Assembly (NCBI RefSeq): GCF_009653635.1
Contig: NZ_PPFD01000003.1
Location: 372,001 to 436,000 of the forward strand
DNA from: Endozoicomonas sp. OPT23
GTDB lineage: Bacteria; Pseudomonadota; Gammaproteobacteria; Pseudomonadales; Endozoicomonadaceae
Direction: 5' to 3'
DNA: 64,000 bases
Below the pieces are notes generated by a model. The model was not told where the DNA came from. It did no database searches and saw only the letters and a list, made by a program, of their open reading frames with translations. The position numbers and the translations under genes are program-made. Numbering within the stretch: position 1 is the stretch's first letter; each line of letters begins with the position of its first letter. This document shows positions 1 through 64,000 of the stretch, piece by piece.

Positions 1-242
1 CTGGAGCCATGTATGGTCTGTTCTTTACCAAACAGGAAAGCGTGACTCGTTTTGACCAGGTAATGGAATGCGATGCTGAATTCTATGGCAAGTTCTTCCA
101 CGCCATGCTGGATGAAAATATCTATATGGCGCCGTCCGCTTTTGAAGCAGGCTTTATTTCCGACGCCCACGGCGACAAGGAAATAGATCAAACCATTGAA
201 GCAGCTGGTCGTGCATTCCAGAAGCTGCTTTCAGCGTCCTGA
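1..242 (+). CDS. hemL: Glutamate-1-semialdehyde 2,1-aminomutase, C-terminal fragment
   Basis: This is the last ~80 residues of a gene that begins left of the window; the frame is open from base 3 and stops with TGA at 240-242. The segments MYGLFFT, FFHAMLDENIYMAPSAFEAG and ISDAHGDKEIDQTIEAA are characteristic of the C-terminus of HemL, the PLP enzyme that converts glutamate-1-semialdehyde to 5-aminolevulinate in C5-pathway haem synthesis. The PLP lysine and the rest of the fold lie outside the window, so completeness cannot be judged. Function follows from family knowledge. Confidence 0.93.
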   Translation, partial: GAMYGLFFTKQESVTRFDQVMECDAEFYGKFFHAMLDENIYMAPSAFEAGFISDAHGDKEIDQTIEAAGRAFQKLLSAS

Positions 243-355
243 CCAGACACAGACATTCGAATGCCTACGTCGTTTACCCAGCTCCGGCGGGGAAACGACA
301 ATTAGCTATTCGATGACGTGTGCCTACACACTAAAAGGTATTACCGACCCGGCCT

Positions 356-994
356 ATGAGTTCACTTGCTCTATCAGATGCGGTGCTGGCATTAGCCAGC
401 GCCTTTGCAGTCTTTCTAATGTCTCAGCAGAAGTCTTTTGCGGTTGTTCATCGAACCGCTTCCAAAGGCGCACTGTTGGGTTTTCTGCTGATGGCGGGTG
501 CTGGAGTTACAGGTACTCTTAACTTTGGTTTTTCCGAAGCATGGTTTGAGGTTTACCGGTTTCTGAATAATGCCGCCACTTTTATGGCTCCACCTTTAAT
601 CGGTACTGCCATGATTCTGGTGCTGACAGGAAACCAGTGGAGCAAGCCCGCCTGGGGTCGACTGGTCATTGCCATCTGTCTGGCCTTCGAAGTCTGCCGC
701 TGGTATGGCCTTGGTGACCTCTATCGGGATCTACAGATTGCCGGTTTCCTGGCCATTATCATGCTGCTTTTGCTGAAAGCACAGATAGAACCAGGCCCAA
801 AAGCTATGGTGATAGCGGCCTTTGTCAGCTACTTTGTTGGCGCGCTGGTGATTGGCAATGAGGGTACTCTGGCTGGCTATCTAAGGCTAAACCTGTTCCG
901 CTACCTGATTGCACTGGGCAACCTGCTGCTGGGCAGTGGTCTGTTCATGCTACTGAAAAGCCAGAATAAATATACAGAACAAACCTCTGCATAA
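356..994 (+). CDS. Polytopic membrane protein, unrecognised family
   Basis: 212 residues, strongly hydrophobic, with about six predicted membrane segments (roughly residues 5-25, 38-56, 72-92, 100-118, 124-142, 148-168 and a last one near 182-202). I do not recognise a family. Charged residues are few and confined to loops; the C-terminus (LLKSQNKYTEQTSA) is polar and probably cytoplasmic. It follows hemL by 113 bp on the same strand and could be co-transcribed. The ATG at 356 is the first start in the frame and precedes the hydrophobic N-terminus directly. A transport or sensing role is possible but unsupported. Confidence 0.6.
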   Translation: MSSLALSDAVLALASAFAVFLMSQQKSFAVVHRTASKGALLGFLLMAGAGVTGTLNFGFSEAWFEVYRFLNNAATFMAPPLIGTAMILVLTGNQWSKPAWGRLVIAICLAFEVCRWYGLGDLYRDLQIAGFLAIIMLLLLKAQIEPGPKAMVIAAFVSYFVGALVIGNEGTLAGYLRLNLFRYLIALGNLLLGSGLFMLLKSQNKYTEQTSA

Positions 995-1096
995 ACCGGC
1001 TGGCAGAAATCCTGCCTTCGGTGCCCCCTGACAGCCTGAGTCGATACCAACGGTCCCTATACTTTCGGTATCATTCAGGTTCGCAGGGACGCTGCC

Positions 1097-3133
1097 GTGT
1101 CACTTCCAACACCACCTTCTTCTCACACAAAGCCCATTACTTCTGCGCAGTCTTTACCAGCCAGATTTGCACCTGAGACAGCAAAACCTGCTTCGTTTGC
1201 AGGTCATAAAGTAACCAAACAAGAGCCAATCCCCAAGCAGATTCCTCAGCCCGAGGAGCAGAAGATCAGTAAATCTAAAAGGCTTAAGAACAAACTTATA
1301 AATGCCTTCAGCATCAAACCTGCGCCTCCCCAGTATAAATATCACGCAACCGTCAGCTCGGGAAATCAGACCACTCATATCTGGACAAACAGCCCTAACT
1401 TAAAGGTATGGACGCCTGACCCCAAAGCAAGAATGCAAACCAATGCACCAGCTCCTAATTTTCATCACTTTAATCAGGTTCCTTATCAAGGCAATCTTTC
1501 TCAAATGATGATTCCCGGGTTGGGAGTACTTAACTTTAATCAGCCCGTTTTTTATCAACAAATGTCGAGTCAACCTCCGGTTTGGCATCCACCCGCTCAA
1601 CTGACCGCTCAGTTAGCTCCTCCTATTCAATACGCCAAGCCTGCACCGGTTTATAACCATATCTATCAGGATGAAGCCGCCAGACTGAACATTGCAAAAA
1701 CACGGTTCACGGAACGCTTTCATATCAGTGAAGCAACCGTTAAAAAGCTGGAGCAAAAGTCGGATATTGAGCAGCGAAAATTCTCAGAGCTTCCCCAAGG
1801 TATAAATTCAGTTGTTGCCCAGCTTAAATCAACCCACCTGAAACAGATCAGCAGCGCCCTGAACAATCATCAAACCAACCTTGCTCACGCTCTGCCCAAC
1901 ACTCACACAAGCATTGAGGAACAGGGAAAAACCTTTGTTAATAACCTTGAAAGTGGCATGCGTGCCATTGATGTTATCCTGAAAACCGGGCAGCAATATT
2001 ATTCAAAAGAAGACATTCAAACCTTTAAGGATATACGTCGCCAACTCAGTGTTGAACGCTCTCTTGTTGTCCAGGTCATGATGCAGAGTGATGCGAATGG
2101 CCTTGGCGATAAGCTGAACTGGCAGACGGCAACAGATTTCATGCGGGTTGGTTATCAGCTGATACCAGCGACGGTTGAGCATCTTAGTACTCTGGATGAC
2201 AGCTCTCTGGAGACATCCAAACCGTTTGGTAAAGGCATGACTCACACCGTATCCAAGCTGACTTACAAACATGACGGTGCTGAAACCAAAAAACTTTTCA
2301 AGGCTGAAGATGCTGTTGATAAAAGTGGTTACGAGCGAATCACCAAAAAAGGCGCTTACCTTGATTCCAGTCGCCCACAGTTTGCCCTGCGTAATCTTGC
2401 AGCTCAAAACCTGCAGCCATTGCTGGGACTGAATATGGTTCCGAAAATGGAACTGGCAACACACAAAGGTCAGATTGGCTTGATGATGGATGAAGCCAAG
2501 GGAACGACTGCATTTCCTACAGCGAAAAGTGGCATCAGCGAAAAACTAAAGAACAATACGGGTTTCGCCAATAATGTTGTCAGCGATCTGATTAAAGCAG
2601 AATGGTTTGACTGCCTTTGTGGGCAGAAAGACAGACACCCAGGCAACTACCTGATTAATCCGGACACCGGGCATGTTTCACTGATCGATAACGACCAGTC
2701 TTTTTATCCTGGAGATACCAGCGTTGCCAAAAACAGCACAGCAGCCAGTGAAGGTAACTGGCGCTCTCCCTGGCCGGGTCTGCCGGCACTGATTGACCGT
2801 GAAACCTTTACAAGGTTACAGGCTATCAAGGAACAGGATATACGGCAGAAGCTGTCAGGATTACTTGGTAAGAGTGAAGTCGACTCTACTCTTAAACGCC
2901 TTGAAGAATTGAAACAACACGCCATTAAACTTGAGAAAGAAGGTAAGGTTATCGACGACTGGTCTAGCTGGAAAAATGATGCCAAACCTGCTCTTGGCGC
3001 CTCTGATTTCCTGAAACAACACGGTAAACAGCAATCCTACCTTAATGCTCTGGAAGGAGCTCTTAAGGCCAAGACTGTTTCGGTGCCACCAGCGCCAAAA
3101 CAGGCTCAACCCAGCTTCTCAAGCTTGAGATAG
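1097..3133 (+). CDS. Large protein with PI3/4-kinase-like catalytic motifs; candidate translocated effector
   Basis: 678 residues from a GTG start. Residues 1-200 are proline-, glutamine- and serine-rich and low in complexity, with no signal peptide. The C-terminal half looks like a protein or lipid kinase of the PI3/4-kinase superfamily: a glycine-containing loop (GKGMTHTVSK, ~378-387), a likely ATP-binding lysine in KKLFKAE (K402), a catalytic loop KDRHPGN (D512, R513, H514, N517), and a metal-binding IDND (D531) where the DFG aspartate would be. The pattern DRHxxN plus ID is seen in PI 3-/4-kinases and related bacterial effectors. A disordered N-terminus without a Sec signal would suit type III or IV secretion; that is inference. 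A small gene starts 10 bp downstream. Confidence 0.68.
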   Translation: MSLPTPPSSHTKPITSAQSLPARFAPETAKPASFAGHKVTKQEPIPKQIPQPEEQKISKSKRLKNKLINAFSIKPAPPQYKYHATVSSGNQTTHIWTNSPNLKVWTPDPKARMQTNAPAPNFHHFNQVPYQGNLSQMMIPGLGVLNFNQPVFYQQMSSQPPVWHPPAQLTAQLAPPIQYAKPAPVYNHIYQDEAARLNIAKTRFTERFHISEATVKKLEQKSDIEQRKFSELPQGINSVVAQLKSTHLKQISSALNNHQTNLAHALPNTHTSIEEQGKTFVNNLESGMRAIDVILKTGQQYYSKEDIQTFKDIRRQLSVERSLVVQVMMQSDANGLGDKLNWQTATDFMRVGYQLIPATVEHLSTLDDSSLETSKPFGKGMTHTVSKLTYKHDGAETKKLFKAEDAVDKSGYERITKKGAYLDSSRPQFALRNLAAQNLQPLLGLNMVPKMELATHKGQIGLMMDEAKGTTAFPTAKSGISEKLKNNTGFANNVVSDLIKAEWFDCLCGQKDRHPGNYLINPDTGHVSLIDNDQSFYPGDTSVAKNSTAASEGNWRSPWPGLPALIDRETFTRLQAIKEQDIRQKLSGLLGKSEVDSTLKRLEELKQHAIKLEKEGKVIDDWSSWKNDAKPALGASDFLKQHGKQQSYLNALEGALKAKTVSVPPAPKQAQPSFSSLR

Positions 3134-3143
3134 GAAAAATACC

Positions 3144-3707
3144 ATGCATACCAGTACCTCTCTGTCACCTATAACAGACATCAACCAGCTCATGCACGGT
3201 GCCGGGTTACCAGTGCCGCCATTACCGAAAGACCTGACTGAGCTTATGTTTCGCCCTGAAAATTGTGACTACTACACGTCGAGAGTCAGTGCTCCCGGCC
3301 CCTGGAGTTTGAATTGGTTTCTGGAAGAACTGGAGAACGGTAATCCGGATAATTATCTGATTACCGGCATAGACGGGCATGGTTTTCTATCAACCGCCGC
3401 TCATTATTATATGGTCGATCCTGATATTGCCTTCTTCCATCAGACAGCTCTTCCTAGTCAGGTTCAGCCTGAACTGGAGCAAACCCTTGAAGATCAATAC
3501 AGTTTACTGGCAGTAATGACCGTAGCGGTCAGACAGGCAAAGGAACAGGGTGTGATACCGAATGAGAGCCGTTTAATTATTGCTTCTCCGGCTTCAAGAC
3601 CTGCAGTCTGGGGTGTGCAACCTAAACCCGGGCAACCTGTGATCTGGCACGATGCCGAGGATGCCCTGATTGAGTCATGCAACTGGCTGAAGGCCAGAAT
3701 GCACTGA
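3144..3707 (+). CDS. Small acidic protein downstream of the kinase-like gene
   Basis: 187 residues, unrecognised. It starts 10 bp after the stop of the kinase-like gene, with an AGGAAAAAT stretch as a plausible ribosome binding site, so the two are probably one transcription unit. The protein is cytoplasmic in character (no signal peptide or membrane segment) and moderately acidic, with many Asp/Glu residues around LEELENGNPDNY and PELEQTLEDQY. Size, acidity and position would fit a secretion chaperone or a regulatory partner for the upstream protein, but no chaperone motif is visible and this is only inference. The 3' end is 11 bp from the convergent DUF1820 gene. Confidence 0.62.
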   Translation: MHTSTSLSPITDINQLMHGAGLPVPPLPKDLTELMFRPENCDYYTSRVSAPGPWSLNWFLEELENGNPDNYLITGIDGHGFLSTAAHYYMVDPDIAFFHQTALPSQVQPELEQTLEDQYSLLAVMTVAVRQAKEQGVIPNESRLIIASPASRPAVWGVQPKPGQPVIWHDAEDALIESCNWLKARMH

Positions 3708-3718
3708 TTCAGGAGGAA

Positions 3719-4036
3719 TCAGGAAGACAGAGGCGGCATTGGAAAAGCTTTGATGTTACTGCCCTTTACTTCGCTGACCTTGGCAGTTCCTTCCTTCTCT
3801 ACTTCATCAATACGAATAATAGACGTCAGAGGAATATAGCTGCGCTTTACACCTTCAAAAGTGCTCTTCAGCTTTTCTTCACTGGGATCAACCAGCAACT
3901 GGCTTCGTTCGCCAAAAGCAAACTCTTCTACTTCAATAAAACCCCAGAGTTCACTCTGGAAAATCTGGCGGGCATAGACTTCAAATACTTCACCTTCATT
4001 TTGAAAAATAACTCGAAAGACCTGCGTTTTTGACAT
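3719..4036 (-). CDS. DUF1820 family protein
   Basis: About 105 residues. The sequence MSKTQVFRVIFQNEGEVFEV, then ARQIFQSELWGFIEVEE, FGERSQLLVDPSEEKLK and RSYIPLTSIIRIDEVEKEG match a short, highly conserved gammaproteobacterial family of unknown function (DUF1820). I chose the start at 4036 because family members begin with MSK; an in-frame ATG three codons upstream (4045) is possible, and neither has an ideal ribosome binding site. It is convergent with the upstream small gene and probably monocistronic. The family is soluble and cytoplasmic. Confidence 0.85.
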   Translation of the reverse strand: MSKTQVFRVIFQNEGEVFEVYARQIFQSELWGFIEVEEFAFGERSQLLVDPSEEKLKSTFEGVKRSYIPLTSIIRIDEVEKEGTAKVSEVKGSNIKAFPMPPLSS

Positions 4037-4270
4037 CGACTCCATACACCTGCTGTTGACAGCCAGAACACCAGAATGAGGCTGCGGCTATTATTGCACT
4101 TTAATTATCCTGCAAATTCAGGACAGAAGAAAAAATAGCGGCACAGCTTACCATAACCCGTCAGATTAGTGGCTCAGTATCCATACAACAGAGGGTTCGT
4201 TATCTTTGACAGAGCGCCAACCCGAATCTATTTATTCACACTCCCGCAGTTACCTAATGTCGGTAGTCCC

Positions 4271-5569
4271 ATGCGATACAATGCCATGCGATACAGCTTT
4301 ACCCTGTTACTGTCTCTTTGTTTTTCTTTACTTCCTGTTCAACAGGCTGCCTCAACCGAGGCTAGTGAAGAAAAACCATCCTGTGATGCTTTTTTTCAGC
4401 AATACGACACCCCAGCTAAGCGCTTACAGGCTTATGTTAATGAACGAAAAGCGTTTATTCAGTACCTTCAACTTGGCCAATATCAGGAAGGATTTCAGGA
4501 TCTGTTATCAAACACTTCTAACTTACAAGATGATGCACTGCCGTTGAATAATCTTGTTGATTTAGTACATAAGCATTACGAGGATGTCCCATACAAAACC
4601 CTTGGTGTACTGGAAGGTAAAATCGACCACCTCGAAGAAGCCGCTGACTGCTTCGATACAGGAAAAAGGTCAGACCAGAAGGTTATGCGCTTTATTCGTC
4701 ACTCTAAAGCTAAAACAGAGGACCCCTATATTGGCTTTCCTCTTCGAAAAACGAAGGGCTCTGGCTCATCTGGCCAGGTACTGGTCACTTCTGCCAGTCG
4801 GTGTCATGAATCTGAAAGCTGTGAGTTCAGCGTACTGGACAGGTCAGACCTTGATAAAGACTTTATTCTGCTTACTCACCATACCCAGCAAACACTTTCT
4901 GACGACGAGCCTGAAGCAGAACCAGAAGACAGCTGCACCGAAACCACCACTGGCTGTGTAAAACTACCATCCAGAATTTTCGTTGATCGAGTCGACTTGA
5001 AAGAAACTCTGGAATGGTTTGGACAGCCTGATATTGTGCTGATTGCTCAGTACTTCCTTGGAGATGAAGAAGTTGCGAAACCCGTTCTAATCACACTGCC
5101 GTGGGTTATCAAAAAGGGGCTTAATTTTGGTCATACACAGATTATAAAATGGCCTAATGCCGACCGGGTAACTCTGACACTTATCGAGAAAAACTGGAAC
5201 CTGTCCACACGAAGCATATACAACACAGCTTTGAAAATATTCAGTGTCATCAAGATAGCCTATGGCGCATATCAGTATGACCCTTCAGTCGTTCATTCTG
5301 CCATAAAGGAATTAATAGACTCCCCATCGAAGGAAGATCCAGATGAAGAAGATATATTTGACACACTTGATCAATTGACTGATGACCAGGTAATGGCGGC
5401 AACTACTTTCCATAGGGTCGTTAATGGCGCTGCCAATACTACTAAGGAAGTTGTTCTCAAAAATACAGAGGGAAACATCAAAGCAAAATTACAACTTGTG
5501 TACGAAAGTGCAGATATCGGCACACCGAATACAACCACTGGAACAGAGCCAAACCGTGACGAACTCTGA
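4271..5569 (+). CDS. Exported protein of unknown function
   Basis: About 432 residues from the ATG at 4271 (or 4286, both in a short direct repeat atgcgatac). The start is chosen because it gives a clean Sec signal peptide: basic MRYNAMRYS, hydrophobic FTLLLSLCFSLLPV, cleavage near QQAAS-TEA. An alternative frame start at 4169 would put 34 odd residues before it. The mature protein has cysteine pairs (SRCHESESCEF; DSCTETTTGC), acidic patches (EPEAEPED) and no recognised domain. It stands alone between DUF1820 and miaB. Probably periplasmic or secreted; function unknown. Confidence 0.65.
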   Translation: MRYNAMRYSFTLLLSLCFSLLPVQQAASTEASEEKPSCDAFFQQYDTPAKRLQAYVNERKAFIQYLQLGQYQEGFQDLLSNTSNLQDDALPLNNLVDLVHKHYEDVPYKTLGVLEGKIDHLEEAADCFDTGKRSDQKVMRFIRHSKAKTEDPYIGFPLRKTKGSGSSGQVLVTSASRCHESESCEFSVLDRSDLDKDFILLTHHTQQTLSDDEPEAEPEDSCTETTTGCVKLPSRIFVDRVDLKETLEWFGQPDIVLIAQYFLGDEEVAKPVLITLPWVIKKGLNFGHTQIIKWPNADRVTLTLIEKNWNLSTRSIYNTALKIFSVIKIAYGAYQYDPSVVHSAIKELIDSPSKEDPDEEDIFDTLDQLTDDQVMAATTFHRVVNGAANTTKEVVLKNTEGNIKAKLQLVYESADIGTPNTTTGTEPNRDEL

Positions 5570-5643
5570 CTATTCTGACAAGAGGTAGTTACAGCAGTCA
5601 TTATCAGAAAATTTGCTCACTACCTTCCAGAAATTACAGCCGG

Positions 5644-5649
5644 TATAAT
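5644..5649 (+). promoter_or_regulatory. Perfect -10 element (TATAAT) upstream of miaB
   Basis: A consensus TATAAT lies 165 bp before the proposed miaB start. No good -35 hexamer sits 16-18 bp upstream, so strength is uncertain. Transcription from about 5655 would begin inside or just before the hairpin at 5648-5677, giving a structured leader of ~160 nt. Confidence 0.45.
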
Positions 5650-5677
5650 GGCGGGTTTGAAATTGAACACCCGCCAT
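5648..5677 (+). repeat. Inverted repeat / stem-loop in miaB leader
   Basis: ATGGCGGGT and ACCCGCCAT form a perfect 9-bp stem with a 12-nt loop. It overlaps the predicted -10 element and transcription start of miaB. It could be a 5'-leader hairpin, an operator, or the terminator stem of the upstream gene; no U-run follows it. Confidence 0.55.
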
Positions 5678-5813
5678 ATCAGCACCATAGGGATTTGCTA
5701 TCTTTGGCGTGTAGTTGAGAGTACTGGCGAACCAGTGCTTTCAGCCGTGTAAAAACATCAGCCAAGCGCAAGGGCCCTATACTTATGCTCTTGCCAAAGA
5801 CAGGAATCCGGTT

Positions 5814-7175
5814 TTGTCGTCTGAACTGACCAAAAAACTATACATCAAGACTCACGGTTGCCAGATGAACGAGTATGACTCGGCCCGTATGGCCGACCTG
5901 CTCGGAGAGACACACACTCTGGAGCTTACCGATAATCCGGAAGAGGCCGACGTTGTACTGGTTAACACCTGCTCGGTACGAGAAAAAGCTCAGGAAAAGC
6001 TGTTCCACCAGCTGGGCCGCTGGAAGAAACTCAAAGATAATAATCCTGACCTGATCATCGGTGTTGGCGGTTGCGTTGCTTCTCAGGAAGGCGAAGACAT
6101 CCGTAAGCGTGCACCACAGGTAGACGTAGTGTTTGGCCCACAAACCCTGCACCGCCTGCCGGAAATGATCGATGCGACCAAAAGCAACCATATTCCGGTA
6201 ATTGACGTTACCTTCCCGGAAATTGAGAAATTCGACCGTCTGCCTGAACCAAGCGTTGATGGTCCAAGTGCATTTGTTTCCATTATGGAAGGCTGCAGCA
6301 AGTACTGCACTTATTGCATCGTACCTTTCACCCGTGGCCCTGAAGTCAGCCGCCCGATGGATGACATTATTGCCGAGTGTTACGGTCTGGCCGAAAAAGG
6401 TGTTCGCGAGATCAACCTGCTGGGGCAAAACGTAAACGCTTATCGCGGTGAAAAAGACGATGGTTCTATCTGTGATCTGGCAGAAATGATTACTATCGTT
6501 TCCGCTATCGACGGTATTGATCGTATTCGTTTCACTACCTCACACCCTCTGGAATTCTCCGAGAGCCTGATCAACGTTTACGCCGATGTGCCAGAACTGG
6601 TGAGCCATCTGCACCTTCCCGTTCAGAGTGGCTCTAACCGTATTCTGGCAGAGATGCAGCGTGAACATAAAACCGACATTTATGTTGATAAGATCAACAA
6701 ACTCCGTGCGATTCGTCCAGGTATGAGTGTCTCCTCCGATTTTATCGTTGGCTTCCCCGGTGAAACCGATGAAGACTTCCAGGACACCATGAACCTGATT
6801 GCTGAAATCGGCTTCGATGCCTCCTTCAGCTTTATCTACAGTAAACGTCCAGGTACACCTGCTTCCGATATGCCGGATGATGTGACGGAAGAAACCAAGA
6901 AACAGCGCCTGAAGATTCTGCAGGATCGTATTAACCAGCAGACCATGCAGATCAGCCGTCGCCTGGTAGGTTCAAAGCAGAAGATTCTGGTAACTGGTTA
7001 TTCCAAGAAAGATCCAGGTGAGTTGACTGGTCGTACCGAGTGTAACCGTGTGGTTAACTTCAAGTGCGCTGAGCCACGCCTGATTGGCCGCTTTGCAGAA
7101 GTTGAGATTGCCGATGCTCTGCCACACAGCTTGCGAGGAGTTCTGCTGAATTCTGAGCTGGGCGCCGTCGCTTAA
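5814..7175 (+). CDS. miaB: tRNA-2-methylthio-N6-dimethylallyladenosine synthase MiaB
   Basis: Radical-SAM methylthiotransferase that adds the 2-methylthio group to i6A37 in tRNAs reading UNN codons. The N-terminal UPF0004 domain has three cluster cysteines (C16 in [12 protein letters not shown]53 in [11 protein letters not shown]87 in GVGGCVAS); the radical-SAM domain has CSKYCTYC (C161, C165, C168); a TRAM domain closes the protein. I prefer the TTG at 5814, which has AGGA about 8 nt upstream and gives [15 protein letters not shown], the family N-terminus, at 453 residues. A TTG at 5715 would add 33 atypical residues. In many gammaproteobacteria phoH-ybeY-corC-lnt follow directly; here they start 8.7 kb further on. 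Confidence 0.96.
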
Positions 7176-7201
7176 TCGATAGACGTTAAGTCCATAAACA
7201 C

Positions 7202-7238
7202 AAAAAGGCGAGTCAGTTATAGCTGACTCGCCTTTTTT
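7202..7238 (+). terminator. Rho-independent terminator after miaB
   Basis: A perfect 10-bp GC-rich stem (GGCGAGTCAG / CTGACTCGCC) with a 6-nt loop is followed by six T and preceded by five A, so it can work in both directions and serve both miaB and the convergent sstT gene. Confidence 0.92.
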
Positions 7239-7318
7239 ATTGTGATTCGTTTACCACCAACAATGGTGATAATCGAATCCAGCGCTCAAGACTGTTCATT
7301 ACTTAAAACTCGAAGGTT

Positions 7319-8560
7319 TTAAGCCGCATCTACAGCTGCAACAATCTCTTCCTGCTCATGGCTGGACAGACAGGCTGCCGCAGTAAACAGAACATCTGTA
7401 GAACTGTTCAATGCGGTCTCAGCAGAGTCCTGGACTACACCGATGATAAAACCAACAGCCACAACCTGAATGGCAACTTCGTTCGGAATACCAAACAGGC
7501 CGCAGGCCAGAGGAATCAGCAGCAGGGAACCACCAGCGACACCGGAAGCACCACAGGCAGAGACTGCAGCCACCACACTCAGCAGCAAAGCAGTTGGTAC
7601 ATCAACATCAATGCCCATAGTGTAAGCAGCAGCCATGGTCAGCACAGTGATGGTGATTGCAGCGCCCGCCATATTGATGGTTGCGCCAAGTGGAATGGAT
7701 ACAGAATAAGTGTCTTCATCCAGACCCAGTCGTTTACACAGCCCCATGTTCACAGGAATATTCGCTGCAGAACTGCGGGTAAAGAAGGCCGTTACAGCAC
7801 TTTCACGCAGACATTTGAACACCAGAGGATAAGGATTACTGCGAATCTGTGTCCAGACAATCATCGGGTTCACAACCAGTGCCATAAACAGCATCGCGCC
7901 GAGTAGAACCGACAGCAACTCACCGTAAGCCAACAGTGCACTCAGGCCAGTAGTAGCAATGGTATTAGCCACCAGACCAAAGATACCAATTGGCGCAAAA
8001 CGGATAACCATTCGAACAATGCTGGACACACCGTGAGCCAGATCGCTCACCATAATACGGGTGCTATCAGAAGCGGTTCTCAGAGCCATACCCAAGGCAA
8101 TAGCCCAGGCAAGAATACCAATAAAATTAGCTTCCATCAGAGCAGTTACAGGGTTTGCTACCAGATTGAACAACAGGTTATTCAAAACCTCTGTAATCCC
8201 TTGTGGAGCAACGTTGCTGATAGTTGCCTGAGTCAACGTCAGCTGGGTTGGGAACATAAAGCTCAGTGCTACAGCAACAACAGACGCTGACAGAGTACCC
8301 AGCAGGTAAAGCTTGAGAACCGGCTTCATACGACTTTCATCGTTGGACTTCTGACTGGCAATGGCAGATGCCACCAAAACAAACACCAGAATCGGAGCAA
8401 CTGCTTTAAGGGCTTTAACAAACAGGCTACCCAACAAACCGAGAGAGATAGCCAGCTCAGGAGCTACCAGCGCCAGAGAGATACCGGCAACAATACCCAC
8501 CATAATCTGGAATACCAGATTACCCCATAGAAACTGTTTACTGGTTAGTCGTTTTGACAT
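7319..8560 (-). CDS. sstT: Sodium:serine/threonine symporter SstT
   Basis: 413 residues from the ATG at 8560, matching the usual length (E. coli SstT is 414). A dicarboxylate/amino-acid:cation symporter of the glutamate-transporter fold in the inner membrane. Diagnostic stretches are [67 protein letters not shown] and [19 protein letters not shown], the substrate and sodium-binding hairpins. An ATG 11 codons upstream (8593) is possible but adds a tail not seen in relatives. It is monocistronic and faces the bidirectional terminator shared with miaB. Confidence 0.95.
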
Positions 8561-8820
8561 GTAAGAGATACCTGTAGTTATATTTTTTTTCATGCCCGAA
8601 GTTACCTTCGAAAATGAGGTGAGCCTGACCAGAAGGTCAGGCTGATTAGTGGCGCTGAAATCTACAGGGATTTTTTCAGGAAAGAACTGATTTGTGTCTA
8701 GTTTTTACCCACAAATTTATTAGTACATACCGAAAAACCATCTACAACTGCTTCGGACACTCGATTAAAGAGAAGTAAGTAACGAACCAGTAACCGCACA
8801 AGACACCTAACCAACGACTC

Positions 8821-10377
8821 TTATTTGGGATAACCAGTGATTTCCCGAATCGATTTATAGAGAGGTTTCATGCGACGGTACATTTTCAGGTACACCTCAC
8901 GATAGAGCCGATTGTAGAGGTCAACTGTTTCCGTATCAGGCACAAAAACGTCACCTTCATGGGTCATTGCCGCTATTGCAGAGGCATAATCTGAATAGAT
9001 GCCCAGACCCACAGCACAATTGATAGCAGCTCCAAGGCCGGATGTTTCAAAGGTATGTGGCCTTTCAGCAGGCATTCCGAAGATGTCTGCAGTCAACTGC
9101 ATCGCTGCATCACTCTGTGAACCACCGCCAGATACTCTCAGTCGTGTGATTTTCTGACGACTTCGCTTTTCTATTTTCTCTTTGCCCCATCGAAGCTCAT
9201 AGGCAAGACCTTCCAGAATGGCTCGATAAACGTGAGCTCGTTTATGAACATCACCAAAACCAATAAATGAACCTTTACCCTCTGGCCCTGGCTGTTTAAT
9301 ACCTGGAGACCAGTACGGTTGCATCATCAAACCCATCGAACCGGCAGGAACCTGATTTAACAGATCATCAAACAAAAATTCGGGTTCAACGCCCATTTCC
9401 TTGGCTACTCTCTGCTCATAATGAGCAAACTCTTCCTTAAACCAACTCACCATCCAGAAGCCACGATAAACCATAACTTCTGTGTTGTAGTGTTCAGGCA
9501 AAGCTGCTGTGTAGGCCGGAGAAAGAAACTCAGGCTCAATATACTTTGGCGTAGTGATATTGATGGTGGCAGTGGTGCCAAAACTGAGGCTGCATACGTG
9601 AGGCTCAATAGCTCCTGCACCTAACACTTCACAGGCTTTATCAGAAGCTGCAGCAATGAGAGGTAACCCTTCTGGCAAACCTGTCAGCTCTGATGCCAGC
9701 GCAGAGATTTCACCCAACGTTTCACCGGGCTGAACAAGTTCAGGCAGCATCTCTCTTGTGACTGAGAGCAGTAACCATTTGATGTCGTATTTTTTCGCCC
9801 ACTGATGACGCTTATAGTCATAGGGCAGGTAGCCAACAATAGATCCGGCAGAGTCTTTCAATTCACCTGTCAGCTGGTAGGTCAAAAAACCGGAAAGGTT
9901 TACAAAGTGTTTTGTCTGCTGCCAGACCTCCGGCTGATGTTTTGCCTGCCAGTTATCCCGAGACTTTGCTCGCAGTTCCTTGATGATAGGGCCAGCTACA
10001 GGTGTCTTTTCCAGCAAGCCTAAAAGGCCTTTCTCATTTTCACTTTCAAAACGACGCTGATCCATCCAGATAATGGCTGGGCGCAATGGTTTCTTATTTT
10101 CATCCAGATTGATCATGGTGTAACGCTGAGTGGTCAGGGATACTCCGGCTATCTGTTCAGGTTGAACCTTGCCAGACTGCCACAGTTGTTTGAATGCTTC
10201 CTGCAATGATTGCCAGTAGTAATCTGCATCCTGCTCAGCCCAGCCTGGTTCATCCGAATAATACGCTTCCAGATCAATCTTAACCTTGGCTACTTCCTGC
10301 CCTTTAAAGTCAAAGGCAATAACACGAACGCTCTGTGTTCCATTATCAATGGCCAACAAATAGGACTTCTGACTCAT
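8821..10377 (-). CDS. FGGY-family carbohydrate/polyol kinase
   Basis: 518 residues. The first ATPase-fold domain opens with AIDNGTQSVRV (D11, G13, T14); WAEQDADYYW, GVSLTTQRYTMI and IWMDQRR follow, and the second domain has LSFGTTATINI and RVSGGGSQSDAAMQ, the FGGY signature region. This group phosphorylates polyols and sugars such as glycerol, xylulose, ribulose or erythritol; the substrate cannot be read from sequence. It is not closely GlpK-like. A strong ribosome binding site (AAAGG) precedes the ATG at 10377. It is the third gene of a unit with the GlpD-like and AGPS-like flavoproteins, so its product is probably a substrate of one of them. That link is inference. Confidence 0.9.
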   Translation of the reverse strand: MSQKSYLLAIDNGTQSVRVIAFDFKGQEVAKVKIDLEAYYSDEPGWAEQDADYYWQSLQEAFKQLWQSGKVQPEQIAGVSLTTQRYTMINLDENKKPLRPAIIWMDQRRFESENEKGLLGLLEKTPVAGPIIKELRAKSRDNWQAKHQPEVWQQTKHFVNLSGFLTYQLTGELKDSAGSIVGYLPYDYKRHQWAKKYDIKWLLLSVTREMLPELVQPGETLGEISALASELTGLPEGLPLIAAASDKACEVLGAGAIEPHVCSLSFGTTATINITTPKYIEPEFLSPAYTAALPEHYNTEVMVYRGFWMVSWFKEEFAHYEQRVAKEMGVEPEFLFDDLLNQVPAGSMGLMMQPYWSPGIKQPGPEGKGSFIGFGDVHKRAHVYRAILEGLAYELRWGKEKIEKRSRQKITRLRVSGGGSQSDAAMQLTADIFGMPAERPHTFETSGLGAAINCAVGLGIYSDYASAIAAMTHEGDVFVPDTETVDLYNRLYREVYLKMYRRMKPLYKSIREITGYPK

Positions 10378-10426
10378 TAGCCTTTCCTGTTTTTATTTTC
10401 TCTGGAAACCAGTCTGTCCTGGCTTT

Positions 10427-12052
10427 TTATTGTTCTGTTTGCTTACGACTCTTTCCGGCCGGAAGACTGTAATAGGTCTGCCAGATTGTCTGATAACGCC
10501 CTTTTTCTTCAAGCCATTTAGCCTGACTCCAGCCTGCATTTCGACAACAGATTTCTTTTATCCGATTTTCAAATATCAATCCACCGTCTTTCACCAACAG
10601 ACCAATTCGAGTCCGACGCAACAACAAATCATCGAGATGAAGAACGGCTTCCTGAGCTGCTGCCCAACGAAGCTCAAGCCAGAGGGTTCGGGTGCCAGGT
10701 ACGCACTCAAGGTCACTTTCTTCAGCCAGCTCCAGCATCGATTTTAAATCAGGTCCATAGTGCCCCTGTAACCGTCGAACCAGATAATCAGGAAGGCTGT
10801 TATTAAGCAAAGAAGTAGAAGAACTGGCTTCTGTAAAAATACGCTCACCACTGTCTTCAAATTGAGGACCATTTAAATACTTTCCAGCTTTATTCAGCAC
10901 ATCCAGAGCAATCAGACGAAACGTAGTCAGTTTGCCACCACTGACACTGACCAGCCCTTTATCATCCCAGATACTGTGTGTCCGTTTCTCACGGGATGGA
11001 TCCAACTTACCGCTGGATATCAACGGCCTTACTCCAGCCCAGGTTGATATCACATCCTTTTCACTGAGCTTGATCGAGGGAAAGAGAAATTCAGGAACCT
11101 TCAATAGATAATTAAACTCAGCCTCGGAAATACTTATTTCCTGATCACCCAGCGTTTTCTGGTCAAGGTCAGTGGTACCGATAACTGTGCGCCCTTCCCA
11201 GGGGAATATAAAGACCGGACGTTTATTTTCAGGATGAACAACAGTGTAGGACTGAGCTACTGGCAAACGCCAAGCTGGCAGAACTATATGGCTACCTCTG
11301 GCCGGGCGAACAGTGTTGCCCTGGTCAGATTTATCTCGCAGCTCATCAACCCATGCGCCTGTAGCATTGATCACTACTTTTGCATTGGCCGTAAACTGTC
11401 TGCCCGTCTCCCGGTCTTCCAGAATACAACCACTGACAGCTTCATCATTTCTAAGCAGTGTTTTGGCAGATACATAATTTACTATATCTGCACCTTCATT
11501 CTGAGCTTCACGTAATACTCGCATTACCAGCCGAGAATCGTCTGTAATGGCATCAGCAAACTGGGTTGAGCCTGTCAGGTTTTGTTTGTTAATAAGCGGC
11601 GTCAGGTACTCGGTTTCTGAAATTGAATGGCGCTTGCGATACTTCTTACCGGCAAAACTGTCATAAACACTGAGCAAACCATTGAATACTTTTGGTCCGG
11701 GAAACTGCTTTTTATAGTGGCTCATCATAAAGCCAAGGGGGTCTACCAAACCCGGTGCTTCTGCCAGCAGCTTTTCTCTTTCACGGACTGAATGAAGTGT
11801 GGTTTTTATATCACCGGCTGCGATGTATCTAAGGCCACCATGAACCATCTTGGAAGACCGGCTGGAAGTACCCCATGCAAAGTCCTGCCGTTCAACTAGC
11901 AAGATCTTCAGCCCTTTTCGAACAGCTTCACGGGCAATGCCTGCACCGGTTATACCACCACCGACAACGATCACGTCCCAACAATCGACACAGTGCTCAA
12001 GCCTGTTCAGCAGCTCCTGACGTTTACCCGCCTGCCAGTCTTCCGAGCTCAT
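10427..12052 (-). CDS. FAD-dependent glycerol-3-phosphate dehydrogenase-like protein (GlpD family)
   Basis: 541 residues. The Rossmann motif VVGGGITGAGIARE (31-42) and the family signature TSSRSSKMVHGGLRYIAAG place it with the aerobic, membrane-associated GlpD enzymes that oxidise sn-glycerol 3-phosphate to dihydroxyacetone phosphate and pass electrons to quinone. VIGTTDLDQ, WAGVRPLI and SVSGGKLTTFR are further conserved blocks, followed by a C-terminal helical domain. Its ATG overlaps the TGA of the upstream flavoprotein (TGATG at 12050-12054), indicating coupled translation. The cluster context suggests a specialised polyol- or ether-phosphate substrate rather than routine glycerol use, which is inference. 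Confidence 0.9.
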   Translation of the reverse strand: MSSEDWQAGKRQELLNRLEHCVDCWDVIVVGGGITGAGIAREAVRKGLKILLVERQDFAWGTSSRSSKMVHGGLRYIAAGDIKTTLHSVREREKLLAEAPGLVDPLGFMMSHYKKQFPGPKVFNGLLSVYDSFAGKKYRKRHSISETEYLTPLINKQNLTGSTQFADAITDDSRLVMRVLREAQNEGADIVNYVSAKTLLRNDEAVSGCILEDRETGRQFTANAKVVINATGAWVDELRDKSDQGNTVRPARGSHIVLPAWRLPVAQSYTVVHPENKRPVFIFPWEGRTVIGTTDLDQKTLGDQEISISEAEFNYLLKVPEFLFPSIKLSEKDVISTWAGVRPLISSGKLDPSREKRTHSIWDDKGLVSVSGGKLTTFRLIALDVLNKAGKYLNGPQFEDSGERIFTEASSSTSLLNNSLPDYLVRRLQGHYGPDLKSMLELAEESDLECVPGTRTLWLELRWAAAQEAVLHLDDLLLRRTRIGLLVKDGGLIFENRIKEICCRNAGWSQAKWLEEKGRYQTIWQTYYSLPAGKSRKQTEQ

Positions 12053-13665
12053 CAGTTCTCTTCCTTTGGCAGAAGCGTTCCCGGATTCATTCGCTTATCT
12101 GGATCGAACTTACTCAACATGGTTTCGATCAACTCCATACCCAGCTTGCCTTTTTCAGCCTTCAGGTAAGGTGCATGATCCTTGCCGACACCGTGCTGGT
12201 GAGAGATTGTTGCCCTGGCATTAGCAATAATGGAGGAAGCAGCCAGCTTCAGCTTTTTCCAGCACTGCAGGGTCTGCTCATAGGAATCAGCACAACGGAA
12301 GAAATACGTCGTGTAGATACTGCAACCCTGACCATAGAGGTGTGACAGGTGAGTGAAGACCATCACTTCCTCACCTTCATCCTTCAAAGCTGTGCGGAGG
12401 GACTCTTCAATATCCACCATTAACTGGTCAACATTCTCCCAGTCTGTAGAGGTTTCCAGCGTATCGATGGCAATACCTTCCTGCCAGCAGGACTCTCGCA
12501 GGTAAGGAAAACGGAAGCGACCTTCGGCCCAGATTTCACCCATGATATTGGCGATAAAACCGCCGATACCACCGTGCTGACCCAGAGTGTTGCGAATCTG
12601 TTTCAGTGATGCCTTGTTTTGCAATTTGGTTCCGGTAACTCCAAAGGTCAGCATACAGCGACCTTCTTTAAGGCCTCTAAACTTTAGAAAAGCATCCAGA
12701 GTCTTATACTGTTTCTCTTTAGTACCAAGGTGAAGGTGCGCATTGGTTTCATTGGCATTACTAACCCGCATCATCGACATGGGCACTTTAAGTTGTACCA
12801 GCTCTTTAACCGCAGTTTTGGCCTTTTCCCAGTCCGGCATAAAGTAGACGAAGAACTTCTCTTCCTCTGGCATACGGCTGACTCGCACCTGAACTTCAGT
12901 AAAGATACCCAGCCTGCCTTCCGTACCCATGGCAATTTCACGAACATCAGGTCCAGCAGAAGAAGCAGGAATAGATGGAATATCAAGCGAACCTTTTAGT
13001 GTTTCCAGACGACCGCCGGCAAACATCTGCTCAATACGACCGTATCTTAATGATTGCTGACCGCTCGACCTAGATGCAATCCAGCCCCCAACTGTCGACA
13101 GTTCCCACGACTGCGGATAATGTCCAAGGGTATAACCTTTGGCTCGTAGCTGAGATTCAACCTGAGGACCAGGCGTACCCGCACCAAAGGTGGCAACCTG
13201 ACTTTCCGGGTTGATATCCAGCAGTTGATTCATTCGTCCCATATCAATGGTTAGAATCGGTCGCTGACTGACATCCGGCGTAATATGCCCGGCTACGGAA
13301 GTGCCGCCACCATAGGGAATAACGTCAATATCATGTTTTTCTGCAAGGTCGAGCAGCTCCCGCACCTGACTGCTGGATTCCGGAAAGGCAACGCCATCAG
13401 GAAATATTTTGAAGTCACCGCTGCGCATAGCCAGCCAATCGGGAAAGCTCTGGCCTCTGGCGTGCCTTACCCGATCTTCAGCGTTTACTGATATAAGGCT
13501 GTGTTCAGGTAGCCTGCTCTCAGGTACAGAATCAATGACTGATTCCAGAGAGGCATCGGGTAGAGTCTTTGGTGTGCCAATAATAGAATGAATCAGTTGA
13601 CGGCCATGGCCTGATACTTCCTTGATGTAATCCTCATCACCCCAGCCATTCCAGCGACGCCCCAT
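12052..13665 (-). CDS. FAD-linked oxidase related to alkyl-dihydroxyacetonephosphate synthase
   Basis: 537 residues from the ATG at 13665, chosen for its AAAGGTG ribosome binding site and because MGRRWNGWG corresponds to the RWNGWG start of the AGPS domain. The VAO/PCMH FAD fold is seen in IPYGGGTSVAGH (116-127), LSTVGGWIASRSSGQQ and MGTEGRLGIFTE. The C-terminal part keeps the tyrosine corresponding to the AGPS catalytic tyrosine (Y451 in CSIYTTYFF) and an active-site loop SHQHGVGK (488-495), where the eukaryotic enzyme has SHHHG. AGPS makes the ether bond of ether lipids; bacterial homologues are mostly uncharacterised. First gene of the cluster, transcribed away from the AraC gene. Confidence 0.85.
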   Translation of the reverse strand: MGRRWNGWGDEDYIKEVSGHGRQLIHSIIGTPKTLPDASLESVIDSVPESRLPEHSLISVNAEDRVRHARGQSFPDWLAMRSGDFKIFPDGVAFPESSSQVRELLDLAEKHDIDVIPYGGGTSVAGHITPDVSQRPILTIDMGRMNQLLDINPESQVATFGAGTPGPQVESQLRAKGYTLGHYPQSWELSTVGGWIASRSSGQQSLRYGRIEQMFAGGRLETLKGSLDIPSIPASSAGPDVREIAMGTEGRLGIFTEVQVRVSRMPEEEKFFVYFMPDWEKAKTAVKELVQLKVPMSMMRVSNANETNAHLHLGTKEKQYKTLDAFLKFRGLKEGRCMLTFGVTGTKLQNKASLKQIRNTLGQHGGIGGFIANIMGEIWAEGRFRFPYLRESCWQEGIAIDTLETSTDWENVDQLMVDIEESLRTALKDEGEEVMVFTHLSHLYGQGCSIYTTYFFRCADSYEQTLQCWKKLKLAASSIIANARATISHQHGVGKDHAPYLKAEKGKLGMELIETMLSKFDPDKRMNPGTLLPKEEN

Positions 13666-13736
13666 GATTTCACCTTTATTTTTCTTGTTTATAGTTACAG
13701 CGTTACTTTTATATAGCTGCAACCTTAGTATGATGA

Positions 13737-13755
13737 ACTGACAAAAATAGTCAGT
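13737..13755. promoter_or_regulatory. Dyad ACTGAC-N7-GTCAGT between divergent genes
   Basis: A perfect 6-bp inverted repeat with a 7-bp AT-rich centre lies in the ~110-bp gap between the AGPS-like gene and the AraC regulator. Position and symmetry suit an operator for the divergent pair. AraC proteins often bind direct repeats instead, so the assignment is weak. It also argues against the GTG at 13754 as the AraC start. Confidence 0.35.
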
Positions 13756-13774
13756 GACACTTCAGGACAACCCA

Positions 13775-14827
13775 TTGGTAAATAAAGACAAACCTGACAG
13801 TCTCACCAAGCTCGGGACTGCTTCATCAGCGGCTGTGCGTCAGTACCTTCAGGCTGCGTTGGACTATGGCATCGACAGCTCAACCGCCTTACAAGCATGC
13901 GATATTGACCCGGGTGTACTGGATAACTCGGTGCCACGTATTTCTGGCAATCAGTTCCAGTCATTGATTCACTGGCTGGTACTGCAAGTCGACGATGATT
14001 GTTTTGGTCTGAAGTCAGCTAACTATGTAGAGCCTGGCTCTTACAGCCTGCTTGGCTATATGGCAATGAGCTGTCGTACGCTGGAAGAAGTGCTTAATAA
14101 AGTTCCTGAATACGAAGCCATTGTCGGGGATATGGGAACTACCTTTTTCGAGCAAAATAGTGATCAGCACATTATGAGCTGGCACTGCCTGTATCCAGAT
14201 TCTGTCGTTCGTCCTCATATGATCAGCAATGTTCTGGGTTCCTGGCTGAATTTTTCCAGAAGGCTGGCAGACTTAAGAAATGCCAGACCGGAGCAGGTTC
14301 TGCTGGAGTTTGATTGTTCCAGCCAAAATACAAGAAACCATTACGAGCAAGTTTTTGAAGCTCCGGTAGTCTTCAATGCGGGTAAAAATTCCCTGATATT
14401 CTCCAGCAGTGTTCTGAACACTCCACTGCATCAACCTGACCCTCAATTGACAGCAGCCCTTGAGCAACAGGCTATTGCGCTTTTAAAACAGGTTCAGGAT
14501 AACCCCATCATCAATCAGGTCAGAAAAGTGCTGACAAACATGATTACTGAGGGTTTGCCAAGACGTGAAAGAGTGGCCGAGCAGCTAGGCATTACCGAAA
14601 GAACCCTGCAAAGAAGGCTTCATGATGCTGGCTCCGGTTATCAGCAACTATTGGATGAACTGAGACTGGACACTGCCAAACGCTGGCTGACCAGTGACAG
14701 TCTCTCTATCAACGAAATAGCCAGCCGCTTGGGTTTTAGCGAAGCTGCGTCCTTTCATCGCCGTTTCAAGTGCTGGACTGGCATAACACCAGGGGAATTT
14801 CGCAGCTCTTTTGTCAGCTCGGATTGA
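13775..14827 (+). CDS. AraC-family transcriptional regulator
   Basis: About 350 residues. The N-terminal ~200 residues resemble the arabinose-binding-like domain of the OruR/ArgR-type AraC group (YSLLGYMAMSCRTLEEVL and similar), and the C-terminus carries two helix-turn-helix units (RVAEQLGITERTLQRRLHDAG and IAERLGFSE-like IASRLGFSEAASFHRRF, ending WTGITPGEFR). I favour the TTG at 13775 with AGGA 7 nt upstream; a GTG at 13754 is in frame but lacks a ribosome binding site. It is divergent from the AGPS-like/GlpD/FGGY cluster and is its likely regulator. Confidence 0.88.
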   Translation: MVNKDKPDSLTKLGTASSAAVRQYLQAALDYGIDSSTALQACDIDPGVLDNSVPRISGNQFQSLIHWLVLQVDDDCFGLKSANYVEPGSYSLLGYMAMSCRTLEEVLNKVPEYEAIVGDMGTTFFEQNSDQHIMSWHCLYPDSVVRPHMISNVLGSWLNFSRRLADLRNARPEQVLLEFDCSSQNTRNHYEQVFEAPVVFNAGKNSLIFSSSVLNTPLHQPDPQLTAALEQQAIALLKQVQDNPIINQVRKVLTNMITEGLPRRERVAEQLGITERTLQRRLHDAGSGYQQLLDELRLDTAKRWLTSDSLSINEIASRLGFSEAASFHRRFKCWTGITPGEFRSSFVSSD

Positions 14828-14883
14828 CAGGTTGCAGTGATCCGTTAAAGTTGCCGGTTATAGATCTAATAATGGAGCAGAAC

Positions 14884-15621
14884 ATGTCAGTCTTGAGAGT
14901 TGTGGTTAACGGTGCCAAGGGCAAAATGGGACAGACCGTTGTCGATTTTGTTAATAACCACAGCAAACTGGAACTGGCCGCTGCTGTCGACATGGGTGAT
15001 GATCTCGGCAAAGAGGTAAAGGACAACGCTGCTGATATCGTTGTTGACTTCACCCGCCCTGAAATCCGTATGGAAACGGTTCGTCAGACACTGTTCTCCG
15101 GCGCTGCCGCTGTGGTTGGTACAACCGGCTTTACGCCTGAAGACCTTGAAACCATCAAGGGCTGGGTTAAGGAAACCGGTAAGGGTTGCTTTATCGCCCC
15201 TAACTTTATCGTCGGCAATGTGCTGATGCAGCAGTTTGCCAAACAGGCTGCACGCTATTACGAATACGCTGAAATCATTGAATACCACCACGAGCAGAAA
15301 GTGGACTTCCCTTCAGGTACGGCTGTAAAAACGGCAGAACTGATGGCCGAAGAGCGTGAGAAGTTCAATGTTGGCACTAATGACCAGGTTGCTAACATCG
15401 AAGGCTCCCGTGGTGGAGACCATAAAGGCATCAAACTTCACGCCGTACGTATGCCAGGCTTTGTTGCCTCTCAGGAAGTGATTCTGGGTGGCCACGGCCA
15501 GTATATGACGATCCGTCATGACTCCATTGAGCGCACCAGCTATATGCCGGGCATTCTAATGGCCAGCGAGTATATTGCTGATAAAGCTGAGCTGGTTTAT
15601 GGATTAGAGAATATTCTCTAA
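14884..15621 (+). CDS. dapB: 4-hydroxy-tetrahydrodipicolinate reductase, short atypical form
   Basis: 245 residues from the ATG at 14884 (GGAG 7 nt upstream). Reduces hydroxy-tetrahydrodipicolinate with NAD(P)H in the diaminopimelate/lysine pathway. The nucleotide loop VNGAKGKMGQTV, GTTGFTPED, IAPNFIVGNVLMQQFA, the active-site EYHHEQKVDFPSGTA and GGHGQYMTIRHDS are all present. It is ~25 residues shorter than E. coli DapB, and the substrate motif reads DFPSGTA rather than DAPSGTA. The pattern resembles DapB of cyanobacteria, Thermus and Gram-positives more than that of enterics. It is not next to carA or dnaJ, the usual gammaproteobacterial location, so it may be a second or acquired copy (inference). 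Confidence 0.87.
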   Translation: MSVLRVVVNGAKGKMGQTVVDFVNNHSKLELAAAVDMGDDLGKEVKDNAADIVVDFTRPEIRMETVRQTLFSGAAAVVGTTGFTPEDLETIKGWVKETGKGCFIAPNFIVGNVLMQQFAKQAARYYEYAEIIEYHHEQKVDFPSGTAVKTAELMAEEREKFNVGTNDQVANIEGSRGGDHKGIKLHAVRMPGFVASQEVILGGHGQYMTIRHDSIERTSYMPGILMASEYIADKAELVYGLENIL

Positions 15622-15642
15622 CCGTTGAGTTTGTCAGCAGGA

Positions 15643-15726
15643 ATCAGGTTGTTTTTTCCGCTCAACTGACCATCCATGGTCAGATTCGCTAGCAGGCCTT
15701 CCTGGCCTTTGAAAAAACAACCTGAT
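15643..15726. repeat. 84-bp inverted repeat with two internal hairpins (cloverleaf-like)
   Basis: A perfect 16-bp outer inverted repeat (15643-15658 with 15711-15726, arms ATCAGGTTGTTTTTTC and its complement) encloses two further hairpins: TGACCA/TGGTCA around 15666-15681 and AGGCC/GGCCT around 15693-15707. The whole could fold as a three-way junction in RNA or as a cruciform in DNA. It lies between dapB and phoH. It is not followed by a T-run, so a simple Rho-independent terminator is unlikely. Possible identities are a REP/MITE-type element, a structured RNA, or a processing site. Confidence 0.75.
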
Positions 15727-15912
15727 CCCTCGCTCTCCCAACACCATCGTTCTCATGTGAGGGTTTAACTTATTGTTAAAACTTTCCTAAACCTTGAGTA
15801 AACTCTGCCAGAACTGTGCTTTAAAGGCTTGCCAACCGCAGCAAACATGGCAAGATTGAAGACAGCGTATATTCTTAACATTATCGATTGCAGTAAGAGC
15901 TGAAATTACCAC

Positions 15913-16947
15913 TTGAACACCCAGACAGAAGCCCCACAGCAAGAAAGCCCTCAACAGGCTGTCTATAAAACCTGCCAGTTCTCCCTTGAACCTGAAGACC
16001 CCAGCCGTTTCGCAGAACTCTGTGGACAGTTTAATCAGCACCTCAAGCAGATTGAACAGCGCCTGTCTGTCGATGTTCGTCATCGTGGCAATCAGTTCAC
16101 CGTTAAGGGGCTTGATCGCAATGCTCTGGCAGCTACTGAAATCATCAAACGTCTGTACCGTGAAACCGGTCAGCTTGAGCCACTGACGCCTGATACTGTT
16201 CATCTTTATCTTCAGGAGTCTGCGGTTGAATGGGTGAACGAGCCTAAAAGTGACAAGCTGATCACTCTGCGTACCCGAAAAGGTACAATCACCCCTCGCG
16301 GTGAGAACCAGCAGAACTATATTCGTTCTGTAATGACCAACGATATCAATTTCGGTATTGGCCCTGCCGGTACCGGTAAAACCTATCTGGCGGTTGCTGC
16401 TGCGGTTCAGGCTCTGGAAGATGAAGAAATTCGTCGTATTCTGCTGGTACGACCAGCAGTAGAAGCTGGCGAGAAGCTGGGCTTCCTTCCTGGTGATCTG
16501 GCTCAAAAAATCGACCCTTATCTGCGCCCTCTTTACGATGCACTCTATGAGATGCTGGGCTTTGAGCGTGTCGACAAGCTGATCGAAAAGAATGTCATTG
16601 AAGTAGCACCACTGGCGTATATGCGTGGTCGTACACTGAACAACTCCTACATCATTCTTGATGAAGCCCAGAACACTACGGCAGAACAGATGAAAATGTT
16701 CCTGACCCGTATCGGTTTTGGCTCTACTGCGGTTATTACCGGTGACATCACTCAGGTCGATCTGCCTCGTAACACCAAGTCTGGCCTGGCTCATGCAATC
16801 GATGTACTGAAAGACGTCGATGGTATTGGTTTCACCTGGTTCAGTGCCAAAGACGTAGTTCGTCACCCTATCGTTCAGCGCATCGTTCAGGCGTATGACC
16901 GCTTTGATCGTGCCAACCAGAACAAAGACAAGGCTGGAGTTCAATAA
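15913..16947 (+). CDS. ybeZ: PhoH-family ATPase (YbeZ)
   Basis: 344 residues from a TTG start; no in-frame ATG exists before conserved sequence, and NTQTEAP then FSLEPEDPSRFAELCGQF fits relatives. Walker A is GPAGTGKT (150-157) and Walker B is ILDEAQN (D250, E251), typical of PhoH, an RNA-associated P-loop ATPase that works with the endoribonuclease YbeY in rRNA/RNA metabolism. The stop overlaps the ybeY start (TAATG), so translation is coupled. The upstream 190 bp after the inverted repeat must hold its promoter, since miaB is far away here. Confidence 0.94.
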   Translation: MNTQTEAPQQESPQQAVYKTCQFSLEPEDPSRFAELCGQFNQHLKQIEQRLSVDVRHRGNQFTVKGLDRNALAATEIIKRLYRETGQLEPLTPDTVHLYLQESAVEWVNEPKSDKLITLRTRKGTITPRGENQQNYIRSVMTNDINFGIGPAGTGKTYLAVAAAVQALEDEEIRRILLVRPAVEAGEKLGFLPGDLAQKIDPYLRPLYDALYEMLGFERVDKLIEKNVIEVAPLAYMRGRTLNNSYIILDEAQNTTAEQMKMFLTRIGFGSTAVITGDITQVDLPRNTKSGLAHAIDVLKDVDGIGFTWFSAKDVVRHPIVQRIVQAYDRFDRANQNKDKAGVQ

Positions 16948-17417
16948 TGACCGCACAGGTTCATGTTGATATTCAGGTAGCCAGTGATAGCAAGCAGCTA
17001 CCAGAGTCGTCTGATATTGAATGCTGGGCTGCCGCAGCTGTCGGCGGCAATCGTGATGAAGCAGAAGTCAGCCTGAGAATCGTTGACCTTGAAGAAGGTG
17101 CAGAGCTCAATTTCCAGTGGCGTCAGAAAGAAGGGCCGACTAATGTTCTGTCTTTTCCTTCTGACCTGCCGGAAGAACTTAATCTGCCGCTACTGGGCGA
17201 TCTGGTTATCTGTGCCCCGGTTGTTGAAAGAGAAGCGAAAGAACAGGGTAAAACCCTGACTTCTCACTGGGCACATATGATCGTACATGGCACACTGCAC
17301 CTGCAGGGATATGATCATATTCAGGACGATGAGGCTGAAGAGATGGAAGCACTGGAAACTTCCATCATGCAGACGCTGGGTTTTGACGACCCCTATCAGG
17401 TTCGTGAAGAAATTTAA
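16947..17417 (+). CDS. ybeY: Endoribonuclease YbeY
   Basis: 156 residues. Single-strand-specific zinc endoribonuclease acting in 16S rRNA 3'-end maturation and ribosome quality control. The zinc motif is intact: HMIVHGTLHLQGYDH contains HGTLHLxGYDH with three histidines. PTNVLSFPSDLP and LLGDLVICAPVV are conserved core strands. Start codon overlaps the phoH stop. Second gene of the phoH-ybeY-corC-lnt unit. Confidence 0.96.
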   Translation: MTAQVHVDIQVASDSKQLPESSDIECWAAAAVGGNRDEAEVSLRIVDLEEGAELNFQWRQKEGPTNVLSFPSDLPEELNLPLLGDLVICAPVVEREAKEQGKTLTSHWAHMIVHGTLHLQGYDHIQDDEAEEMEALETSIMQTLGFDDPYQVREEI

Positions 17418-17465
17418 TCACCATCAGGCAGGCTGGTTTCAGTCTGCCAATGAAAGACAAAGGTA

Positions 17466-18305
17466 ATGAACGACGACACCGCTTCGGGCGATTCGCCTGC
17501 ACCGACATGGAAAGATAAACTGGCTGGTCTGTTTACTCAGGACCCCAAAAATCGCAGTGACCTGCTTACTCTGCTGAATGAAGCAGGTGAGAAAGGCATT
17601 ATTGATCATGAAGCACTCAGCATCATAGAAGGCGCCGTTCAGGTAGCTGATATGCAGGTGCGTGAAATCATGATTCCCCGCTCCCAGATGGTCTGCGTTG
17701 ATGAAGATCAGGAGCCAAAAGACTTTCTGCCCAAGGTGATCGAATCTGCTCACTCCCGCTTTCCGGTGATTGGTGATACCAAAGATGAAGTAAGCGGTAT
17801 TCTGCTCGCTAAAGACCTTCTTCCTCTGATCCTCCAGAAGAATCGTTTCAACATCAAGGACCACCTGCGTCCGGCTACTTTCATACCTGAAAGTAAGCGT
17901 CTGAACGTATTGCTCAAAGAGTTTCGAACCAATCGCAACCATATGGCCATCGTTATCGATGAGTTTGGTGGTGTTGCCGGTCTGGTGACTATTGAAGACG
18001 TTCTGGAACAGATTGTTGGTGATATTGAAGACGAACACGACGTTGATGAAGACAGCTTTATCAAGCCAATAAATGATGAAACACAGTCGTTTATTGTCAA
18101 AGCTTTAACGCCCATCGAAGATTTTAACGAGCATTTTGAATCTGAGTTCAGTGACGATGAGTTCGATACCATTGGCGGCCTGTTACTGCAGGAGTTTGGT
18201 CATATGCCCAAGCGCAATGAGTATGTCGAAATGTCCGGTTTCAGGTTTGATGTTCTAAACTCCGACGGTCGTCGTATACGTCTGCTTCGTGTCAGCAGCA
18301 CCTGA
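17466..18305 (+). CDS. corC: CorC/YbeX family CBS-domain protein
   Basis: 279 residues. Two CBS domains (REIMIPRSQMVCVDED... and ...HLRPATFIPESKRLNVLLKEF, with HMAIVIDEFGGVAGLVTIEDVLEQIVGDIEDE) followed by a C-terminal CorC_HlyC domain (DFNEHFESEFSDDEFDTIGG). Lacks membrane segments, as in E. coli YbeX, which is linked to magnesium/cobalt efflux and to ribosome metabolism. A RBS (AAAGG) precedes the ATG. It sits 48 bp after ybeY and 24 bp before lnt, in the conserved order. Confidence 0.93.
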   Translation: MNDDTASGDSPAPTWKDKLAGLFTQDPKNRSDLLTLLNEAGEKGIIDHEALSIIEGAVQVADMQVREIMIPRSQMVCVDEDQEPKDFLPKVIESAHSRFPVIGDTKDEVSGILLAKDLLPLILQKNRFNIKDHLRPATFIPESKRLNVLLKEFRTNRNHMAIVIDEFGGVAGLVTIEDVLEQIVGDIEDEHDVDEDSFIKPINDETQSFIVKALTPIEDFNEHFESEFSDDEFDTIGGLLLQEFGHMPKRNEYVEMSGFRFDVLNSDGRRIRLLRVSST

Positions 18306-18329
18306 CCAATAAAGGGACTTCCACTGACA

Positions 18330-19871
18330 ATGCCTAGTCCTAAGAAGAGTCCTAAGAAAGTACTCTCTTTTCTAATGCCTGCTCTTGCAGGCTCTCTGGC
18401 AACTCTGGCCTTTGCACCTTATGATTTCTGGCCATTATTGCTGCCCATAACAGCGGCTTTTTTCCTGCTGATTCGTACCGAGACAGTCAAGACAGCAACC
18501 TTGAAAGGGTTGAGCTTTGGTTTGGGTATGTTTGGCACCGGGGTATCCTGGGTTTATGTCAGCATCCATCAGTTTGGTTCTGCACCACCGATACTGGCCG
18601 TGCTGCTTACCGCTCTGTTTGTGCTTGTTCTATCGGCCTTTCTTATTGCCCCAATGGCTTACAGTTATAGTCGGCTAAGAGATATCCTGAAAGTCAGTAC
18701 TCCCTGGCGGCAGGCACTACTTTTTACCGGCCTTTGGGTTATTTTTGAATGGACACGAACCTGGCTGTTGACCGGCTTTCCCTGGCTACTTCAGGGTTAT
18801 GCACTGCTTGATACTCCCTTCCAGAGCTGGGCGCCAATCACTGGTGTCTTTGGCTTAAGTTTTCTATTAGCTCTTGCAGCTACAGCTATTGCGGCTGTTA
18901 TCGTTTCTAAACAGAAAAAGCCTGCAGTCTTTTTGGCGACAGTTACCGCAGCTCTTTGGTTAGCGGCTTTACCACTGGATAAAGTTCAATGGACAAAGCC
19001 AGTAAAGGAAATATCATTCAGTGCCGTACAGGGCAATATTTCCCAATCTCTTAAGTGGAACCCTAACCATATTCAAAAGACTATCAGCACCTATTACGGC
19101 CTGACACAATCAGAGTGGCAGCAAGATCTGATTGTATGGCCAGAGAATGCACTGCCCTTTTTCTACAGTGACGGTGTGCGAGTACTCGAGCAACTGGGCA
19201 ACATTACCAAAGCTAATGACAGCACTCTTATTCTTGGCATGCCTGTTGACGACACTTCGTCTGCTTCCACTTCTGAGTCTGTTTCTAAAGAATTGCGCTA
19301 CTACAATGGCATTCTTAGTGTGGGTGCAACGGAAGGTCGCTACTTCAAACAGAAGCTGGTGCCTTTTGGTGAATATGTGCCTCTGGAATCAACACTTAGA
19401 GGCTTGATCAGTTTCTTTGATCTGCCCATGTCTGCATTCAGCAAGGGGAACCACGATCAGAAGAAGCTGAGTGCCGCTGGTACCGATATCACCAGCTATA
19501 TCTGCTATGAGGTGGTTTACCCGGACTTTGCCGCTAAGCAGGCCAAAGGAAGCGGTCTGCTGGTCACCATCAGCAACGACACCTGGTTTGGTAAATCTAT
19601 TGGCCCAGTCCAGCACTATCAAATGGCTCGAATGAGATCTCTGGAAACTGGTCGTTACCTGATTCGTGCGACTAATGATGGCATTACTGCACTGGTCAAT
19701 GAGAAGGGACAGGAAGTAACTCGGATTGAACGCTTTAAGGAAGGAGTACTGAAGGGCAAAGCTATGGTGATGGAAGGTACTACGCCCTTTATGAATTTCG
19801 GTTCATGGCCAGTACTGTTCCTTAGTCTTCTTCTGATCTTTCTAGCTGCAGTCTTTACAAGACGACAGTGA
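18330..19871 (+). CDS. lnt: Apolipoprotein N-acyltransferase
   Basis: 513 residues. Inner-membrane enzyme that adds the third acyl chain to the N-terminal cysteine of lipoproteins. An N-terminal block of about six membrane helices (to ~residue 215) precedes a periplasmic nitrilase-type domain with the Glu-Lys-Cys triad: E272 in VWPENALPFF, K340 in YFKQKLVPFGEYVP, C392 in ICYEVVYPDF. A last helix lies at the C-terminus. Closes the phoH-ybeY-corC-lnt unit. At least two predicted lipoproteins in this window (29458 and 49701) would be substrates. Confidence 0.96.
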   Translation: MPSPKKSPKKVLSFLMPALAGSLATLAFAPYDFWPLLLPITAAFFLLIRTETVKTATLKGLSFGLGMFGTGVSWVYVSIHQFGSAPPILAVLLTALFVLVLSAFLIAPMAYSYSRLRDILKVSTPWRQALLFTGLWVIFEWTRTWLLTGFPWLLQGYALLDTPFQSWAPITGVFGLSFLLALAATAIAAVIVSKQKKPAVFLATVTAALWLAALPLDKVQWTKPVKEISFSAVQGNISQSLKWNPNHIQKTISTYYGLTQSEWQQDLIVWPENALPFFYSDGVRVLEQLGNITKANDSTLILGMPVDDTSSASTSESVSKELRYYNGILSVGATEGRYFKQKLVPFGEYVPLESTLRGLISFFDLPMSAFSKGNHDQKKLSAAGTDITSYICYEVVYPDFAAKQAKGSGLLVTISNDTWFGKSIGPVQHYQMARMRSLETGRYLIRATNDGITALVNEKGQEVTRIERFKEGVLKGKAMVMEGTTPFMNFGSWPVLFLSLLLIFLAAVFTRRQ

Positions 19872-19888
19872 TCTTTCACTGTCGTCTT
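19859..19888. repeat. 12-bp stem-loop at the lnt stop codon
   Basis: AAGACGACAGTG and CACTGTCGTCTT pair perfectly with a 6-nt loop; the lnt TGA falls inside the structure. Neither strand has a clear T-run after it, so it may be a 3'-end stabiliser or a weak terminator shared by the convergent genes lnt and the 2OG oxygenase. Confidence 0.6.
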
Positions 19889-19906
19889 GATCTGTCCTTC
19901 AAATAA

Positions 19907-20746
19907 TCATATAACACCCAGCTCTTTCAAACGCTCCATCAAGTAGCTGTGCTGAGTATGACGCTCGGACAGCTGCACTTCAGAACGCGGATGCAGGAAC
20001 AAAGGCAGAGACATTCTGGAGTTTTCCTGAGCACCGCCGGTTGGGTTGATTACTCTGTGACTGGTAGAAGGAAAATAACCACCAGATGCTTCCTGCAGCA
20101 TGTCACCGATGTTAATGATCAGATTACCGAAATTGCATGGAACATCGGCCCAGTTGCCATCCTTCAACTGAACCTGCAGGCCCGGTTCATTAGCCGCAGG
20201 AAGAATAGTGATCAGGTTGATGTCTTCATGAGCACCGGCGCGGATAGCACCCGCTTCTTCTTCACCGGTGAACGGAGGGTAGTGAAGTACACGCAGCAAA
20301 GTGTTTGGCGTATCTTTAATCATATTGGGCAGAGGTTCAGAAAACTTTGCTTTCACTTCTTCTGGGCTGTTTGCTTCAATCCAGCTCAGTAACTCTCCGG
20401 CCAGGCCTGATGCCTTTTGATAATAGCCTCGAATCTCTTCTTCAAGCTCAGCAGGTACGCGACCCCAAGGATAAATATGGTAATACTCCTTGATGTCTTT
20501 TTTGGTGTGACCTTTGGCGGTCTCGGAAACATCAGGAGAGAAATAGCCATCCTGTTTCTCAGGATCAAAAGCAACGTCGTGCTTGGCTTCAGTGTTGAAA
20601 AAATCCAGCCAGTTGCTGTAAATAGATTCAACCAACTGCTGTTGAATAGGGTGGTTGGTTAACACCGCAAAACCGGTCTCACGCAGAGACTCAACAAACT
20701 TTTCTGGTGCGTCAGCGACCGTGTAGTCTACAACCTGAACGTCCAT
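19907..20746 (-). CDS. 2-oxoglutarate/Fe(II)-dependent oxygenase (isopenicillin-N-synthase-like)
   Basis: 279 residues. The C-terminal 2OG-FeII domain has the iron triad H-x-D...H in AGAHEDINLITIL and STSHRVINP, and the 2-oxoglutarate arginine in RMSLPLFLHP. The N-terminal DIOX_N region (ETGFAVLTNHPI, WLDFFNTEAKHDV, GYFSP) is standard. The family oxidises small molecules; the substrate is unknown. It stands alone and convergent to lnt. The first ATG at 20746 immediately precedes conserved sequence. Confidence 0.88.
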   Translation of the reverse strand: MDVQVVDYTVADAPEKFVESLRETGFAVLTNHPIQQQLVESIYSNWLDFFNTEAKHDVAFDPEKQDGYFSPDVSETAKGHTKKDIKEYYHIYPWGRVPAELEEEIRGYYQKASGLAGELLSWIEANSPEEVKAKFSEPLPNMIKDTPNTLLRVLHYPPFTGEEEAGAIRAGAHEDINLITILPAANEPGLQVQLKDGNWADVPCNFGNLIINIGDMLQEASGGYFPSTSHRVINPTGGAQENSRMSLPLFLHPRSEVQLSERHTQHSYLMERLKELGVI

Positions 20747-21028
20747 GGCAAATCACTCAATATAGTTATAAGTGTATGAGTATCTTATAATTATTCCTGG
20801 TTAAAAAACAGACAAAAACACTAAACAACATTTTTATTCAAACCTGTTGAGCCGGTAATCAACGCTTTCGAATCCTGTTTCTCACAGCACTCTTAATTCT
20901 CATTAGTACGTCAGGAAGTTTCACAGTTCTTTTTCTTTGTTAACTGCCGCCGATAGTCCGAATCAGGGTCTATGATTAGGCAGCGTTTAGCCCCGTGAAA
21001 CAAAAACAGCCTGGGGAAAGTAGCCACC

Positions 21029-22432
21029 ATGAAAACCAATGCAACCCCTTCTGATACAGAGCGAGTGGAGCGAGACAGTCTTGGAGAAGTCTTTGTTCCG
21101 AAAGATGCGCTTTATGGTGCCCAGACTCAGCGGGCGATCAATAACTTTCCTGTCAGTGGGCAACCATTACCGACATCGTTCATCTCGGCCATCGCTCATA
21201 TAAAAAAAGCAGCAGCGAATACCAATCATGAGCTCGGTCTGCTTTCAAAGCCCTTCAGTGAGGCCATTATTGAAGCCTCTGAGCAAATCATCTCCGGAAA
21301 GTATACCGACCAGTTTCCTGTCGATGTTTATCAAACAGGTTCTGGCACCAGCAGCAATATGAACGTCAATGAAGTCATCAGTCATGTGGCGCTTATGGAC
21401 AATCCTGAGCTGAGTCTGACTCCCAATGACCATGTTAATATGGGACAAAGCAGTAACGACGTGATTCCTTCAGCTATTCATGTCAGCTCTGCCATGCTCA
21501 TCACCAAACAGCTACTTCCGGCCATGAATCATTTATTGGCGGTGATGAATAAGCGAAGGAAGGAACTGCAGAACACGGTAAAAACAGGCCGCACTCACTT
21601 AATGGATGCCATGCCCGTGACTTTTGGTCAGGAAATCAGTGGCTGGATAAGTCTGATTGAAGAAGATAAAAAACGAATCAAACATTGTCAGACCAAATTG
21701 TGTCGTCTGACATTAGGAGGCACAGCGGTTGGTACAGGCACGAATACCGACCCTCATTATTCCGTCAGGGTCTGCCATCACCTTAAGGAAGATACAGGGA
21801 TCTGCTTTAAGCCTGCTGATAATTTTTTTGCTGCCCAAAGTATGCCCGCCTCTGCATTAGAGTTTTCTTCATGCCTTCGCAGCCTTGCAACTACTCTGAT
21901 GAAAATTGCCAATGACCTGCGGTTGATGAACAGTGGTCCACTGACTGGACTTGCCGAGATTGAGCTGCCCGCTATTCAGCCTGGCTCCAGCATCATGCCA
22001 GGCAAAGTAAATCCGGTTATCTCAGAATCCGTGACTATGGCATCTGCGCAGGTCATTGGCCTGGATGCAGCCATTACCATTGCCGCTCAATCAGGAAATT
22101 TTCAACTGAATGTCATGCTGCCCCTGATAGCCAATAACCTTATCCAGAGCGTAACACTTATAAGCAACAGCAGTATGATTCTGGCTGACAGTGCCGTGAA
22201 GTCCTTTAAGGTAAGAGAAGCTCATATCAATGAGCATGTTGGCCGCAACCCTGTTCTGGTAACCGCGCTAAATCCGGTTATTGGTTATATGAAAGCAGCT
22301 GAAATCGCCAAGAAAGCCTACCATGAAGGAAGGCCTGTTCTTGACGTGGCTTTAGAAAATACTGATTTGTCAGAAGAAGAGTTGAAGACCTTGCTGGATC
22401 CACTTCATGCAACAAAAGGCGGGCTTCACTAA
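21029..22432 (+). CDS. fumC: Class II fumarate hydratase
   Basis: 467 residues, the usual size. Interconverts fumarate and malate in the TCA cycle; iron-free, oxygen-stable homotetramer. Signature regions are QTGSGTSSNMNVNEVI, GRTHLMDAMPVTFGQE and the superfamily loop GSSIMPGKVNPV with the catalytic serine. The ending HATKGG is also as in relatives. Not argininosuccinate lyase or aspartase, given the fumarase-type NMNVNEV and HMGQSSND-like NMGQSSNDVIPS spacing. The 280 bp upstream holds no gene and presumably the promoter. Confidence 0.94.
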   Translation: MKTNATPSDTERVERDSLGEVFVPKDALYGAQTQRAINNFPVSGQPLPTSFISAIAHIKKAAANTNHELGLLSKPFSEAIIEASEQIISGKYTDQFPVDVYQTGSGTSSNMNVNEVISHVALMDNPELSLTPNDHVNMGQSSNDVIPSAIHVSSAMLITKQLLPAMNHLLAVMNKRRKELQNTVKTGRTHLMDAMPVTFGQEISGWISLIEEDKKRIKHCQTKLCRLTLGGTAVGTGTNTDPHYSVRVCHHLKEDTGICFKPADNFFAAQSMPASALEFSSCLRSLATTLMKIANDLRLMNSGPLTGLAEIELPAIQPGSSIMPGKVNPVISESVTMASAQVIGLDAAITIAAQSGNFQLNVMLPLIANNLIQSVTLISNSSMILADSAVKSFKVREAHINEHVGRNPVLVTALNPVIGYMKAAEIAKKAYHEGRPVLDVALENTDLSEEELKTLLDPLHATKGGLH

Positions 22433-22456
22433 ACTCACCTTTATACCCGACCAGCA

Positions 22457-23209
22457 TCAGGACAACTTTCCTGTTACCCAGTACCAGACAATCCCTAGAT
22501 ATTCATGAAGTGCCAGTTCACTTTTCATCAGTTGTCGGGAGCTTGGAATCCAGTAAGCAGGGGAATTCCACGGAACAGACTTCCAGGTAAAAGACGTCGG
22601 CGCTGGAATCACCTCAAAACCCAAACCCTTGAAGCTCATCACCGCCCTAGGCATATGCCAGGCGTGAGTCACAACCATCACCCTGTTAAACTGCCGCCCT
22701 AACAACTCTCTTGCATTAGCCGCATTCTCAAAGGTCGTTCTACTGCTGCTTTCTACCCACTTAGTTTTTACGCCATAGTCTTGTTCAAGAACCCGGGTCA
22801 TGGTTTCAGCTTCAGGAAATTTCCCGCCACCAGATGTCATTACTGGCAGCTCACACCGCTTCGCCAGAATGGCAGCATAGCGAATACGTTCCAGACTGAG
22901 AGCTGTTGGCAGCGGTTCGTCCATCTCAGGGCTTGAGTAAGGTCGACCAGCCCCCAGCAGGACAATGAAATCGGCTTCAGGGCAGCTTTCAGGTTGAATA
23001 GCGGGATAACGCTCCAGCCCTTTCAGCAACAAAGTTGATACCGGGGCTACGGATAGAAGATATAAAAGGCTCAAAGCAAAAACTGCCAGCCCGCTGAACA
23101 TTCCCTTTAGAGTCATTCCTGCAACCATCAACATAATTATTAGCGTTAAAGGCCTTAACAACAGCTTTACCAGCCTTCGAAACATCAACCATAAAGTCAT
23201 ATTATCCAT
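22457..23209 (-). CDS. YdcF/ElyC-type DUF218 membrane protein
   Basis: 250 residues. Two N-terminal membrane helices (~17-34 and 38-60) are followed by a DUF218 domain with FIVLLGAGRPYSS, LSLERIRYAAILAK, PVMTSGGGKFPEAE, ESSSRTTFENAANARELL and VMVVTHAWHMPRA. This matches the ElyC/SanA/YdcF group, implicated in envelope and peptidoglycan precursor metabolism, though the reaction is not settled. Convergent with fumC with 24 bp between stops. Confidence 0.85.
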   Translation of the reverse strand: MDNMTLWLMFRRLVKLLLRPLTLIIMLMVAGMTLKGMFSGLAVFALSLLYLLSVAPVSTLLLKGLERYPAIQPESCPEADFIVLLGAGRPYSSPEMDEPLPTALSLERIRYAAILAKRCELPVMTSGGGKFPEAETMTRVLEQDYGVKTKWVESSSRTTFENAANARELLGRQFNRVMVVTHAWHMPRAVMSFKGLGFEVIPAPTSFTWKSVPWNSPAYWIPSSRQLMKSELALHEYLGIVWYWVTGKLS

Positions 23210-23262
23210 TGATAGTCTATTCTCTGTGAAGCAGACGGTTCCACTGCCGGTTTAACAAAGTT

Positions 23263-24072
23263 GTGTTTATATTTCTGACTATAGGCAAGAAGCTGAACTG
23301 TAGTTTTCTGGCAGGGCTGCTTTTTTCTTTTCTGACTCACCTCTCACTTTCCGCTCAGGCAGAAATTACGCTTATACCCGCCAGAAAAACCCCATTGCCA
23401 CTGGTGTCCTGTGCAGAGCTGGAACCATTGACTTTAGACATTATCCGTCTCCGTTACCCTGCCGGTTTCAGAGTATTCAGCAACAATATTACTCCTCAGC
23501 TGAAAAAGAAAATTCAGCGTCTGGCCAGTGAAAACTACCCCGTACGCTGGGTACAGCCTGACAACTATCAGCTACGAAAAATCACCCAATTCGTTATCCT
23601 CAGTGATGGTATGCAGGCTTTTCTAACCAAGGCTCTAGATGCTCATTCCGGCTGCTCTGCCTTTATTCGCAAGGACATTCTTGAGTACGGCACCCGTTAC
23701 CAGAACCGTCAGATGGCCAGAAGCCTATCGGCATTAAGTAATATCTCAACTATCAGCTATGAACGCTTGTTACAGACCCATCACTGGTGGATTAACCTGG
23801 GGTTTGAAAGTGATCAGGAAGTACCGGATTCCATTTGGCAGTGGATTGATCGCAAGGCAAGAGAGAGCCAGCCTATGATTGCCCATGGACTGATGGAGTG
23901 CTCTGTAAAACTGTCACCCTCCCAGCTTGAACTGTTTAGCAAACTGGTGGCATTAAATTATCTGGATAATACCGTACGCGGGATTTTCTACAGTAAACAG
24001 GGGTCAAGACTAACTCGATTCAGAAGCCTTGCTGTTAATACCCTTAATAGCAAGGCTTCGATTTTAGACTAA
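23263..24072 (+). CDS. Exported protein of unknown function
   Basis: 269 residues from a GTG. The N-terminus is a likely signal peptide: basic GKKLN, hydrophobic FLAGLLFSFLTHLSLS, cleavage near AQA-EIT. The mature part is rich in Arg/Lys with a few cysteines (C in VSCAELEPL, SGCSAF and MECSVK) and no recognised domain. It is divergent from the YdcF-type gene with ~50 bp between. No family recognised; probably periplasmic. Confidence 0.6.
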   Translation: MFIFLTIGKKLNCSFLAGLLFSFLTHLSLSAQAEITLIPARKTPLPLVSCAELEPLTLDIIRLRYPAGFRVFSNNITPQLKKKIQRLASENYPVRWVQPDNYQLRKITQFVILSDGMQAFLTKALDAHSGCSAFIRKDILEYGTRYQNRQMARSLSALSNISTISYERLLQTHHWWINLGFESDQEVPDSIWQWIDRKARESQPMIAHGLMECSVKLSPSQLELFSKLVALNYLDNTVRGIFYSKQGSRLTRFRSLAVNTLNSKASILD

Positions 24073-24120
24073 AAATGCCAGCTTCATTCAACATCATGGC
24101 GTCACTAATCACACCAACAT

Positions 24121-25302
24121 TCATATTTTTTCGTCGTTATCATCTAAAAGCTGTTCTTTGAATTTTACATCGAAAGGCTGGGGCTTTATATCGAGTGACT
24201 GATCGGTACTTCCTGCTTTAGGTATCATACCGCTATACCCTATTTCTGACTCAGTGCAATACAGCATCAATTTCTCTGCAATAGTAAGCGCATTCCTAAA
24301 GTCCATATAACCACCTACTTTATAGCAACTACCGTCTTGGAGCTTAACGCCCTTATTTTTATCTTTTACACGCTCTACTGTTGTTGGTTTTTCAGAAACT
24401 TTTTTTGTTTCAGCTTCTACTTGTAGATGCATTTTTTCCAGCATTTTCTCGAAATAGGCTACCATCGGTTCGGCAATAGAAGCATCCAGAGTTTTTTTAA
24501 GTACCGGCCTAAAACCTTTCTCAAAGCTTTTCTGAATATCATCCAGAGTAATTTTCACTTGCTTCAAATAAGTTATTTCCTGGGCTCTATGAGAATCTAT
24601 CTGCTTTTTTAATCCAGCCGGCTTCAATTTAGAAAAAGGCTTAGCCTCCCAAACCCTTTCACTGTTTGCCTGATCACAGTAACCAGCCAATTTAAAAAGT
24701 CTGTCGTTAAAGGTACTCATACTATGAGTTAGGTTTAAATATTCATTTCGTAGAGAGTTATGGTCCCTATTCAATTTTGTCGCTTTATCTTCTGGTAAAG
24801 AGTCGTTTTCTCTCATTTTGGTCAACACTTCCAGAAAATGCTCTCTGAATGGTGTCCAGATACCGTTTGAAGTATCAAATGATTCAGGCAGCTCAGGCAG
24901 AGAAGTTTCCAACGTGTTTTCCAGCTTCCACTCAGAGGGCCTGAGTGCTTCATGGATTCTGGATATGGTTCCATATACCCCTCCAACCACGCTGCCAGCC
25001 AGACCTCCAATTATTGAGATTGGAAGCCCTACAATTGCAGTAACCGTTCCCAATGCATTGCCAGTAAATTTACCAGCTGATATTACATATTCTGAAAGGC
25101 TCTTCTGTGGGCGATTTTCCGGTTTTCTTGGGAGGTTCAACAATTTCCAACCTGCACCGCCTACCAGACCTACTGCTGACCCCAGAAATACACCTGTAAT
25201 TTCACCAGGGAGACGGCTCAGAGTTGTACCAGCTGAAGTGCCTGTTTGCATGCCCGACCTCATGCTGGATAGGATTGATATATTTTGAACTGGAGCAGCC
25301 AT
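24121..25302 (-). CDS. Orphan protein with glycine-rich hydrophobic segments
   Basis: 393 residues, unrecognised. No signal peptide: residues 1-33 are Ser/Thr/Gly-rich. Two glycine-zipper-like hydrophobic stretches follow (ITGVFLGSAVGLVGGAGW, ~35-52, and a longer one ~79-110 with GLPISIIGGLAGSVVGGVYG). The remaining ~280 residues are charged and helical, with probable coiled coil around 225-310 and a lysine-rich linker. A hydrophobic glycine-zipper pair after a Ser/Thr-rich start is common in membrane-inserting secreted proteins and in translocated effectors, but this is only a shape argument. AT-richer than its neighbours by eye. Confidence 0.58.
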   Translation of the reverse strand: MAAPVQNISILSSMRSGMQTGTSAGTTLSRLPGEITGVFLGSAVGLVGGAGWKLLNLPRKPENRPQKSLSEYVISAGKFTGNALGTVTAIVGLPISIIGGLAGSVVGGVYGTISRIHEALRPSEWKLENTLETSLPELPESFDTSNGIWTPFREHFLEVLTKMRENDSLPEDKATKLNRDHNSLRNEYLNLTHSMSTFNDRLFKLAGYCDQANSERVWEAKPFSKLKPAGLKKQIDSHRAQEITYLKQVKITLDDIQKSFEKGFRPVLKKTLDASIAEPMVAYFEKMLEKMHLQVEAETKKVSEKPTTVERVKDKNKGVKLQDGSCYKVGGYMDFRNALTIAEKLMLYCTESEIGYSGMIPKAGSTDQSLDIKPQPFDVKFKEQLLDDNDEKI

Positions 25303-25479
25303 GCCTTCCCTCTCCCTGAATTTGAGCCCACTTTCATGAGTGAACCTTTCACCCAGAACTATAGGAGGGACAATAGGCGTAAGAACAAGCAGACACTAAA
25401 AAGCCAGAATATCAGGACAATCGGTCATTATTTTCGAATAAAAGACTAGGCCTTCAGCTAGAAACGAATAGTTAATGGG

Positions 25480-25509
25480 TGGCCTTCAAACACACACCTT
25501 TGAAGGCCA
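25480..25509. repeat. 11-bp stem-loop at the tatC 3' end
   Basis: TGGCCTTCAAA and TTTGAAGGCCA pair perfectly around an 8-nt loop, 15 bp beyond the tatC stop. No strong T-run follows on the reverse strand, so it is a probable 3'-end structure rather than a textbook terminator. Confidence 0.6.
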
Positions 25510-25524
25510 ACAGGTAACTCCCAG

Positions 25525-26295
25525 TTACTCAGACTGCTCTGTAGACTCTGACGGTTCAACTCTCTTCTTACCTGTAAAGCGGGCAAACAAGATACCTACT
25601 TCAAACAGCAACCACATTGGGCCTGCCAGCAGGGTCTGTGAAATAACATCAGGCGGTGTCAACAGCATTCCCAATACAAAGCAGCCTACCACGATATAGG
25701 GGCGTTTCTGCGTCATGGAATCCACTGTTGTAGCACCAGACCAGATCAGAAGTACTGTAGCCACAGGAATCTCAAAAGCCATACCAAAGGCGAAGAACAG
25801 CTTCAGAATAAAATTCAGATAGCTGCTGATATCGGTCATCACCGTGATACTTTCCGGCCCGGTACTGGTGAAGAACCCGAAGATCAGTGGAAAGACGACA
25901 TAGTAGGCAAACACCATACCGGAGTAGAACAGCACCACACTGGCAATCAGCAGTGGAATAGCCAGCTTCTTTTCATGGCGATAGAGTCCGGGAGAAATGA
26001 AAGCCCAAACCTGATGCAGAATAAACGGAATTCCGAGGAAAAAAGCCAGAACCAGAGTCAGTTTGAAAGGAGCCAGAAACGGCGAAGCTACGTCCGTAGC
26101 AATCATACTTGTGCCTTCCGGCAGATAAACCCTCAACGGCTCTGAAACAAACTCATACAGAGGGCCGGAGAAATAGAATAATCCGGCAAAAATCACCAGC
26201 ACAGCAATAACGCTGCGAAGCAGGCGGGTTCTCAGCTCAAGCAGATGCTGAACCAGTGGCTGTTGCTGATCACCGGGATCAGTAGTTGACATCAT
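25525..26295 (-). CDS. tatC: Twin-arginine translocase subunit TatC
   Basis: About 256 residues, six membrane helices. TatC recognises twin-arginine signal peptides and forms the receptor core of the translocon. Conserved blocks: HLLELRTRLLRSV at the N-terminus, FLAPFKLTLVLAFFLGIPFILHQ region (residues in two parts), FISPGLYRHEKK and the sixth-helix region LLTPPDVISQ. Start at 26295 or 26292 fits AGGGA upstream; a TTG at 26298 is less likely. It follows tatA on the same strand but 250 bp away, and tatB is absent between them. Confidence 0.95.
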   Translation of the reverse strand: MMSTTDPGDQQQPLVQHLLELRTRLLRSVIAVLVIFAGLFYFSGPLYEFVSEPLRVYLPEGTSMIATDVASPFLAPFKLTLVLAFFLGIPFILHQVWAFISPGLYRHEKKLAIPLLIASVVLFYSGMVFAYYVVFPLIFGFFTSTGPESITVMTDISSYLNFILKLFFAFGMAFEIPVATVLLIWSGATTVDSMTQKRPYIVVGCFVLGMLLTPPDVISQTLLAGPMWLLFEVGILFARFTGKKRVEPSESTEQSE

Positions 26296-26407
26296 CAAGG
26301 GTCCCTGTTGTTACTCGCTGCCTTTTAAATGTGAGACATTCTCCTCTATAAAGATGAAGAAAATGTTTCTCTCAAGTGTGTAGACACACACAATCGAATA
26401 TTAAATT

Positions 26408-26438
26408 GTTGTTTGCCCGCAGCAGGCGGGCAAACAAC
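26408..26438. repeat. Perfect 13-bp stem-loop between tatA and tatC
   Basis: GTTGTTTGCCCGC and GCGGGCAAACAAC pair without mismatch around a 5-nt loop. On the reverse (tat) strand it is followed by an AT-rich stretch (aatttaatatt) rather than a clear T-run. It lies where tatB would normally be and could reduce read-through from tatA into tatC or protect the tatA message. Confidence 0.75.
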
Positions 26439-26547
26439 TTATGCATTCGTATGTCTGGGTACTTGTTTGTGGCATACACAACCTTAGCTGTTATTTCCTA
26501 CCTCGAAGTAAAAAACAGAGCAGCTGACCGGCTTTTATACCCTATTA

Positions 26548-26790
26548 TCAGGCTTTTTGAGTAATTTTTTCCTGCTCTTTTTGCATCGGTTCTGTAGCAA
26601 CGCTCTGCTCCTGAGCGTTCTCTTTGGCAAGAGCGTCCTTTTCTTCACTGCTCAGGGCTTCCTTAAATCCCTTCACCGCACCACCAAGGTCACCGCCCAG
26701 ATTCTTCAGTTTCTTTGTACCAAATAGCATAACCACAATTAGCAGGACAATAAGCAGCTGCCAGATACTGATTCCACCAAGACCCATCAT
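26548..26790 (-). CDS. tatA: Sec-independent translocase subunit TatA
   Basis: 80 residues. One N-terminal membrane helix ([19 protein letters not shown]) followed by the hallmark [24 protein letters not shown] amphipathic helix (read in two parts) and an acidic/lysine tail. This is TatA rather than TatB: TatB has FDIGFSEL and LGPERLP, which are missing. TatA forms the transport pore with TatC. Start is the first of two adjacent ATG codons. It heads the tat unit; the downstream gap to tatC carries a strong hairpin. Confidence 0.93.
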
Positions 26791-27064
26791 TTCACTCCAC
26801 TGGATTTAAGACTGATTCGAGCTTACTGGAGAGACCCCGTTACTCACAATCAGTAGATTCTGTTATGCCATTTATCTTCTTAACATTTAAATTTGTCTAT
26901 GCCCCTTAGGGGAGATTTGCACCTGTTTTGCTTTTTATTCTGCTCATCATTGTTCCAGCGCAAAACCATGGTTAATATGCCAGAAGAAAAATAAAACGAT
27001 AATCCCAGGTTCAGTTGACTTCCTATCCGGATTCAATTGCCCCTCATTCAATTCAAGAGAAGTA

Positions 27065-27967
27065 ATGAACCAACGCACTTTTTTTGCTGACGGCCTGCTC
27101 GTCGTCACAGCCCTGATCTGGGGTTCAGCCTTTGTTGCCCAGCGTCTGGGTATGGACCATATGGAACCCTGGGCGTTTAATGCCGTCCGCTTTCTGATCG
27201 GCAGCTTTGCCTTGATTCCACTTCTAATCTGGCAACGACGATCCGGCCCTATTTTCTCCGGCGCCACCTTGATGGGTGGTATTGCTATGGGTGTTCTGCT
27301 GACAGCCGGTGCCGGTCTGCAACAGCTTGGCCTGGTTTATACGACAGCAGGTAAGGCTGCGTTTATCACAGGTCTCTATCTGGTAATTGTTCCTATTCTT
27401 GGGCTATTACTGAGACAGAAAACCAATCGAGACACTTGGGCAGGCATTATGCTGGCTCTGCCGGGACTTGCACTACTGACTCTTGAAGATGATCTGTCAA
27501 TCAACAAAGGTGATATGTATGAAGTCTTCGGTGCCTTCTTCTGGGCTGCGCATTTAATTTTGATTGACCGACTGGCCAGTCGCCACAATGTTGTTGCTCT
27601 GGCTTTTATTCAGTTCGTAGCCAGCTCGGTACTCTGCTTTATTATTGCCGGACTCTTCGAAACCTGGACCTTTGAACAAATTCAAGCGACCGCGGTACCG
27701 TTACTGTACGTAGGCATTATGTCCACAGGCATTGCATATACGTTGCAGATTGTTGGTCAGAAGTCAGCACCTGTCGCTCATGCATCCATCATCCTGAGTC
27801 TTGAAACCGTGTTCGCTGTCATTGCAGGTTACCTGTTCCTGAATGAGATTCTCTCTGCCAAGGCTCTCGCGGGTTGTGGTTTGATGCTAACGGGTATGCT
27901 TGTTTCACAACTTGGGTTACACAGAATTCGTCGTTTCTTCTTCAGAGGTCAGCCAGCGGCTGAATGA
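27065..27967 (+). CDS. EamA/DMT-family transporter
   Basis: 300 residues with ten predicted membrane helices in two EamA repeats. ALIWGSAFVAQRLG and AVRFLIGSFALIPLL mark the first repeat; APVAHASIILSLETVFAVIAGYL marks the second. Drug/metabolite transporters of this type export amino acids or metabolites; the substrate is unknown. Its stop overlaps an ATG in the chrA frame (ATGA), so the two are likely co-transcribed. Confidence 0.88.
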   Translation: MNQRTFFADGLLVVTALIWGSAFVAQRLGMDHMEPWAFNAVRFLIGSFALIPLLIWQRRSGPIFSGATLMGGIAMGVLLTAGAGLQQLGLVYTTAGKAAFITGLYLVIVPILGLLLRQKTNRDTWAGIMLALPGLALLTLEDDLSINKGDMYEVFGAFFWAAHLILIDRLASRHNVVALAFIQFVASSVLCFIIAGLFETWTFEQIQATAVPLLYVGIMSTGIAYTLQIVGQKSAPVAHASIILSLETVFAVIAGYLFLNEILSAKALAGCGLMLTGMLVSQLGLHRIRRFFFRGQPAAE

Positions 27968-27978
27968 GAGTGATTGCT

Positions 27979-29166
27979 ATGAGTCAGTCAATTTTCAGTA
28001 TCTTTTGGCGCTTTCTGGTTCTGGGCTGCTATTCCTTTGGTGGCCCAACCGCTCACATCGGTTACTTTCGCCGTGAGTTTGTAGAAAAGCGTCAATGGCT
28101 TAGCGATGAAGACTACGCCGACACAGTTGCTCTGTGTCAGATGTTACCTGGTCCTGCCAGCAGTCAGGTAGGAATGGCTATTGGTTACCAGCAGCAAAAG
28201 CTGCCCGGTGCCATTGCTGCATTTCTGGGCTTCACTCTGCCATCAGCATTACTGATGATATTACTGGCTTATGGCTACAGTCTTTATTCAGATATACCGG
28301 TTCTGACGTCGATACTGCACGGCATCAAGATTTTTGCGGTCGCTGTGGTAGCAGACGCCCTGATTGGTATGGGTCGAAACCTCTGTCCGGATAAAGCAAG
28401 AGTAACCATGGCCTTGCTGGCGGCCGCTGCGATGCTATTGCTGTCTTCCGTATTCAGTCAGTTACTGGTTATTGCTGTGGGTGCACTGGCCGGTTTTCTA
28501 TTGTTTCAAGAGACGTTTCAAGAGAAGGTGGCTGTTACTAAACCTGTCGAGAATTCTAAAAGTACTTTTTCGGCAATACTCTCTTTAGTACTTTTCCTGG
28601 CATGGCTGCTGCTTCTGCCGGTTCTTGCAGGCTTGTCCGACTCCACCAGCCTGCAACTGTTTGACAGTTTTTATCGAGCGGGAGCTCTGGTCTTTGGCGG
28701 TGGACATGTTGTTTTACCGATGCTTCAGGCCGAAGTCGTCTATGACGGTGGCGTAAATGCTGATGCCTTTATTGCCGGATACAGTGCTGCTCAGGCAGTT
28801 CCCGGCCCCATGTTTACTCTGGCACCATTCCTTGGCGGTGCTTACGGGGGGCAGTTCAGTCTAGTTCATGCACTGGTGGCCTTGGCTGGTATCTTTCTAC
28901 CTTCACTGTTACTACTCACAGCGGCGCTTCCTTTCTGGAATCGCCTTAAGGAAGTACCTTCACTAAAAGCGGCTATCAAGGGTATTAATGCGACAGTGGT
29001 AGGACTTTTACTGGCTGCTTTCTACGACCCTGTCGTGAACCTGGCCATCAGAGATGCGAAGGAAGTTGCTCTTGCTCTGGTTGCTTTTATGTTACTTAGT
29101 GTTTGGAAGTTACCGGTGGGCTTAATGGTATTAATATTCGGTGGTTTGGGTTGGGTACTGTTCTGA
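27979..29166 (+). CDS. chrA: Chromate transporter ChrA-type permease
   Basis: About 395 residues in two homologous CHR domains. The first has LGCYSFGGPTAHIGYFRREFV and LPGPASSQVGMAIGY; the second has RAGALVFGGGHVVLPML and AAQAVPGPMFTLAPFLGG. Bidomain ChrA proteins export chromate in exchange or with protons; some family members may handle other anions. I prefer the ATG at 27979 (MSQSIFS); an ATG at 27964 overlaps the EamA stop and adds five residues. Confidence 0.9.
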   Translation: MSQSIFSIFWRFLVLGCYSFGGPTAHIGYFRREFVEKRQWLSDEDYADTVALCQMLPGPASSQVGMAIGYQQQKLPGAIAAFLGFTLPSALLMILLAYGYSLYSDIPVLTSILHGIKIFAVAVVADALIGMGRNLCPDKARVTMALLAAAAMLLLSSVFSQLLVIAVGALAGFLLFQETFQEKVAVTKPVENSKSTFSAILSLVLFLAWLLLLPVLAGLSDSTSLQLFDSFYRAGALVFGGGHVVLPMLQAEVVYDGGVNADAFIAGYSAAQAVPGPMFTLAPFLGGAYGGQFSLVHALVALAGIFLPSLLLLTAALPFWNRLKEVPSLKAAIKGINATVVGLLLAAFYDPVVNLAIRDAKEVALALVAFMLLSVWKLPVGLMVLIFGGLGWVLF

Positions 29167-29215
29167 AGAAAAGGCTCTTAAAAAACCTTGAAAAAGCTGC
29201 CCTGAAAAAAGAATG

Positions 29216-29416
29216 TCAGGCTGCATGAGAAAATACTGGGCTGTTTGAACAAACCAGTACTTTCTGATGCAGCCGGGCATTACCCCGACCTGCATGTTTT
29301 TCTTTACGACGATACTTGGTTCTGTCTCTTTCCCTGCGCTGCCTGAACATGGGCTCTCCCATTAGCTTTAAGACAGCTGACGGACTTTTCTGGCGACTTT
29401 TCTTTGATTTAGCCAT
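29216..29416 (-). CDS. arfA: Alternative ribosome-rescue factor ArfA
   Basis: 66 residues. The core MGEPMFRQRRERDRTKYRRK followed by EKHAGRGN matches the ArfA signature (DPLFRQRVEKNKKGKGSY...RK...H.NRGN in E. coli). ArfA binds stalled non-stop ribosomes and recruits RF2 when trans-translation fails. The last ~19 codons (residues 48-66) lie in a long hairpin, and the tail VLVCSNSPVFSHAA is hydrophobic and divergent. This is the known arrangement in which the arfA mRNA is cut or terminated before its stop codon, so that ArfA is made as a truncated active protein only when tmRNA is limiting. Start ATG at 29416. Confidence 0.85.
   Translation of the reverse strand: MAKSKKSRQKSPSAVLKLMGEPMFRQRRERDRTKYRRKEKHAGRGNARLHQKVLVCSNSPVFSHAA
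29219..29274 (-). terminator. Long hairpin inside the 3' end of arfA
   Basis: Two 21-nt arms (29254-29274 and 29219-29239) pair with two mismatches around a 14-nt loop. On the arfA strand the stem ends directly at the TGA stop (29216-29218), and CATTCTTTTTT follows. It therefore looks both like an RNase III substrate and like an intrinsic terminator. Either would leave mRNA without a stop codon, as established for E. coli and related arfA genes. Confidence 0.85.
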
Positions 29417-29457
29417 AATATTTTCCGTTGTTGTTAAGCCATATTATTTAAGGTGCA

Positions 29458-29889
29458 ATGAGTATGACCTCTCTTTACCGGCTGATGTTCCTGACTATAG
29501 CCATTCTCCTCACCGGCTGCGCTAGCCATTCTACTGAAAAACCTCCGGTTACCAAAGTCTTCAAGGGCAGTAACCAGAAACCTGACCCGATTCTTCAGCA
29601 GGCTATGGAACTTGATAAAGCCGGAATCATCAAGGTTCAGATGGTAACCCGCTCTCTGCCACCACAGATCAAGGCTACCGGCCCTGAAAAAATCCTGAGC
29701 TGCCTGAGCCAGCCAAACGGCCGCTGGATTCAACAATATAATGAATGCGAACTCTCGGAACAGAACAGCTGTGAAAGCACCGGAGGCCAGTTTAACGGCT
29801 GCGCATCAGCCTGCCGTCATATGGAAGGTGAAGTCATGTGTATTCAAGCCTGTGTACCTGTCTGCAGCTACTCCGCAGACAACAAATAA
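29458..29889 (+). CDS. Cysteine-rich lipoprotein
   Basis: 143 residues with a lipoprotein signal (LYRLMFLTIAILLTGC; lipidated cysteine ~21). The C-terminal ~50 residues contain eight or more cysteines in the order C-S-C...GGQFNGCASACRHMEG...CIQACVPVCSY, which suggests a small disulphide-bonded domain. I do not recognise the family. AAGGTGC precedes the ATG. It is divergent from arfA (41 bp between starts). Likely periplasmic-face or outer-membrane anchored. Confidence 0.72.
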   Translation: MSMTSLYRLMFLTIAILLTGCASHSTEKPPVTKVFKGSNQKPDPILQQAMELDKAGIIKVQMVTRSLPPQIKATGPEKILSCLSQPNGRWIQQYNECELSEQNSCESTGGQFNGCASACRHMEGEVMCIQACVPVCSYSADNK

Positions 29890-29953
29890 TTCAGACTGAA
29901 CCAATTCAATGATTCTGACTCTATACTCCCTAGAGCTTAATGGGGTCAGGATT

Positions 29954-30415
29954 ATGCAGTTTGTTGTCTTCTGGAATATTAATTGGCTGAAGCAGAGACT
30001 CTGCCAGAAACCACTCAGTGGTAGAGAGTTTTATATCTACAGTTTTTGCTGGCTGATTCTTTTAAGTTTGTCCTTCTTTGGAACCCCTGTAATAGAAAAA
30101 GATCCGGTTACCACTATCTTCCTTTATCTCGAGTTTGCAATCCCTGTGACTGGCCTTCTCTATGCCTGGCTCTGTAATGGTGGCCCCCAAGGGCAAGACT
30201 TCATCTCCAGATTTATTTCTATAGGCTGGGTCGTTACCATGAGAATAATGGTCTTTTCCCTGCCAATTTTCTTTGTGCTTGCTTTCGCTCCTATGGAAGA
30301 ATCAGATCTTATGTTTGAAACAGCAGGTACTCTGTCAGGCCTCTTCATTATCTGGCGACTTGGACATCATATTGAGCAGCTGCGCAAACTTCAGGAAAGC
30401 CCAAAGAGCCAATAA
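29954..30415 (+). CDS. Small polytopic membrane protein
   Basis: About 153 residues from the ATG at 29954 (upstream TCAGG; a start at 29909 is possible but adds 15 unlikely residues). Four predicted helices, around residues 32-48, 60-80, 97-120 and 128-142, with a lysine-rich C-terminus (LRKLQESPKSQ). No recognised domain. It ends 3 bp before the convergent HExxH gene. Confidence 0.5.
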   Translation: MQFVVFWNINWLKQRLCQKPLSGREFYIYSFCWLILLSLSFFGTPVIEKDPVTTIFLYLEFAIPVTGLLYAWLCNGGPQGQDFISRFISIGWVVTMRIMVFSLPIFFVLAFAPMEESDLMFETAGTLSGLFIIWRLGHHIEQLRKLQESPKSQ

Positions 30416-30418
30416 TTA

Positions 30419-30892
30419 TTATTCTTCTAATACATTTTGTTCTTCCACCTTCTGGCATTTAAGTTCCATATAGAATTTCCTTGCCATAATCTGACTCAGC
30501 CTGAACGCTTCCAGCTCAAAACTTCGAGCCAGATAATGCTTCTCCAGCTCCTTTTTATCAATGGAGCCTTCTTCCATCTGCCTGACATGAACAAGTTCAT
30601 GGGCCAGAGTCACTCGTCTGCCACTAGGCTCAAGTCCATCAGCAATTGACACTTTGTATCGATGCTCTCCAGTCTGACGAACATACCCTTTGGTTTCAGG
30701 ACGTTTCATTCGTTTGAATTCAAACTCTATCTTAGCTTTCTGAATGCCCAGCTCGGCTTTGTAAAAGCGAGTCATATCATCGTACTTACAACCAAAAGGG
30801 TTCAAAGGCTCATTTAGAGGAAAGGCTAATGCCTTCATGGCAAACAGCAAACTGTAGCCGAGCAATAAAAAACGCATTAGGCTCATGTCCAT
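30419..30892 (-). CDS. Exported HExxH (zinc-protease-like) protein
   Basis: 157 residues. N-terminal signal peptide ([18 protein letters not shown], cleavage near ALA-FPL). A zinc-binding motif [12 protein letters not shown] (HExxH) is followed at ~20-30 residues by an acidic helix [19 protein letters not shown] whose glutamates could give the third ligand. The layout resembles small gluzincin/minimal metallopeptidases (DUF4157-like), but only the motif is certain. Convergent with the small membrane protein, divergent from yjbQ (32 bp between starts). Confidence 0.68.
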
Positions 30893-30924
30893 TTACTCGT
30901 ATTACTCGCTTAAAGGTATGTGTC

Positions 30925-31356
30925 ATGAGCTGGTTTGAAAAGCAGATTTATCTATCACCAAAACGACGGGGCTTTCACCTGGTAACGGATGAAATTGAAT
31001 CATCACTGCCAGAACTGGCTGATTATCAGATAGGACTGTGCCATCTGTTCGTTCAGCACACCTCTGCATCACTCACTCTAAACGAGAACTGTGACCCTGA
31101 TGTTCGCCATGATATGGAAGCCTGGGCCAACAGAACCATGCCAGAGAATGCCGACTACTTCCTGCACACTCTCGAAGGCAGTGACGACATGCCAGCACAT
31201 ATAAAATCCAGCGCGTTTGGTGCCAGTCTGAGCATTCCTATCCGAAATGGTCGACTGGCTCTCGGCACCTGGCAGGGTATATGGTTCGGAGAACACCGTA
31301 ACAGAGCAGGTAGCCGCACTGTTGTGGCGACGATTCAGGGTGAAAAGATTCTTTAA
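30925..31356 (+). CDS. yjbQ: YjbQ family (UPF0047) protein
   Basis: 143 residues from the ATG at 30925 (AAAGG 9 nt upstream). Typical motifs: [72 protein letters not shown]. The family is annotated as a secondary thiamine-phosphate synthase because YjbQ has weak ThiE-like activity; its main job is unclear. Soluble and conserved. Confidence 0.9.
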
Positions 31357-31660
31357 GAATCAAATGCATGGCCGATAGTGTCGTTGCCGAGAGCGTCATT
31401 ATTTCAAAACTTACTCATCGTTTTGCAGACAGTTCTCGAATTTTTCTTGAGCTGTCATTCTTCTGAAACAATGATTGACGAAGATATGAGCAATAAGTAA
31501 TAGTTAATTAATAGCGATTCATTATTAATAACTGAGATAGAGGAGAAAGCCGAACTGGCGTTTTATAAACGCTGGACTATAACTATAAAAAATCGGTACT
31601 AAAGTAACATATTGGAGAGAGCATGATGCTCCTTCGACCAGTATCCAAGAGGATCGAGCT
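31357..31660. other. 304-bp intergenic region between yjbQ and sutA-like gene
   Basis: AT-rich, with no ORF or RNA gene that I can support. It starts with a small palindrome (GATTCTTTAAGAATC at the yjbQ stop). ACTATAACTATAAAAAATC near 31576-31596 has promoter-like A/T character, and a GGAG-containing stretch lies just upstream of the sutA-like gene. It presumably carries that gene's promoter. Confidence 0.4.
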
Positions 31661-31906
31661 ATGGCACGGAGATCGCCGAAAAAAGCTGCTGCTGGTTTTG
31701 ATGGTGTAGATATCAGTTTTCTGGGAAGTCGAGAAGAACCAGCGGACCAACGCACTGTTGAGTCTCGTAAGAAGCTCAGAGAAAGCCTTAATTCACAGAT
31801 TGAAGCATTCCTGAGTTCCGGCGGGGAAATCGAAGAAGTTCCATCGAACATTACGTCGGATCCACCCAAGAAACCTTCGAGCGAATACGGTAACCGCCCC
31901 ATCTGA
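31661..31906 (+). CDS. SutA-like RNA-polymerase-associated protein
   Basis: 81 residues. The C-terminal half, FLSSGGEIEEVPSNITSDPP followed by KKPSSEYGNRPI, matches SutA of Pseudomonas (FLSRGGKVQEI...DPPKKPDSKYGSRPI). SutA binds the RNA polymerase beta subunit and tunes transcription in slow growth. The long acidic N-terminal tail of Pseudomonas SutA is absent; the N-terminus is basic (MARRSPKKAAAG) instead. RBS GAGG 8-9 nt upstream. A clear terminator follows the gene, so it is monocistronic. Confidence 0.82.
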   Translation: MARRSPKKAAAGFDGVDISFLGSREEPADQRTVESRKKLRESLNSQIEAFLSSGGEIEEVPSNITSDPPKKPSSEYGNRPI

Positions 31907-31916
31907 TACGCTTTTT

Positions 31917-31943
31917 AGCCCGGCTCAATGAGTCGGGCTTTTT
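31917..31943 (+). terminator. Rho-independent terminator after the sutA-like gene
   Basis: AGCCCGGCTC / GAGTCGGGCT makes a 10-bp stem with one G-T pair and a 3-nt loop, followed by five T. It lies between the sutA-like gene and the convergent selD end. Confidence 0.9.
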
Positions 31944-31967
31944 CTTATCCGCTTATTCTTATCCTCT

Positions 31968-33014
31968 TTACTTAACCATCACCAGCTTTTCGCCATTCTG
32001 CTCTGTCAGCTCACCAATACACTCAAGCTGCAAACCATGCTGTGCGGTCATCGTCAGAAACTCTGATACAGCTTCCGGATCAACAGCTACCAGCAAACCA
32101 CCACTGGTCTGAGGGTCACACAACAGCTCTTTCTGCTCTTCTGTAATCTCTGCAGCCTTATGGCCGTAGCTGGAGAAGTTTCTGTGCGTGCCACCAGGAA
32201 TACAGCCCTGTTGACGGTATTCTTCCATATGAGGCAACTTCGGCAGTTTATCTATCTGGATATGAGCCTGAACGTTACTACCTTCACACACTTCGATCAG
32301 GTGCCCCAGCAGACCAAAGCCTGTTACATCCGTCACGGCACTAATACCGGAAACCTTTGCCAGTTCAGCGCCAAGTTTATTCAGAGTACACATGGCATCT
32401 CTGGCTATCAGGCCATGCTCTGGCTTCAGCAATTTTTTCTTTTGAGCTGTCGTCAGAATGCCTACACCCAGAGGTTTGGTCAGGAACAGCTTACTGCCTG
32501 CTCTGGCCTGATCGTTTCGCTTCAGGTTGTCCAGAGGTACACGACCCGTTACGGCAAGACCAAAGATTGGCTCAGGCGCATCAATACTGTGGCCACCAGC
32601 CAATGGAATGCCTGCATCAGCACAGGCCTGACGACCACCATCAACAACCTTCGCGGCAATTTCCGGCGGCAGAATGTTCACTGGCCAGCCCAGAATGGCA
32701 ATGGCCATCATGGGTGAGCCACCCATGGCATAGATATCGCTGATAGCATTGGTCGCCGCAATACGACCAAAATCGAACGGGTCATCAACAATCGGCATAA
32801 AGAAGTCAGTGGTACTGATAACACCTTCGCCATTGCCCATATCAAATACCGCTGCATCGTCCTTGCTGGCATTGCCGACGATCAGACCGGGAAAATCAGG
32901 AAGATCCAGATCGGTCTTGAGAATACCCTCAAGAATTTCCGGAGAAATCTTGCAACCACAGCCAGCCCCATGGCTGTATTCAGTCAGCTTGACGTTATTG
33001 ATGTCCACAGTCAT
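31968..33014 (-). CDS. selD: Selenophosphate synthase SelD
   Basis: 348 residues from the ATG at 33014 (E. coli SelD is 347). Makes monoselenophosphate from selenide and ATP for selenocysteine and 2-selenouridine. The glycine-rich N-terminal loop [12 protein letters not shown] carries C19 and K22, equivalent to C17 and K20 in E. coli; the first position is cysteine, not selenocysteine. [26 protein letters not shown] (in parts), GGHSID and [10 protein letters not shown] are further landmarks. An upstream ATG at 33089 would add 25 atypical residues. No selA, selB or selU neighbour in the window. Confidence 0.95.
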
Positions 33015-33173
33015 TGAAGTACTCACCGGAGGAATTGTACAAAAGAAGGGCACTCTAGCATTAACCGCCATAGAAGCAAGGCAGGGCAAAGCTCCTGATG
33101 AGGGATCAGGAACACAAATAGCTAGAAGTAATAGGCAGCTCTGATCGAAAGAAACCTGAGCCTAAATAATTAC

Positions 33174-33659
33174 TCAGTCATCCATTTCCGATGCAACTAA
33201 CTGTCGATAGGCAAAAACGATTTTAATAGACTGACGCTTAAGAAGTCGCTGAATCCAGTAACTGCACCAAAGAGGCGCATTTAGTGTTTCCTGCTCTTCC
33301 ATGTCAGTCATAGGCAAAAATTCGATTTGATGAGACTCTCCTTCCTCATCAATAACCGAAAACATTAGCCCGGGACCACTGGCGACACCTTCATTGCTCA
33401 GCCATGGCTGGCAATAGAACATCATTTCCATATCTATGGACCAGAGCTTGTAGTTTTTACTGACAATCAGAGAGAAACGTGCGGAATTTTTCTTCTTTCC
33501 CTCAGCCTTGATAAATTCCTGAGGCTTTATACGGGCAGGCATTTTGCGAACATTCAAACCATCTATGGCCTGAGATCCGGAATCATACCAGGACTTCACA
33601 TCAACAACGCGTTGTTGAATAAAATCACTGGCACTGACTTTTGCAGCGGTGGCAGTCAT
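33174..33659 (-). CDS. Hypothetical cytoplasmic protein
   Basis: 161 residues, no signal peptide or membrane segment. Mixed alpha/beta character with aromatic-rich strands (YKLWSIDMEMMFYCQPWL; LWCSYWIQRLLKRQSIKIVF). I recognise no family. It lies upstream of selD on the same strand with a 159-bp gap, too far for certain co-transcription. Confidence 0.55.
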   Translation of the reverse strand: MTATAAKVSASDFIQQRVVDVKSWYDSGSQAIDGLNVRKMPARIKPQEFIKAEGKKKNSARFSLIVSKNYKLWSIDMEMMFYCQPWLSNEGVASGPGLMFSVIDEEGESHQIEFLPMTDMEEQETLNAPLWCSYWIQRLLKRQSIKIVFAYRQLVASEMDD

Positions 33660-33956
33660 CCTTACTAATCCTTTATTTTTATTCTGTGTCCTAACTCAAA
33701 AACAGGCGATTATCAGAGAACCTCTGACTATCCACTGCTATCTTCGAGCTATACGTCAATGCTTATTTTTATTATTCAGGTGCAGCTTCGTCGTATAAAG
33801 ATGTGCAATTTATACACTGGAAGTCGTATTGACAACCACCATAACTTAATGGACACCAAAAACAAGCAATGACTCACAAACCAGAACATCCTGTTCTGAT
33901 TACACTCTATAATTGCAAAATGACAACCGCGTGAAAAGGGGTCAACCGAAATGAGC
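33660..33956. promoter_or_regulatory. Intergenic region with a palindrome and a plus-strand TATAAT
   Basis: About 300 bp with no supported gene. It contains CAGAACA-TCC-TGTTCTG (33882-33898), a perfect 7-bp inverted repeat, and a TATAAT ten bases after it (33908-33913). A plus-strand transcript from here would run antisense into the DUF2878 gene. This could be an operator-promoter for an unannotated RNA or chance. Confidence 0.25.
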
Positions 33957-34520
33957 TTATATTCCGGTGACCTGTCGCTTGTATCTTTCCAGCCAGATCT
34001 TCGAAAAAATCTGTAATACCGGTAATACCAACATCCAGATCATTACAAATATTGTCAGTGTTATTGTCTCTGGTTGATCAAGGCGAACCGGAGACAGGTT
34101 GTTAATCAAACCGTAATGAATCACTCCAAGACTTGCTCCAGCAACCGCTGAAAGCCATAGTCGGGATGAACACCATGCCAGCCCATGCCGAATAGTCGTA
34201 CCCAGTAATAACCAGATACAGGCCAGCCAACCAGGAAGAATACGACTGGGTTCTGCCAGTTCAGGAAAGTGTAATAACCCAAGATTTCCCGCAACACTGT
34301 CGATGATGCTACCCACAAGCAGTGTTATAAAAAGCACCTCTCTCTCTTTCACCCAGTTTCCAATCCAGCGGAAATGAATACCCAGCAAAATCAGAGTAAC
34401 GAGATACGGCCATTTCTCGGGCAACAGAACACAGGACAACCAGCCAACAATAAATAAGCCAATATTGAAAGCGTTGCGCATTTTTTCTGGTTTGTGCTTT
34501 TCTAAATAAGTAGGCGACAT
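33957..34520 (-). CDS. DUF2878 family membrane protein
   Basis: 187 residues from the ATG at 34520, whose A is shared with the stop of the MocR gene (TAATG). About five to six membrane helices; PGWLACIWLLLGTTIRH and a GxxxG-rich region match the DUF2878 family as I know it. Function unknown. Translation is coupled to the MocR regulator, so the pair probably responds to the same signal. Confidence 0.75.
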   Translation of the reverse strand: MSPTYLEKHKPEKMRNAFNIGLFIVGWLSCVLLPEKWPYLVTLILLGIHFRWIGNWVKEREVLFITLLVGSIIDSVAGNLGLLHFPELAEPSRILPGWLACIWLLLGTTIRHGLAWCSSRLWLSAVAGASLGVIHYGLINNLSPVRLDQPETITLTIFVMIWMLVLPVLQIFSKIWLERYKRQVTGI

Positions 34521-35914
34521 TATAAAACCATTGGTCTCATGACAGAGACTGGCTCCTGAGCCAGTACTTCCCTGATGATAAGCAAACCCTGCTTTAGCTG
34601 ATCTTCTGATACAGGGCTGCTGATGCATATTCTTACAGCCTGTGGAACTGAGGTGCTGCCAACAGCAAACAATTCCGAATGCAATACCTTTACACCTTTT
34701 GCTTCCAGCTGCTTTACAAAGGTTTCTGCACGCCAGGGTTCCGGTAACTTCAACCAGGCATGAAAACCATAGGGCTGACTGGTCAACTCAAGATGACCAA
34801 GCACTTCCTTCAATAACTGCTGACGCTTCTTTATCTCCTGCCACTGCCACTGCACCAGCTGCCAGGCTTCTCCTGAATCAATCCACTCCATGGCGACTTC
34901 CGACATCAGTGTCGGTGCAATCCAGCAGTTATTACGCATGGCCTGCCTCAGTTTCATGGTCAGATCAGGAGGTGTACAAACAAAGCCAACCCTGAGCCCA
35001 CCAGCCAGATGCTTGGACAGACTGGACGTATAAATCACTCGCTCCGAATCCAGACTGAACAATGAAGCCAGTCGCTGTACGGGCGGAATAAACTGTACAT
35101 CATCTTCCAGAATCAGCAGGTTATGTCTGGCAGCCACGGCCAGAATAGCTTTTCGACGTTCTAGGCTCATCACCCCGGCGGTAGGGTTCTGCAGGTTGGG
35201 CGTAATATACAACAGTCTGGGCTGATGCTGCTTGCAACACTGTTCAAGAGCTTCCGGCATCACCCCCTGCTCATCCATCTCCAGGCCAATATGGCGCAAC
35301 TGCCATTGTCGTGCAGCATTGATAAAACCCGGGTAGGTCAGATTCTCTGAAACAATAACATCACCCGGTTTCAGTACCCCCTGCAACGTCAGCATATTCG
35401 CATGCTGACCTCCGGAGGTTATCAGGAGGTTGTCCGGACTCACTTCCATTCCGTGATAGCGCATCCAGTTGACCATAGCCTCTCGATGCTGAAGCAAACC
35501 TGTTTCCGGAAGGTATTCCAGTAATGGAGTCAGTCGCTGGGGGTCTGCAGAAATAGCCGTAAGGCTGCCAGCCAGAATCTGCTCACGTCTGCCAGGAACA
35601 GGCAGGCTGAGACTGAGATCAATCAACTGATCGTCAGCTTGTTCTTTTACGCTGAAGTCTCTTTTTTCCCAAATTTTACCCATGACAAAGGTGCCACTGC
35701 CGACTCTGGCGTGAACCAGCCTTCGTCGTTCTGCTTCAGCGTAACCGCGAGTAATGGTGCCAATGGTGACGCCCAATTGATCAGCCAGGTTTCTATGGGT
35801 AGGAAGACGATCACCACTGTTCAGCGAACCATCGCCGATGGCAGACTCGATAGCATCCGCCAGCATTTTATATTTCGGGCCACTGAAGGTGGAAAGATCG
35901 GGAGACCAGTTCAT
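34520..35914 (-). CDS. MocR-family regulator (GntR HTH fused to aminotransferase domain)
   Basis: 464 residues. An N-terminal GntR-type winged helix (KMLADAIESAI, LPTHRNLADQLGVTIGTITR, VGSGTFV) is joined to a fold-type-I aminotransferase domain with ITSGGQHANML, NLQNPTAGVMSLERRKAIL and the PLP lysine region YTSSLSKHLAGGLRVGF. Such regulators sense PLP or amino compounds (PdxR, GabR, MocR). It precedes and overlaps the DUF2878 gene, and is divergent from alaX (146 bp between), which it may also control (inference). Confidence 0.92.
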   Translation of the reverse strand: MNWSPDLSTFSGPKYKMLADAIESAIGDGSLNSGDRLPTHRNLADQLGVTIGTITRGYAEAERRRLVHARVGSGTFVMGKIWEKRDFSVKEQADDQLIDLSLSLPVPGRREQILAGSLTAISADPQRLTPLLEYLPETGLLQHREAMVNWMRYHGMEVSPDNLLITSGGQHANMLTLQGVLKPGDVIVSENLTYPGFINAARQWQLRHIGLEMDEQGVMPEALEQCCKQHQPRLLYITPNLQNPTAGVMSLERRKAILAVAARHNLLILEDDVQFIPPVQRLASLFSLDSERVIYTSSLSKHLAGGLRVGFVCTPPDLTMKLRQAMRNNCWIAPTLMSEVAMEWIDSGEAWQLVQWQWQEIKKRQQLLKEVLGHLELTSQPYGFHAWLKLPEPWRAETFVKQLEAKGVKVLHSELFAVGSTSVPQAVRICISSPVSEDQLKQGLLIIREVLAQEPVSVMRPMVL

Positions 35915-36060
35915 ATCATTCTATTTATCATTATTCGCTGACTGACAATTGTCACGGTGACAATAAAGGTTTTGCACAAATATACAGAGCAATTAGACTA
36001 ATTTTCAAACCTGATCTTAAAAAAACAATATTTATAGCATGATTGTATGGGGACAATGTT

Positions 36061-36789
36061 ATGTCTAGCCAGCCAACACCTGATCAGCCTGCCTACATTC
36101 AGGATGCTTATCAAAGAGAGCTTTCTACTCGCATTATTCTGGTAAATGACAAAACAGTTGTGCTGGAAAATACGATTTTCTATCCCACCGGCGGCGGCCA
36201 GCCGGGAGATTCTGGCTGGTTGACCAGCAGTAACGGAGAGAAGTATGAAATCATTAATACTCGCCGTTGCCGTGAAACAAACCAGATTATTCATGAGCTG
36301 GCCAAAGAAGCTCCGGAGCTGAAAGCGGATGATCAGGTAAGTCTCGTTATCGACTGGGACAGACGCTACTCACATATGCGTTTCCATACCTGTATGCATC
36401 TTCTTTGCTCATTGATCCCTGCCGGCGTTACTGGTGGCGCTCTCACTGACCAGAAGGCCCGCCTTGATTTCAGCCTTGGCGAAATACCCCTGCCTGATGA
36501 GCAAGGACTGACAGACCAGCTGAATGAGCTGATCCGGAAGGATATGCCCGTTACTGTCGAAGTACTGGACGAAAACATTCTCGACGAGCAGCCGGAACTG
36601 GTACGAACCATGTCTGTCCAACCTCCCAGGGGAACAGGCCAGCTTCGTATGATTCGGGTTCAGGATACCGACTTTCAACCTTGTGGTGGCACCCATGTTG
36701 CCCGTACATCCGAGATTGGCCATGTGCGGATTTCCAAGGTTGAAAACAAAGGCAAAAACAATAAACGGATTCAAATTGTCTTTGAATAG
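36061..36789 (+). CDS. alaX: Trans-acting alanyl-tRNA editing protein AlaX
   Basis: 242 residues from the ATG at 36061. A free-standing homologue of the AlaRS editing domain that hydrolyses Ser- or Gly-tRNA(Ala). Landmarks: FYPTGGGQPGDSGW, zinc ligands in RFHTCMHLL (HxxxH) and PCGGTHVARTSEIG (CxxxH). The TTG at 36043 used by a naive ORF call is less likely. It is followed 41 bp later by phzF-like and LysE genes on the same strand, a plausible operon. Confidence 0.92.
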   Translation: MSSQPTPDQPAYIQDAYQRELSTRIILVNDKTVVLENTIFYPTGGGQPGDSGWLTSSNGEKYEIINTRRCRETNQIIHELAKEAPELKADDQVSLVIDWDRRYSHMRFHTCMHLLCSLIPAGVTGGALTDQKARLDFSLGEIPLPDEQGLTDQLNELIRKDMPVTVEVLDENILDEQPELVRTMSVQPPRGTGQLRMIRVQDTDFQPCGGTHVARTSEIGHVRISKVENKGKNNKRIQIVFE

Positions 36790-36830
36790 ACCTTTTACCG
36801 TGTATAAAAAGAAGAACGAAAGGAGTAACA

Positions 36831-37628
36831 ATGAAAACCCTTCCTATTTATCAGGTTGATGCTTTCAGCAAAGAACTGTTTGGTGGCAATCCCGCAGCAG
36901 TATGCCCCCTTAAAGAGTGGTTGCCTGATGCGGTAATGCAGAAGATTGCTCTGGAAAACAACCTTTCAGAAACAGCCTTTATCGTTGGCAGTCAGGGGCG
37001 TTACCACATTCGATGGTTTACACCGGGTACCGAGGTCAAACTTTGTGGTCATGCGACCTTAGCGGCCAGTTATGTGATCCATCACGAACTTGGGGATCAT
37101 TCTTCCAGGCTGGTCTTCGATAGCCTTTCTGGTGAGCTGACTGTCAGCTTCAAGGGAAGGCAGATTGAGCTCGACTTCCCAGCAGCGGATATTAAGGCAG
37201 CCGACCTTCCTGAGTCAGTGGCTGAACTGCTTCCTTTTGAGCCGGAAGACGTTGTGGTCTCGCAAGATGATTTTCTGATCGTAGCTCCTGATGAAGAGAC
37301 AATTATCAATCTCGATCTTGACTTCACTAAACTGGAAAAAGGCCTCGCCCGAGGCATATGCATCAGTGCCAAGAGTAATCGTCCAAACACTGATTTTGTT
37401 TCAAGATGGTTTGGCGGCCCAGAAGTTGCCATTCAGGAAGACCCCGTTACCGGCTCAGCACACACTATGCTCGTCCCTTACTGGGCTCCAAAACTGAACA
37501 GTAGTAGCTTGATAGCAGAACAGATTTCAGCCCGCAGAGGCCGACTGGAATGCACAATGCAAAACAACAGAGTTTTAATTGCTGGCTATGCTTCCTTATA
37601 CCTGAAAGGTGAGATTTATATCTTCTGA
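36831..37628 (+). CDS. PhzF-family isomerase/epimerase
   Basis: 265 residues. Two-domain diaminopimelate-epimerase-like fold: YQVDAFSKELFGGNPAAVC, NNLSETAFI with the catalytic glutamate, FTPGTEVKLCGHATLAAS and EDPVTGSAHTML. The family isomerises small acids; only PhzF itself has a firm role and there are no phenazine genes here. Strong ribosome binding site (AAAGGAG). Part of the alaX-phzF-lysE run; a role in amino-acid metabolism is inferred. Confidence 0.92.
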   Translation: MKTLPIYQVDAFSKELFGGNPAAVCPLKEWLPDAVMQKIALENNLSETAFIVGSQGRYHIRWFTPGTEVKLCGHATLAASYVIHHELGDHSSRLVFDSLSGELTVSFKGRQIELDFPAADIKAADLPESVAELLPFEPEDVVVSQDDFLIVAPDEETIINLDLDFTKLEKGLARGICISAKSNRPNTDFVSRWFGGPEVAIQEDPVTGSAHTMLVPYWAPKLNSSSLIAEQISARRGRLECTMQNNRVLIAGYASLYLKGEIYIF

Positions 37629-37638
37629 GATGTTAAAT

Positions 37639-38241
37639 ATGTTTGATCTGGAATTACTCTGGCTACCGCTGGTAGCTTTTGCCTTTGCAACCAGTGTGAC
37701 ACCTGGCCCCAATAATATAATGCTGACCAGTAGTGGACTCAATTTCGGTTTTATTCGAACCATTCCTCATATGCTGGGAATATCCGTCGGCTTCTTTGTG
37801 ATGTTTTGCTGCGTTGCCTTTGGCCTTCACCAAGTGTTTGAGCAGTTCCCGATTCTTCAGGAAATGCTTCGTCTTATAGGCGTAGTTTATATGCTCAGAC
37901 TGGCCTGGCTGATAGCGACATCAGGCAAAGTGGAAACGGGTAAGAGCCAACTAAAGCCGATGACGTTTATTCAGGCAGCGCTGTTTCAGTTTGTGAATGC
38001 TAAAGCCGTCATGATGGCTGTCAGTGCGGTGGCTGTTTTTGCTCTGCCAGGCGATCAGTTTGCAAAGTCTGCGGTTATTGTCGGGGTCGTTTTCTCACTG
38101 GTAAACCTGCCTTCCGTCTCTATCTGGGCAGCTTTCGGAGCAGCTATTGGTAAACTGCTGACCGATGATCGAAAACTGAAACAGTTTAACTATGGTCTGG
38201 CCACTCTAACTGCGGCCTCTGTCGCCTTATTTTTTATATAA
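37639..38241 (+). CDS. LysE/RhtB-family amino-acid exporter
   Basis: 200 residues from the ATG at 37639 (another at 37630 is possible). Six membrane helices; the signature TSVTPGPNNIMLTSSGLNFG at the N-terminus is diagnostic of LysE/RhtB translocators, and NAKAVMMAVSAV with a C-terminal conserved helix agrees. Exports amino acids or related metabolites; substrate unknown. It begins 10 bp after the phzF-like stop. Confidence 0.92.
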   Translation: MFDLELLWLPLVAFAFATSVTPGPNNIMLTSSGLNFGFIRTIPHMLGISVGFFVMFCCVAFGLHQVFEQFPILQEMLRLIGVVYMLRLAWLIATSGKVETGKSQLKPMTFIQAALFQFVNAKAVMMAVSAVAVFALPGDQFAKSAVIVGVVFSLVNLPSVSIWAAFGAAIGKLLTDDRKLKQFNYGLATLTAASVALFFI

Positions 38242-38341
38242 GTGCCTTTTATATAAACGCCATCACATCAATTATTCCTTTCATAAAAAAAGCCTGATCT
38301 ATACTTGTGTCGTTTACTTGCTACCACGACACAGTTAGATC

Positions 38342-39469
38342 ATGTTAATTAATATCTATCGCTCTCTCTCGGCACTTGTTGCCCTGCTCAGTACCTTTTG
38401 CCTCGCTACTGAATACACCTCATTACATAAAAATGATTCAGAAAAGAGTTTGATGTCGACTGACTATTTCACATTTAATGTCGATCAAAAACAGTGCACG
38501 ATGCTTATCGATTTTATTGCGGTTGTTAAAGAAACAGGAGCAGTCAGTTATCGATTGAATCTGATCAGCCCCCATGACAAAAATGAGCCATTTAACATAA
38601 AAACTAAGGATTACATACCTTCGCCAGAACTAACTGCCCCCTCTCTTACCCACTCCCTGAATAATATTCTTTCCAAGTCTCTGGCTAATGATTTGAGGCC
38701 TTCAGTGCTTATGAGTTCAACGATACCCTGGCCATTTAGTTTTGATAACTACATGAGTTCTCTCAGTAAATATCCATGTATTAGAATGGCAGTAGTATTG
38801 CCAGAGGGCATGAGTAAGGAGAGCCTGACCGAGTTTAAAAATCAACAGAAAATCACTGTTAAAGCTATAAACTACCACTTCATCAGCAAACTTCTGGTTT
38901 CTGATACCGAGGTCGTCTGGCAAAATACCCTTAACCCTGAATATTACAAAGTCATTTCATTGGCAGGAGAGAACATAGACTATTCCGAAACAGTGTTACT
39001 GACACTGGCTGGAGGAAGCTCGTTGCCTATACAGGAATATATCGATGGCCAAACTGAAAACAGTCCAATCATTTCCTGTCCAAAATCAGAACTCAGAACT
39101 TCGGTGAATGGTGGTGAGTATTGCTGGCCTACCGACCTGTCCTCAGAACCTCTGGCAAATTCATGCACTACGGAGATCATTCAGGACTGCGATGATTTAG
39201 AAGGCTTCCTTCAAGGATTTCGACAGAGTTACGATTTACAGCACAGCAAGAGCACTCACGCAGGCTGGCTTAGAGCCCCTCAATCCCGCTGGGTAAACCT
39301 TTTACAGAATATGGACTCAAACCATCCGGCTATTATCGTCAGAAAGCCATTTTCACTGGAATACGGAGCTTTGAACCTGCTTCATAGGTGGTCAAAAGTA
39401 ACCGAGCCAGAAACCAGGCTCAGAGACGAATACCTGTACTCTCGCTATAAGATCAATGCTATTCAATAA
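38342..39469 (+). CDS. Exported protein of unknown function
   Basis: 375 residues. Signal peptide: INIYRSLSALVALLSTFCLA, cleavage near CLA-TEY. The mature protein is rich in Ser/Thr/Asn and has six or so cysteines, several in the C-terminal third (ISCPKSEL, EYCWPTDL, NSCTTEIIQDCDDLE). No domain recognised. AT-richer than its neighbours. A terminator-like AAAAAAGCCT stretch and TATAC motif precede it (38286-38303). Stands alone between lysE and cyuA. Confidence 0.62.
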   Translation: MLINIYRSLSALVALLSTFCLATEYTSLHKNDSEKSLMSTDYFTFNVDQKQCTMLIDFIAVVKETGAVSYRLNLISPHDKNEPFNIKTKDYIPSPELTAPSLTHSLNNILSKSLANDLRPSVLMSSTIPWPFSFDNYMSSLSKYPCIRMAVVLPEGMSKESLTEFKNQQKITVKAINYHFISKLLVSDTEVVWQNTLNPEYYKVISLAGENIDYSETVLLTLAGGSSLPIQEYIDGQTENSPIISCPKSELRTSVNGGEYCWPTDLSSEPLANSCTTEIIQDCDDLEGFLQGFRQSYDLQHSKSTHAGWLRAPQSRWVNLLQNMDSNHPAIIVRKPFSLEYGALNLLHRWSKVTEPETRLRDEYLYSRYKINAIQ

Positions 39470-39669
39470 GTAAACTACCAAATCATGATAATTATTAAAT
39501 CGCAGAGCTTAATAGAATTAATTTCTTAATTTTGAATAATTTGTCGAATATATATTCTCTTTAGACAGAAAAACTCGATAACAGACGACCAGATTTTTCC
39601 ATTTATCATTAGATACACTTTCAAACAGCTTAAGAGGTTCAGCAAATTACACAATGGCAGGGTAGCAGT

Positions 39670-40965
39670 ATGTGGCATAAACACTGGCAAAGTTACATCG
39701 ACTTATTACAACAAAAGGTGGTTCCAGCACTTGGTTGTACCGAGCCGGTTTCCACAGCATTAGCGGCTGCCCATGCAACACGACTTCTTGGCAAAACTCC
39801 TGAGCGACTCGAAGTCAGCGTGAGTGCAAACCTGCTTAAGAACGGTATGGGTGTTGGTGTGCCAGGAACAGGTGAAGTGGGTTTGCCAATCGCTGCAGCG
39901 ATCGGAGCCATTGCCGGAGATGCTGATGCAGGTCTTCAGGTACTCGCAACTATGCAACCGGAACAGGTAGAGCAAGCTAAACAGATGGTTGCTCAACAGC
40001 AGGTCACCATTGATGTTGCAGACACCGAATCACTGTTATTCAGTCAGGTGGTTGCCTACACCGGAGACCAGAAAGTACGTGTCATTATCAAAGACCATCA
40101 CACCTCGGTGACACTGATCGAACTGAACGACCACCCTGTTGTACTGCCACAAGTAAGAAACCAGGAACAGGAAACTCAGGCACCAGAACCCGAACTGACT
40201 GTTTCTGATATCTATAGCTTTGCCACAGCAGTTGATCTGGAAAAGATTGAGTTTATAAACCAGGCCGCTGAGCTTAACCGACAACTGTCTGATGAAGGTC
40301 TGGCAAATGAATACGGTCTTCAGATCGGCAGAACCATGCAGAGCAATCTCGGAAAAGGCTGGTTAACGGATGACTTATCCGTTTCAGCCATTATGCGCTC
40401 TTCTGCGGCTTCGGATGCCAGAATGGATGGCGCCATGCTTCCGGCAATGAGTAATTCCGGCAGCGGCAATCAGGGGATTGCGGCCACCATGCCTGTGGTC
40501 GCTGTTGCCGACAAAATAAAGGCTACACCTGAACAACTCACCAGAGCCTTGATTCTGAGTCACTTAATCGCCATTCATATTAAGTCTCACCTGAATGTTT
40601 TATCTGCTTTATGCGCTGCAACTACCGCTGGCACTGGTGCCAGTGCTGCCATTGCCTGGCTGCTTCATGACAAAGAAAAAGGTACTGGTTTCCAAGCCGT
40701 TGAGAACGCCATCTTCAATATGCTGGGTGATATCTCGGGCATTTTCTGTGACGGAGCCAAGTCCAGTTGCTCCATGAAGGTTTCTACCTCGGCTTCAGCG
40801 GCTATTAAGTCTGCAATGCTGGCGGTGGATGGTATTCGAGTAACAGAAAACGAAGGCATTATTGAGCGGGATATAGAAAAGACCATTGATAACCTTGGCA
40901 TGATTGGCAGTCAAACCATGCAGCAGGTGGACCAGATGATCGTTCACATCATGATGAATAAATAA
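39670..40965 (+). CDS. cyuA: L-cysteine desulfidase (CyuA/UPF0597 family)
   Basis: 431 residues. Iron-sulfur lyase that breaks cysteine into pyruvate, ammonia and sulfide; related to the catalytic part of serine dehydratase. Conserved: VPALGCTEPVSTALAAAHA, ANLLKNGMGVGVPGTGEVG, PAMSNSGSGNQGIAATMPVV, SALCAATTAGTGASAA and GIFCDGAKSSCSMKVSTSA. The cysteines in GCTEP, ALCAA and FCDGAKSSC are the likely cluster ligands. No CyuP permease or CyuR regulator is adjacent. Convergent with the EAL gene, 4 bp apart. Confidence 0.9.
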   Translation: MWHKHWQSYIDLLQQKVVPALGCTEPVSTALAAAHATRLLGKTPERLEVSVSANLLKNGMGVGVPGTGEVGLPIAAAIGAIAGDADAGLQVLATMQPEQVEQAKQMVAQQQVTIDVADTESLLFSQVVAYTGDQKVRVIIKDHHTSVTLIELNDHPVVLPQVRNQEQETQAPEPELTVSDIYSFATAVDLEKIEFINQAAELNRQLSDEGLANEYGLQIGRTMQSNLGKGWLTDDLSVSAIMRSSAASDARMDGAMLPAMSNSGSGNQGIAATMPVVAVADKIKATPEQLTRALILSHLIAIHIKSHLNVLSALCAATTAGTGASAAIAWLLHDKEKGTGFQAVENAIFNMLGDISGIFCDGAKSSCSMKVSTSASAAIKSAMLAVDGIRVTENEGIIERDIEKTIDNLGMIGSQTMQQVDQMIVHIMMNK

Positions 40966-40969
40966 CCTG

Positions 40970-42229
40970 TTACTCACAGGCACTTTGCTGCGAATCATTC
41001 AACTGCTCAAATCTTTGTTGCCAATCGCTCAGCCAGTCAGACAGCTCACTGATTGGCATGGGTCTGGCAACAAAATAGCCCTGAACAATATCGCAGCCTA
41101 ACTCATTCAGAAGATGCCAGTCCGCCACCTGTTCAACACCTTCAGCGACAACCCTCATTCCAAGCGTATGAGCCAAGCCAATATTGGCATCAATGATAGC
41201 TTTTCTGGTTTTATCTTCACTGGCGCCATCCACAAACGAGCGATCAATCTTCAGTTCCGAGAAAGGAATTCGGTTCAACTGTTTCATACTGGAGTAGCCA
41301 GTACCGAAATCGTCTATAGAGAGCATAAAACCTTTCATTTTCAATCGCGCTAACGTCTCGAGAGATTTAGCAGGCTGATCAATCAAACTGCTCTCGGTTA
41401 TTTCCAGCATCAGCAATTCAGGTGAAAGTTTAAGAGCGGATAACTGTTTGAATAACCGATCAGGCATTGAGGTGTCGTTCAATGTAATAGCTGACAGATT
41501 AATACCAATTTTGGTGGTCATGCCTTTTGTCTTAAAGTCACAAAGGGCCACTAGAGCCTTTTCAATCACTTGCTCGGTCAACGCTTCAATTTGTCCACTT
41601 TCTTCCATCAGAGGAATAAAAGAGTCCGGCATAACCAGCCCATGCTCCGGATGTTGCCAACGACAGAGTACTTCTGTTGCTTCCAGCTCTCCTGTTGCCA
41701 TAGAGACTTTGGGTTGGTGATAAAGAGTGAACTCTTTCCGGCTCAGCGCATCGTCCAGTTCTTTAACTGTCCACGGGGCTTTGGCGTCTTGAGGAAAGCT
41801 TGTTGATTCTTCAGTTTCCAGATCGGTAAACCGACCAAGTAAATCCTGAAGTTTCTTTTTTGCCAGAGGTTTAGCCAGCGTACCAAGCAGTTTAAGCCCA
41901 TGTTCCTGAACCAGATCCTCCACGGTTCGAATCAGCGATGCTTCCATGGCACTGGCAACAATGACAGCACCCGCCAGTTTATTCTTGGCCAGCTCTCCCA
42001 GAAACTGGATGCCGTCCATTCCCGGCATATCCAGGTCGCAGATCACCACATCCACCTTACCGAACTGCTCAAGCACCTTTAAGGCCTGAAGGCCGTCGGC
42101 GGCTTGATGAATGTCTTTGATGCCAAGAGACTGAAGCACCTGAAGAGCAACTGATCGCTGGAAATCATTGTCTTCAACAACCAGAATTGTATGACCTTTC
42201 AGACTCTCCAGATTGCCCAGACTATCCAT
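40970..42229 (-). CDS. Response regulator receiver-EAL (c-di-GMP phosphodiesterase-like) protein
   Basis: 419 residues from the ATG at 42229 (GGAG 6 nt upstream; an earlier ATG at 42286 is less likely). Receiver domain: TILVVEDNDFQRS, phosphoacceptor Asp in VVICDLDMPGMDG, K in LAKPLAKK. EAL domain: the motif reads EVL (EATEVLCRWQHP), with EITESSL, SIDDFGTGYSS, KIDRSFVDG and EGVEQ intact, so the metal and catalytic residues of a c-di-GMP phosphodiesterase are present. No HTH. No cognate histidine kinase nearby. Confidence 0.92.
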   Translation of the reverse strand: MDSLGNLESLKGHTILVVEDNDFQRSVALQVLQSLGIKDIHQAADGLQALKVLEQFGKVDVVICDLDMPGMDGIQFLGELAKNKLAGAVIVASAMEASLIRTVEDLVQEHGLKLLGTLAKPLAKKKLQDLLGRFTDLETEESTSFPQDAKAPWTVKELDDALSRKEFTLYHQPKVSMATGELEATEVLCRWQHPEHGLVMPDSFIPLMEESGQIEALTEQVIEKALVALCDFKTKGMTTKIGINLSAITLNDTSMPDRLFKQLSALKLSPELLMLEITESSLIDQPAKSLETLARLKMKGFMLSIDDFGTGYSSMKQLNRIPFSELKIDRSFVDGASEDKTRKAIIDANIGLAHTLGMRVVAEGVEQVADWHLLNELGCDIVQGYFVARPMPISELSDWLSDWQQRFEQLNDSQQSACE

Positions 42230-42385
42230 TTCTGCTCCCATCCAGCACATCCCTGCGATATTCCTGTCTATAAAGTATGGACGCATAAAAGAGCCGTTGA
42301 GCAGTATTTCTCAGGCAATTTTTTTATCAGCTGCAATACTTTGCGGTATCCCTTTATAACTGCCTTTCAGGACTCTGTTCTCACC

Positions 42386-43324
42386 ATGCATGCCTTTAAA
42401 ACCATTATGGTGGTCATCACCCAGAACCATACCAGCGAACTTGAACTGAGCCAGGCCTTTCGGTTGGCGCAGGACAATCAGGCCAGGCTGATTCTGGCGA
42501 TCTTCGACCAAAGCCTGGAGTTGATGAAAAAGCTTCAGTTCCTGCCCCTTGAAGCCAAATTTGAAGCAGGCTTGCGAAAACAGCTTGAGGAAACGTCCGA
42601 ATCACTGAAGCAGCAGGCATGGGAACAGGGTATTCAGGCCGAAGCCCTTATTATTGCCGGCAAGCCCAGACAAATGATCTTCGGACTGGTCAGTCAATAT
42701 GGCGTTGATCTGGTCATCAAGCTGGCTGACCCTAGTGGTGTTCTGGACAGAAATCAGCTGACCGGCAACGATCTGGCACTGCTGCGTAAATGCCCGGTTC
42801 CATTACTGATGATGGCCTGCCGCGATCAGCTGCCTGACTACACCGGCAGAATCATGGTGGCGATCGATGTGGGAGACTCCGACAGTGATGCTGCAGCACT
42901 GAACCAGACCCTTCTTCTGCACGGGCTCTATCTCAGCAGCCAGGAGAATGCCGAGCTGCATATTGCCAGTGCCTGGAACCTTCCTGGCAAGCAGTCTGAT
43001 ATCAACTTTCTTGCTGAAGACGAAATCTATGAACTGCAGGAAAGTACTCACCAGCACTATCAGGAAAAGCTTGAGCAAACACTCAGTGATGCTGGTATAG
43101 AAAGCAACAAGAGGTCAGTAAGCATTCACCTACTAAAAGGTAACGCAGCCCACGAAATACAAACGCTGGCTAATGAAGTGGATGTTGACCTGATTGTAAT
43201 GGGTACGCTAGGCAAACATGCCCAAGGGGTTTTGATGGGAAATACAGCGGAGAATATTCTGAATGGTGTTTACTGTTCAATTCTGGCAGTGAAGCCAGAA
43301 GGCTTTGTCAGCCCTCTGGCCTGA
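42386..43324 (+). CDS. Tandem universal stress protein (UspE-like)
   Basis: 312 residues from the ATG at 42386; an upstream in-frame start at 42191 would overlap the EAL gene. Two Usp domains: FKTIMVVITQNH... and GRIMVAIDVGDSD..., the second with the ATP-binding-type motif VMGTLGKHAQGVLMGNTAENI (GxLGxxxxGxxxGNTAExI). UspE-type proteins bind nucleotides and influence motility and stress survival. Divergent from the receiver-EAL gene with ~155 bp between. Confidence 0.9.
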   Translation: MHAFKTIMVVITQNHTSELELSQAFRLAQDNQARLILAIFDQSLELMKKLQFLPLEAKFEAGLRKQLEETSESLKQQAWEQGIQAEALIIAGKPRQMIFGLVSQYGVDLVIKLADPSGVLDRNQLTGNDLALLRKCPVPLLMMACRDQLPDYTGRIMVAIDVGDSDSDAAALNQTLLLHGLYLSSQENAELHIASAWNLPGKQSDINFLAEDEIYELQESTHQHYQEKLEQTLSDAGIESNKRSVSIHLLKGNAAHEIQTLANEVDVDLIVMGTLGKHAQGVLMGNTAENILNGVYCSILAVKPEGFVSPLA

Positions 43325-43345
43325 ACGCTCAAACGAGGCTCAGTA

Positions 43346-43789
43346 TCACTTGAGGCCACTCATGAATTGAACAGCGTTGCTGAACTCTTCATCGGAACAA
43401 TCGCCACAGGTACCACGAGGAGGCATGCTGTTGAAACCGGCAATAGCCTTGTTTACAACACTATCGAAGCTGCCTGCTTCAGACAGACGTGCATTCCATG
43501 CTGCAGAGTCGCCTTTCTTCGGCGCTCCCAGAATACCGGCACCGTGACAGGCACTACAGAACTGACCGTAAACTGCTTCACCGGTGCGTGGACCGCTGGC
43601 AGCTACTGGTGCAGCACCAACATTGCTGGCGCACTCTTCACCCTGCAGGCAAACCTTGGTTACTGGAGCAATTCGCTCTGCAACTTCCTGTCGGGAGATG
43701 TCATCCAGCTCTACCGCAGCAAAAGTCATAACAGAAAAAAGGCCGCCAATCAGGGCCATAATAAAACGCAGTTGTGTTACCCGAGACAC
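43346..43789 (-). CDS. Cytochrome c5-like protein
   Basis: 147 residues from a GTG preceded by AAGGGG. N-terminal signal peptide or anchor (LRFIMALIGGLFSVMTFAAV). One haem-binding motif FCSACHGAG; the methionine ligand is likely the M in FNSMPPRGTCGDCSDEEF. The CxxC in the C-terminal part and length match cytochrome c5 (monohaem electron carrier in the periplasm). Convergent with the Usp gene. Confidence 0.9.
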   Translation of the reverse strand: MSRVTQLRFIMALIGGLFSVMTFAAVELDDISRQEVAERIAPVTKVCLQGEECASNVGAAPVAASGPRTGEAVYGQFCSACHGAGILGAPKKGDSAAWNARLSEAGSFDSVVNKAIAGFNSMPPRGTCGDCSDEEFSNAVQFMSGLK

Positions 43790-43796
43790 TCGCCAT

Positions 43797-44219
43797 CCCC
43801 TTTATAATAAAGCTGCTCCAGACCCTGAACAGACTGTAGCTTCTCGTTTTTCATAATAGGTTCACACTGCGTCTTCAGGCCAGTCGTGCTGGCAGTTATG
43901 GTCACTTCCCATTGTCCCAATGAATAAATGAGGCAGTGACTTTTGAATTATCAGACCGCAATGAAACCGATTGTTCTTAAGCATGCGGATTATAGAACAG
44001 TTGAATAAGGTAAAACAGCACTTTCCAAGCCGTGCCAGTGGATGAAAGAGGACAACACTTGAGTGTTGCACACAAAACATCGTACATTTACCTAGAAGCA
44101 GCTAAATTCGCCTTTCAGCAAGCGTTGAGGTGTATTTCACCCCGACAAAAAGCCATAGACAGGATCAGTTCTGATCAGTAATATTGGCCACCGCTGGAAG
44201 CCCATGCTGCCAGTCGTTT
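43797..44219. other. 420-bp gap before tRNA-Arg
   Basis: No gene can be supported. A 72-codon reverse ORF at 43862-44080 has an unlikely composition and no ribosome binding site. A GATCAG/CTGATC dyad lies near 44163-44177 and may belong to the tRNA promoter region. Confidence 0.4.
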
Positions 44220-44296
44220 GCACCCGTAGCTCAGCTGGATAGAGTATACGCCTCCGAAGCGTAAGGTCGCGCGTTCGAATCGCGCCGGGTGCGCCA
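44220..44296 (+). tRNA. tRNA-Arg (anticodon CCG)
   Basis: 77 nt including encoded CCA. Acceptor GCACCCG (44220-44226) pairs with CGGGTGC (44286-44292), discriminator G, CCA at 44294-44296. Anticodon stem TACGC/GCGTA encloses loop CTCCGAA with anticodon CCG (44254-44256), reading CGG arginine codons. D loop AGCTGGATAGAG and T arm GTTCGAATC are standard. Confidence 0.96.
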
Positions 44297-44306
44297 TATT
44301 TAAAAA

Positions 44307-44337
44307 AGCCCTGCTTGTTTCAAGCGGGGCTTTTTTT
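44307..44337 (+). terminator. Rho-independent terminator after tRNA-Arg
   Basis: An 11-bp stem (AGCCCTGCTTG / CAAGCGGGGCT, one T-G pair), 3-nt loop, seven T, starting 10 bp after the tRNA. Confidence 0.93.
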
Positions 44338-44548
44338 ATAGTTCTAATAAATAAGTGTTAATACACTTTCCACTTCGGCTATACCTCGCGGTTTAAAGCT
44401 AAAAGTTTGATGCACCTCAAAGACCTCACCTATCTCGAGACAGCAGGAAAAGCAGTTGATTTAAGTCAACACTTAAAGCACTCATATAATTAATGTATTC
44501 ACTGTTTTTTTAACCTTCCCCTTAATCAAAAACTTCAGGTAATACACT

Positions 44549-45268
44549 ATGGCTGGCACTCCCCTGCACGACAGGAAAGTCTCTGTGGGCAGTTATATTG
44601 CTCTGGCTTTCGCCATTGTCTTCTTTTCCGGTTTTATGAAATCCGCTGAATGGTACGGTGTCTTCGACTTTACGACACTGAACGGCTCGTTCGGTAAAGT
44701 TGTTTATGCTGTCAAGGATACGGCTGAAGGCATACAAGCCAGCACCTATACCATGCGTGGTAAAGGTGGCAGCGGCGCCCGTGACGGTTTCATCTTTGCC
44801 TTCACACTGATTCCTACCGTTATGTTCGCACTGGCCATGATTGAAGTGCTGGAACACTACGGTGCACTGAACGCGGCCCGAAAACTACTATCTCCTCTGC
44901 TGAAACCTCTGATGGGTATTCCAGGCGACACTGGTCTTGCTCTTATCGCATCTCTTCAGTCTACCGATGCCGGGGCGTCGATGACGCGAGGGCTTATCGA
45001 TGAAGGGAAGCTGAAAGAGAAAGAAGCGGATGTCTTCACTATGTTCCAGTTCTCTGCCGGTGCCACCATTGTTAACTTCTTCTCTTCTGGCGCCATTCTA
45101 TTCACGCTGACCAATACAGACGGCTCTGCTGCAGTACCTGCTTCTATTGGTCTTTGCCTGATCGTGATGTTTGTACTGAAAATCTTTGGTGCCAACATGA
45201 TGCGACTTTATCTGACCATGGCTGAAAAGAAACAAGCAAATACTGGTGTACATGGAGAGGCAGCATAA
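44549..45268 (+). CDS. YjiH-like nucleoside-recognition (Gate) membrane protein
   Basis: 239 residues with several membrane helices and the Gate/nucleoside-recognition type sequence GDTGLALIASLQSTDAGASM, FSAGATIVNFFSSGA. Similar to E. coli YjiH. Its stop overlaps the start of the YjiG-like gene (TAATG). In E. coli yjiH-yjiG precede the isoaspartyl dipeptidase gene iadA; here an M20 peptidase follows, so the two halves probably form a transporter for a peptide or amino-acid conjugate used by it (inference). Confidence 0.85.
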   Translation: MAGTPLHDRKVSVGSYIALAFAIVFFSGFMKSAEWYGVFDFTTLNGSFGKVVYAVKDTAEGIQASTYTMRGKGGSGARDGFIFAFTLIPTVMFALAMIEVLEHYGALNAARKLLSPLLKPLMGIPGDTGLALIASLQSTDAGASMTRGLIDEGKLKEKEADVFTMFQFSAGATIVNFFSSGAILFTLTNTDGSAAVPASIGLCLIVMFVLKIFGANMMRLYLTMAEKKQANTGVHGEAA

Positions 45269-45732
45269 TGTCTGAAGTTACTAAAAAACCAATGATCACC
45301 GACGTATTTGTTGCCGGTGCCCGTAAAGGCTGGAACATCGCCGTTACCAGTACTGTCCCTAACGTTCTGATGGCTTTCGTTGTTATCAAGGCGCTGAAGA
45401 TTACCGGCCTGCTGGATATGATGGGAACAGTGTTTGCTCCTGTTATGGCTGTGGTTGGCCTGCCCGGCGAAGCAGCTGCTGTGTTAATGGGCGCCTGGAT
45501 GTCCATGGGCGGTGCTGTTGGTGTTGCTGTTTCCCTGTTTGATTCCGGGCACCTGACTGGTGAGCACCTGGCTATTCTGGCTCCTGCCATCTACCTGATG
45601 GGCTCACAGATTCAATACGCTGGTCGTATTCTTGGCGTAGTCGGCACCAAAGCGAAACTGATCCCTATCATGATCGGCTTCTCTGTCTTGAATGCCTTCA
45701 TTGCCATGTTCCTGATGAACATCCTCGTCTGA
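45268..45732 (+). CDS. YjiG-like membrane protein
   Basis: 154 residues, four to five helices; GWNIAVTSTVPNVLMAFVVI, PGEAAAVLMGAWMSMGGAVG and LMGSQIQYAGRILGV match the YjiG/SpmB-type partner of YjiH. Start codon overlaps the upstream stop. Ends 60 bp before the M20 peptidase gene. Confidence 0.85.
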   Translation: MSEVTKKPMITDVFVAGARKGWNIAVTSTVPNVLMAFVVIKALKITGLLDMMGTVFAPVMAVVGLPGEAAAVLMGAWMSMGGAVGVAVSLFDSGHLTGEHLAILAPAIYLMGSQIQYAGRILGVVGTKAKLIPIMIGFSVLNAFIAMFLMNILV

Positions 45733-45792
45733 TACCCTTTCAAATAAGCAGGGAGCCTGGGCTCTCTGCTTTTCTGTTTTATGGAGTTACCC

Positions 45793-46917
45793 ATGAATTT
45801 TGCACTGGATGCATATTTGGACGAGCTTCGTCCTTTGATCGATGTGGACTGCGGTACGCTAACCGTAAGCGGTATTGAAACTGTTGCCGGGATTCTGACT
45901 GAAAAATATCAGCAACTGGGCTGGAATATTAAGCAGGTCGACCTGGGTGAAGCAGGTTGCGGTCTGGAAGTTCGCAATAAGCCTGACGCTGAACAGATTG
46001 ACCTGATGATGGTCGGTCATATGGATACTGTTTTTCCTGAAGGCACTGTCGCTGAACGACCAATGACCTTTGATGACAAATGCGCATATGGCCCGGGCGT
46101 TTCCGATATGAAGTCCGGCCTGCTGAATGTTATCTACGCTCTGCGTGCTATCGATGAAGATGTTCTCGATAAACTTTCCATCTGTGTCTGTATGAATCCG
46201 GATGAAGAGATTGGTTCTACCTATTCCCATGGATGGCTGGAATCAGTTGCCAGCGAAGCAAAGCAGGTTCTGGTAGCAGAAGCAGCCCGCGCTGATGGAT
46301 CTCTGGTTAAGGCTCGCAAAGGCATGGCTCGCTACGACATTGAGTTTCATGGCAAGGCGGCTCATGCCGGTAACGAACCAGAGAACGGCCGTAGTGCTAT
46401 TACTGAAATGGCCCATTGGCTGCTGGCGATTAATGAACTGACCAACTTTGAAACCGGCACTACCTTCAATAATGGTGTTGTTTCCGGTGGCGCTGGTGCC
46501 AACATAGTTCCGGATTATGCCAAGATCGTCGTTGATATCCGCTTCTGGGATAACCGTGAATACGAGGCCATGGATGAGAAACTAAAATCCATGACCGAGA
46601 CACCATTCACTAAAGATATTACTGTCTCCATTAGCAGAGCCGCTCATAAACCCGCCATGGTACCTTCAGATAAAACAGTCAATCTAATGTCTGTGGTTGA
46701 AGAGTCCGGCAATGAGCTTGGCATCGAAATTAACTGGAAAGAAGTTGGTGGTGGTTCCGACGCTAACCTGACAGCAGCTATGGGTATACCCACTCTGGAC
46801 GGTTTGGGGCCTATTGGTGGCGGCTTCCATAGCTCAGACGAATACCTTGACCTGAGCTCCATTGAACCTCGTATTAATCTACTGAAAACCGTTATCTGCA
46901 AACTGGCTAACGCTTAG
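45793..46917 (+). CDS. M20 family metallopeptidase (carboxypeptidase G2-like)
   Basis: 374 residues from the ATG at 45793, which has GGAG at a good distance; an ATG at 45781 is upstream. Zinc-site motifs: VGHMDTVFPEG (HxD), GPGVSDMKSG (bridging Asp), NPDEEIGS (catalytic Glu pair) and GGGFHSSDEY near the C-terminus (His). Dimerisation domain KARKGMARYDIEFHGKAAHAG (in parts). The family removes C-terminal or amide-linked glutamate or related residues. Last gene of the YjiH-YjiG unit; followed by a terminator. Confidence 0.9.
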   Translation: MNFALDAYLDELRPLIDVDCGTLTVSGIETVAGILTEKYQQLGWNIKQVDLGEAGCGLEVRNKPDAEQIDLMMVGHMDTVFPEGTVAERPMTFDDKCAYGPGVSDMKSGLLNVIYALRAIDEDVLDKLSICVCMNPDEEIGSTYSHGWLESVASEAKQVLVAEAARADGSLVKARKGMARYDIEFHGKAAHAGNEPENGRSAITEMAHWLLAINELTNFETGTTFNNGVVSGGAGANIVPDYAKIVVDIRFWDNREYEAMDEKLKSMTETPFTKDITVSISRAAHKPAMVPSDKTVNLMSVVEESGNELGIEINWKEVGGGSDANLTAAMGIPTLDGLGPIGGGFHSSDEYLDLSSIEPRINLLKTVICKLANA

Positions 46918-46925
46918 AAACATCC

Positions 46926-46956
46926 AGGTCTGAACGCTTGTTCAGGCCTATTTTTT
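46926..46956 (+). terminator. Rho-independent terminator after the M20 peptidase
   Basis: AGGTCTGAAC / GTTCAGGCCT make a 10-bp stem with a 4-nt loop and one T-G pair, followed by A and six T. Confidence 0.92.
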
Positions 46957-47033
46957 ATTTCTTTCCTCTATTAGGTTGTCTACTAAACTGCTACCTCAAC
47001 ACAAATTTTAATTCCTATTAAATAAGGTCGTAA

Positions 47034-48491
47034 GTGTTGGGCAGAAAGAATCTGTTTTTTTGCTGGTTGTTCATTCTTGGCTCTGTGCTTACGCCTAATG
47101 CCAAAAGCAGCTTATTTGATCTCGGTTATACACTAACCGACCCATTGCCTTTATTTTATAAAATAAATCTATCTACTTATTCTCTTTATGGCCCTCCGCC
47201 CAAATGGCTTCACTTTCCAGACATACTCCCAGAATCACAAGAAAAACAAGCCATAGTTGAAATCCCCTCTGAAGACCCTTGTGGGGATGATCAACAAGAG
47301 TTGCCTACAGAGGATATTCTGGATGATCTATCACCAGAATCATTAAAACAAAAAATGGTGAGCAACCTTGATAACCTTTCTCAGCAGTTGAACCGTCGTG
47401 ATGGTACAAAACTGGTATTGGTTTTTGATCTCGATAACAGCCTCATCAGCAGCACTGATACTATTCAGAAACTATTCTCTCTGGATCAACATACCGCCAC
47501 TGACCTTCAACAAGATTGGTTAAATCAACTAGCAGACTTTACTTCGAGTCATTCAGAGAAATTCATTGTGATCTACAACACCAGTCGTTCTATCCCCAAA
47601 ATCAGGAGACAGAATGGCAAACAAAGCAACTACCCAATAGATTTACAAAGTCTGTCTACCCGGTCTAGCGCCAATAATCCCATGGTGAGTTTTCAGGAAA
47701 AAGCGAATGATTCATCGGTAGAAAGCAGCTATGCGATACCTCGCCCTGATGTGCTCATCAGCAGTCATGGTTTAAATATTGAATTCACTCTGGAGCACGA
47801 TGAACATACTCACCAAATAACTCAGATCAATGAAGGGCTGATGAGCTTCTACCGTGAAGATCACCCCAAACATAAGGACACATGTACACAACGAGGACTC
47901 GTTGATGTTGATGGAGCCTCGATCAAGTGGAACAGTGGTGAGAACTACTGCATTCTCACACCACTTATCTCTTCGCCCATTCAATTCAGTGCTAACCATC
48001 TGCAACAGCCTGACCCGACCCATGTATTCAGTGCTGTTGTAAAACCTGACAATGTCATTAAAGAGAGTTATATCCAAAGCATTACTCTCAATAAAGGCAC
48101 CAGCCTTCGCATTGTGACTCAACTGCTCATAGAAATGAGTCATCTTCAAACAGGCAGGTTTTTAATCGTAACAGTGGGCGACTCTCATTTGGATCTGCCG
48201 ATGCTGAGACCAGATCTTGAAGCCAAAGCAGCAGGCAAGATTTCTCAAGCGGCTGTAGATCAACGAGAACAAGCAGTTTCCGGGCTATTAGGTGGCAATT
48301 CTGCAGCAGATCTGCTCGCCCATCACTGGCTACTCAGTATCAATACTGATCCGGACAATATTCCTCAGGATCTCAATAGCTATACAAGAGCAGTCTTCGA
48401 TCACAAAAAAATAATCACCCTGCCCTATAAACAAAGGGGACTTCCTTTCGTCATCGAGAATATCGTTGAGTCTCTCAGTTCGGATGAATAG
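47034..48491 (+). CDS. Exported HAD-superfamily phosphatase-like protein
   Basis: 485 residues from a GTG. Signal peptide: MLGRKNLFFCWLFILGSVL, cleavage near PNAKSS. HAD motif I VFDLDNSL (D132, D134), motif II FIVIYNTSRS, a lysine in LNKGTSLRIVTQLL as motif III, and motif IV TVGDSHLDLPML (D383, D387). That order, with a cap between II and III, resembles sucrose-phosphatase/Cof-type HAD enzymes, but with an N-terminal export signal and a ~110-residue extra N-terminal region. Cysteine-containing loops suit a periplasmic or secreted place. Substrate unknown. Confidence 0.75.
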   Translation: MLGRKNLFFCWLFILGSVLTPNAKSSLFDLGYTLTDPLPLFYKINLSTYSLYGPPPKWLHFPDILPESQEKQAIVEIPSEDPCGDDQQELPTEDILDDLSPESLKQKMVSNLDNLSQQLNRRDGTKLVLVFDLDNSLISSTDTIQKLFSLDQHTATDLQQDWLNQLADFTSSHSEKFIVIYNTSRSIPKIRRQNGKQSNYPIDLQSLSTRSSANNPMVSFQEKANDSSVESSYAIPRPDVLISSHGLNIEFTLEHDEHTHQITQINEGLMSFYREDHPKHKDTCTQRGLVDVDGASIKWNSGENYCILTPLISSPIQFSANHLQQPDPTHVFSAVVKPDNVIKESYIQSITLNKGTSLRIVTQLLIEMSHLQTGRFLIVTVGDSHLDLPMLRPDLEAKAAGKISQAAVDQREQAVSGLLGGNSAADLLAHHWLLSINTDPDNIPQDLNSYTRAVFDHKKIITLPYKQRGLPFVIENIVESLSSDE

Positions 48492-48502
48492 CTACTTGGC
48501 TG

Positions 48503-49504
48503 TTACATTTTTAGTTGCTCACGATACTCTGATGGTGACATCCCTTTCTGCTGTTTGAACCAGTGATTCAAAGCTCTGGCGTCACTAAAGCCAAGCAGAG
48601 AAGCAATTTTCTGGAAGGCCACACCTCTATTAATGTGACCAACCAGAGACTCCATACGAACACCATTATAGAGTTGGGTAAAACCCGTACCATTTTTCCT
48701 CAAAGATCTTTGTAATGTTTTTTCAGTCAGCCCTAGAGATAAAGCTACGGTTTCAAGCCTAACAGGACCATTTGGTAACAGGCTATTGATAGTATTTTTC
48801 ACTCTCTGTGCCAGTAAGAATTCGTCCTGAAAGATAGCTAACTGTCGCTCAGCTTTATCAATTAGATACTGTTTAATGCCAGTATCGAAGCCATAGGGGC
48901 CTATTAATCTGGCCTGATCATTTATAACTATGGCTGTTCGGGGTTGATCAAAATATACGGGGCAGCCGAAGAATCGTTCGAAGTATTCTCGCCTACTACC
49001 TTTCTTCAGGGAATGTGAGTAATGGATAGATTCAAATGGTGAATTATATAACTTTAAACTTTTTATAAAATGCATCTCTGCAGCAAATATATACTCACGC
49101 AGAAAGGACACCACTTTAGGTTCATCGTGCTTTATCAATAGAATGATTTCACAATTTTTTTCATTTTCAATAATAGCAAAATCAACAAGATCCGTTTTAA
49201 TAGGCAGATATTTACAGACTAATCGGTAAGCTTCCTTCATGTTAGGCTCTAGTTTGAACATATCAGAGGTAAAACCATAAGACACAGGAGTTCTTTTTTC
49301 AGCACACTTCAGTGAGGCATTCCCCTCCTTACAACTACTTTCTATTTTCTCTATCAGCCCCCAAAACAGAGGACTCTCTGTATATTCGTCAGGGTTCTGT
49401 CTGATCGACTCAATCTCACCACCCAGCTCAGCAAAATCCACTCCAGTTTCATATGCATAATCCAATAGTGGGTAAATCATGAAGTTGATTACATAATTAG
49501 TCAT
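48503..49504 (-). CDS. AraC-family transcriptional regulator
   Basis: 333 residues. An N-terminal AraC-type ligand-domain region (Arabinose_bd-like) and two C-terminal HTH units, TVALSLGLTEKTLQRSLRKNG-like (here ETVALSLGLTEKTLQRSL) and IASLLGFSDARALNHWFK, ending KGMSPSEYRE. Divergent from the subtilase/integrin-like lipoprotein with 196 bp between, and therefore its candidate regulator. Convergent with the HAD gene. Confidence 0.9.
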   Translation of the reverse strand: MTNYVINFMIYPLLDYAYETGVDFAELGGEIESIRQNPDEYTESPLFWGLIEKIESSCKEGNASLKCAEKRTPVSYGFTSDMFKLEPNMKEAYRLVCKYLPIKTDLVDFAIIENEKNCEIILLIKHDEPKVVSFLREYIFAAEMHFIKSLKLYNSPFESIHYSHSLKKGSRREYFERFFGCPVYFDQPRTAIVINDQARLIGPYGFDTGIKQYLIDKAERQLAIFQDEFLLAQRVKNTINSLLPNGPVRLETVALSLGLTEKTLQRSLRKNGTGFTQLYNGVRMESLVGHINRGVAFQKIASLLGFSDARALNHWFKQQKGMSPSEYREQLKM

Positions 49505-49700
49505 CGACTTAGTACATCCATGCTACTTGCCATAAATTCAACACAGCGATCCGTCCGAATTGATCACCTTACTTCCAGATTCATCAACTGTTTTTTGGAG
49601 TAAATCTTAGTAAAATCATGTCCTGCAGGACAATAATTAAACAATATATCGTTGTCGTATGATTTAAAAATAAAATATTGCCAACAAGGATGTTGAAGAC

Positions 49701-52550
49701 ATGATTCCTATCAGGAAAGCACTCCTGACGTGTATGCTAGCCTCACTTCTGTCAGCGTGTGACGGTGGCGGTGGTTCTTCTAGTAGCGCGCAAACTCCAG
49801 AATCTGGGCAACCCCAGAGTGGAAACCAGCCAGAGACCTTGTCTCCTATACTGCTAACAGAAGTTGTGCCCGCAAATGCACAGGTGGGTGACACTGTCAC
49901 ACTAAAAGCCGCTGACAGTATCCCTAACTCTACAAGCCTGACCCTTTCCGGGACAGTTATTACACCAACCGAAATTTCAAATAATCAGGTAACTTTCGTC
50001 GTTCCTGAAAATGCCAAATCAGGTCCTTTGTCTCTAAAGACGGACAAAACAACCTCTAACACCCTTCTGTTTTCTGTCTCTGATCTTGGGGTCAGAGCCC
50101 CGAAGCAGAATAAAATCGTTGCTGATGAGGAAGGTAATAAGGTCGTTATTGACTATGTATTAGCCGTTCTCTCTCCAGCTAAAGACAGCAAGACTGAAGC
50201 GGACAGAGTTGCAGGTCTGATAGATGGTTCAGTTATTGGCCGAATAGCCCTGCTAAATGGCTGGCAGATAAAAGTAAATGCTGATGACCTTGAATCCTTA
50301 CAGGCACAAATAAAAACTCTGGAAGCTGATACCTCTGTGGACTTTGTGGTTATAGACACTGAGGTCAGTAATGATGCTATTGACTGGTCAACCGACGCTC
50401 AGTTCGGACAGCAGAGAGATCGCAACAGGGTTACTGAGGGTGCAGAACTCTATGCCAGTAAAGTCAGCCCCACACTAGCAGACGATAAAATACTGCCTTT
50501 TTTCATGACAATAGGTGCTTCAGAATCTGGCGTTGATTTCAATAGTGCTGATTTTGATGGCTACCTGAACAGCGACGCATCAACCGGAAACATTACTATT
50601 TACGCTCCTCATAAAGCATCAGTTCATGGAACCAATGTCACGGGGCTAATAGCGGCAGAACTAGGGGACTCTGGTAATGCAGGCTTACTTAGTGCTCTTT
50701 CTGACTACCACGGTGGTGCTAACATTTCTGTAACCCAAGGCACCAGTAGTTATTTTTCAGGTATTTTCAGTTTGCTTTCCAGTGCTGAAAAACAACTGGA
50801 AGCCGGTGCATCGGTACTCAATTGGAGCTGGGGTATTCACAAGCAGGGAATAAACCAGTGTGATGGAAACTCTGTTACCGACAATGTCTACCCAGCCTTC
50901 TTGTTTGATGTATATAAAAGAGTAATTGAAAGATTTTTTATCAAACTCGAATCGAAATACCCAAGAACAGTTGTAGTCGCCAGTGCTGGTAATGGTCGTA
51001 CCAGTATTGAGAGTAACAGTCGTTTGCCTTCAGGGTATGACAGCCCGCAGATGATTGTTGTTTCTGCACATACTTCCGGTGGAACCCTATCTTCTGACTC
51101 AGAGAATACAGATGACAGGCAAGCAACCAGCAGTTGTTTCGATGCAGCCATTAGTACTGATGTTAAAAGAGCTTCTTACTCAAATTTTGGTCGGAAAGTT
51201 GACCTTGCTGCGGCAGGAAGCATTAGCGGCTACAACGGCGTCAAACAGGGCACGTCATATGCGACACCTCTTGTGTCTGCGACTATTGCACTTATGCAAT
51301 CTGTTAACCCTAACCTGACTCCAGCTGTTATTAAGTCTCTTTTGAGAAGCTCTGCGCTTCCTGTTGAAAATAAAGTTGTACTGGAAAGCGGTGAGTCAGT
51401 ATTTACACGTCCGCTATCCGATAGTGAATCTTCCGCAAATAGCGGTAAAGGGGCAAGACTTAATGTTGAAGGAGCTGTACAGGCTGCAATTGACAACCTA
51501 GGTTCAGAAACATTGTCAAAAGGTGATCCAGTTATTGTTGCTATCCCTGCCGGCACAGATCAAATTACTCAAACCGTTAATATTACTATTCCTGGAAAAA
51601 GCGAAGTCTTCGATAAAGTCGATATTATGTTTACTGTGGATGTGTCCGGAAGTTACAGCGATGATATTGAAACATTCCGAGACAAAGCCAATAGTCTGGT
51701 AGAAGCATTTAGTAACAGTGGCACAAATGTCAGCATGGGAATAACCAGCTTCAGTGACTTTCCTCAAGCTCCATACGGAGCAGGTCCTTATGTACCCGGG
51801 GAACCAGAGGAATCAGAAGAACCACCTGAAGCAGGACCTTCCATCGTTGAAAGTCTGTCAGAGTCAAGTTACGACTATGAATTCAGACTGGACCTTCCTC
51901 TTACCTCAGATAGCTCTCAGGTCAGTGATACTCTCGACGCATTGACTATTAAAAATGGCAATGATTTTCCTGAGAGCCAGCTAGAAGCTCTTTACCAAAC
52001 TGCTCTGCCTGCCACAGGCTGGAGACTCGGAGCTCTTCCTGTAATTTTCCTTGCTACTGATGCCGAGTTCCATGACTCAGACATTGATTCAAAATATCCA
52101 GGAACAGGCCGTAGCAAGGTTGTAACTACGCTCAAAAATAAAGGAATCAGGGTATTTGGTCTGCAGGCGGGCGGTGATATTAACGACGTTCTTAGTATAA
52201 CTTCTGATACGGGAGGGCAATCATTCAAACTCTCAAGAAACAGTGCCGAGATTATTGATGCTGTCACTGCAGCCCTCGATTCCACCACCAAAAACCTCAG
52301 TGTTACTCTAGAGCCCTATGGCGACTTTGCCAGAGTTATTCATAGCATCGTTCCTACAGACTCATCTTCATCTCCTAATGGTTCTGCCATAAAAAATGTG
52401 AATCCAGGAGACAACATTAGTTTTGATGTGACCTTCAATAAAGGTATTTTCAACGACTCGCGTACTCATAAACTGTCATTCCGCTTAAGAGTGCAGGCTG
52501 ATGGTGTTGCAACTATTCAGGAAATCCCTGTCGTTCTGCAAATAAATTAA
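49701..52550 (+). CDS. Lipoprotein with subtilase domain and integrin-beta-like VWA domain
   Basis: 949 residues. Lipoprotein signal ending LLSAC (Cys ~20), a Gly/Ser linker, an IPT/TIG-like domain (~residues 45-130), a prodomain-like region (~135-225), then an S8 fold: H309 in HGTNVTGLIAAE and S519 in QGTSYATPLVSA are present, but the first triad position reads ESG (E275) instead of DTG. Residues ~635-860 form a VWA domain with MIDAS DVSGS (D647, S649, S651), then ITSFSDFPQAPYG, NDFPESQLEALYQTAL, GWRLGALPVIFLATDAEFH and DAVTAALDSTT, which follow the integrin beta-I order. The last ~90 residues look like a beta-sandwich. Outer-membrane anchored adhesin or protease is the inference. Confidence 0.85.
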   Translation: MIPIRKALLTCMLASLLSACDGGGGSSSSAQTPESGQPQSGNQPETLSPILLTEVVPANAQVGDTVTLKAADSIPNSTSLTLSGTVITPTEISNNQVTFVVPENAKSGPLSLKTDKTTSNTLLFSVSDLGVRAPKQNKIVADEEGNKVVIDYVLAVLSPAKDSKTEADRVAGLIDGSVIGRIALLNGWQIKVNADDLESLQAQIKTLEADTSVDFVVIDTEVSNDAIDWSTDAQFGQQRDRNRVTEGAELYASKVSPTLADDKILPFFMTIGASESGVDFNSADFDGYLNSDASTGNITIYAPHKASVHGTNVTGLIAAELGDSGNAGLLSALSDYHGGANISVTQGTSSYFSGIFSLLSSAEKQLEAGASVLNWSWGIHKQGINQCDGNSVTDNVYPAFLFDVYKRVIERFFIKLESKYPRTVVVASAGNGRTSIESNSRLPSGYDSPQMIVVSAHTSGGTLSSDSENTDDRQATSSCFDAAISTDVKRASYSNFGRKVDLAAAGSISGYNGVKQGTSYATPLVSATIALMQSVNPNLTPAVIKSLLRSSALPVENKVVLESGESVFTRPLSDSESSANSGKGARLNVEGAVQAAIDNLGSETLSKGDPVIVAIPAGTDQITQTVNITIPGKSEVFDKVDIMFTVDVSGSYSDDIETFRDKANSLVEAFSNSGTNVSMGITSFSDFPQAPYGAGPYVPGEPEESEEPPEAGPSIVESLSESSYDYEFRLDLPLTSDSSQVSDTLDALTIKNGNDFPESQLEALYQTALPATGWRLGALPVIFLATDAEFHDSDIDSKYPGTGRSKVVTTLKNKGIRVFGLQAGGDINDVLSITSDTGGQSFKLSRNSAEIIDAVTAALDSTTKNLSVTLEPYGDFARVIHSIVPTDSSSSPNGSAIKNVNPGDNISFDVTFNKGIFNDSRTHKLSFRLRVQADGVATIQEIPVVLQIN

Positions 52551-52561
52551 GGAGTGAAAGA

Positions 52562-52834
52562 ATGAAATACTTACAACTGGTCGCAGTCCTGACAGTACTA
52601 TTCTGCTCTTTCCTAAGAGCAGAGGAGTCATGCACAGCTGAAGTGTCTGATAATGGTCAGCAGTATCATGTAATGAACAGTGCAGGCCAGAACCTTGGCT
52701 ATATAAGCCCCAATGCTGACGGGAGTTGGTTTATGTGGATTGATAGGCAAGGTGCTATGAATCAATCGGCTGACAATCTGTATTCCGCTTTGGAAACGGT
52801 ATGCCAGTCCAGCGCGCAAGCAAAATCAGAATAG
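52562..52834 (+). CDS. Small exported protein downstream of the subtilase lipoprotein
   Basis: 90 residues, 11 bp after the large lipoprotein gene with GGAG before the ATG, so almost certainly in the same transcript. Signal peptide MKYLQLVAVLTVLFCSFLRA, cleavage near LRA-EES. The mature ~70 residues have two cysteines (SCTAEVS and TVCQSS), probably one disulphide, and repeated NLGYISPNADGSWFMW-like beta character. It could be a partner or inhibitor of the upstream protein; unproven. Confidence 0.7.
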   Translation: MKYLQLVAVLTVLFCSFLRAEESCTAEVSDNGQQYHVMNSAGQNLGYISPNADGSWFMWIDRQGAMNQSADNLYSALETVCQSSAQAKSE

Positions 52835-52879
52835 TGTCAAAGTAGTATAACTATGCATTGGGCTGAAGCCTCTCTGGCT

Positions 52880-54499
52880 TCAGCCCCACTCCACATACAA
52901 TACTTCAAAAGGAATATCTTTCCCGGTAAAGAAGTCGAGCCAACGTTTCTGGTTTTCCTGCAGTTTATCACCCGGCCCTTTTACTTCAGACCACCGATAC
53001 TCACCTGTTTCAGGCTTAAACAGTATCAAGTCAGGAAAGCCCGTTCGATTATGGGCAATATCAAACATCAGCTTACCGAATACCGCTTTAAAATGTTCCT
53101 CTGGAATCAAATCACAGGCTAGAGTAATCATCTCTTCAGTCAGCACAGACCAATGCACCAGTCTGTTAGCAATACCCTGTTTGTCCCGGTATGTTTTTAT
53201 AACCTTTGATTTAAAACTGTTCTGATTAATTTCAATAATTCTTTCTTTAATTTGCAGACTTCTTTTTTGATAGAAATCATTAGTCATTAAATCGGCAGGT
53301 GCCGACTGAAAAGGGTGAAAGAAAGCATCTTTGATATCAGCAAAAATAACGTCCCAGAAGTACAGACCAGCCAACCCGCTTATCAGACTGTTCTCAGCAT
53401 AGAATGCCTGCCAGCCCTGTTGCTGGTAGTAATCCAAAGCAATCAGTTCAACTCTTTGGTCAGACTCTGCCAGAGCAATATAAACTTCAGGATACTGACG
53501 CCGATTGCGCCTCGGCTTCTCACCGTTGAACTTGCTGATAAAGCGTTGCGCAAAAGCTAACTCCATATCACTGAAAGGTTGCTCAATTATTTGCTGGCAA
53601 ACTCTGATTGCAGCCTGATTCTCACTTTTCTTATCCAGAATACGAGCCATTCTTTCTCTGGCCGGCGGCATGCTGGATTGCTGAAAGAGTTCAAGCGCTG
53701 ATGAATAACTCTGCTGTCGTTCAAGCTCTCTGGCTACACGGTTTATCAACCGGCTGTAACGCCGCAACATCAAAGACTGGTCTGGTTTAGCTGGAATCTC
53801 ATCAACCAGAGATATCAAGGTTCCCGTATCACGATTATATTCAGCTTCCGCTGCAATGGCTGCCACTTCAGACAACGCCAAAGCTTCTTCCATTTGCTCT
53901 CTGTTTTTAAACAAACGATTCTGCTTATTTAATGGATATTTTTCATACTGGGTAATCCCTAGATCACTCAATACAAACTCGGTGAGATTCTGATAGAGAT
54001 TGCCGAAGAACAGGAATTTAAAGCTAGTAATTTCCAGAGTGAATTCCGGTTTATAGACAATAAATGGCAGTTCTGGAACAGTGATATTCTGATCAACAAG
54101 TATCGATACCAGTTCACTTTTCTTTTTACTTTGATGCCCATTTAAATGAGTTCGAAACTGTTTTACCAGCTCGGGCTTAGTCAACAATCCGGCAAGCTCA
54201 TTAACCGTTAAAGCAGGGTTGATAACAAGCAACCTTTGATCAGCCAACTGCTGAGCAGCAAAATCAAGACGATCAATTTCTTCATAGCTGAGTTTGTCTG
54301 CCCTGAAGAATTGCCCTTTTCGGCTGATCAGCCTTACGTATAGTTTTCTAGGTTCATCACCAAGAGAAAACCAGTGCTCCAGAAAAGACTTCTCTTCAGC
54401 ATTTAGCAGATCATCATACTGGTCAGCCACAAACCCGAGAAACAACTGAAAGTTGGTCAGGTAATAATCATCGGGAATATTCGCCGGTTCTGCCGCCAT
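52880..54499 (-). CDS. FAN1-type VRR-NUC structure-specific nuclease
   Basis: 539 residues, the expected bacterial FAN1 size. C-terminal VRR-NUC active site: GFPDL (D490) and SEVKGPGD (E505, K507) with spacing as in Pseudomonas FAN1. Upstream regions carry the SAP-like DNA-binding part (YVRLISRKGQFFRADKLSY; LLTKPELVKQFRTHL), and TPR-like helices in the middle. The family cuts 5' flaps and resolves interstrand cross-links. Sits alone, divergent from a small conserved gene. Confidence 0.93.
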   Translation of the reverse strand: MAAEPANIPDDYYLTNFQLFLGFVADQYDDLLNAEEKSFLEHWFSLGDEPRKLYVRLISRKGQFFRADKLSYEEIDRLDFAAQQLADQRLLVINPALTVNELAGLLTKPELVKQFRTHLNGHQSKKKSELVSILVDQNITVPELPFIVYKPEFTLEITSFKFLFFGNLYQNLTEFVLSDLGITQYEKYPLNKQNRLFKNREQMEEALALSEVAAIAAEAEYNRDTGTLISLVDEIPAKPDQSLMLRRYSRLINRVARELERQQSYSSALELFQQSSMPPARERMARILDKKSENQAAIRVCQQIIEQPFSDMELAFAQRFISKFNGEKPRRNRRQYPEVYIALAESDQRVELIALDYYQQQGWQAFYAENSLISGLAGLYFWDVIFADIKDAFFHPFQSAPADLMTNDFYQKRSLQIKERIIEINQNSFKSKVIKTYRDKQGIANRLVHWSVLTEEMITLACDLIPEEHFKAVFGKLMFDIAHNRTGFPDLILFKPETGEYRWSEVKGPGDKLQENQKRWLDFFTGKDIPFEVLYVEWG

Positions 54500-54568
54500 G
54501 CCACTGCCAATAGCTGAAATAACCAGCTAAGATTAACAGCTCATTTATTGGATAGGCACCCTGCAGTA

Positions 54569-54829
54569 ATGTCTGAAGAAGATCTGGTCACCGAAGAGCA
54601 TCTGATAGAGATTGTTGAAAACCAGCTGACCGAGAATAACCCTCCTCGCGTGAAGGAAACCCTGTTCAGGCTGACCATGTCTGGCATGGAACGTCCTGAA
54701 GCGATGGAATATATCGCCTGTGCCCTGTCTGTAGAGATTGTTGATGTAATCCAGAACGATGCCAAATTTGATGGCGACCGCTACATCAAAAATCTGGACT
54801 CCCTGCCTGAAACACCCTGGATGGGCTGA
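54569..54829 (+). CDS. Small conserved hypothetical protein
   Basis: 86 residues from the ATG at 54569 (TTG at 54548 is less likely). Acidic, helical, no signal peptide: VENQLTENNPPRVKETLFRL, MSGMERPEAMEYIACALSVE, ending LPETPW. I recall similar short proteins in pseudomonads, without function. It is 69 bp from the divergent FAN1 start. Confidence 0.68.
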   Translation: MSEEDLVTEEHLIEIVENQLTENNPPRVKETLFRLTMSGMERPEAMEYIACALSVEIVDVIQNDAKFDGDRYIKNLDSLPETPWMG

Positions 54830-54881
54830 ACACCCACTCCTCAGGCAATCAAGACGTTAGCTCATACTGATTGCCTGGCCT

Positions 54882-54946
54882 GCTTTCCTGACATGCTTTC
54901 CTGACATAGTTTCCTAACACGATTATCTGACGTAATTACTTAACGT
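54882..54946. repeat. Five tandem 13-bp degenerate repeats
   Basis: Consecutive 13-mers GCTTTCCTGACAT, GCTTTCCTGACAT, AGTTTCCTAACAC, GATTATCTGACGT and AATTACTTAACGT. The first two are identical and the rest drift, keeping the pattern TT-(C)CT-AC. The array is in the ~220-bp leader of the thioesterase gene, which has no other clear feature apart from an inverted repeat CAGGCAATCA/TGATTGCCTG just upstream. Confidence 0.75.
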
Positions 54947-55046
54947 AAGCGCCCCCTAATCCATTAGGGTCATGCCGTCTAAACAGCTCTTTCTTTAAGT
55001 TATTCCTAACTCTCAAAAAAATGCCTCCAAGAAGAATAACAATAAA

Positions 55047-55715
55047 ATGTCAGACTCCAACGCTCCCTACGATAAGCCTGAATGGAAAACGCCGGAATCA
55101 CCTACCTGGGCAGCCCGTCGTCGTGCCGCAGAAGCCGCCCGAAAGATGATTGAAAACTTTGTGATCTGTACCGCTGAGGAAGACACTCTTAACCAGCTAG
55201 CCGATCAACTGGAAGCGGCGGCAGAAAAACTGGCAGAAACACCCTTAACTAACGGGCGCTTTGAGGGCTCAGGTCTGAAAGAAGAAACTTTCAACGACCG
55301 TGGATATGAGCTAGGCCCTGTTGAGGGCCGATGCAACCCGCTGGCAGCACCACTAACCACATGGATTAATGACAAAGGCGTTCATGGCAGAGTAAATATG
55401 GGCTGGCGTTACGAAGGCCCTCCTTATACGGTGCACGGCGGCCATGTAGCGGCACTGTTTGATCAGTTTCTCGGGGTAGGTCAGAAAACCACCGGCACTC
55501 CTGGTGTAACCGGCGAACTATCCATTCGTTATCATAAGATGACGCCGCTCAATACCGATCTGGAGCTGTTTGGCTGGCTGGAAAAGTCGGAAGGCCGGAA
55601 GATCGTTATGTCCGCTGAAATCAGAGCCAATGGTGAAGTCACAGCTTCCTGCAAGTGCCTGTTTATTCGTTTGAGCAAGGCGTCTGTCGAGCAGATTCAT
55701 CAGAAGACTATGTAA
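55047..55715 (+). CDS. PaaI-type hotdog thioesterase
   Basis: 222 residues. Hotdog signature YTVHGGHVAALFDQFLGVG; GELSIRYHKMTPLNTDLELFG and SAEIRANGEVTASCKCLFI are the core strands. These enzymes cleave acyl-CoA thioesters. The N-terminal ~75 residues form a charged helical extension. Substrate unknown. RBS not strong; start ATG at 55047 is the first in frame. Confidence 0.86.
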   Translation: MSDSNAPYDKPEWKTPESPTWAARRRAAEAARKMIENFVICTAEEDTLNQLADQLEAAAEKLAETPLTNGRFEGSGLKEETFNDRGYELGPVEGRCNPLAAPLTTWINDKGVHGRVNMGWRYEGPPYTVHGGHVAALFDQFLGVGQKTTGTPGVTGELSIRYHKMTPLNTDLELFGWLEKSEGRKIVMSAEIRANGEVTASCKCLFIRLSKASVEQIHQKTM

Positions 55716-55767
55716 TTACATAGCCTTCTGCTTGAGGGAATGAGTTCTAGCTGCTGGAGAACAGTCT

Positions 55768-56262
55768 TTACACTCTTCCCTTTCTCGAATTTATAAACCG
55801 TATTTCCTTAACGCTGCGATTTCTGAATAGCAGTGATGGCAGCGATACGCCAATAGCCAGCGCCAATAATACAAAGATAGTGTTAAGACCATTTCCCACC
55901 GCCAGAATCAGAAGATCAGCGGATGCTTCCTGAGCTCGGCTGAGCTCCATTAATCCCATCATCGAGCGATAGGCAAACACACCGGGAACCATGGGAATTA
56001 CAGCCGGAGCCATAAATACAGTGGTGGGCGTATGAACCCAGTGAGCAATCTGAATGGCCAGCAAACCCATTGTGCAAGACGCAATCAGAGTGCCTGAAAG
56101 CAAGTCTCCACCGTAATGAAGTGTGATTCCGCGCAAGCCGTATCCCAGAGCGGCCAGTAGCGCCGTAGCCCAGAACACTCTTATAGGTGCAGTAAACAGT
56201 GTCGCAAAACCTATAGCCGCCAGAGCTGCCCACAGGCATTTTTCAAACAGTATCCAGGTCAT
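55768..56262 (-). CDS. yjjB: YjjB-type half of a threonine/serine exporter-family transporter
   Basis: 164 residues, about five membrane helices, DUF3815 type: FMAPAVIPMVPGVFAYRSMMG is diagnostic. Forms a pair with the YjjP-like protein; in E. coli YjjPB is linked to succinate export. Start overlaps the YjjP stop (TAATG). Confidence 0.9.
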   Translation of the reverse strand: MTWILFEKCLWAALAAIGFATLFTAPIRVFWATALLAALGYGLRGITLHYGGDLLSGTLIASCTMGLLAIQIAHWVHTPTTVFMAPAVIPMVPGVFAYRSMMGLMELSRAQEASADLLILAVGNGLNTIFVLLALAIGVSLPSLLFRNRSVKEIRFINSRKGRV

Positions 56263-57068
56263 TATTGATTCACTCCCAGCAGGCCAGAGCTAAGCACAAT
56301 GCCCATGGCGATGGAAAAGGCGATCACCACACCCTGCATGGCTCGCCCCTGACCAATCGTGATATGGCCATGCATCAAATCGATAATGCCATTAATCATA
56401 GGAACGCCCGGGATCAGAAAGAGCACCGATGTGGCTACTGCTATTTCCGGACTTTGACCAATCTCCAGTGGAATACCAATGCCACTGATACCGCTGGCAA
56501 TGAACGACGCTGAACCAACACTCAGTGCAAGGTTGTAGCCTCTGTGCAGCAGTGCATTTCTGGTGGTGAAGCCCAGTGCTGTTGCCACACCGGCCAACAG
56601 CATTGCCAATGGCTCTCCACCCGCCAGACGACAGAATGCCATGCCAGCCAGGCTGATCATGGTGACCAGCTTGATCTTTGAATAATGGGGAATGCTTCTG
56701 ATCCGCTCTACTTCTGTGCGAATCTCGATAAGCGTCATGTCATCAACACCTGCTTTCCAGCTCAAACGACTGATTGCAGATACCACACTCATATTCACAC
56801 CATAACCTTTGATACGCCGAAAGGCCGTATGCTCAAAGTCATCACAGTGATCATTAGTCAGTGTCAGGGTGACACCAGAGAAGGAGAAGAAGGCTTGAAT
56901 ATCATAGCCAAGGGCCTTGGCGATTCTGACAATGTTCCGGTTCACCCGTTCGGTGTGAGCGCCGGAAGCCATCAGCAATTCAGCGATATCCAGAAGAAGG
57001 TTGGAGCATTCACGATGCCGGTAGTTACCTCGGGCAACTACCGGCCTTTCGGCAGGTTCAGTAGGCAT
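56262..57068 (-). CDS. yjjP: YjjP-type half of a threonine/serine exporter-family transporter
   Basis: 268 residues. DUF1212/ThrE N-terminal soluble part (LLDIAELLMASGAHTERVNRNI, FFSFSGVTLTL, RIKGYGVNMSVVSAISRLSW) and C-terminal helices (SFIASGISGIGIPLE, LFLIPGVPMINGIID). Pairs with YjjB in a translationally coupled unit. Confidence 0.9.
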   Translation of the reverse strand: MPTEPAERPVVARGNYRHRECSNLLLDIAELLMASGAHTERVNRNIVRIAKALGYDIQAFFSFSGVTLTLTNDHCDDFEHTAFRRIKGYGVNMSVVSAISRLSWKAGVDDMTLIEIRTEVERIRSIPHYSKIKLVTMISLAGMAFCRLAGGEPLAMLLAGVATALGFTTRNALLHRGYNLALSVGSASFIASGISGIGIPLEIGQSPEIAVATSVLFLIPGVPMINGIIDLMHGHITIGQGRAMQGVVIAFSIAMGIVLSSGLLGVNQ

Positions 57069-57161
57069 GAAAACAGCATAGGCAGATTAAATCAGTTGTG
57101 AACTATAGCCTGTTTTCATAGGTCGCTTAGCTGATACCTGTCAACGCGAGCCAATAAAACC

Positions 57162-58016
57162 TTATCGATCTCCACGACCTGCACCACGAATGCGAGGGTC
57201 TTCGTCATAGCTTTGGGTCGCTTTGGTACCTGATTCCGGTTCCAGAGTCTGAATGGTGACACCACCATCAATATCCAGAATGGTGCCGGTAATATAGCTG
57301 GATGCTTCTGATGCCAGAAACAGTGCACCATCGGCAATTTCATCACTGGTTCCCCAGCGTCTCAACGGTGTTCCTTCTTTAATTGCGTCGTACATTCCCG
57401 GCTTTTTCAGGATGACATTTTCCATTCCCCAGGAGCCTTCAATCGGACCAGGTGAAATACCGTTAACGCGGATACCTTCTGGCCCCCACTCAATAGCCAG
57501 TACTTTACAGAGCATGTTTACACCAGCTTTGGCAGAACAGACATGAGTCTGATAAGGCATAGGGCGTACCGCTTCAGGCGCAGTAATCGCCATCAGAGAA
57601 GCTCCCGGCTTTCTCAGGAAATCAAAAGAGGCTTTGAATACGTTAAACGTTCCCAGAAGGTCAATATCAATAATGGATTTGAACGCATTGGCACTCATGC
57701 CAACGGCTGGGGCATAGAAATTACCAGCCTGACCAGCCACCACGATATCAATGCCACCAAAGGTTTCGGCGGTGATTTTCATGGTTTCATAAACACGATC
57801 GTAGTCGCGTACATCACCTGGCAGACCAAGCGCTTCAGCGCCCATGTCACGAATTTCCTGAGCGGCCGACTCGGTACGGTCAACTGTACGACTCATTACT
57901 GTTACTTTGGCGCCCTGCTCTGCAAATCGCTTGGCGATCTCCAGATTAAAGCTACGGGTTCCACCAGCAACGTATGCAACCTTGCCTTCAAGGGTGCGTT
58001 CTTTAAATGCCGACAC
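57162..58016 (-). CDS. SDR oxidoreductase resembling 2,4-dienoyl-CoA reductase
   Basis: 284 residues. DECR2/SPS19-like pattern: AGNFYAPAVGMSANAFKS, DIDLLGTFNVFKASFDFL, HVCSAKAGVNMLCK (K163), LAIEWGPEGIRVNGISPGPI, ASSYITGTILDIDGG. As in peroxisomal 2,4-dienoyl-CoA reductases, no YxxxK tyrosine is present. The nucleotide-binding glycine motif is unusual: AGGTRSFNLE (17-26) instead of TGGGSGIG, so cofactor binding may differ. Function would be reduction of polyunsaturated acyl-CoAs, inferred. Alone, 93 bp from yjjP. Confidence 0.84.
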   Translation of the reverse strand: MSAFKERTLEGKVAYVAGGTRSFNLEIAKRFAEQGAKVTVMSRTVDRTESAAQEIRDMGAEALGLPGDVRDYDRVYETMKITAETFGGIDIVVAGQAGNFYAPAVGMSANAFKSIIDIDLLGTFNVFKASFDFLRKPGASLMAITAPEAVRPMPYQTHVCSAKAGVNMLCKVLAIEWGPEGIRVNGISPGPIEGSWGMENVILKKPGMYDAIKEGTPLRRWGTSDEIADGALFLASEASSYITGTILDIDGGVTIQTLEPESGTKATQSYDEDPRIRGAGRGDR

Positions 58017-58212
58017 AGCACTCTCCCTGTTGTTATTTTTATATTTAGAGTTTTGGAATAATAGTTATCAAACATCAGGATGGCTGTATTCACCTACCGT
58101 CGGCGAACTAGTCAGAATGAACTACTGACTGTAAAGAGAGCATCTACCCACATGAGTGAATAGTCTGGTTATGGTATAAATACTCCAGATGTTCTGTTGG
58201 GAATAAGCAAAA

Positions 58213-58326
58213 ATGATCCAGTTTCTGAAAGACGTAAAAAACATGCACTGGGCTGCCAGATTGATTCTGATTCTGGTGGTTCTGAAAGCTCTGGCTGCCG
58301 TATATCGTGAGCAGGCCATTTTTTAA
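58213..58326 (+). CDS. Possible 37-residue membrane peptide
   Basis: ATG at 58213, TAA at 58324-58326. The peptide MIQFLKDVKNMHWAARLILI continues into one hydrophobic helix (ILILVVLKALAAVY) and a charged end. GGGAA lies 9 nt upstream. It is 42 bp before the zinc peptidase gene on the same strand and could be its leader or a small regulator. Weak evidence. Confidence 0.35.
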   Translation: MIQFLKDVKNMHWAARLILILVVLKALAAVYREQAIF

Positions 58327-58368
58327 TTCAACCAGCTACAGATAATAAAAAGTAAAAGGACGGATTAA

Positions 58369-59052
58369 ATGCATTTTGCACTATTGGGGCTACTGATCAT
58401 TCTGCTGGTTGTGGCTCCTCAGTACTGGGTAAAGCGCACACTCAATCGACATGGTTCAAACCTGAAAGCTATGCCCGGTACAGGTGGAGAGCTGGCCAAC
58501 CATCTAATTGAAAGGTTTGAGCTTAGCGGTGTTACGGTTGTGAAAGGCGGGCAGGGTGAAGATTACTATGACCCTTCCCGAAAGCTGATTTCCCTTTCAC
58601 CCCAGCATTACGAAGGCCGTTCCGTCGCCGCTGTTGCAATAGCTGCACATGAAACCAGCCATGCTTTGCAGGATCAGGAAAACAACCCTGATTTTTTACG
58701 CAGAGAAAAAAGGATTCGTCTGGCTGTGAGTATTCAGCAGTTCAGTTCTATCGCTCTAATGATTTCACCACTGATTTTTCTGCTGACACGGGCGCCTCAC
58801 AGTATGTTGCTGACTGCTCTTATCGGCATCAGTGGTATGGTGGCTGCTATCTGGGTTCAATTTCTTAACCTGCCCATTGAGCTTGATGCCAGCTTTAAAA
58901 AGGCTCTGCCCATCCTTTCGGAAGGCTACCTGCCTGATGAACACCTACCTGCCGCCAACGAAGTTCTTAAAGCCGCTGCATACACCTATGTCGCAGCAGC
59001 TCTGGCCAGTGTGGTCAATCTTGCACGCTGGGTAGCCATTCTTAGACGATAA
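58369..59052 (+). CDS. YugP-type membrane zinc metallopeptidase
   Basis: 227 residues. Short N-terminal membrane anchor, zinc motif AIAAHETSHALQDQEN (HExxH), two to three further helices, and LPIELDASFKKALPIL as the conserved block after them. This is the Zn_peptidase_2 (YugP) family, membrane-bound neutral peptidases of unknown substrate. GGCGGATTAA-type sequence just before the ATG is a weak ribosome binding site. Confidence 0.9.
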   Translation: MHFALLGLLIILLVVAPQYWVKRTLNRHGSNLKAMPGTGGELANHLIERFELSGVTVVKGGQGEDYYDPSRKLISLSPQHYEGRSVAAVAIAAHETSHALQDQENNPDFLRREKRIRLAVSIQQFSSIALMISPLIFLLTRAPHSMLLTALIGISGMVAAIWVQFLNLPIELDASFKKALPILSEGYLPDEHLPAANEVLKAAAYTYVAAALASVVNLARWVAILRR

Positions 59053-59121
59053 TCAGCCGCAGCCTTTGTTGGTCTGTACTAGCCTGTAAAAACTCATACA
59101 TCTGATTACAGGTTGGATAGC

Positions 59122-60144
59122 ATGCAGATAATACAGAGGTTTTGTCGTTTATGGCTGTATCTGATTCTGTCTCTAATTTCTCTATCAGCCCTTTCTGAAC
59201 CTAATTGCACCGACTGCAACAAAGAGATGAAACCGAAAGGCGAACATTGGTCGTGCCAAAATGGAGACTGTAAAAAATACGATATTGTTGTAAACCTTCA
59301 AGGAAGCGCTATAAATTCGGACTCTGTTAGCGACCTTGGTATTCCTGATTTACGTCTTGCTGATCCAGATAGTGACGAGGGTGGAGAGGTAAAGTCAAAG
59401 TATGAATCTAATACTGAAAGAGAAGAGGACGAGATCGCTGCAGCAACACCTCCTTCTGATTCCTCTGAGATAACGCTGAATGACTGTTTACTGTTAGTGC
59501 CAGTTACACATCGATTAAGCATACTGACGAACTTTTTCGGAATAACCGGCAGTGAAGCAGTTCAATCCTTTATAGTTTCACTTTCTGAGCAACTGGATAT
59601 AGCACCAGAAGAGGCAGCTCGAATTATTCGCCAAATATCAAGGATTAATACAATATACACGACCATCGCCCAACAGATTAATGTACAAACCGCTGCGCAA
59701 TCTCAAAACGCCTTGGTTCATATGACAAATCTGAGTACAACACTAAAACAGGAGGACTCTCATGCATCAGTTGGGCAGTCGTGGGATAATTTCATTACCG
59801 AGCATGGAGCAGAAGTTCAAATACAGAGAAGACTGGGCCGTTCGGACACATCTCACGAAGAACTCTATGCCCTGGCAGGCTCTGCACTGGGTGAAGGGCA
59901 AACTCTTACACTTGCTGCCCAGTTACAGACAGGAGGGATATCTCTCTTGGTCGCAGAACCCGTTTTTTCTGATTCATCAGAGTTTTCTGTGGACTTGCAC
60001 AGCCCAAATTCTGGGTCTTTCAGCATGACAGTAAATCAACTGACAGATTTTCTTCGTGAGTTTGTCGTACAAATCAATGTTTCCAGCTTTGCTGTGCTTG
60101 TTCAGTCTCCACAGTCCCAACAGGGTGGTGCTACTCCAATGTAA
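59122..60144 (+). CDS. Exported orphan protein with N-terminal cysteine cluster
   Basis: 340 residues from the ATG at 59122 (TTG at 59113 possible). Signal peptide FCRLWLYLILSLISLSALS, cleavage near ALS-EPN. Straight after it come four cysteines, NCTDCNKEMKPKGEHWSCQNGDC (two CxxC-like pairs, read in two parts), like a small zinc ribbon or two disulphides. An acidic linker follows and then a helical Ser/Gln-rich region. No family recognised. Confidence 0.62.
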   Translation: MQIIQRFCRLWLYLILSLISLSALSEPNCTDCNKEMKPKGEHWSCQNGDCKKYDIVVNLQGSAINSDSVSDLGIPDLRLADPDSDEGGEVKSKYESNTEREEDEIAAATPPSDSSEITLNDCLLLVPVTHRLSILTNFFGITGSEAVQSFIVSLSEQLDIAPEEAARIIRQISRINTIYTTIAQQINVQTAAQSQNALVHMTNLSTTLKQEDSHASVGQSWDNFITEHGAEVQIQRRLGRSDTSHEELYALAGSALGEGQTLTLAAQLQTGGISLLVAEPVFSDSSEFSVDLHSPNSGSFSMTVNQLTDFLREFVVQINVSSFAVLVQSPQSQQGGATPM

Positions 60145-60198
60145 GAGTCTGTTTAACTAATTACTGCTGTTAAATACTCAAAGTAAGTGTGCTTACAC

Positions 60199-61116
60199 TC
60201 ATACTGCAACACTGAGCACAGCCATCAGCGTAAACATAGACATCACAGTCTGTAGTGTAATAATGGCCGACATCAGTCTTACATCTCCGCCCAACTCTCT
60301 GGACAGAATATGTGATGTTGAGGCTGTTGGCAGTGCAGCAAACAATACTAGAACAGAAAGTGCTATTCCTTCGACACCCAGAAGCATCGCAACCCCTGCT
60401 ATCACTGCTGGAAAGAGCAATAATTTAAACAGACAGGCAATAATAATCTCCAGTTTGGCGGCTTTTATTTGATCAAGATGTAAGCCCACCCCTACCGATA
60501 GAAGCCCCAACGGCAAAGCTGCTGAACTTAACACTGACAGGGTCTGGTTTAATGGCGACCAGATTCCCGTACCTATAACATTAATGGCTCCCCCTGCAAA
60601 GCAGGCAAGAATCAGCGGATTCTTGATAATCGAACGAATAAACGACATGGGAGACAGACTTGACTGACTCGCATAGATCGAAAAAATACTGATACAACAG
60701 ATATTGATAATCGGCACAAAGAAAGTAATTAGAAACGCAGCCAATATCAAACCTTCATCACCATAGAGCGAGCTGACCAGTGCAAGGAAAACATAGGAGT
60801 TAAAGCGAAGCGCGCCCTGATATACGGATGTGAAAGCAGCTCCTGAAAAGTGCAGCCATGCTCTGTTGAGAGCAACAAGAATCGTCGTCAGTATGGCAAC
60901 AGCCAGTAAAGAGCTGCTGATAAAAGCAGTTCCTTCAAACCCTTGCAGATCGGCATTGGACAACTTGTAGATAAACAGTGCAGGAAAAAGCGCGTAATAG
61001 GTAAAACGATCCGCCTGCTCCCAGAACCCTTCTCCGGGAAAGCGCAGGTGTTTGAAGGTATAGCCCAGAAATATGAGCAAGAATATCGGCAGCAACGAAT
61101 CCAGAATAGCTTGCAT
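60199..61116 (-). CDS. AEC-family (auxin efflux carrier type) transporter
   Basis: 305 residues from the ATG at 61116. Ten predicted helices in two halves; LLPIFLLIFLGYTFKHLRF at the start and SAALPLGLLSVGVGLHLDQ in the middle are typical of AEC permeases, which export organic acids or amino acids. A TTG at 61143 is less likely. Alone. Confidence 0.88.
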   Translation of the reverse strand: MQAILDSLLPIFLLIFLGYTFKHLRFPGEGFWEQADRFTYYALFPALFIYKLSNADLQGFEGTAFISSSLLAVAILTTILVALNRAWLHFSGAAFTSVYQGALRFNSYVFLALVSSLYGDEGLILAAFLITFFVPIINICCISIFSIYASQSSLSPMSFIRSIIKNPLILACFAGGAINVIGTGIWSPLNQTLSVLSSAALPLGLLSVGVGLHLDQIKAAKLEIIIACLFKLLLFPAVIAGVAMLLGVEGIALSVLVLFAALPTASTSHILSRELGGDVRLMSAIITLQTVMSMFTLMAVLSVAV

Positions 61117-61366
61117 AGACTTCTTATTATCCCTGAGAAACAAGCATTATTATTGCTGCCAACCATAGCTCAGTGGGGGTTATATTTCATTGGCTCTGGA
61201 GTGCAAACAGAAAAAATCACACGATAACTACCATGAAGCAGTACTCATCCAGAGTTTTGTCTGAAGCTGTTTCAAGTTGTCACCTGAAGACTGCCCAGTT
61301 TAAAATTTTACATATTCATCTTATCTACTATTTTTCACATGAACATATTAACTTTCTACACAAATA

Positions 61367-62173
61367 ATGAAATTAAAGTTATTTTTTTGTTTAGCCATCC
61401 TGTTCTCATCGAATGTCTATTCAGTGTTTTTGACAGCGAATGGAATAAAAGACCCTAAATACATTGTTTACAGGGACTCAGATCAAAATTCTGAAAGAAG
61501 AGAAGAACTTACTTTTACTTTTGATGATCGTGGAACGACTCAGTACTCTGTTGGGGAAAAAACCCGTTCATTCACCTCGATAGAAGCTTCACCTGTCTTC
61601 CACACTTTCGCCTCTCAAATTCACAGCAATCATCCACCTGCTTTTTTTACCATTGGCTTCACTGCAGCTATGGCTTTAATCATATCCCAATATTATTCAG
61701 TCAATAGCCATCAGTCACCAGGGCAAATACTGAACTCATTTACCTTAGTAAGCTTTTCAAGTCAGCTCGGAACCTACACATTAGACATAACTGAAGAAGG
61801 GTCTGGTTTTTCAGCATCCATCACAATAACGCCTGGAAGGGGTAGTCAAACATCAATATCAATAAACCACCAGGGAGAGATCAATTACTATACAGTTGTT
61901 CCTGCGAGAAAAGAGCCAAATGCAACTGATCACCTTCAGAGTTCACCAGACCAGGATTCTGAAAGAAAAAAACAGAAAACCTCCCCATGGAATTTATTCT
62001 GCTGCTTCCAGAGAGGTGACAATTCAGTTGAGCTTGAGGCATCAACCAATTTTCATGGTACATATAAAGCTTTGGTCAATGGCTATGAGTGGCATCTTAT
62101 TGCATCTCTTACCGCAGTTTTGTTCTCTACGGTTTATGCCCAACCCAATGGATATAGTTCTTATTTCCAGTAA
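61367..62173 (+). CDS. Exported orphan protein
   Basis: 268 residues. Signal peptide MKLKLFFCLAILFSSNVYS, cleavage near VYS-VFL. Beta-rich, Ser/Thr-rich middle, a lysine-rich stretch (SERKKQKTSPW) with a CC pair, and a C-terminal hydrophobic segment (HLIASLTAVLFSTVYA). AT-rich. Its last 47 bp overlap the 3' end of the convergent nrdG gene. No family recognised. Confidence 0.58.
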   Translation: MKLKLFFCLAILFSSNVYSVFLTANGIKDPKYIVYRDSDQNSERREELTFTFDDRGTTQYSVGEKTRSFTSIEASPVFHTFASQIHSNHPPAFFTIGFTAAMALIISQYYSVNSHQSPGQILNSFTLVSFSSQLGTYTLDITEEGSGFSASITITPGRGSQTSISINHQGEINYYTVVPARKEPNATDHLQSSPDQDSERKKQKTSPWNLFCCFQRGDNSVELEASTNFHGTYKALVNGYEWHLIASLTAVLFSTVYAQPNGYSSYFQ

Positions 62174-62642
62174 GAGATGATGGTTGCTTTATTACCCTCT
62201 GATTCGAACTCCCTCTCCACGGTAAAGAAAGGTCTTTTTTCTCTTCCTCATACTTACCATCAATCAATACATCCACATAGCGAACGACTTCTTTCTGAAG
62301 CAGGGACAAATCTTCAAAAAGGTAACCTGTCCAGAGCCAGATATTTTTATCCGGCAGTTCAGCCTTTACCCGCTGAACAAGATGAAGAATGTCACTGAGG
62401 TTAGCTGGAAACAAAGGATCTCCACCAGAAAGAGATAAGCCATCACGATGAATACGACTATCAGACAAATCCCGCAATATCTGATCGACCATATTCTCAG
62501 TAAACGGGTGGCCTTGGGAAGCATCCCAGCTGGACGAATTATGGCAACCTTTACAAAGGTGTTCACAGCCGCTGACAAACAGAGTGCAGCGAGTGCCCTC
62601 ACCGTTCACAACATCGATTGGGTAATACTGCAGGTAATTCAT
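62127..62642 (-). CDS. nrdG: Anaerobic ribonucleotide reductase activating protein
   Basis: 171 residues. Radical-SAM activase that makes the glycyl radical in NrdD. Motif CEHLCKGCHN (CxxxCxxC), GEGTRCTLFVSG before it, DGLSLSGGDPLFPANL and WLWTGYLFEDL after it match NrdG. C-terminus is ~15 residues longer than E. coli NrdG (154) and overlaps the convergent orphan gene. No nrdD lies next to it in the window, unusual for this gene. Confidence 0.92.
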   Translation of the reverse strand: MNYLQYYPIDVVNGEGTRCTLFVSGCEHLCKGCHNSSSWDASQGHPFTENMVDQILRDLSDSRIHRDGLSLSGGDPLFPANLSDILHLVQRVKAELPDKNIWLWTGYLFEDLSLLQKEVVRYVDVLIDGKYEEEKKDLSLPWRGSSNQRVIKQPSSLTGNKNYIHWVGHKP

Positions 62643-62848
62643 AGGTCGGATAAAGCCTGAAACCTGTAATAAACAGAGGTCAGGTATTCTACTAAAAAGA
62701 GTACCATCAGGTTAACGACCAAAGCACAGAGCCCCAGGTTAATCCCCAAAACCTGCTTAACGCTATAAAACAACCCTATCAAGAGAATCGAAAATTTTGC
62801 TATCAGACCTGCGAGCAGAGAACGAACCTTAAGGTTCCGGTACTTCAT
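62639..62848 (-). CDS. Possible 69-residue membrane protein upstream of nrdG
   Basis: Two hydrophobic helices (LLAGLIAKFSILLIGLFY and GLCALVVNLMVLFLVEYL). Its TGA overlaps the nrdG ATG (ATGA at 62639-62642), a coupling pattern that supports it being real. No good ribosome binding site and no family recognised. Confidence 0.45.
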   Translation of the reverse strand: MKYRNLKVRSLLAGLIAKFSILLIGLFYSVKQVLGINLGLCALVVNLMVLFLVEYLTSVYYRFQALSDL

Positions 62849-63066
62849 GGTCTGAGCTTCTGTACCATGGCACAGAGGCTATCAGAAGAAGAATAACGGC
62901 AGAATGAAGCAGTAACCGTTTATACCTGTTTATCACTATTTTCTACTCAACTCAGGAATAGAAAAAATAGCACAAAGCTAAAGAGCCATTATTTCTCTAT
63001 AGGCTCTGAAGGATGGGGCTCAGCGGGCGAAATAACTCTATATATTTGATACTGAGCGGTTTTTCC

Positions 63067-64000
63067 ATGGATCCAGTCAATTCGAATACACTGCGGGCGG
63101 TTTGCGAGAACATAACCAAAATGTCTGCAGGCGAGTATAAGTATCGAGTGGGGATGAAAGAAGACTCAAAAGTTGAGGTTCGACTGGTCAACACAGATCA
63201 AGATTTTGTTGAAAGCGAAACTCGACTTATTAAGTATCTTGAAAGGCAATGTAACTACTATCAGGTTCCGTTCCCAAACCTTCTATTAAGCGAAAGAAAA
63301 GTACTCACTCTTGAGAATCAGGAATTGATCCAGTGCTGTAAATCACTTCTCACGGCTTCCAAAAATACCAACTACCGACCTCAACCAGGCGGGGCTGTTG
63401 GAGGGGCGACACATACTACGAACCAGCCTTCGGCATCACAGAGCTACAGGCATTCACACCTGCCCCCTCATCCCTGGAGAGAACCTCGAAATGACAAGCC
63501 ATATCCTAACCGGCCACCTGTCAGAGATTACGTTCCTAATCCACTCAATCTGGGAACATCAGCTTCTCCGACACGCCCCAGCGCTCCAGTCATAAAAGCA
63601 TTTGGTTGCTCCCCCCCTCTGTCTGTAGGAACCGTAGTGAGGTGTGCTCCTGAAGACAAGAATGTTCAGGAGATTCGAGAGAACTTCCGGGATTTATCCA
63701 GAGGGCTGCCCGTTCGCTGTATCGGAAACGATGCTACTGAAGATCAGAAAAACTCTCTGGCGCAAGTCGTTAGAATTCAAAAACAAATGCTTGATAAAGA
63801 TGATGTTTCCACAATGGAGACTAACCGGCCAGTCACTCATTTGTTTGAAGGCTGTAAAACAATGCTCTATAGAGATGACGGGGTCATTTTCTGCTTTAAG
63901 CCCGAGCAATTGACGTCTACGGCCATATTTCCGAAAAATGTTCTGTCAAATGAGTTTAAAGGAAAGAGCCAAGACGAAGTCGAAGCAATGGCTGATGATG
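63067..64000 (+). CDS. Proline-rich orphan protein, truncated by the window edge
   Basis: The frame from the ATG at 63067 is open without a stop to the end of the window (311 codons). No signal peptide. Residues ~105-180 form a proline/serine/arginine-rich linker (HLPPHPWREPRNDKPYPNRP and similar) between an N-terminal ~100-residue helical part with cysteine pairs and a C-terminal part (RCIGNDATEDQKNSLAQVV, FEGCKTMLYRDDGVIFCF). I recognise no family. Modular build and lack of a Sec signal are reminiscent of effectors but not proof. Confidence 0.6.
   Translation, partial: MDPVNSNTLRAVCENITKMSAGEYKYRVGMKEDSKVEVRLVNTDQDFVESETRLIKYLERQCNYYQVPFPNLLLSERKVLTLENQELIQCCKSLLTASKNTNYRPQPGGAVGGATHTTNQPSASQSYRHSHLPPHPWREPRNDKPYPNRPPVRDYVPNPLNLGTSASPTRPSAPVIKAFGCSPPLSVGTVVRCAPEDKNVQEIRENFRDLSRGLPVRCIGNDATEDQKNSLAQVVRIQKQMLDKDDVSTMETNRPVTHLFEGCKTMLYRDDGVIFCFKPEQLTSTAIFPKNVLSNEFKGKSQDEVEAMADD

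What the first reader, a model, noticed from the sequence alone, without database searches (positions are those of the whole stretch)
49701..52550. Subtilase fused to an integrin-beta-like I domain on a lipoprotein
The C-terminal third follows the integrin beta-I domain closely in order: DVSGS MIDAS, SFSDFPQAPYG, a DFPESQLEALYQ block, GWRLGALPVIFLATDAEFH, and a sandwich-like tail after DAYNSL-like DAVTAALDSTT. Combined with a subtilase and TIG-like domain on an anchored protein, this is an unusual adhesin-protease candidate for contact with host matrix. Resemblance to integrin beta is seen by eye; the role is inference.
Basis: partly seen in the sequence, partly recalled or inferred. Interest (0 to 1): 0.78.

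Follow-up and report, generated by a model that had tools for sequence, protein, structure and literature searches.

The report
Subtilase carrying an integrin-beta-like headpiece
A gammaproteobacterium carries a rare, probably membrane-anchored protein in which a subtilisin-type protease is fused to a binding module closely resembling the ligand-binding head of animal integrin beta chains, suggesting a bacterial protease aimed at its targets by an integrin-like grip.

Summary
Residues 270-557 are an S8 subtilase (1.6e-21); residues 640-792 match Pfam Integrin_beta (55.7 bits, cut-off 24.8) ahead of VWA (34.3). A profile of its three bearers finds integrin beta in 59 of the 60 PDB rows shown. 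MIDAS and ADMIDAS residues are all present. Two low-confidence AlphaFold models (window protein; homologue L001) list integrin entries in 50 of 50 and 49 of 50 Foldseek rows shown and predict strands on both sides of the VWA, as in the hybrid domain. The cysteine-bonded specificity loop is missing; a Pro/Glu-rich insert sits there. The protease half is a Glu-His-Ser subtilase like Pseudomonas SprP, which is active. The full fusion was found in two other places, a gammaproteobacterial MAG and a Vibrio gigantis plasmid; 0 of 9 congeners has it. Bacterial integrin-beta-like regions were already reported, so this is a new variant, a new fusion. Most likely it is an envelope-anchored, self-processing protease with a metal-dependent binding head. 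Host-matrix contact is untested.

The parts
49701..52550 (+). whole gene, 949 aa predicted lipoprotein: signal, TIG-like, SprP-type N-domain, S8 protease, integrin-beta-like headpiece
49701..49760 (+). signal peptide and lipobox LSAC, Cys20 (read by eye, no predictor run)
   Evidence: lipobox also read in L001 (LGAC) and V. gigantis (LAGC), not in SprP
49854..50081 (+). IPT/TIG-like domain, residues 52-127 (borderline)
50106..50405 (+). N-domain, residues 136-235, 25 of 99 aligned residues identical to the SprP 'DUF' region; propeptide role inferred
   Evidence: no Pfam match
50508..51371 (+). Peptidase S8 domain, residues 270-557; triad E275, H309, S519; oxyanion N431
50523..50525 (+). codon of E275, Glu at the catalytic Asp position
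   Evidence: Glu in 4 of 4 of window, L001, V. gigantis, SprP; Asp in 10 of 10 other subtilases kept
51516..51614 (+). first half of hybrid-like sandwich, residues 606-638 (two predicted strands)
   Evidence: L001 homologue
51615..52271 (+). integrin-beta-type VWA (beta-I), residues 639-857; MIDAS D647 S649 S651 E758 D787, ADMIDAS D654 D655
51786..51860 (+). Pro/Glu-rich insert, residues 696-720, at the place of the integrin specificity loop; absent in L001 and V. gigantis
52272..52547 (+). second half of hybrid-like sandwich, residues 858-949 (six strands predicted in the window model, five in the L001 model)
   Evidence: sequence alone not significant
48503..49504 (-). divergent AraC-type regulator, candidate regulator of the gene
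   Evidence: regulation inferred from position
49619..49632 (.). 14-bp perfect palindrome TGTCCTGCAGGACA in the divergent intergenic region, possible operator
   Evidence: function inferred

Best explanation
It is a membrane-anchored subtilase of the SprP (Glu-His-Ser) type whose C-terminus carries an integrin-beta-like headpiece: a MIDAS/ADMIDAS VWA inserted in a hybrid-like beta-sandwich. Most likely the protein is exported as a lipoprotein zymogen and matures by self-cleavage between the N-domain and the protease. The head binds an acidic side chain of a target protein through a divalent metal at the MIDAS, so that the protease is held on a chosen substrate or surface. Shown here: the domain matches and their order, the catalytic and metal-site residues, three bearers, no such gene in 9 congeners. 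Predicted: the sandwich and the lipid anchor. Inferred: self-cleavage (by analogy with SprP), metal-dependent binding, targeting. Unknown: the ligand, and whether it faces the periplasm or the outside.
For: S8 1.6e-21 and Integrin_beta 8e-15 in one ORF; the same two domains in L001 and V. gigantis. Profile of the three: 59 of the 60 PDB rows shown (61 matched) are integrin beta, best 66.8 bits; the one other row, collagen VI, has 33.5 bits. MIDAS 5 of 5 and ADMIDAS 2 of 2 residues in 3 of 3 bearers. Foldseek: 50 of 50 and 49 of 50 rows listed are integrin entries. SprP has the same Glu-His-Ser residues and 97 of 269 identical residues over the S8 domain; it is an active, self-processing protease (PMC3937732, PMC4618607, passages). 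All three bearers have a lipobox, SprP a plain signal peptide.
Against: No experiment on this protein or its two close relatives. AlphaFold confidence is low (mean pLDDT 48.8 and 52.4), lowest in the VWA itself. The tail alone finds no integrin beta. In SprP the C-terminal extension is thought to be cut off; if that happens here, protease and head part company. Asp at +2 after the lipid Cys would, by the E. coli rule (recalled), keep it in the inner membrane, against surface display; L001 has Gly and V. gigantis Lys there. The integrin alpha repeat model FG-GAP (PF01839) finds nothing in the genome.
Confidence: 0.55

Rival explanations
1. The head is not for adhesion or targeting but for assembly: its MIDAS grips an acidic residue in the same protein or in a second copy (like the MIDAS-dependent self-association of human HC1), controlling when the protease is free.
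For: [quoted passage not shown] No FG-GAP partner found in the genome.
Against: No data on self-association here; the insert at the specificity-loop site of the window protein rather suggests variation on a ligand-facing surface.
Confidence: 0.2
2. An ordinary secreted VWA protein fused to a subtilase; the integrin likeness is only what any MIDAS VWA would show.
For: VWA also passes its cut-off (34.3 bits) and VWA_4 comes near (26.4, cut-off 27); one bacterial VWA structure, 4fx5, ranks 4th for the L001 model; the tail sequence alone finds no integrin beta; in G170 an Integrin_beta hit (L023, 32.6 bits) is better explained by VWA_4 (63.0), so the model can ring for generic VWAs.
Against: Integrin_beta outscores VWA in window protein, L001 and V. 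gigantis. With the three-member profile the best integrin beta beats the only other row shown by 33 bits, the weakest integrin row by 7. The 3 other VWA places in the genome do not ring for Integrin_beta. GWR, TDA, ADMIDAS and the P757-E758 pair are kept in 3 of 3 (TDA).
Confidence: 0.1
3. The S8 part is a pseudo-protease scaffold, because the catalytic Asp is Glu, and only the head works.
For: Glu at the Asp column, where 10 of 10 other subtilases kept in the alignment have Asp.
Against: SprP has the same Glu (E262) and is active, its S499A variant is not (PMC3937732, passages). His, Ser and oxyanion Asn are kept in 4 of 4.
Confidence: 0.1

Closest known systems
SprP (PA1242), E-H-S subtilase of Pseudomonas aeruginosa
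   Same: N-domain plus S8 with Glu-His-Ser; 30% identity over window residues 107-597, 36% over the S8 domain. The record hit (NZ_CP131792.1, annotated only 'S8/S53 family peptidase') is taken as SprP because it has 590 aa, E262, H299, S499 and both peptides quoted in the papers
   Different: SprP ends after the S8 domain, has a plain signal peptide and no integrin-like head
Animal integrin beta subunits (beta-I plus hybrid headpiece)
   Same: VWA with MIDAS and ADMIDAS residues, GWR and TDA motifs, predicted strands before and after the VWA
   Different: no PSI, EGF or other integrin domain in the Pfam scan, no cysteine-bonded specificity loop, SyMBS Asn replaced by Gly; a protease and a lipobox instead
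Bacterial integrin-beta-like proteins (Trichodesmium; here L026, L027, L028, L045)
   Same: integrin-beta-type VWA in bacteria: Integrin_beta 116.3 bits in L026, 30.0 in L027, 28.1 in L028, 40.1 in L045; a Trichodesmium protein homologous over more than 450 residues is mentioned in PMC3192720 (passages)
   Different: no S8 match in the Pfam scans of these four (of L026 only 992 of a 1,250-residue frame were scanned); Trichodesmium not examined here
[quoted passage not shown]
   Same: VWA inserted in a hybrid domain, two strands before and six after (PMC7170535, passages)
   Different: not among the 50 rows listed in either fold search; has a second large sandwich and no protease

Membership tests
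Integrin beta headpiece (beta-I plus hybrid) | Integrin_beta (PF00362) match over the curated cut-off | tested here: met
   55.7 bits against 24.8; covers profile 6-149 of 248 only
Integrin beta headpiece (beta-I plus hybrid) | MIDAS and ADMIDAS residues | tested here: met
   D647 S649 S651 E758 D787 and D654 D655 in 3 of 3 bearers; which residues form the sites is recalled from beta-3
Integrin beta headpiece (beta-I plus hybrid) | SyMBS residues (recalled: D158 N215 D217 P219 E220 of beta-3) | tested here: inconclusive
   D, G, D, P, E in window and L001; D, G, N, P, E in V. gigantis: Asn lost in 3 of 3
Integrin beta headpiece (beta-I plus hybrid) | disulphide-bonded specificity-determining loop (recalled) | tested here: not met
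   no Cys in residues 480-949; short loop in L001 and V. gigantis, Pro/Glu-rich insert in the window protein
Integrin beta headpiece (beta-I plus hybrid) | VWA inserted in a hybrid beta-sandwich | tested here: inconclusive
   two strands before and six after the VWA in the window model, two and five in the L001 model, both low confidence; five-row profile A3 aligns to beta-3 chain position 424; tail alone finds no integrin beta
Integrin beta subunit as a whole | PSI, I-EGF, transmembrane and cytoplasmic parts | tested here: not met
   no such Pfam matches at E up to 1
Integrin beta subunit as a whole | pairing with an alpha subunit | tested here: inconclusive
   no FG-GAP (PF01839) in the own genome; other propeller models not tried
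E-H-S subtilase (SprP type) | S8 domain with Glu, His, Ser and oxyanion Asn | tested here: met
E-H-S subtilase (SprP type) | protease activity and self-processing | not testable with these tools
   reported for SprP
Bacterial lipoprotein | signal peptide with lipobox and Cys | tested here: met
   LSAC at 17-20, read by eye; no predictor was run

The most novel reading that the evidence does not exclude
A ligand-gated bacterial protease: binding of a target to the MIDAS swings the hybrid-like sandwich, as in integrin activation, and this movement frees or activates the subtilase attached just before it, coupling recognition to proteolysis in one anchored chain.
Probability: 0.1. Interest if true: 0.85.

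Novelty: new variant of a known kind. Interest (0 to 1): 0.57.

Why it matters
Integrins are known as animal adhesion receptors whose component domains have bacterial relatives (PMC3192720, passages). Here the VWA-plus-sandwich unit, with MIDAS and ADMIDAS residues kept, sits in a single bacterial chain and is tied to a protease of a class with a published active member. It gives a simple, testable object for two questions: what an integrin-beta-like head does without an obvious alpha subunit, and whether hybrid-domain movement can control an enzyme. None of the rows listed in my paper searches (listings, capped, open-licence papers only) describes a subtilase-integrin fusion.

Tried and rejected
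Generic VWA reading disfavoured; L023 (G170) shows that Integrin_beta can ring on a protein better explained by VWA_4, which is why scores were compared and not only cut-offs. Pseudo-protease reading weakened. Alpha-subunit partner: FG-GAP (PF01839) search of the own genome, 0 matches; no other propeller model tried. Phage or viral origin: no relative confirmed in viral contigs or phages (C-terminal part only). Shared neighbourhood with L001: of 14 window ORFs between 42191 and 60144 only the gene itself matches in the 14.8 kb of L001. Hybrid tail as a sequence family: best of 5 rows integrin alpha-5 at E 0.03, none integrin beta. The class follows from G585, listed as same class, whose contig carries the same DNA as L001, a record titled Gammaproteobacteria. 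A guess that it is a marine-invertebrate symbiont was not tested and is not used as evidence. Repeats and terminators after the gene gave nothing; one promoter-like site upstream is no more than the shuffles give.

Full report
What is there. The ORF at 49701-52550 (+, 949 aa) exists as described. It opens with a signal peptide and lipobox (LSAC, Cys20, read by eye), followed by a low-complexity linker, a TIG-like domain (borderline: 11 bits in the whole protein; 20.9 bits, equal to the cut-off, on the fragment), an N-domain (136-235), a Peptidase_S8 domain (270-557, 1.6e-21), a VWA (639-857) and a C-terminal tail (858-949). It stands divergent to an AraC-type regulator (48503-49504), with a 14-bp palindrome in between (49619-49632).

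Is the VWA integrin-like or generic? Pfam gives Integrin_beta 55.7 bits (cut-off 24.8) against VWA 34.3, SIBA-E 28.7 and VWA_4 26.4. The homologues agree: L001 47.5 against VWA 19.0, V. gigantis 50.1 against 35.7. phmmer of residues 601-949 against the PDB found 57 sequences at E up to 0.01, led by integrin beta-6 at 3.5e-10. A profile of the three bearers (A5) matched 61 PDB sequences, 60 shown: 59 integrin beta chains (66.8 down to 40.2 bits) and one collagen VI (33.5 bits). A profile of five bacterial proteins (A3: window, L001, L027, L026, L028) matched 62, 60 shown, all named integrin beta or integrin-beta-2-like, best 3.6e-33; L026 alone scores 116.3 bits with Integrin_beta, so this profile is partly driven by it. 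Within the own genome 4 places match VWA and 1 matches Integrin_beta. As a caution, L023 rings for Integrin_beta (32.6 bits) though VWA_4 fits it better (63.0).

Metal sites. In the alignment (site names recalled from beta-3), the five MIDAS residues (D647, S649, S651, E758, D787) and two ADMIDAS acids (D654, D655) are the same in 3 of 3 bearers. Of the SyMBS set, the Asn is Gly in 3 of 3 and the Asp (D755) is Asn in V. gigantis. GWR (773-775) is kept in 3 of 3; the His at 791 in 2 of 3. The disulphide-bonded specificity loop of animal integrins (recalled) is absent: no Cys lies in residues 480-949, L001 and V. gigantis have a short loop, and the window protein has a 25-residue Pro/Glu-rich insert at that place.

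Hybrid domain. Two AlphaFold runs, each on a two-row alignment, one with the window protein first and one with L001 first, gave poor models (mean pLDDT 48.8 and 52.4; pTM 0.42 and 0.43). The VWA is the worst part, mostly under 50; the flanking strands are the best, with ten-residue means of about 60-80. In the window model two strands (611-615, 621-629) precede the VWA and six follow it (within 866-948); in the L001 model two and five. Two and six is the count described for HC1 and compared there with integrin beta-3 (PMC7170535, abstract and passages). Foldseek against the PDB listed 50 rows for each: 50 of 50 integrin entries for the first (best 1.5e-12; 141 hits at E up to 0.001, the rest not listed), 49 of 50 for the second, the other being the bacterial VWA 4fx5 at rank 4 (110 hits at E up to 0.001). 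TM-scores by query length are only 0.32-0.55. Against the reading, a profile of the tail alone (four rows) found no integrin beta at E up to 10, and the second stretch of A5 in the hybrid region of beta-6 has only 8.2 bits. The hybrid reading is likely, not proven.

The protease. Aligned with 10 subtilases from related genomes, the catalytic Asp column reads Glu in the window protein (E275) and L001 and Asp in 10 of 10 others; 4 of 14 loci offered were dropped for lack of the motif. A plasmid search (21 records matched) brought a P. aeruginosa S8 peptidase (30% identity over 107-597). It is SprP by its 590 aa, E262, H299, S499 and the two peptides quoted in the papers. It has Glu, His, Asn and Ser at the same columns, as does V. 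gigantis. Published work on SprP (passages read) assigns it to the E-H-S subtilases, shows protease activity lost in S499A, need for both the N-domain and S8, and autocatalytic activation with probable loss of the N-domain and C-terminal extension. So Glu does not mean a dead enzyme, and the window protein is best described as an SprP-type protease with a headpiece added after the point where SprP ends.

Distribution. The fusion was found in three places: the window genome, L001/G585 (gammaproteobacterial MAG, best segment 46% identity) and V. gigantis LMG 22741 plasmid p1 (46% over 275-949, the rest on the other side of the record start). Of 9 congeners, 4 have a match, each to the S8 core only, and 5 none. 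Integrin_beta rings in 2 of 390 genomes of the order, our own and G170, and in 1 of 398 of the phylum sample, our own. The C-terminal profile A1 rang in 9 of 369 of the class; only our own and G585 match over its whole length. Of 94 relatives of G585, 31 match the full profile A2 somewhere, but only G585 over its length. Three of 9 congeners have the FAN1-type gene; at that locus in these three, ORFs matching window genes on both sides are kept, while the six ORFs tested between 44549 and 52550, this gene included, have no match; the other six congeners were not examined for gene order. The gene has a GC3 of 0.358 and the AraC gene a GC of 0.389 in a window of 0.464, but another gene (59113-60144) has a GC3 of 0.363, so composition is weak evidence. 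A scattered, probably horizontally moved gene fits best.

How it probably works. Lipid-anchored zymogen, self-cleaved like SprP, with a head that binds an acidic residue through a divalent metal and so places the protease on its target. Targeting of a surface or matrix protein, self-association, and control of activation are all open; the first is the most natural reading of a ligand-binding head on a protease. No FG-GAP (PF01839) match was found in the genome. The Asp at +2 after Cys20 is a caution against assuming the outer face (rule recalled for E. coli).

Novelty. Bacterial proteins with integrin-beta-like regions have been reported (Trichodesmium, PMC3192720, passages), and further examples turned up here in RTX-type and PEP-CTERM-type proteins. 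E-H-S subtilases are also known. The fusion of the two is described in none of the rows listed by my searches (listings only). It is a new variant of known kinds.

Noticed in passing
L026 (minus strand, 1462-2238) and L045 1489-5478: RTX-repeat proteins with an integrin-beta-type VWA (Integrin_beta 116.3 and 40.1 bits); L026 scores higher than the window protein.
   Followed up: partly
L027 1333-3423 and L028 1273-2565 (minus strands): A secreted-looking and a PEP-CTERM-type bacterial protein with Integrin_beta matches just over the cut-off (30.0 and 28.1 bits) and a sandwich-like tail by eye.
   Followed up: partly
window 49619-49632: Perfect 14-bp palindrome TGTCCTGCAGGACA between the divergent AraC-type gene and the protease gene; possible operator.
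   Followed up: no
window 44549-52550: The six ORFs tested in this stretch have no match at the same locus in three congeners whose flanking genes are kept.
   Followed up: partly
window 52880-54499: FAN1-type VRR-NUC nuclease, found in 3 of 9 congeners.
   Followed up: partly
window 47034-48491: 485-aa protein with only weak HAD-phosphatase-like matches below cut-off; function unclear.
   Followed up: no
L042 and L043 (V. gigantis plasmid p1): Three proteins annotated as Ig-like-domain-containing lie close to the subtilase-integrin gene.
   Followed up: no
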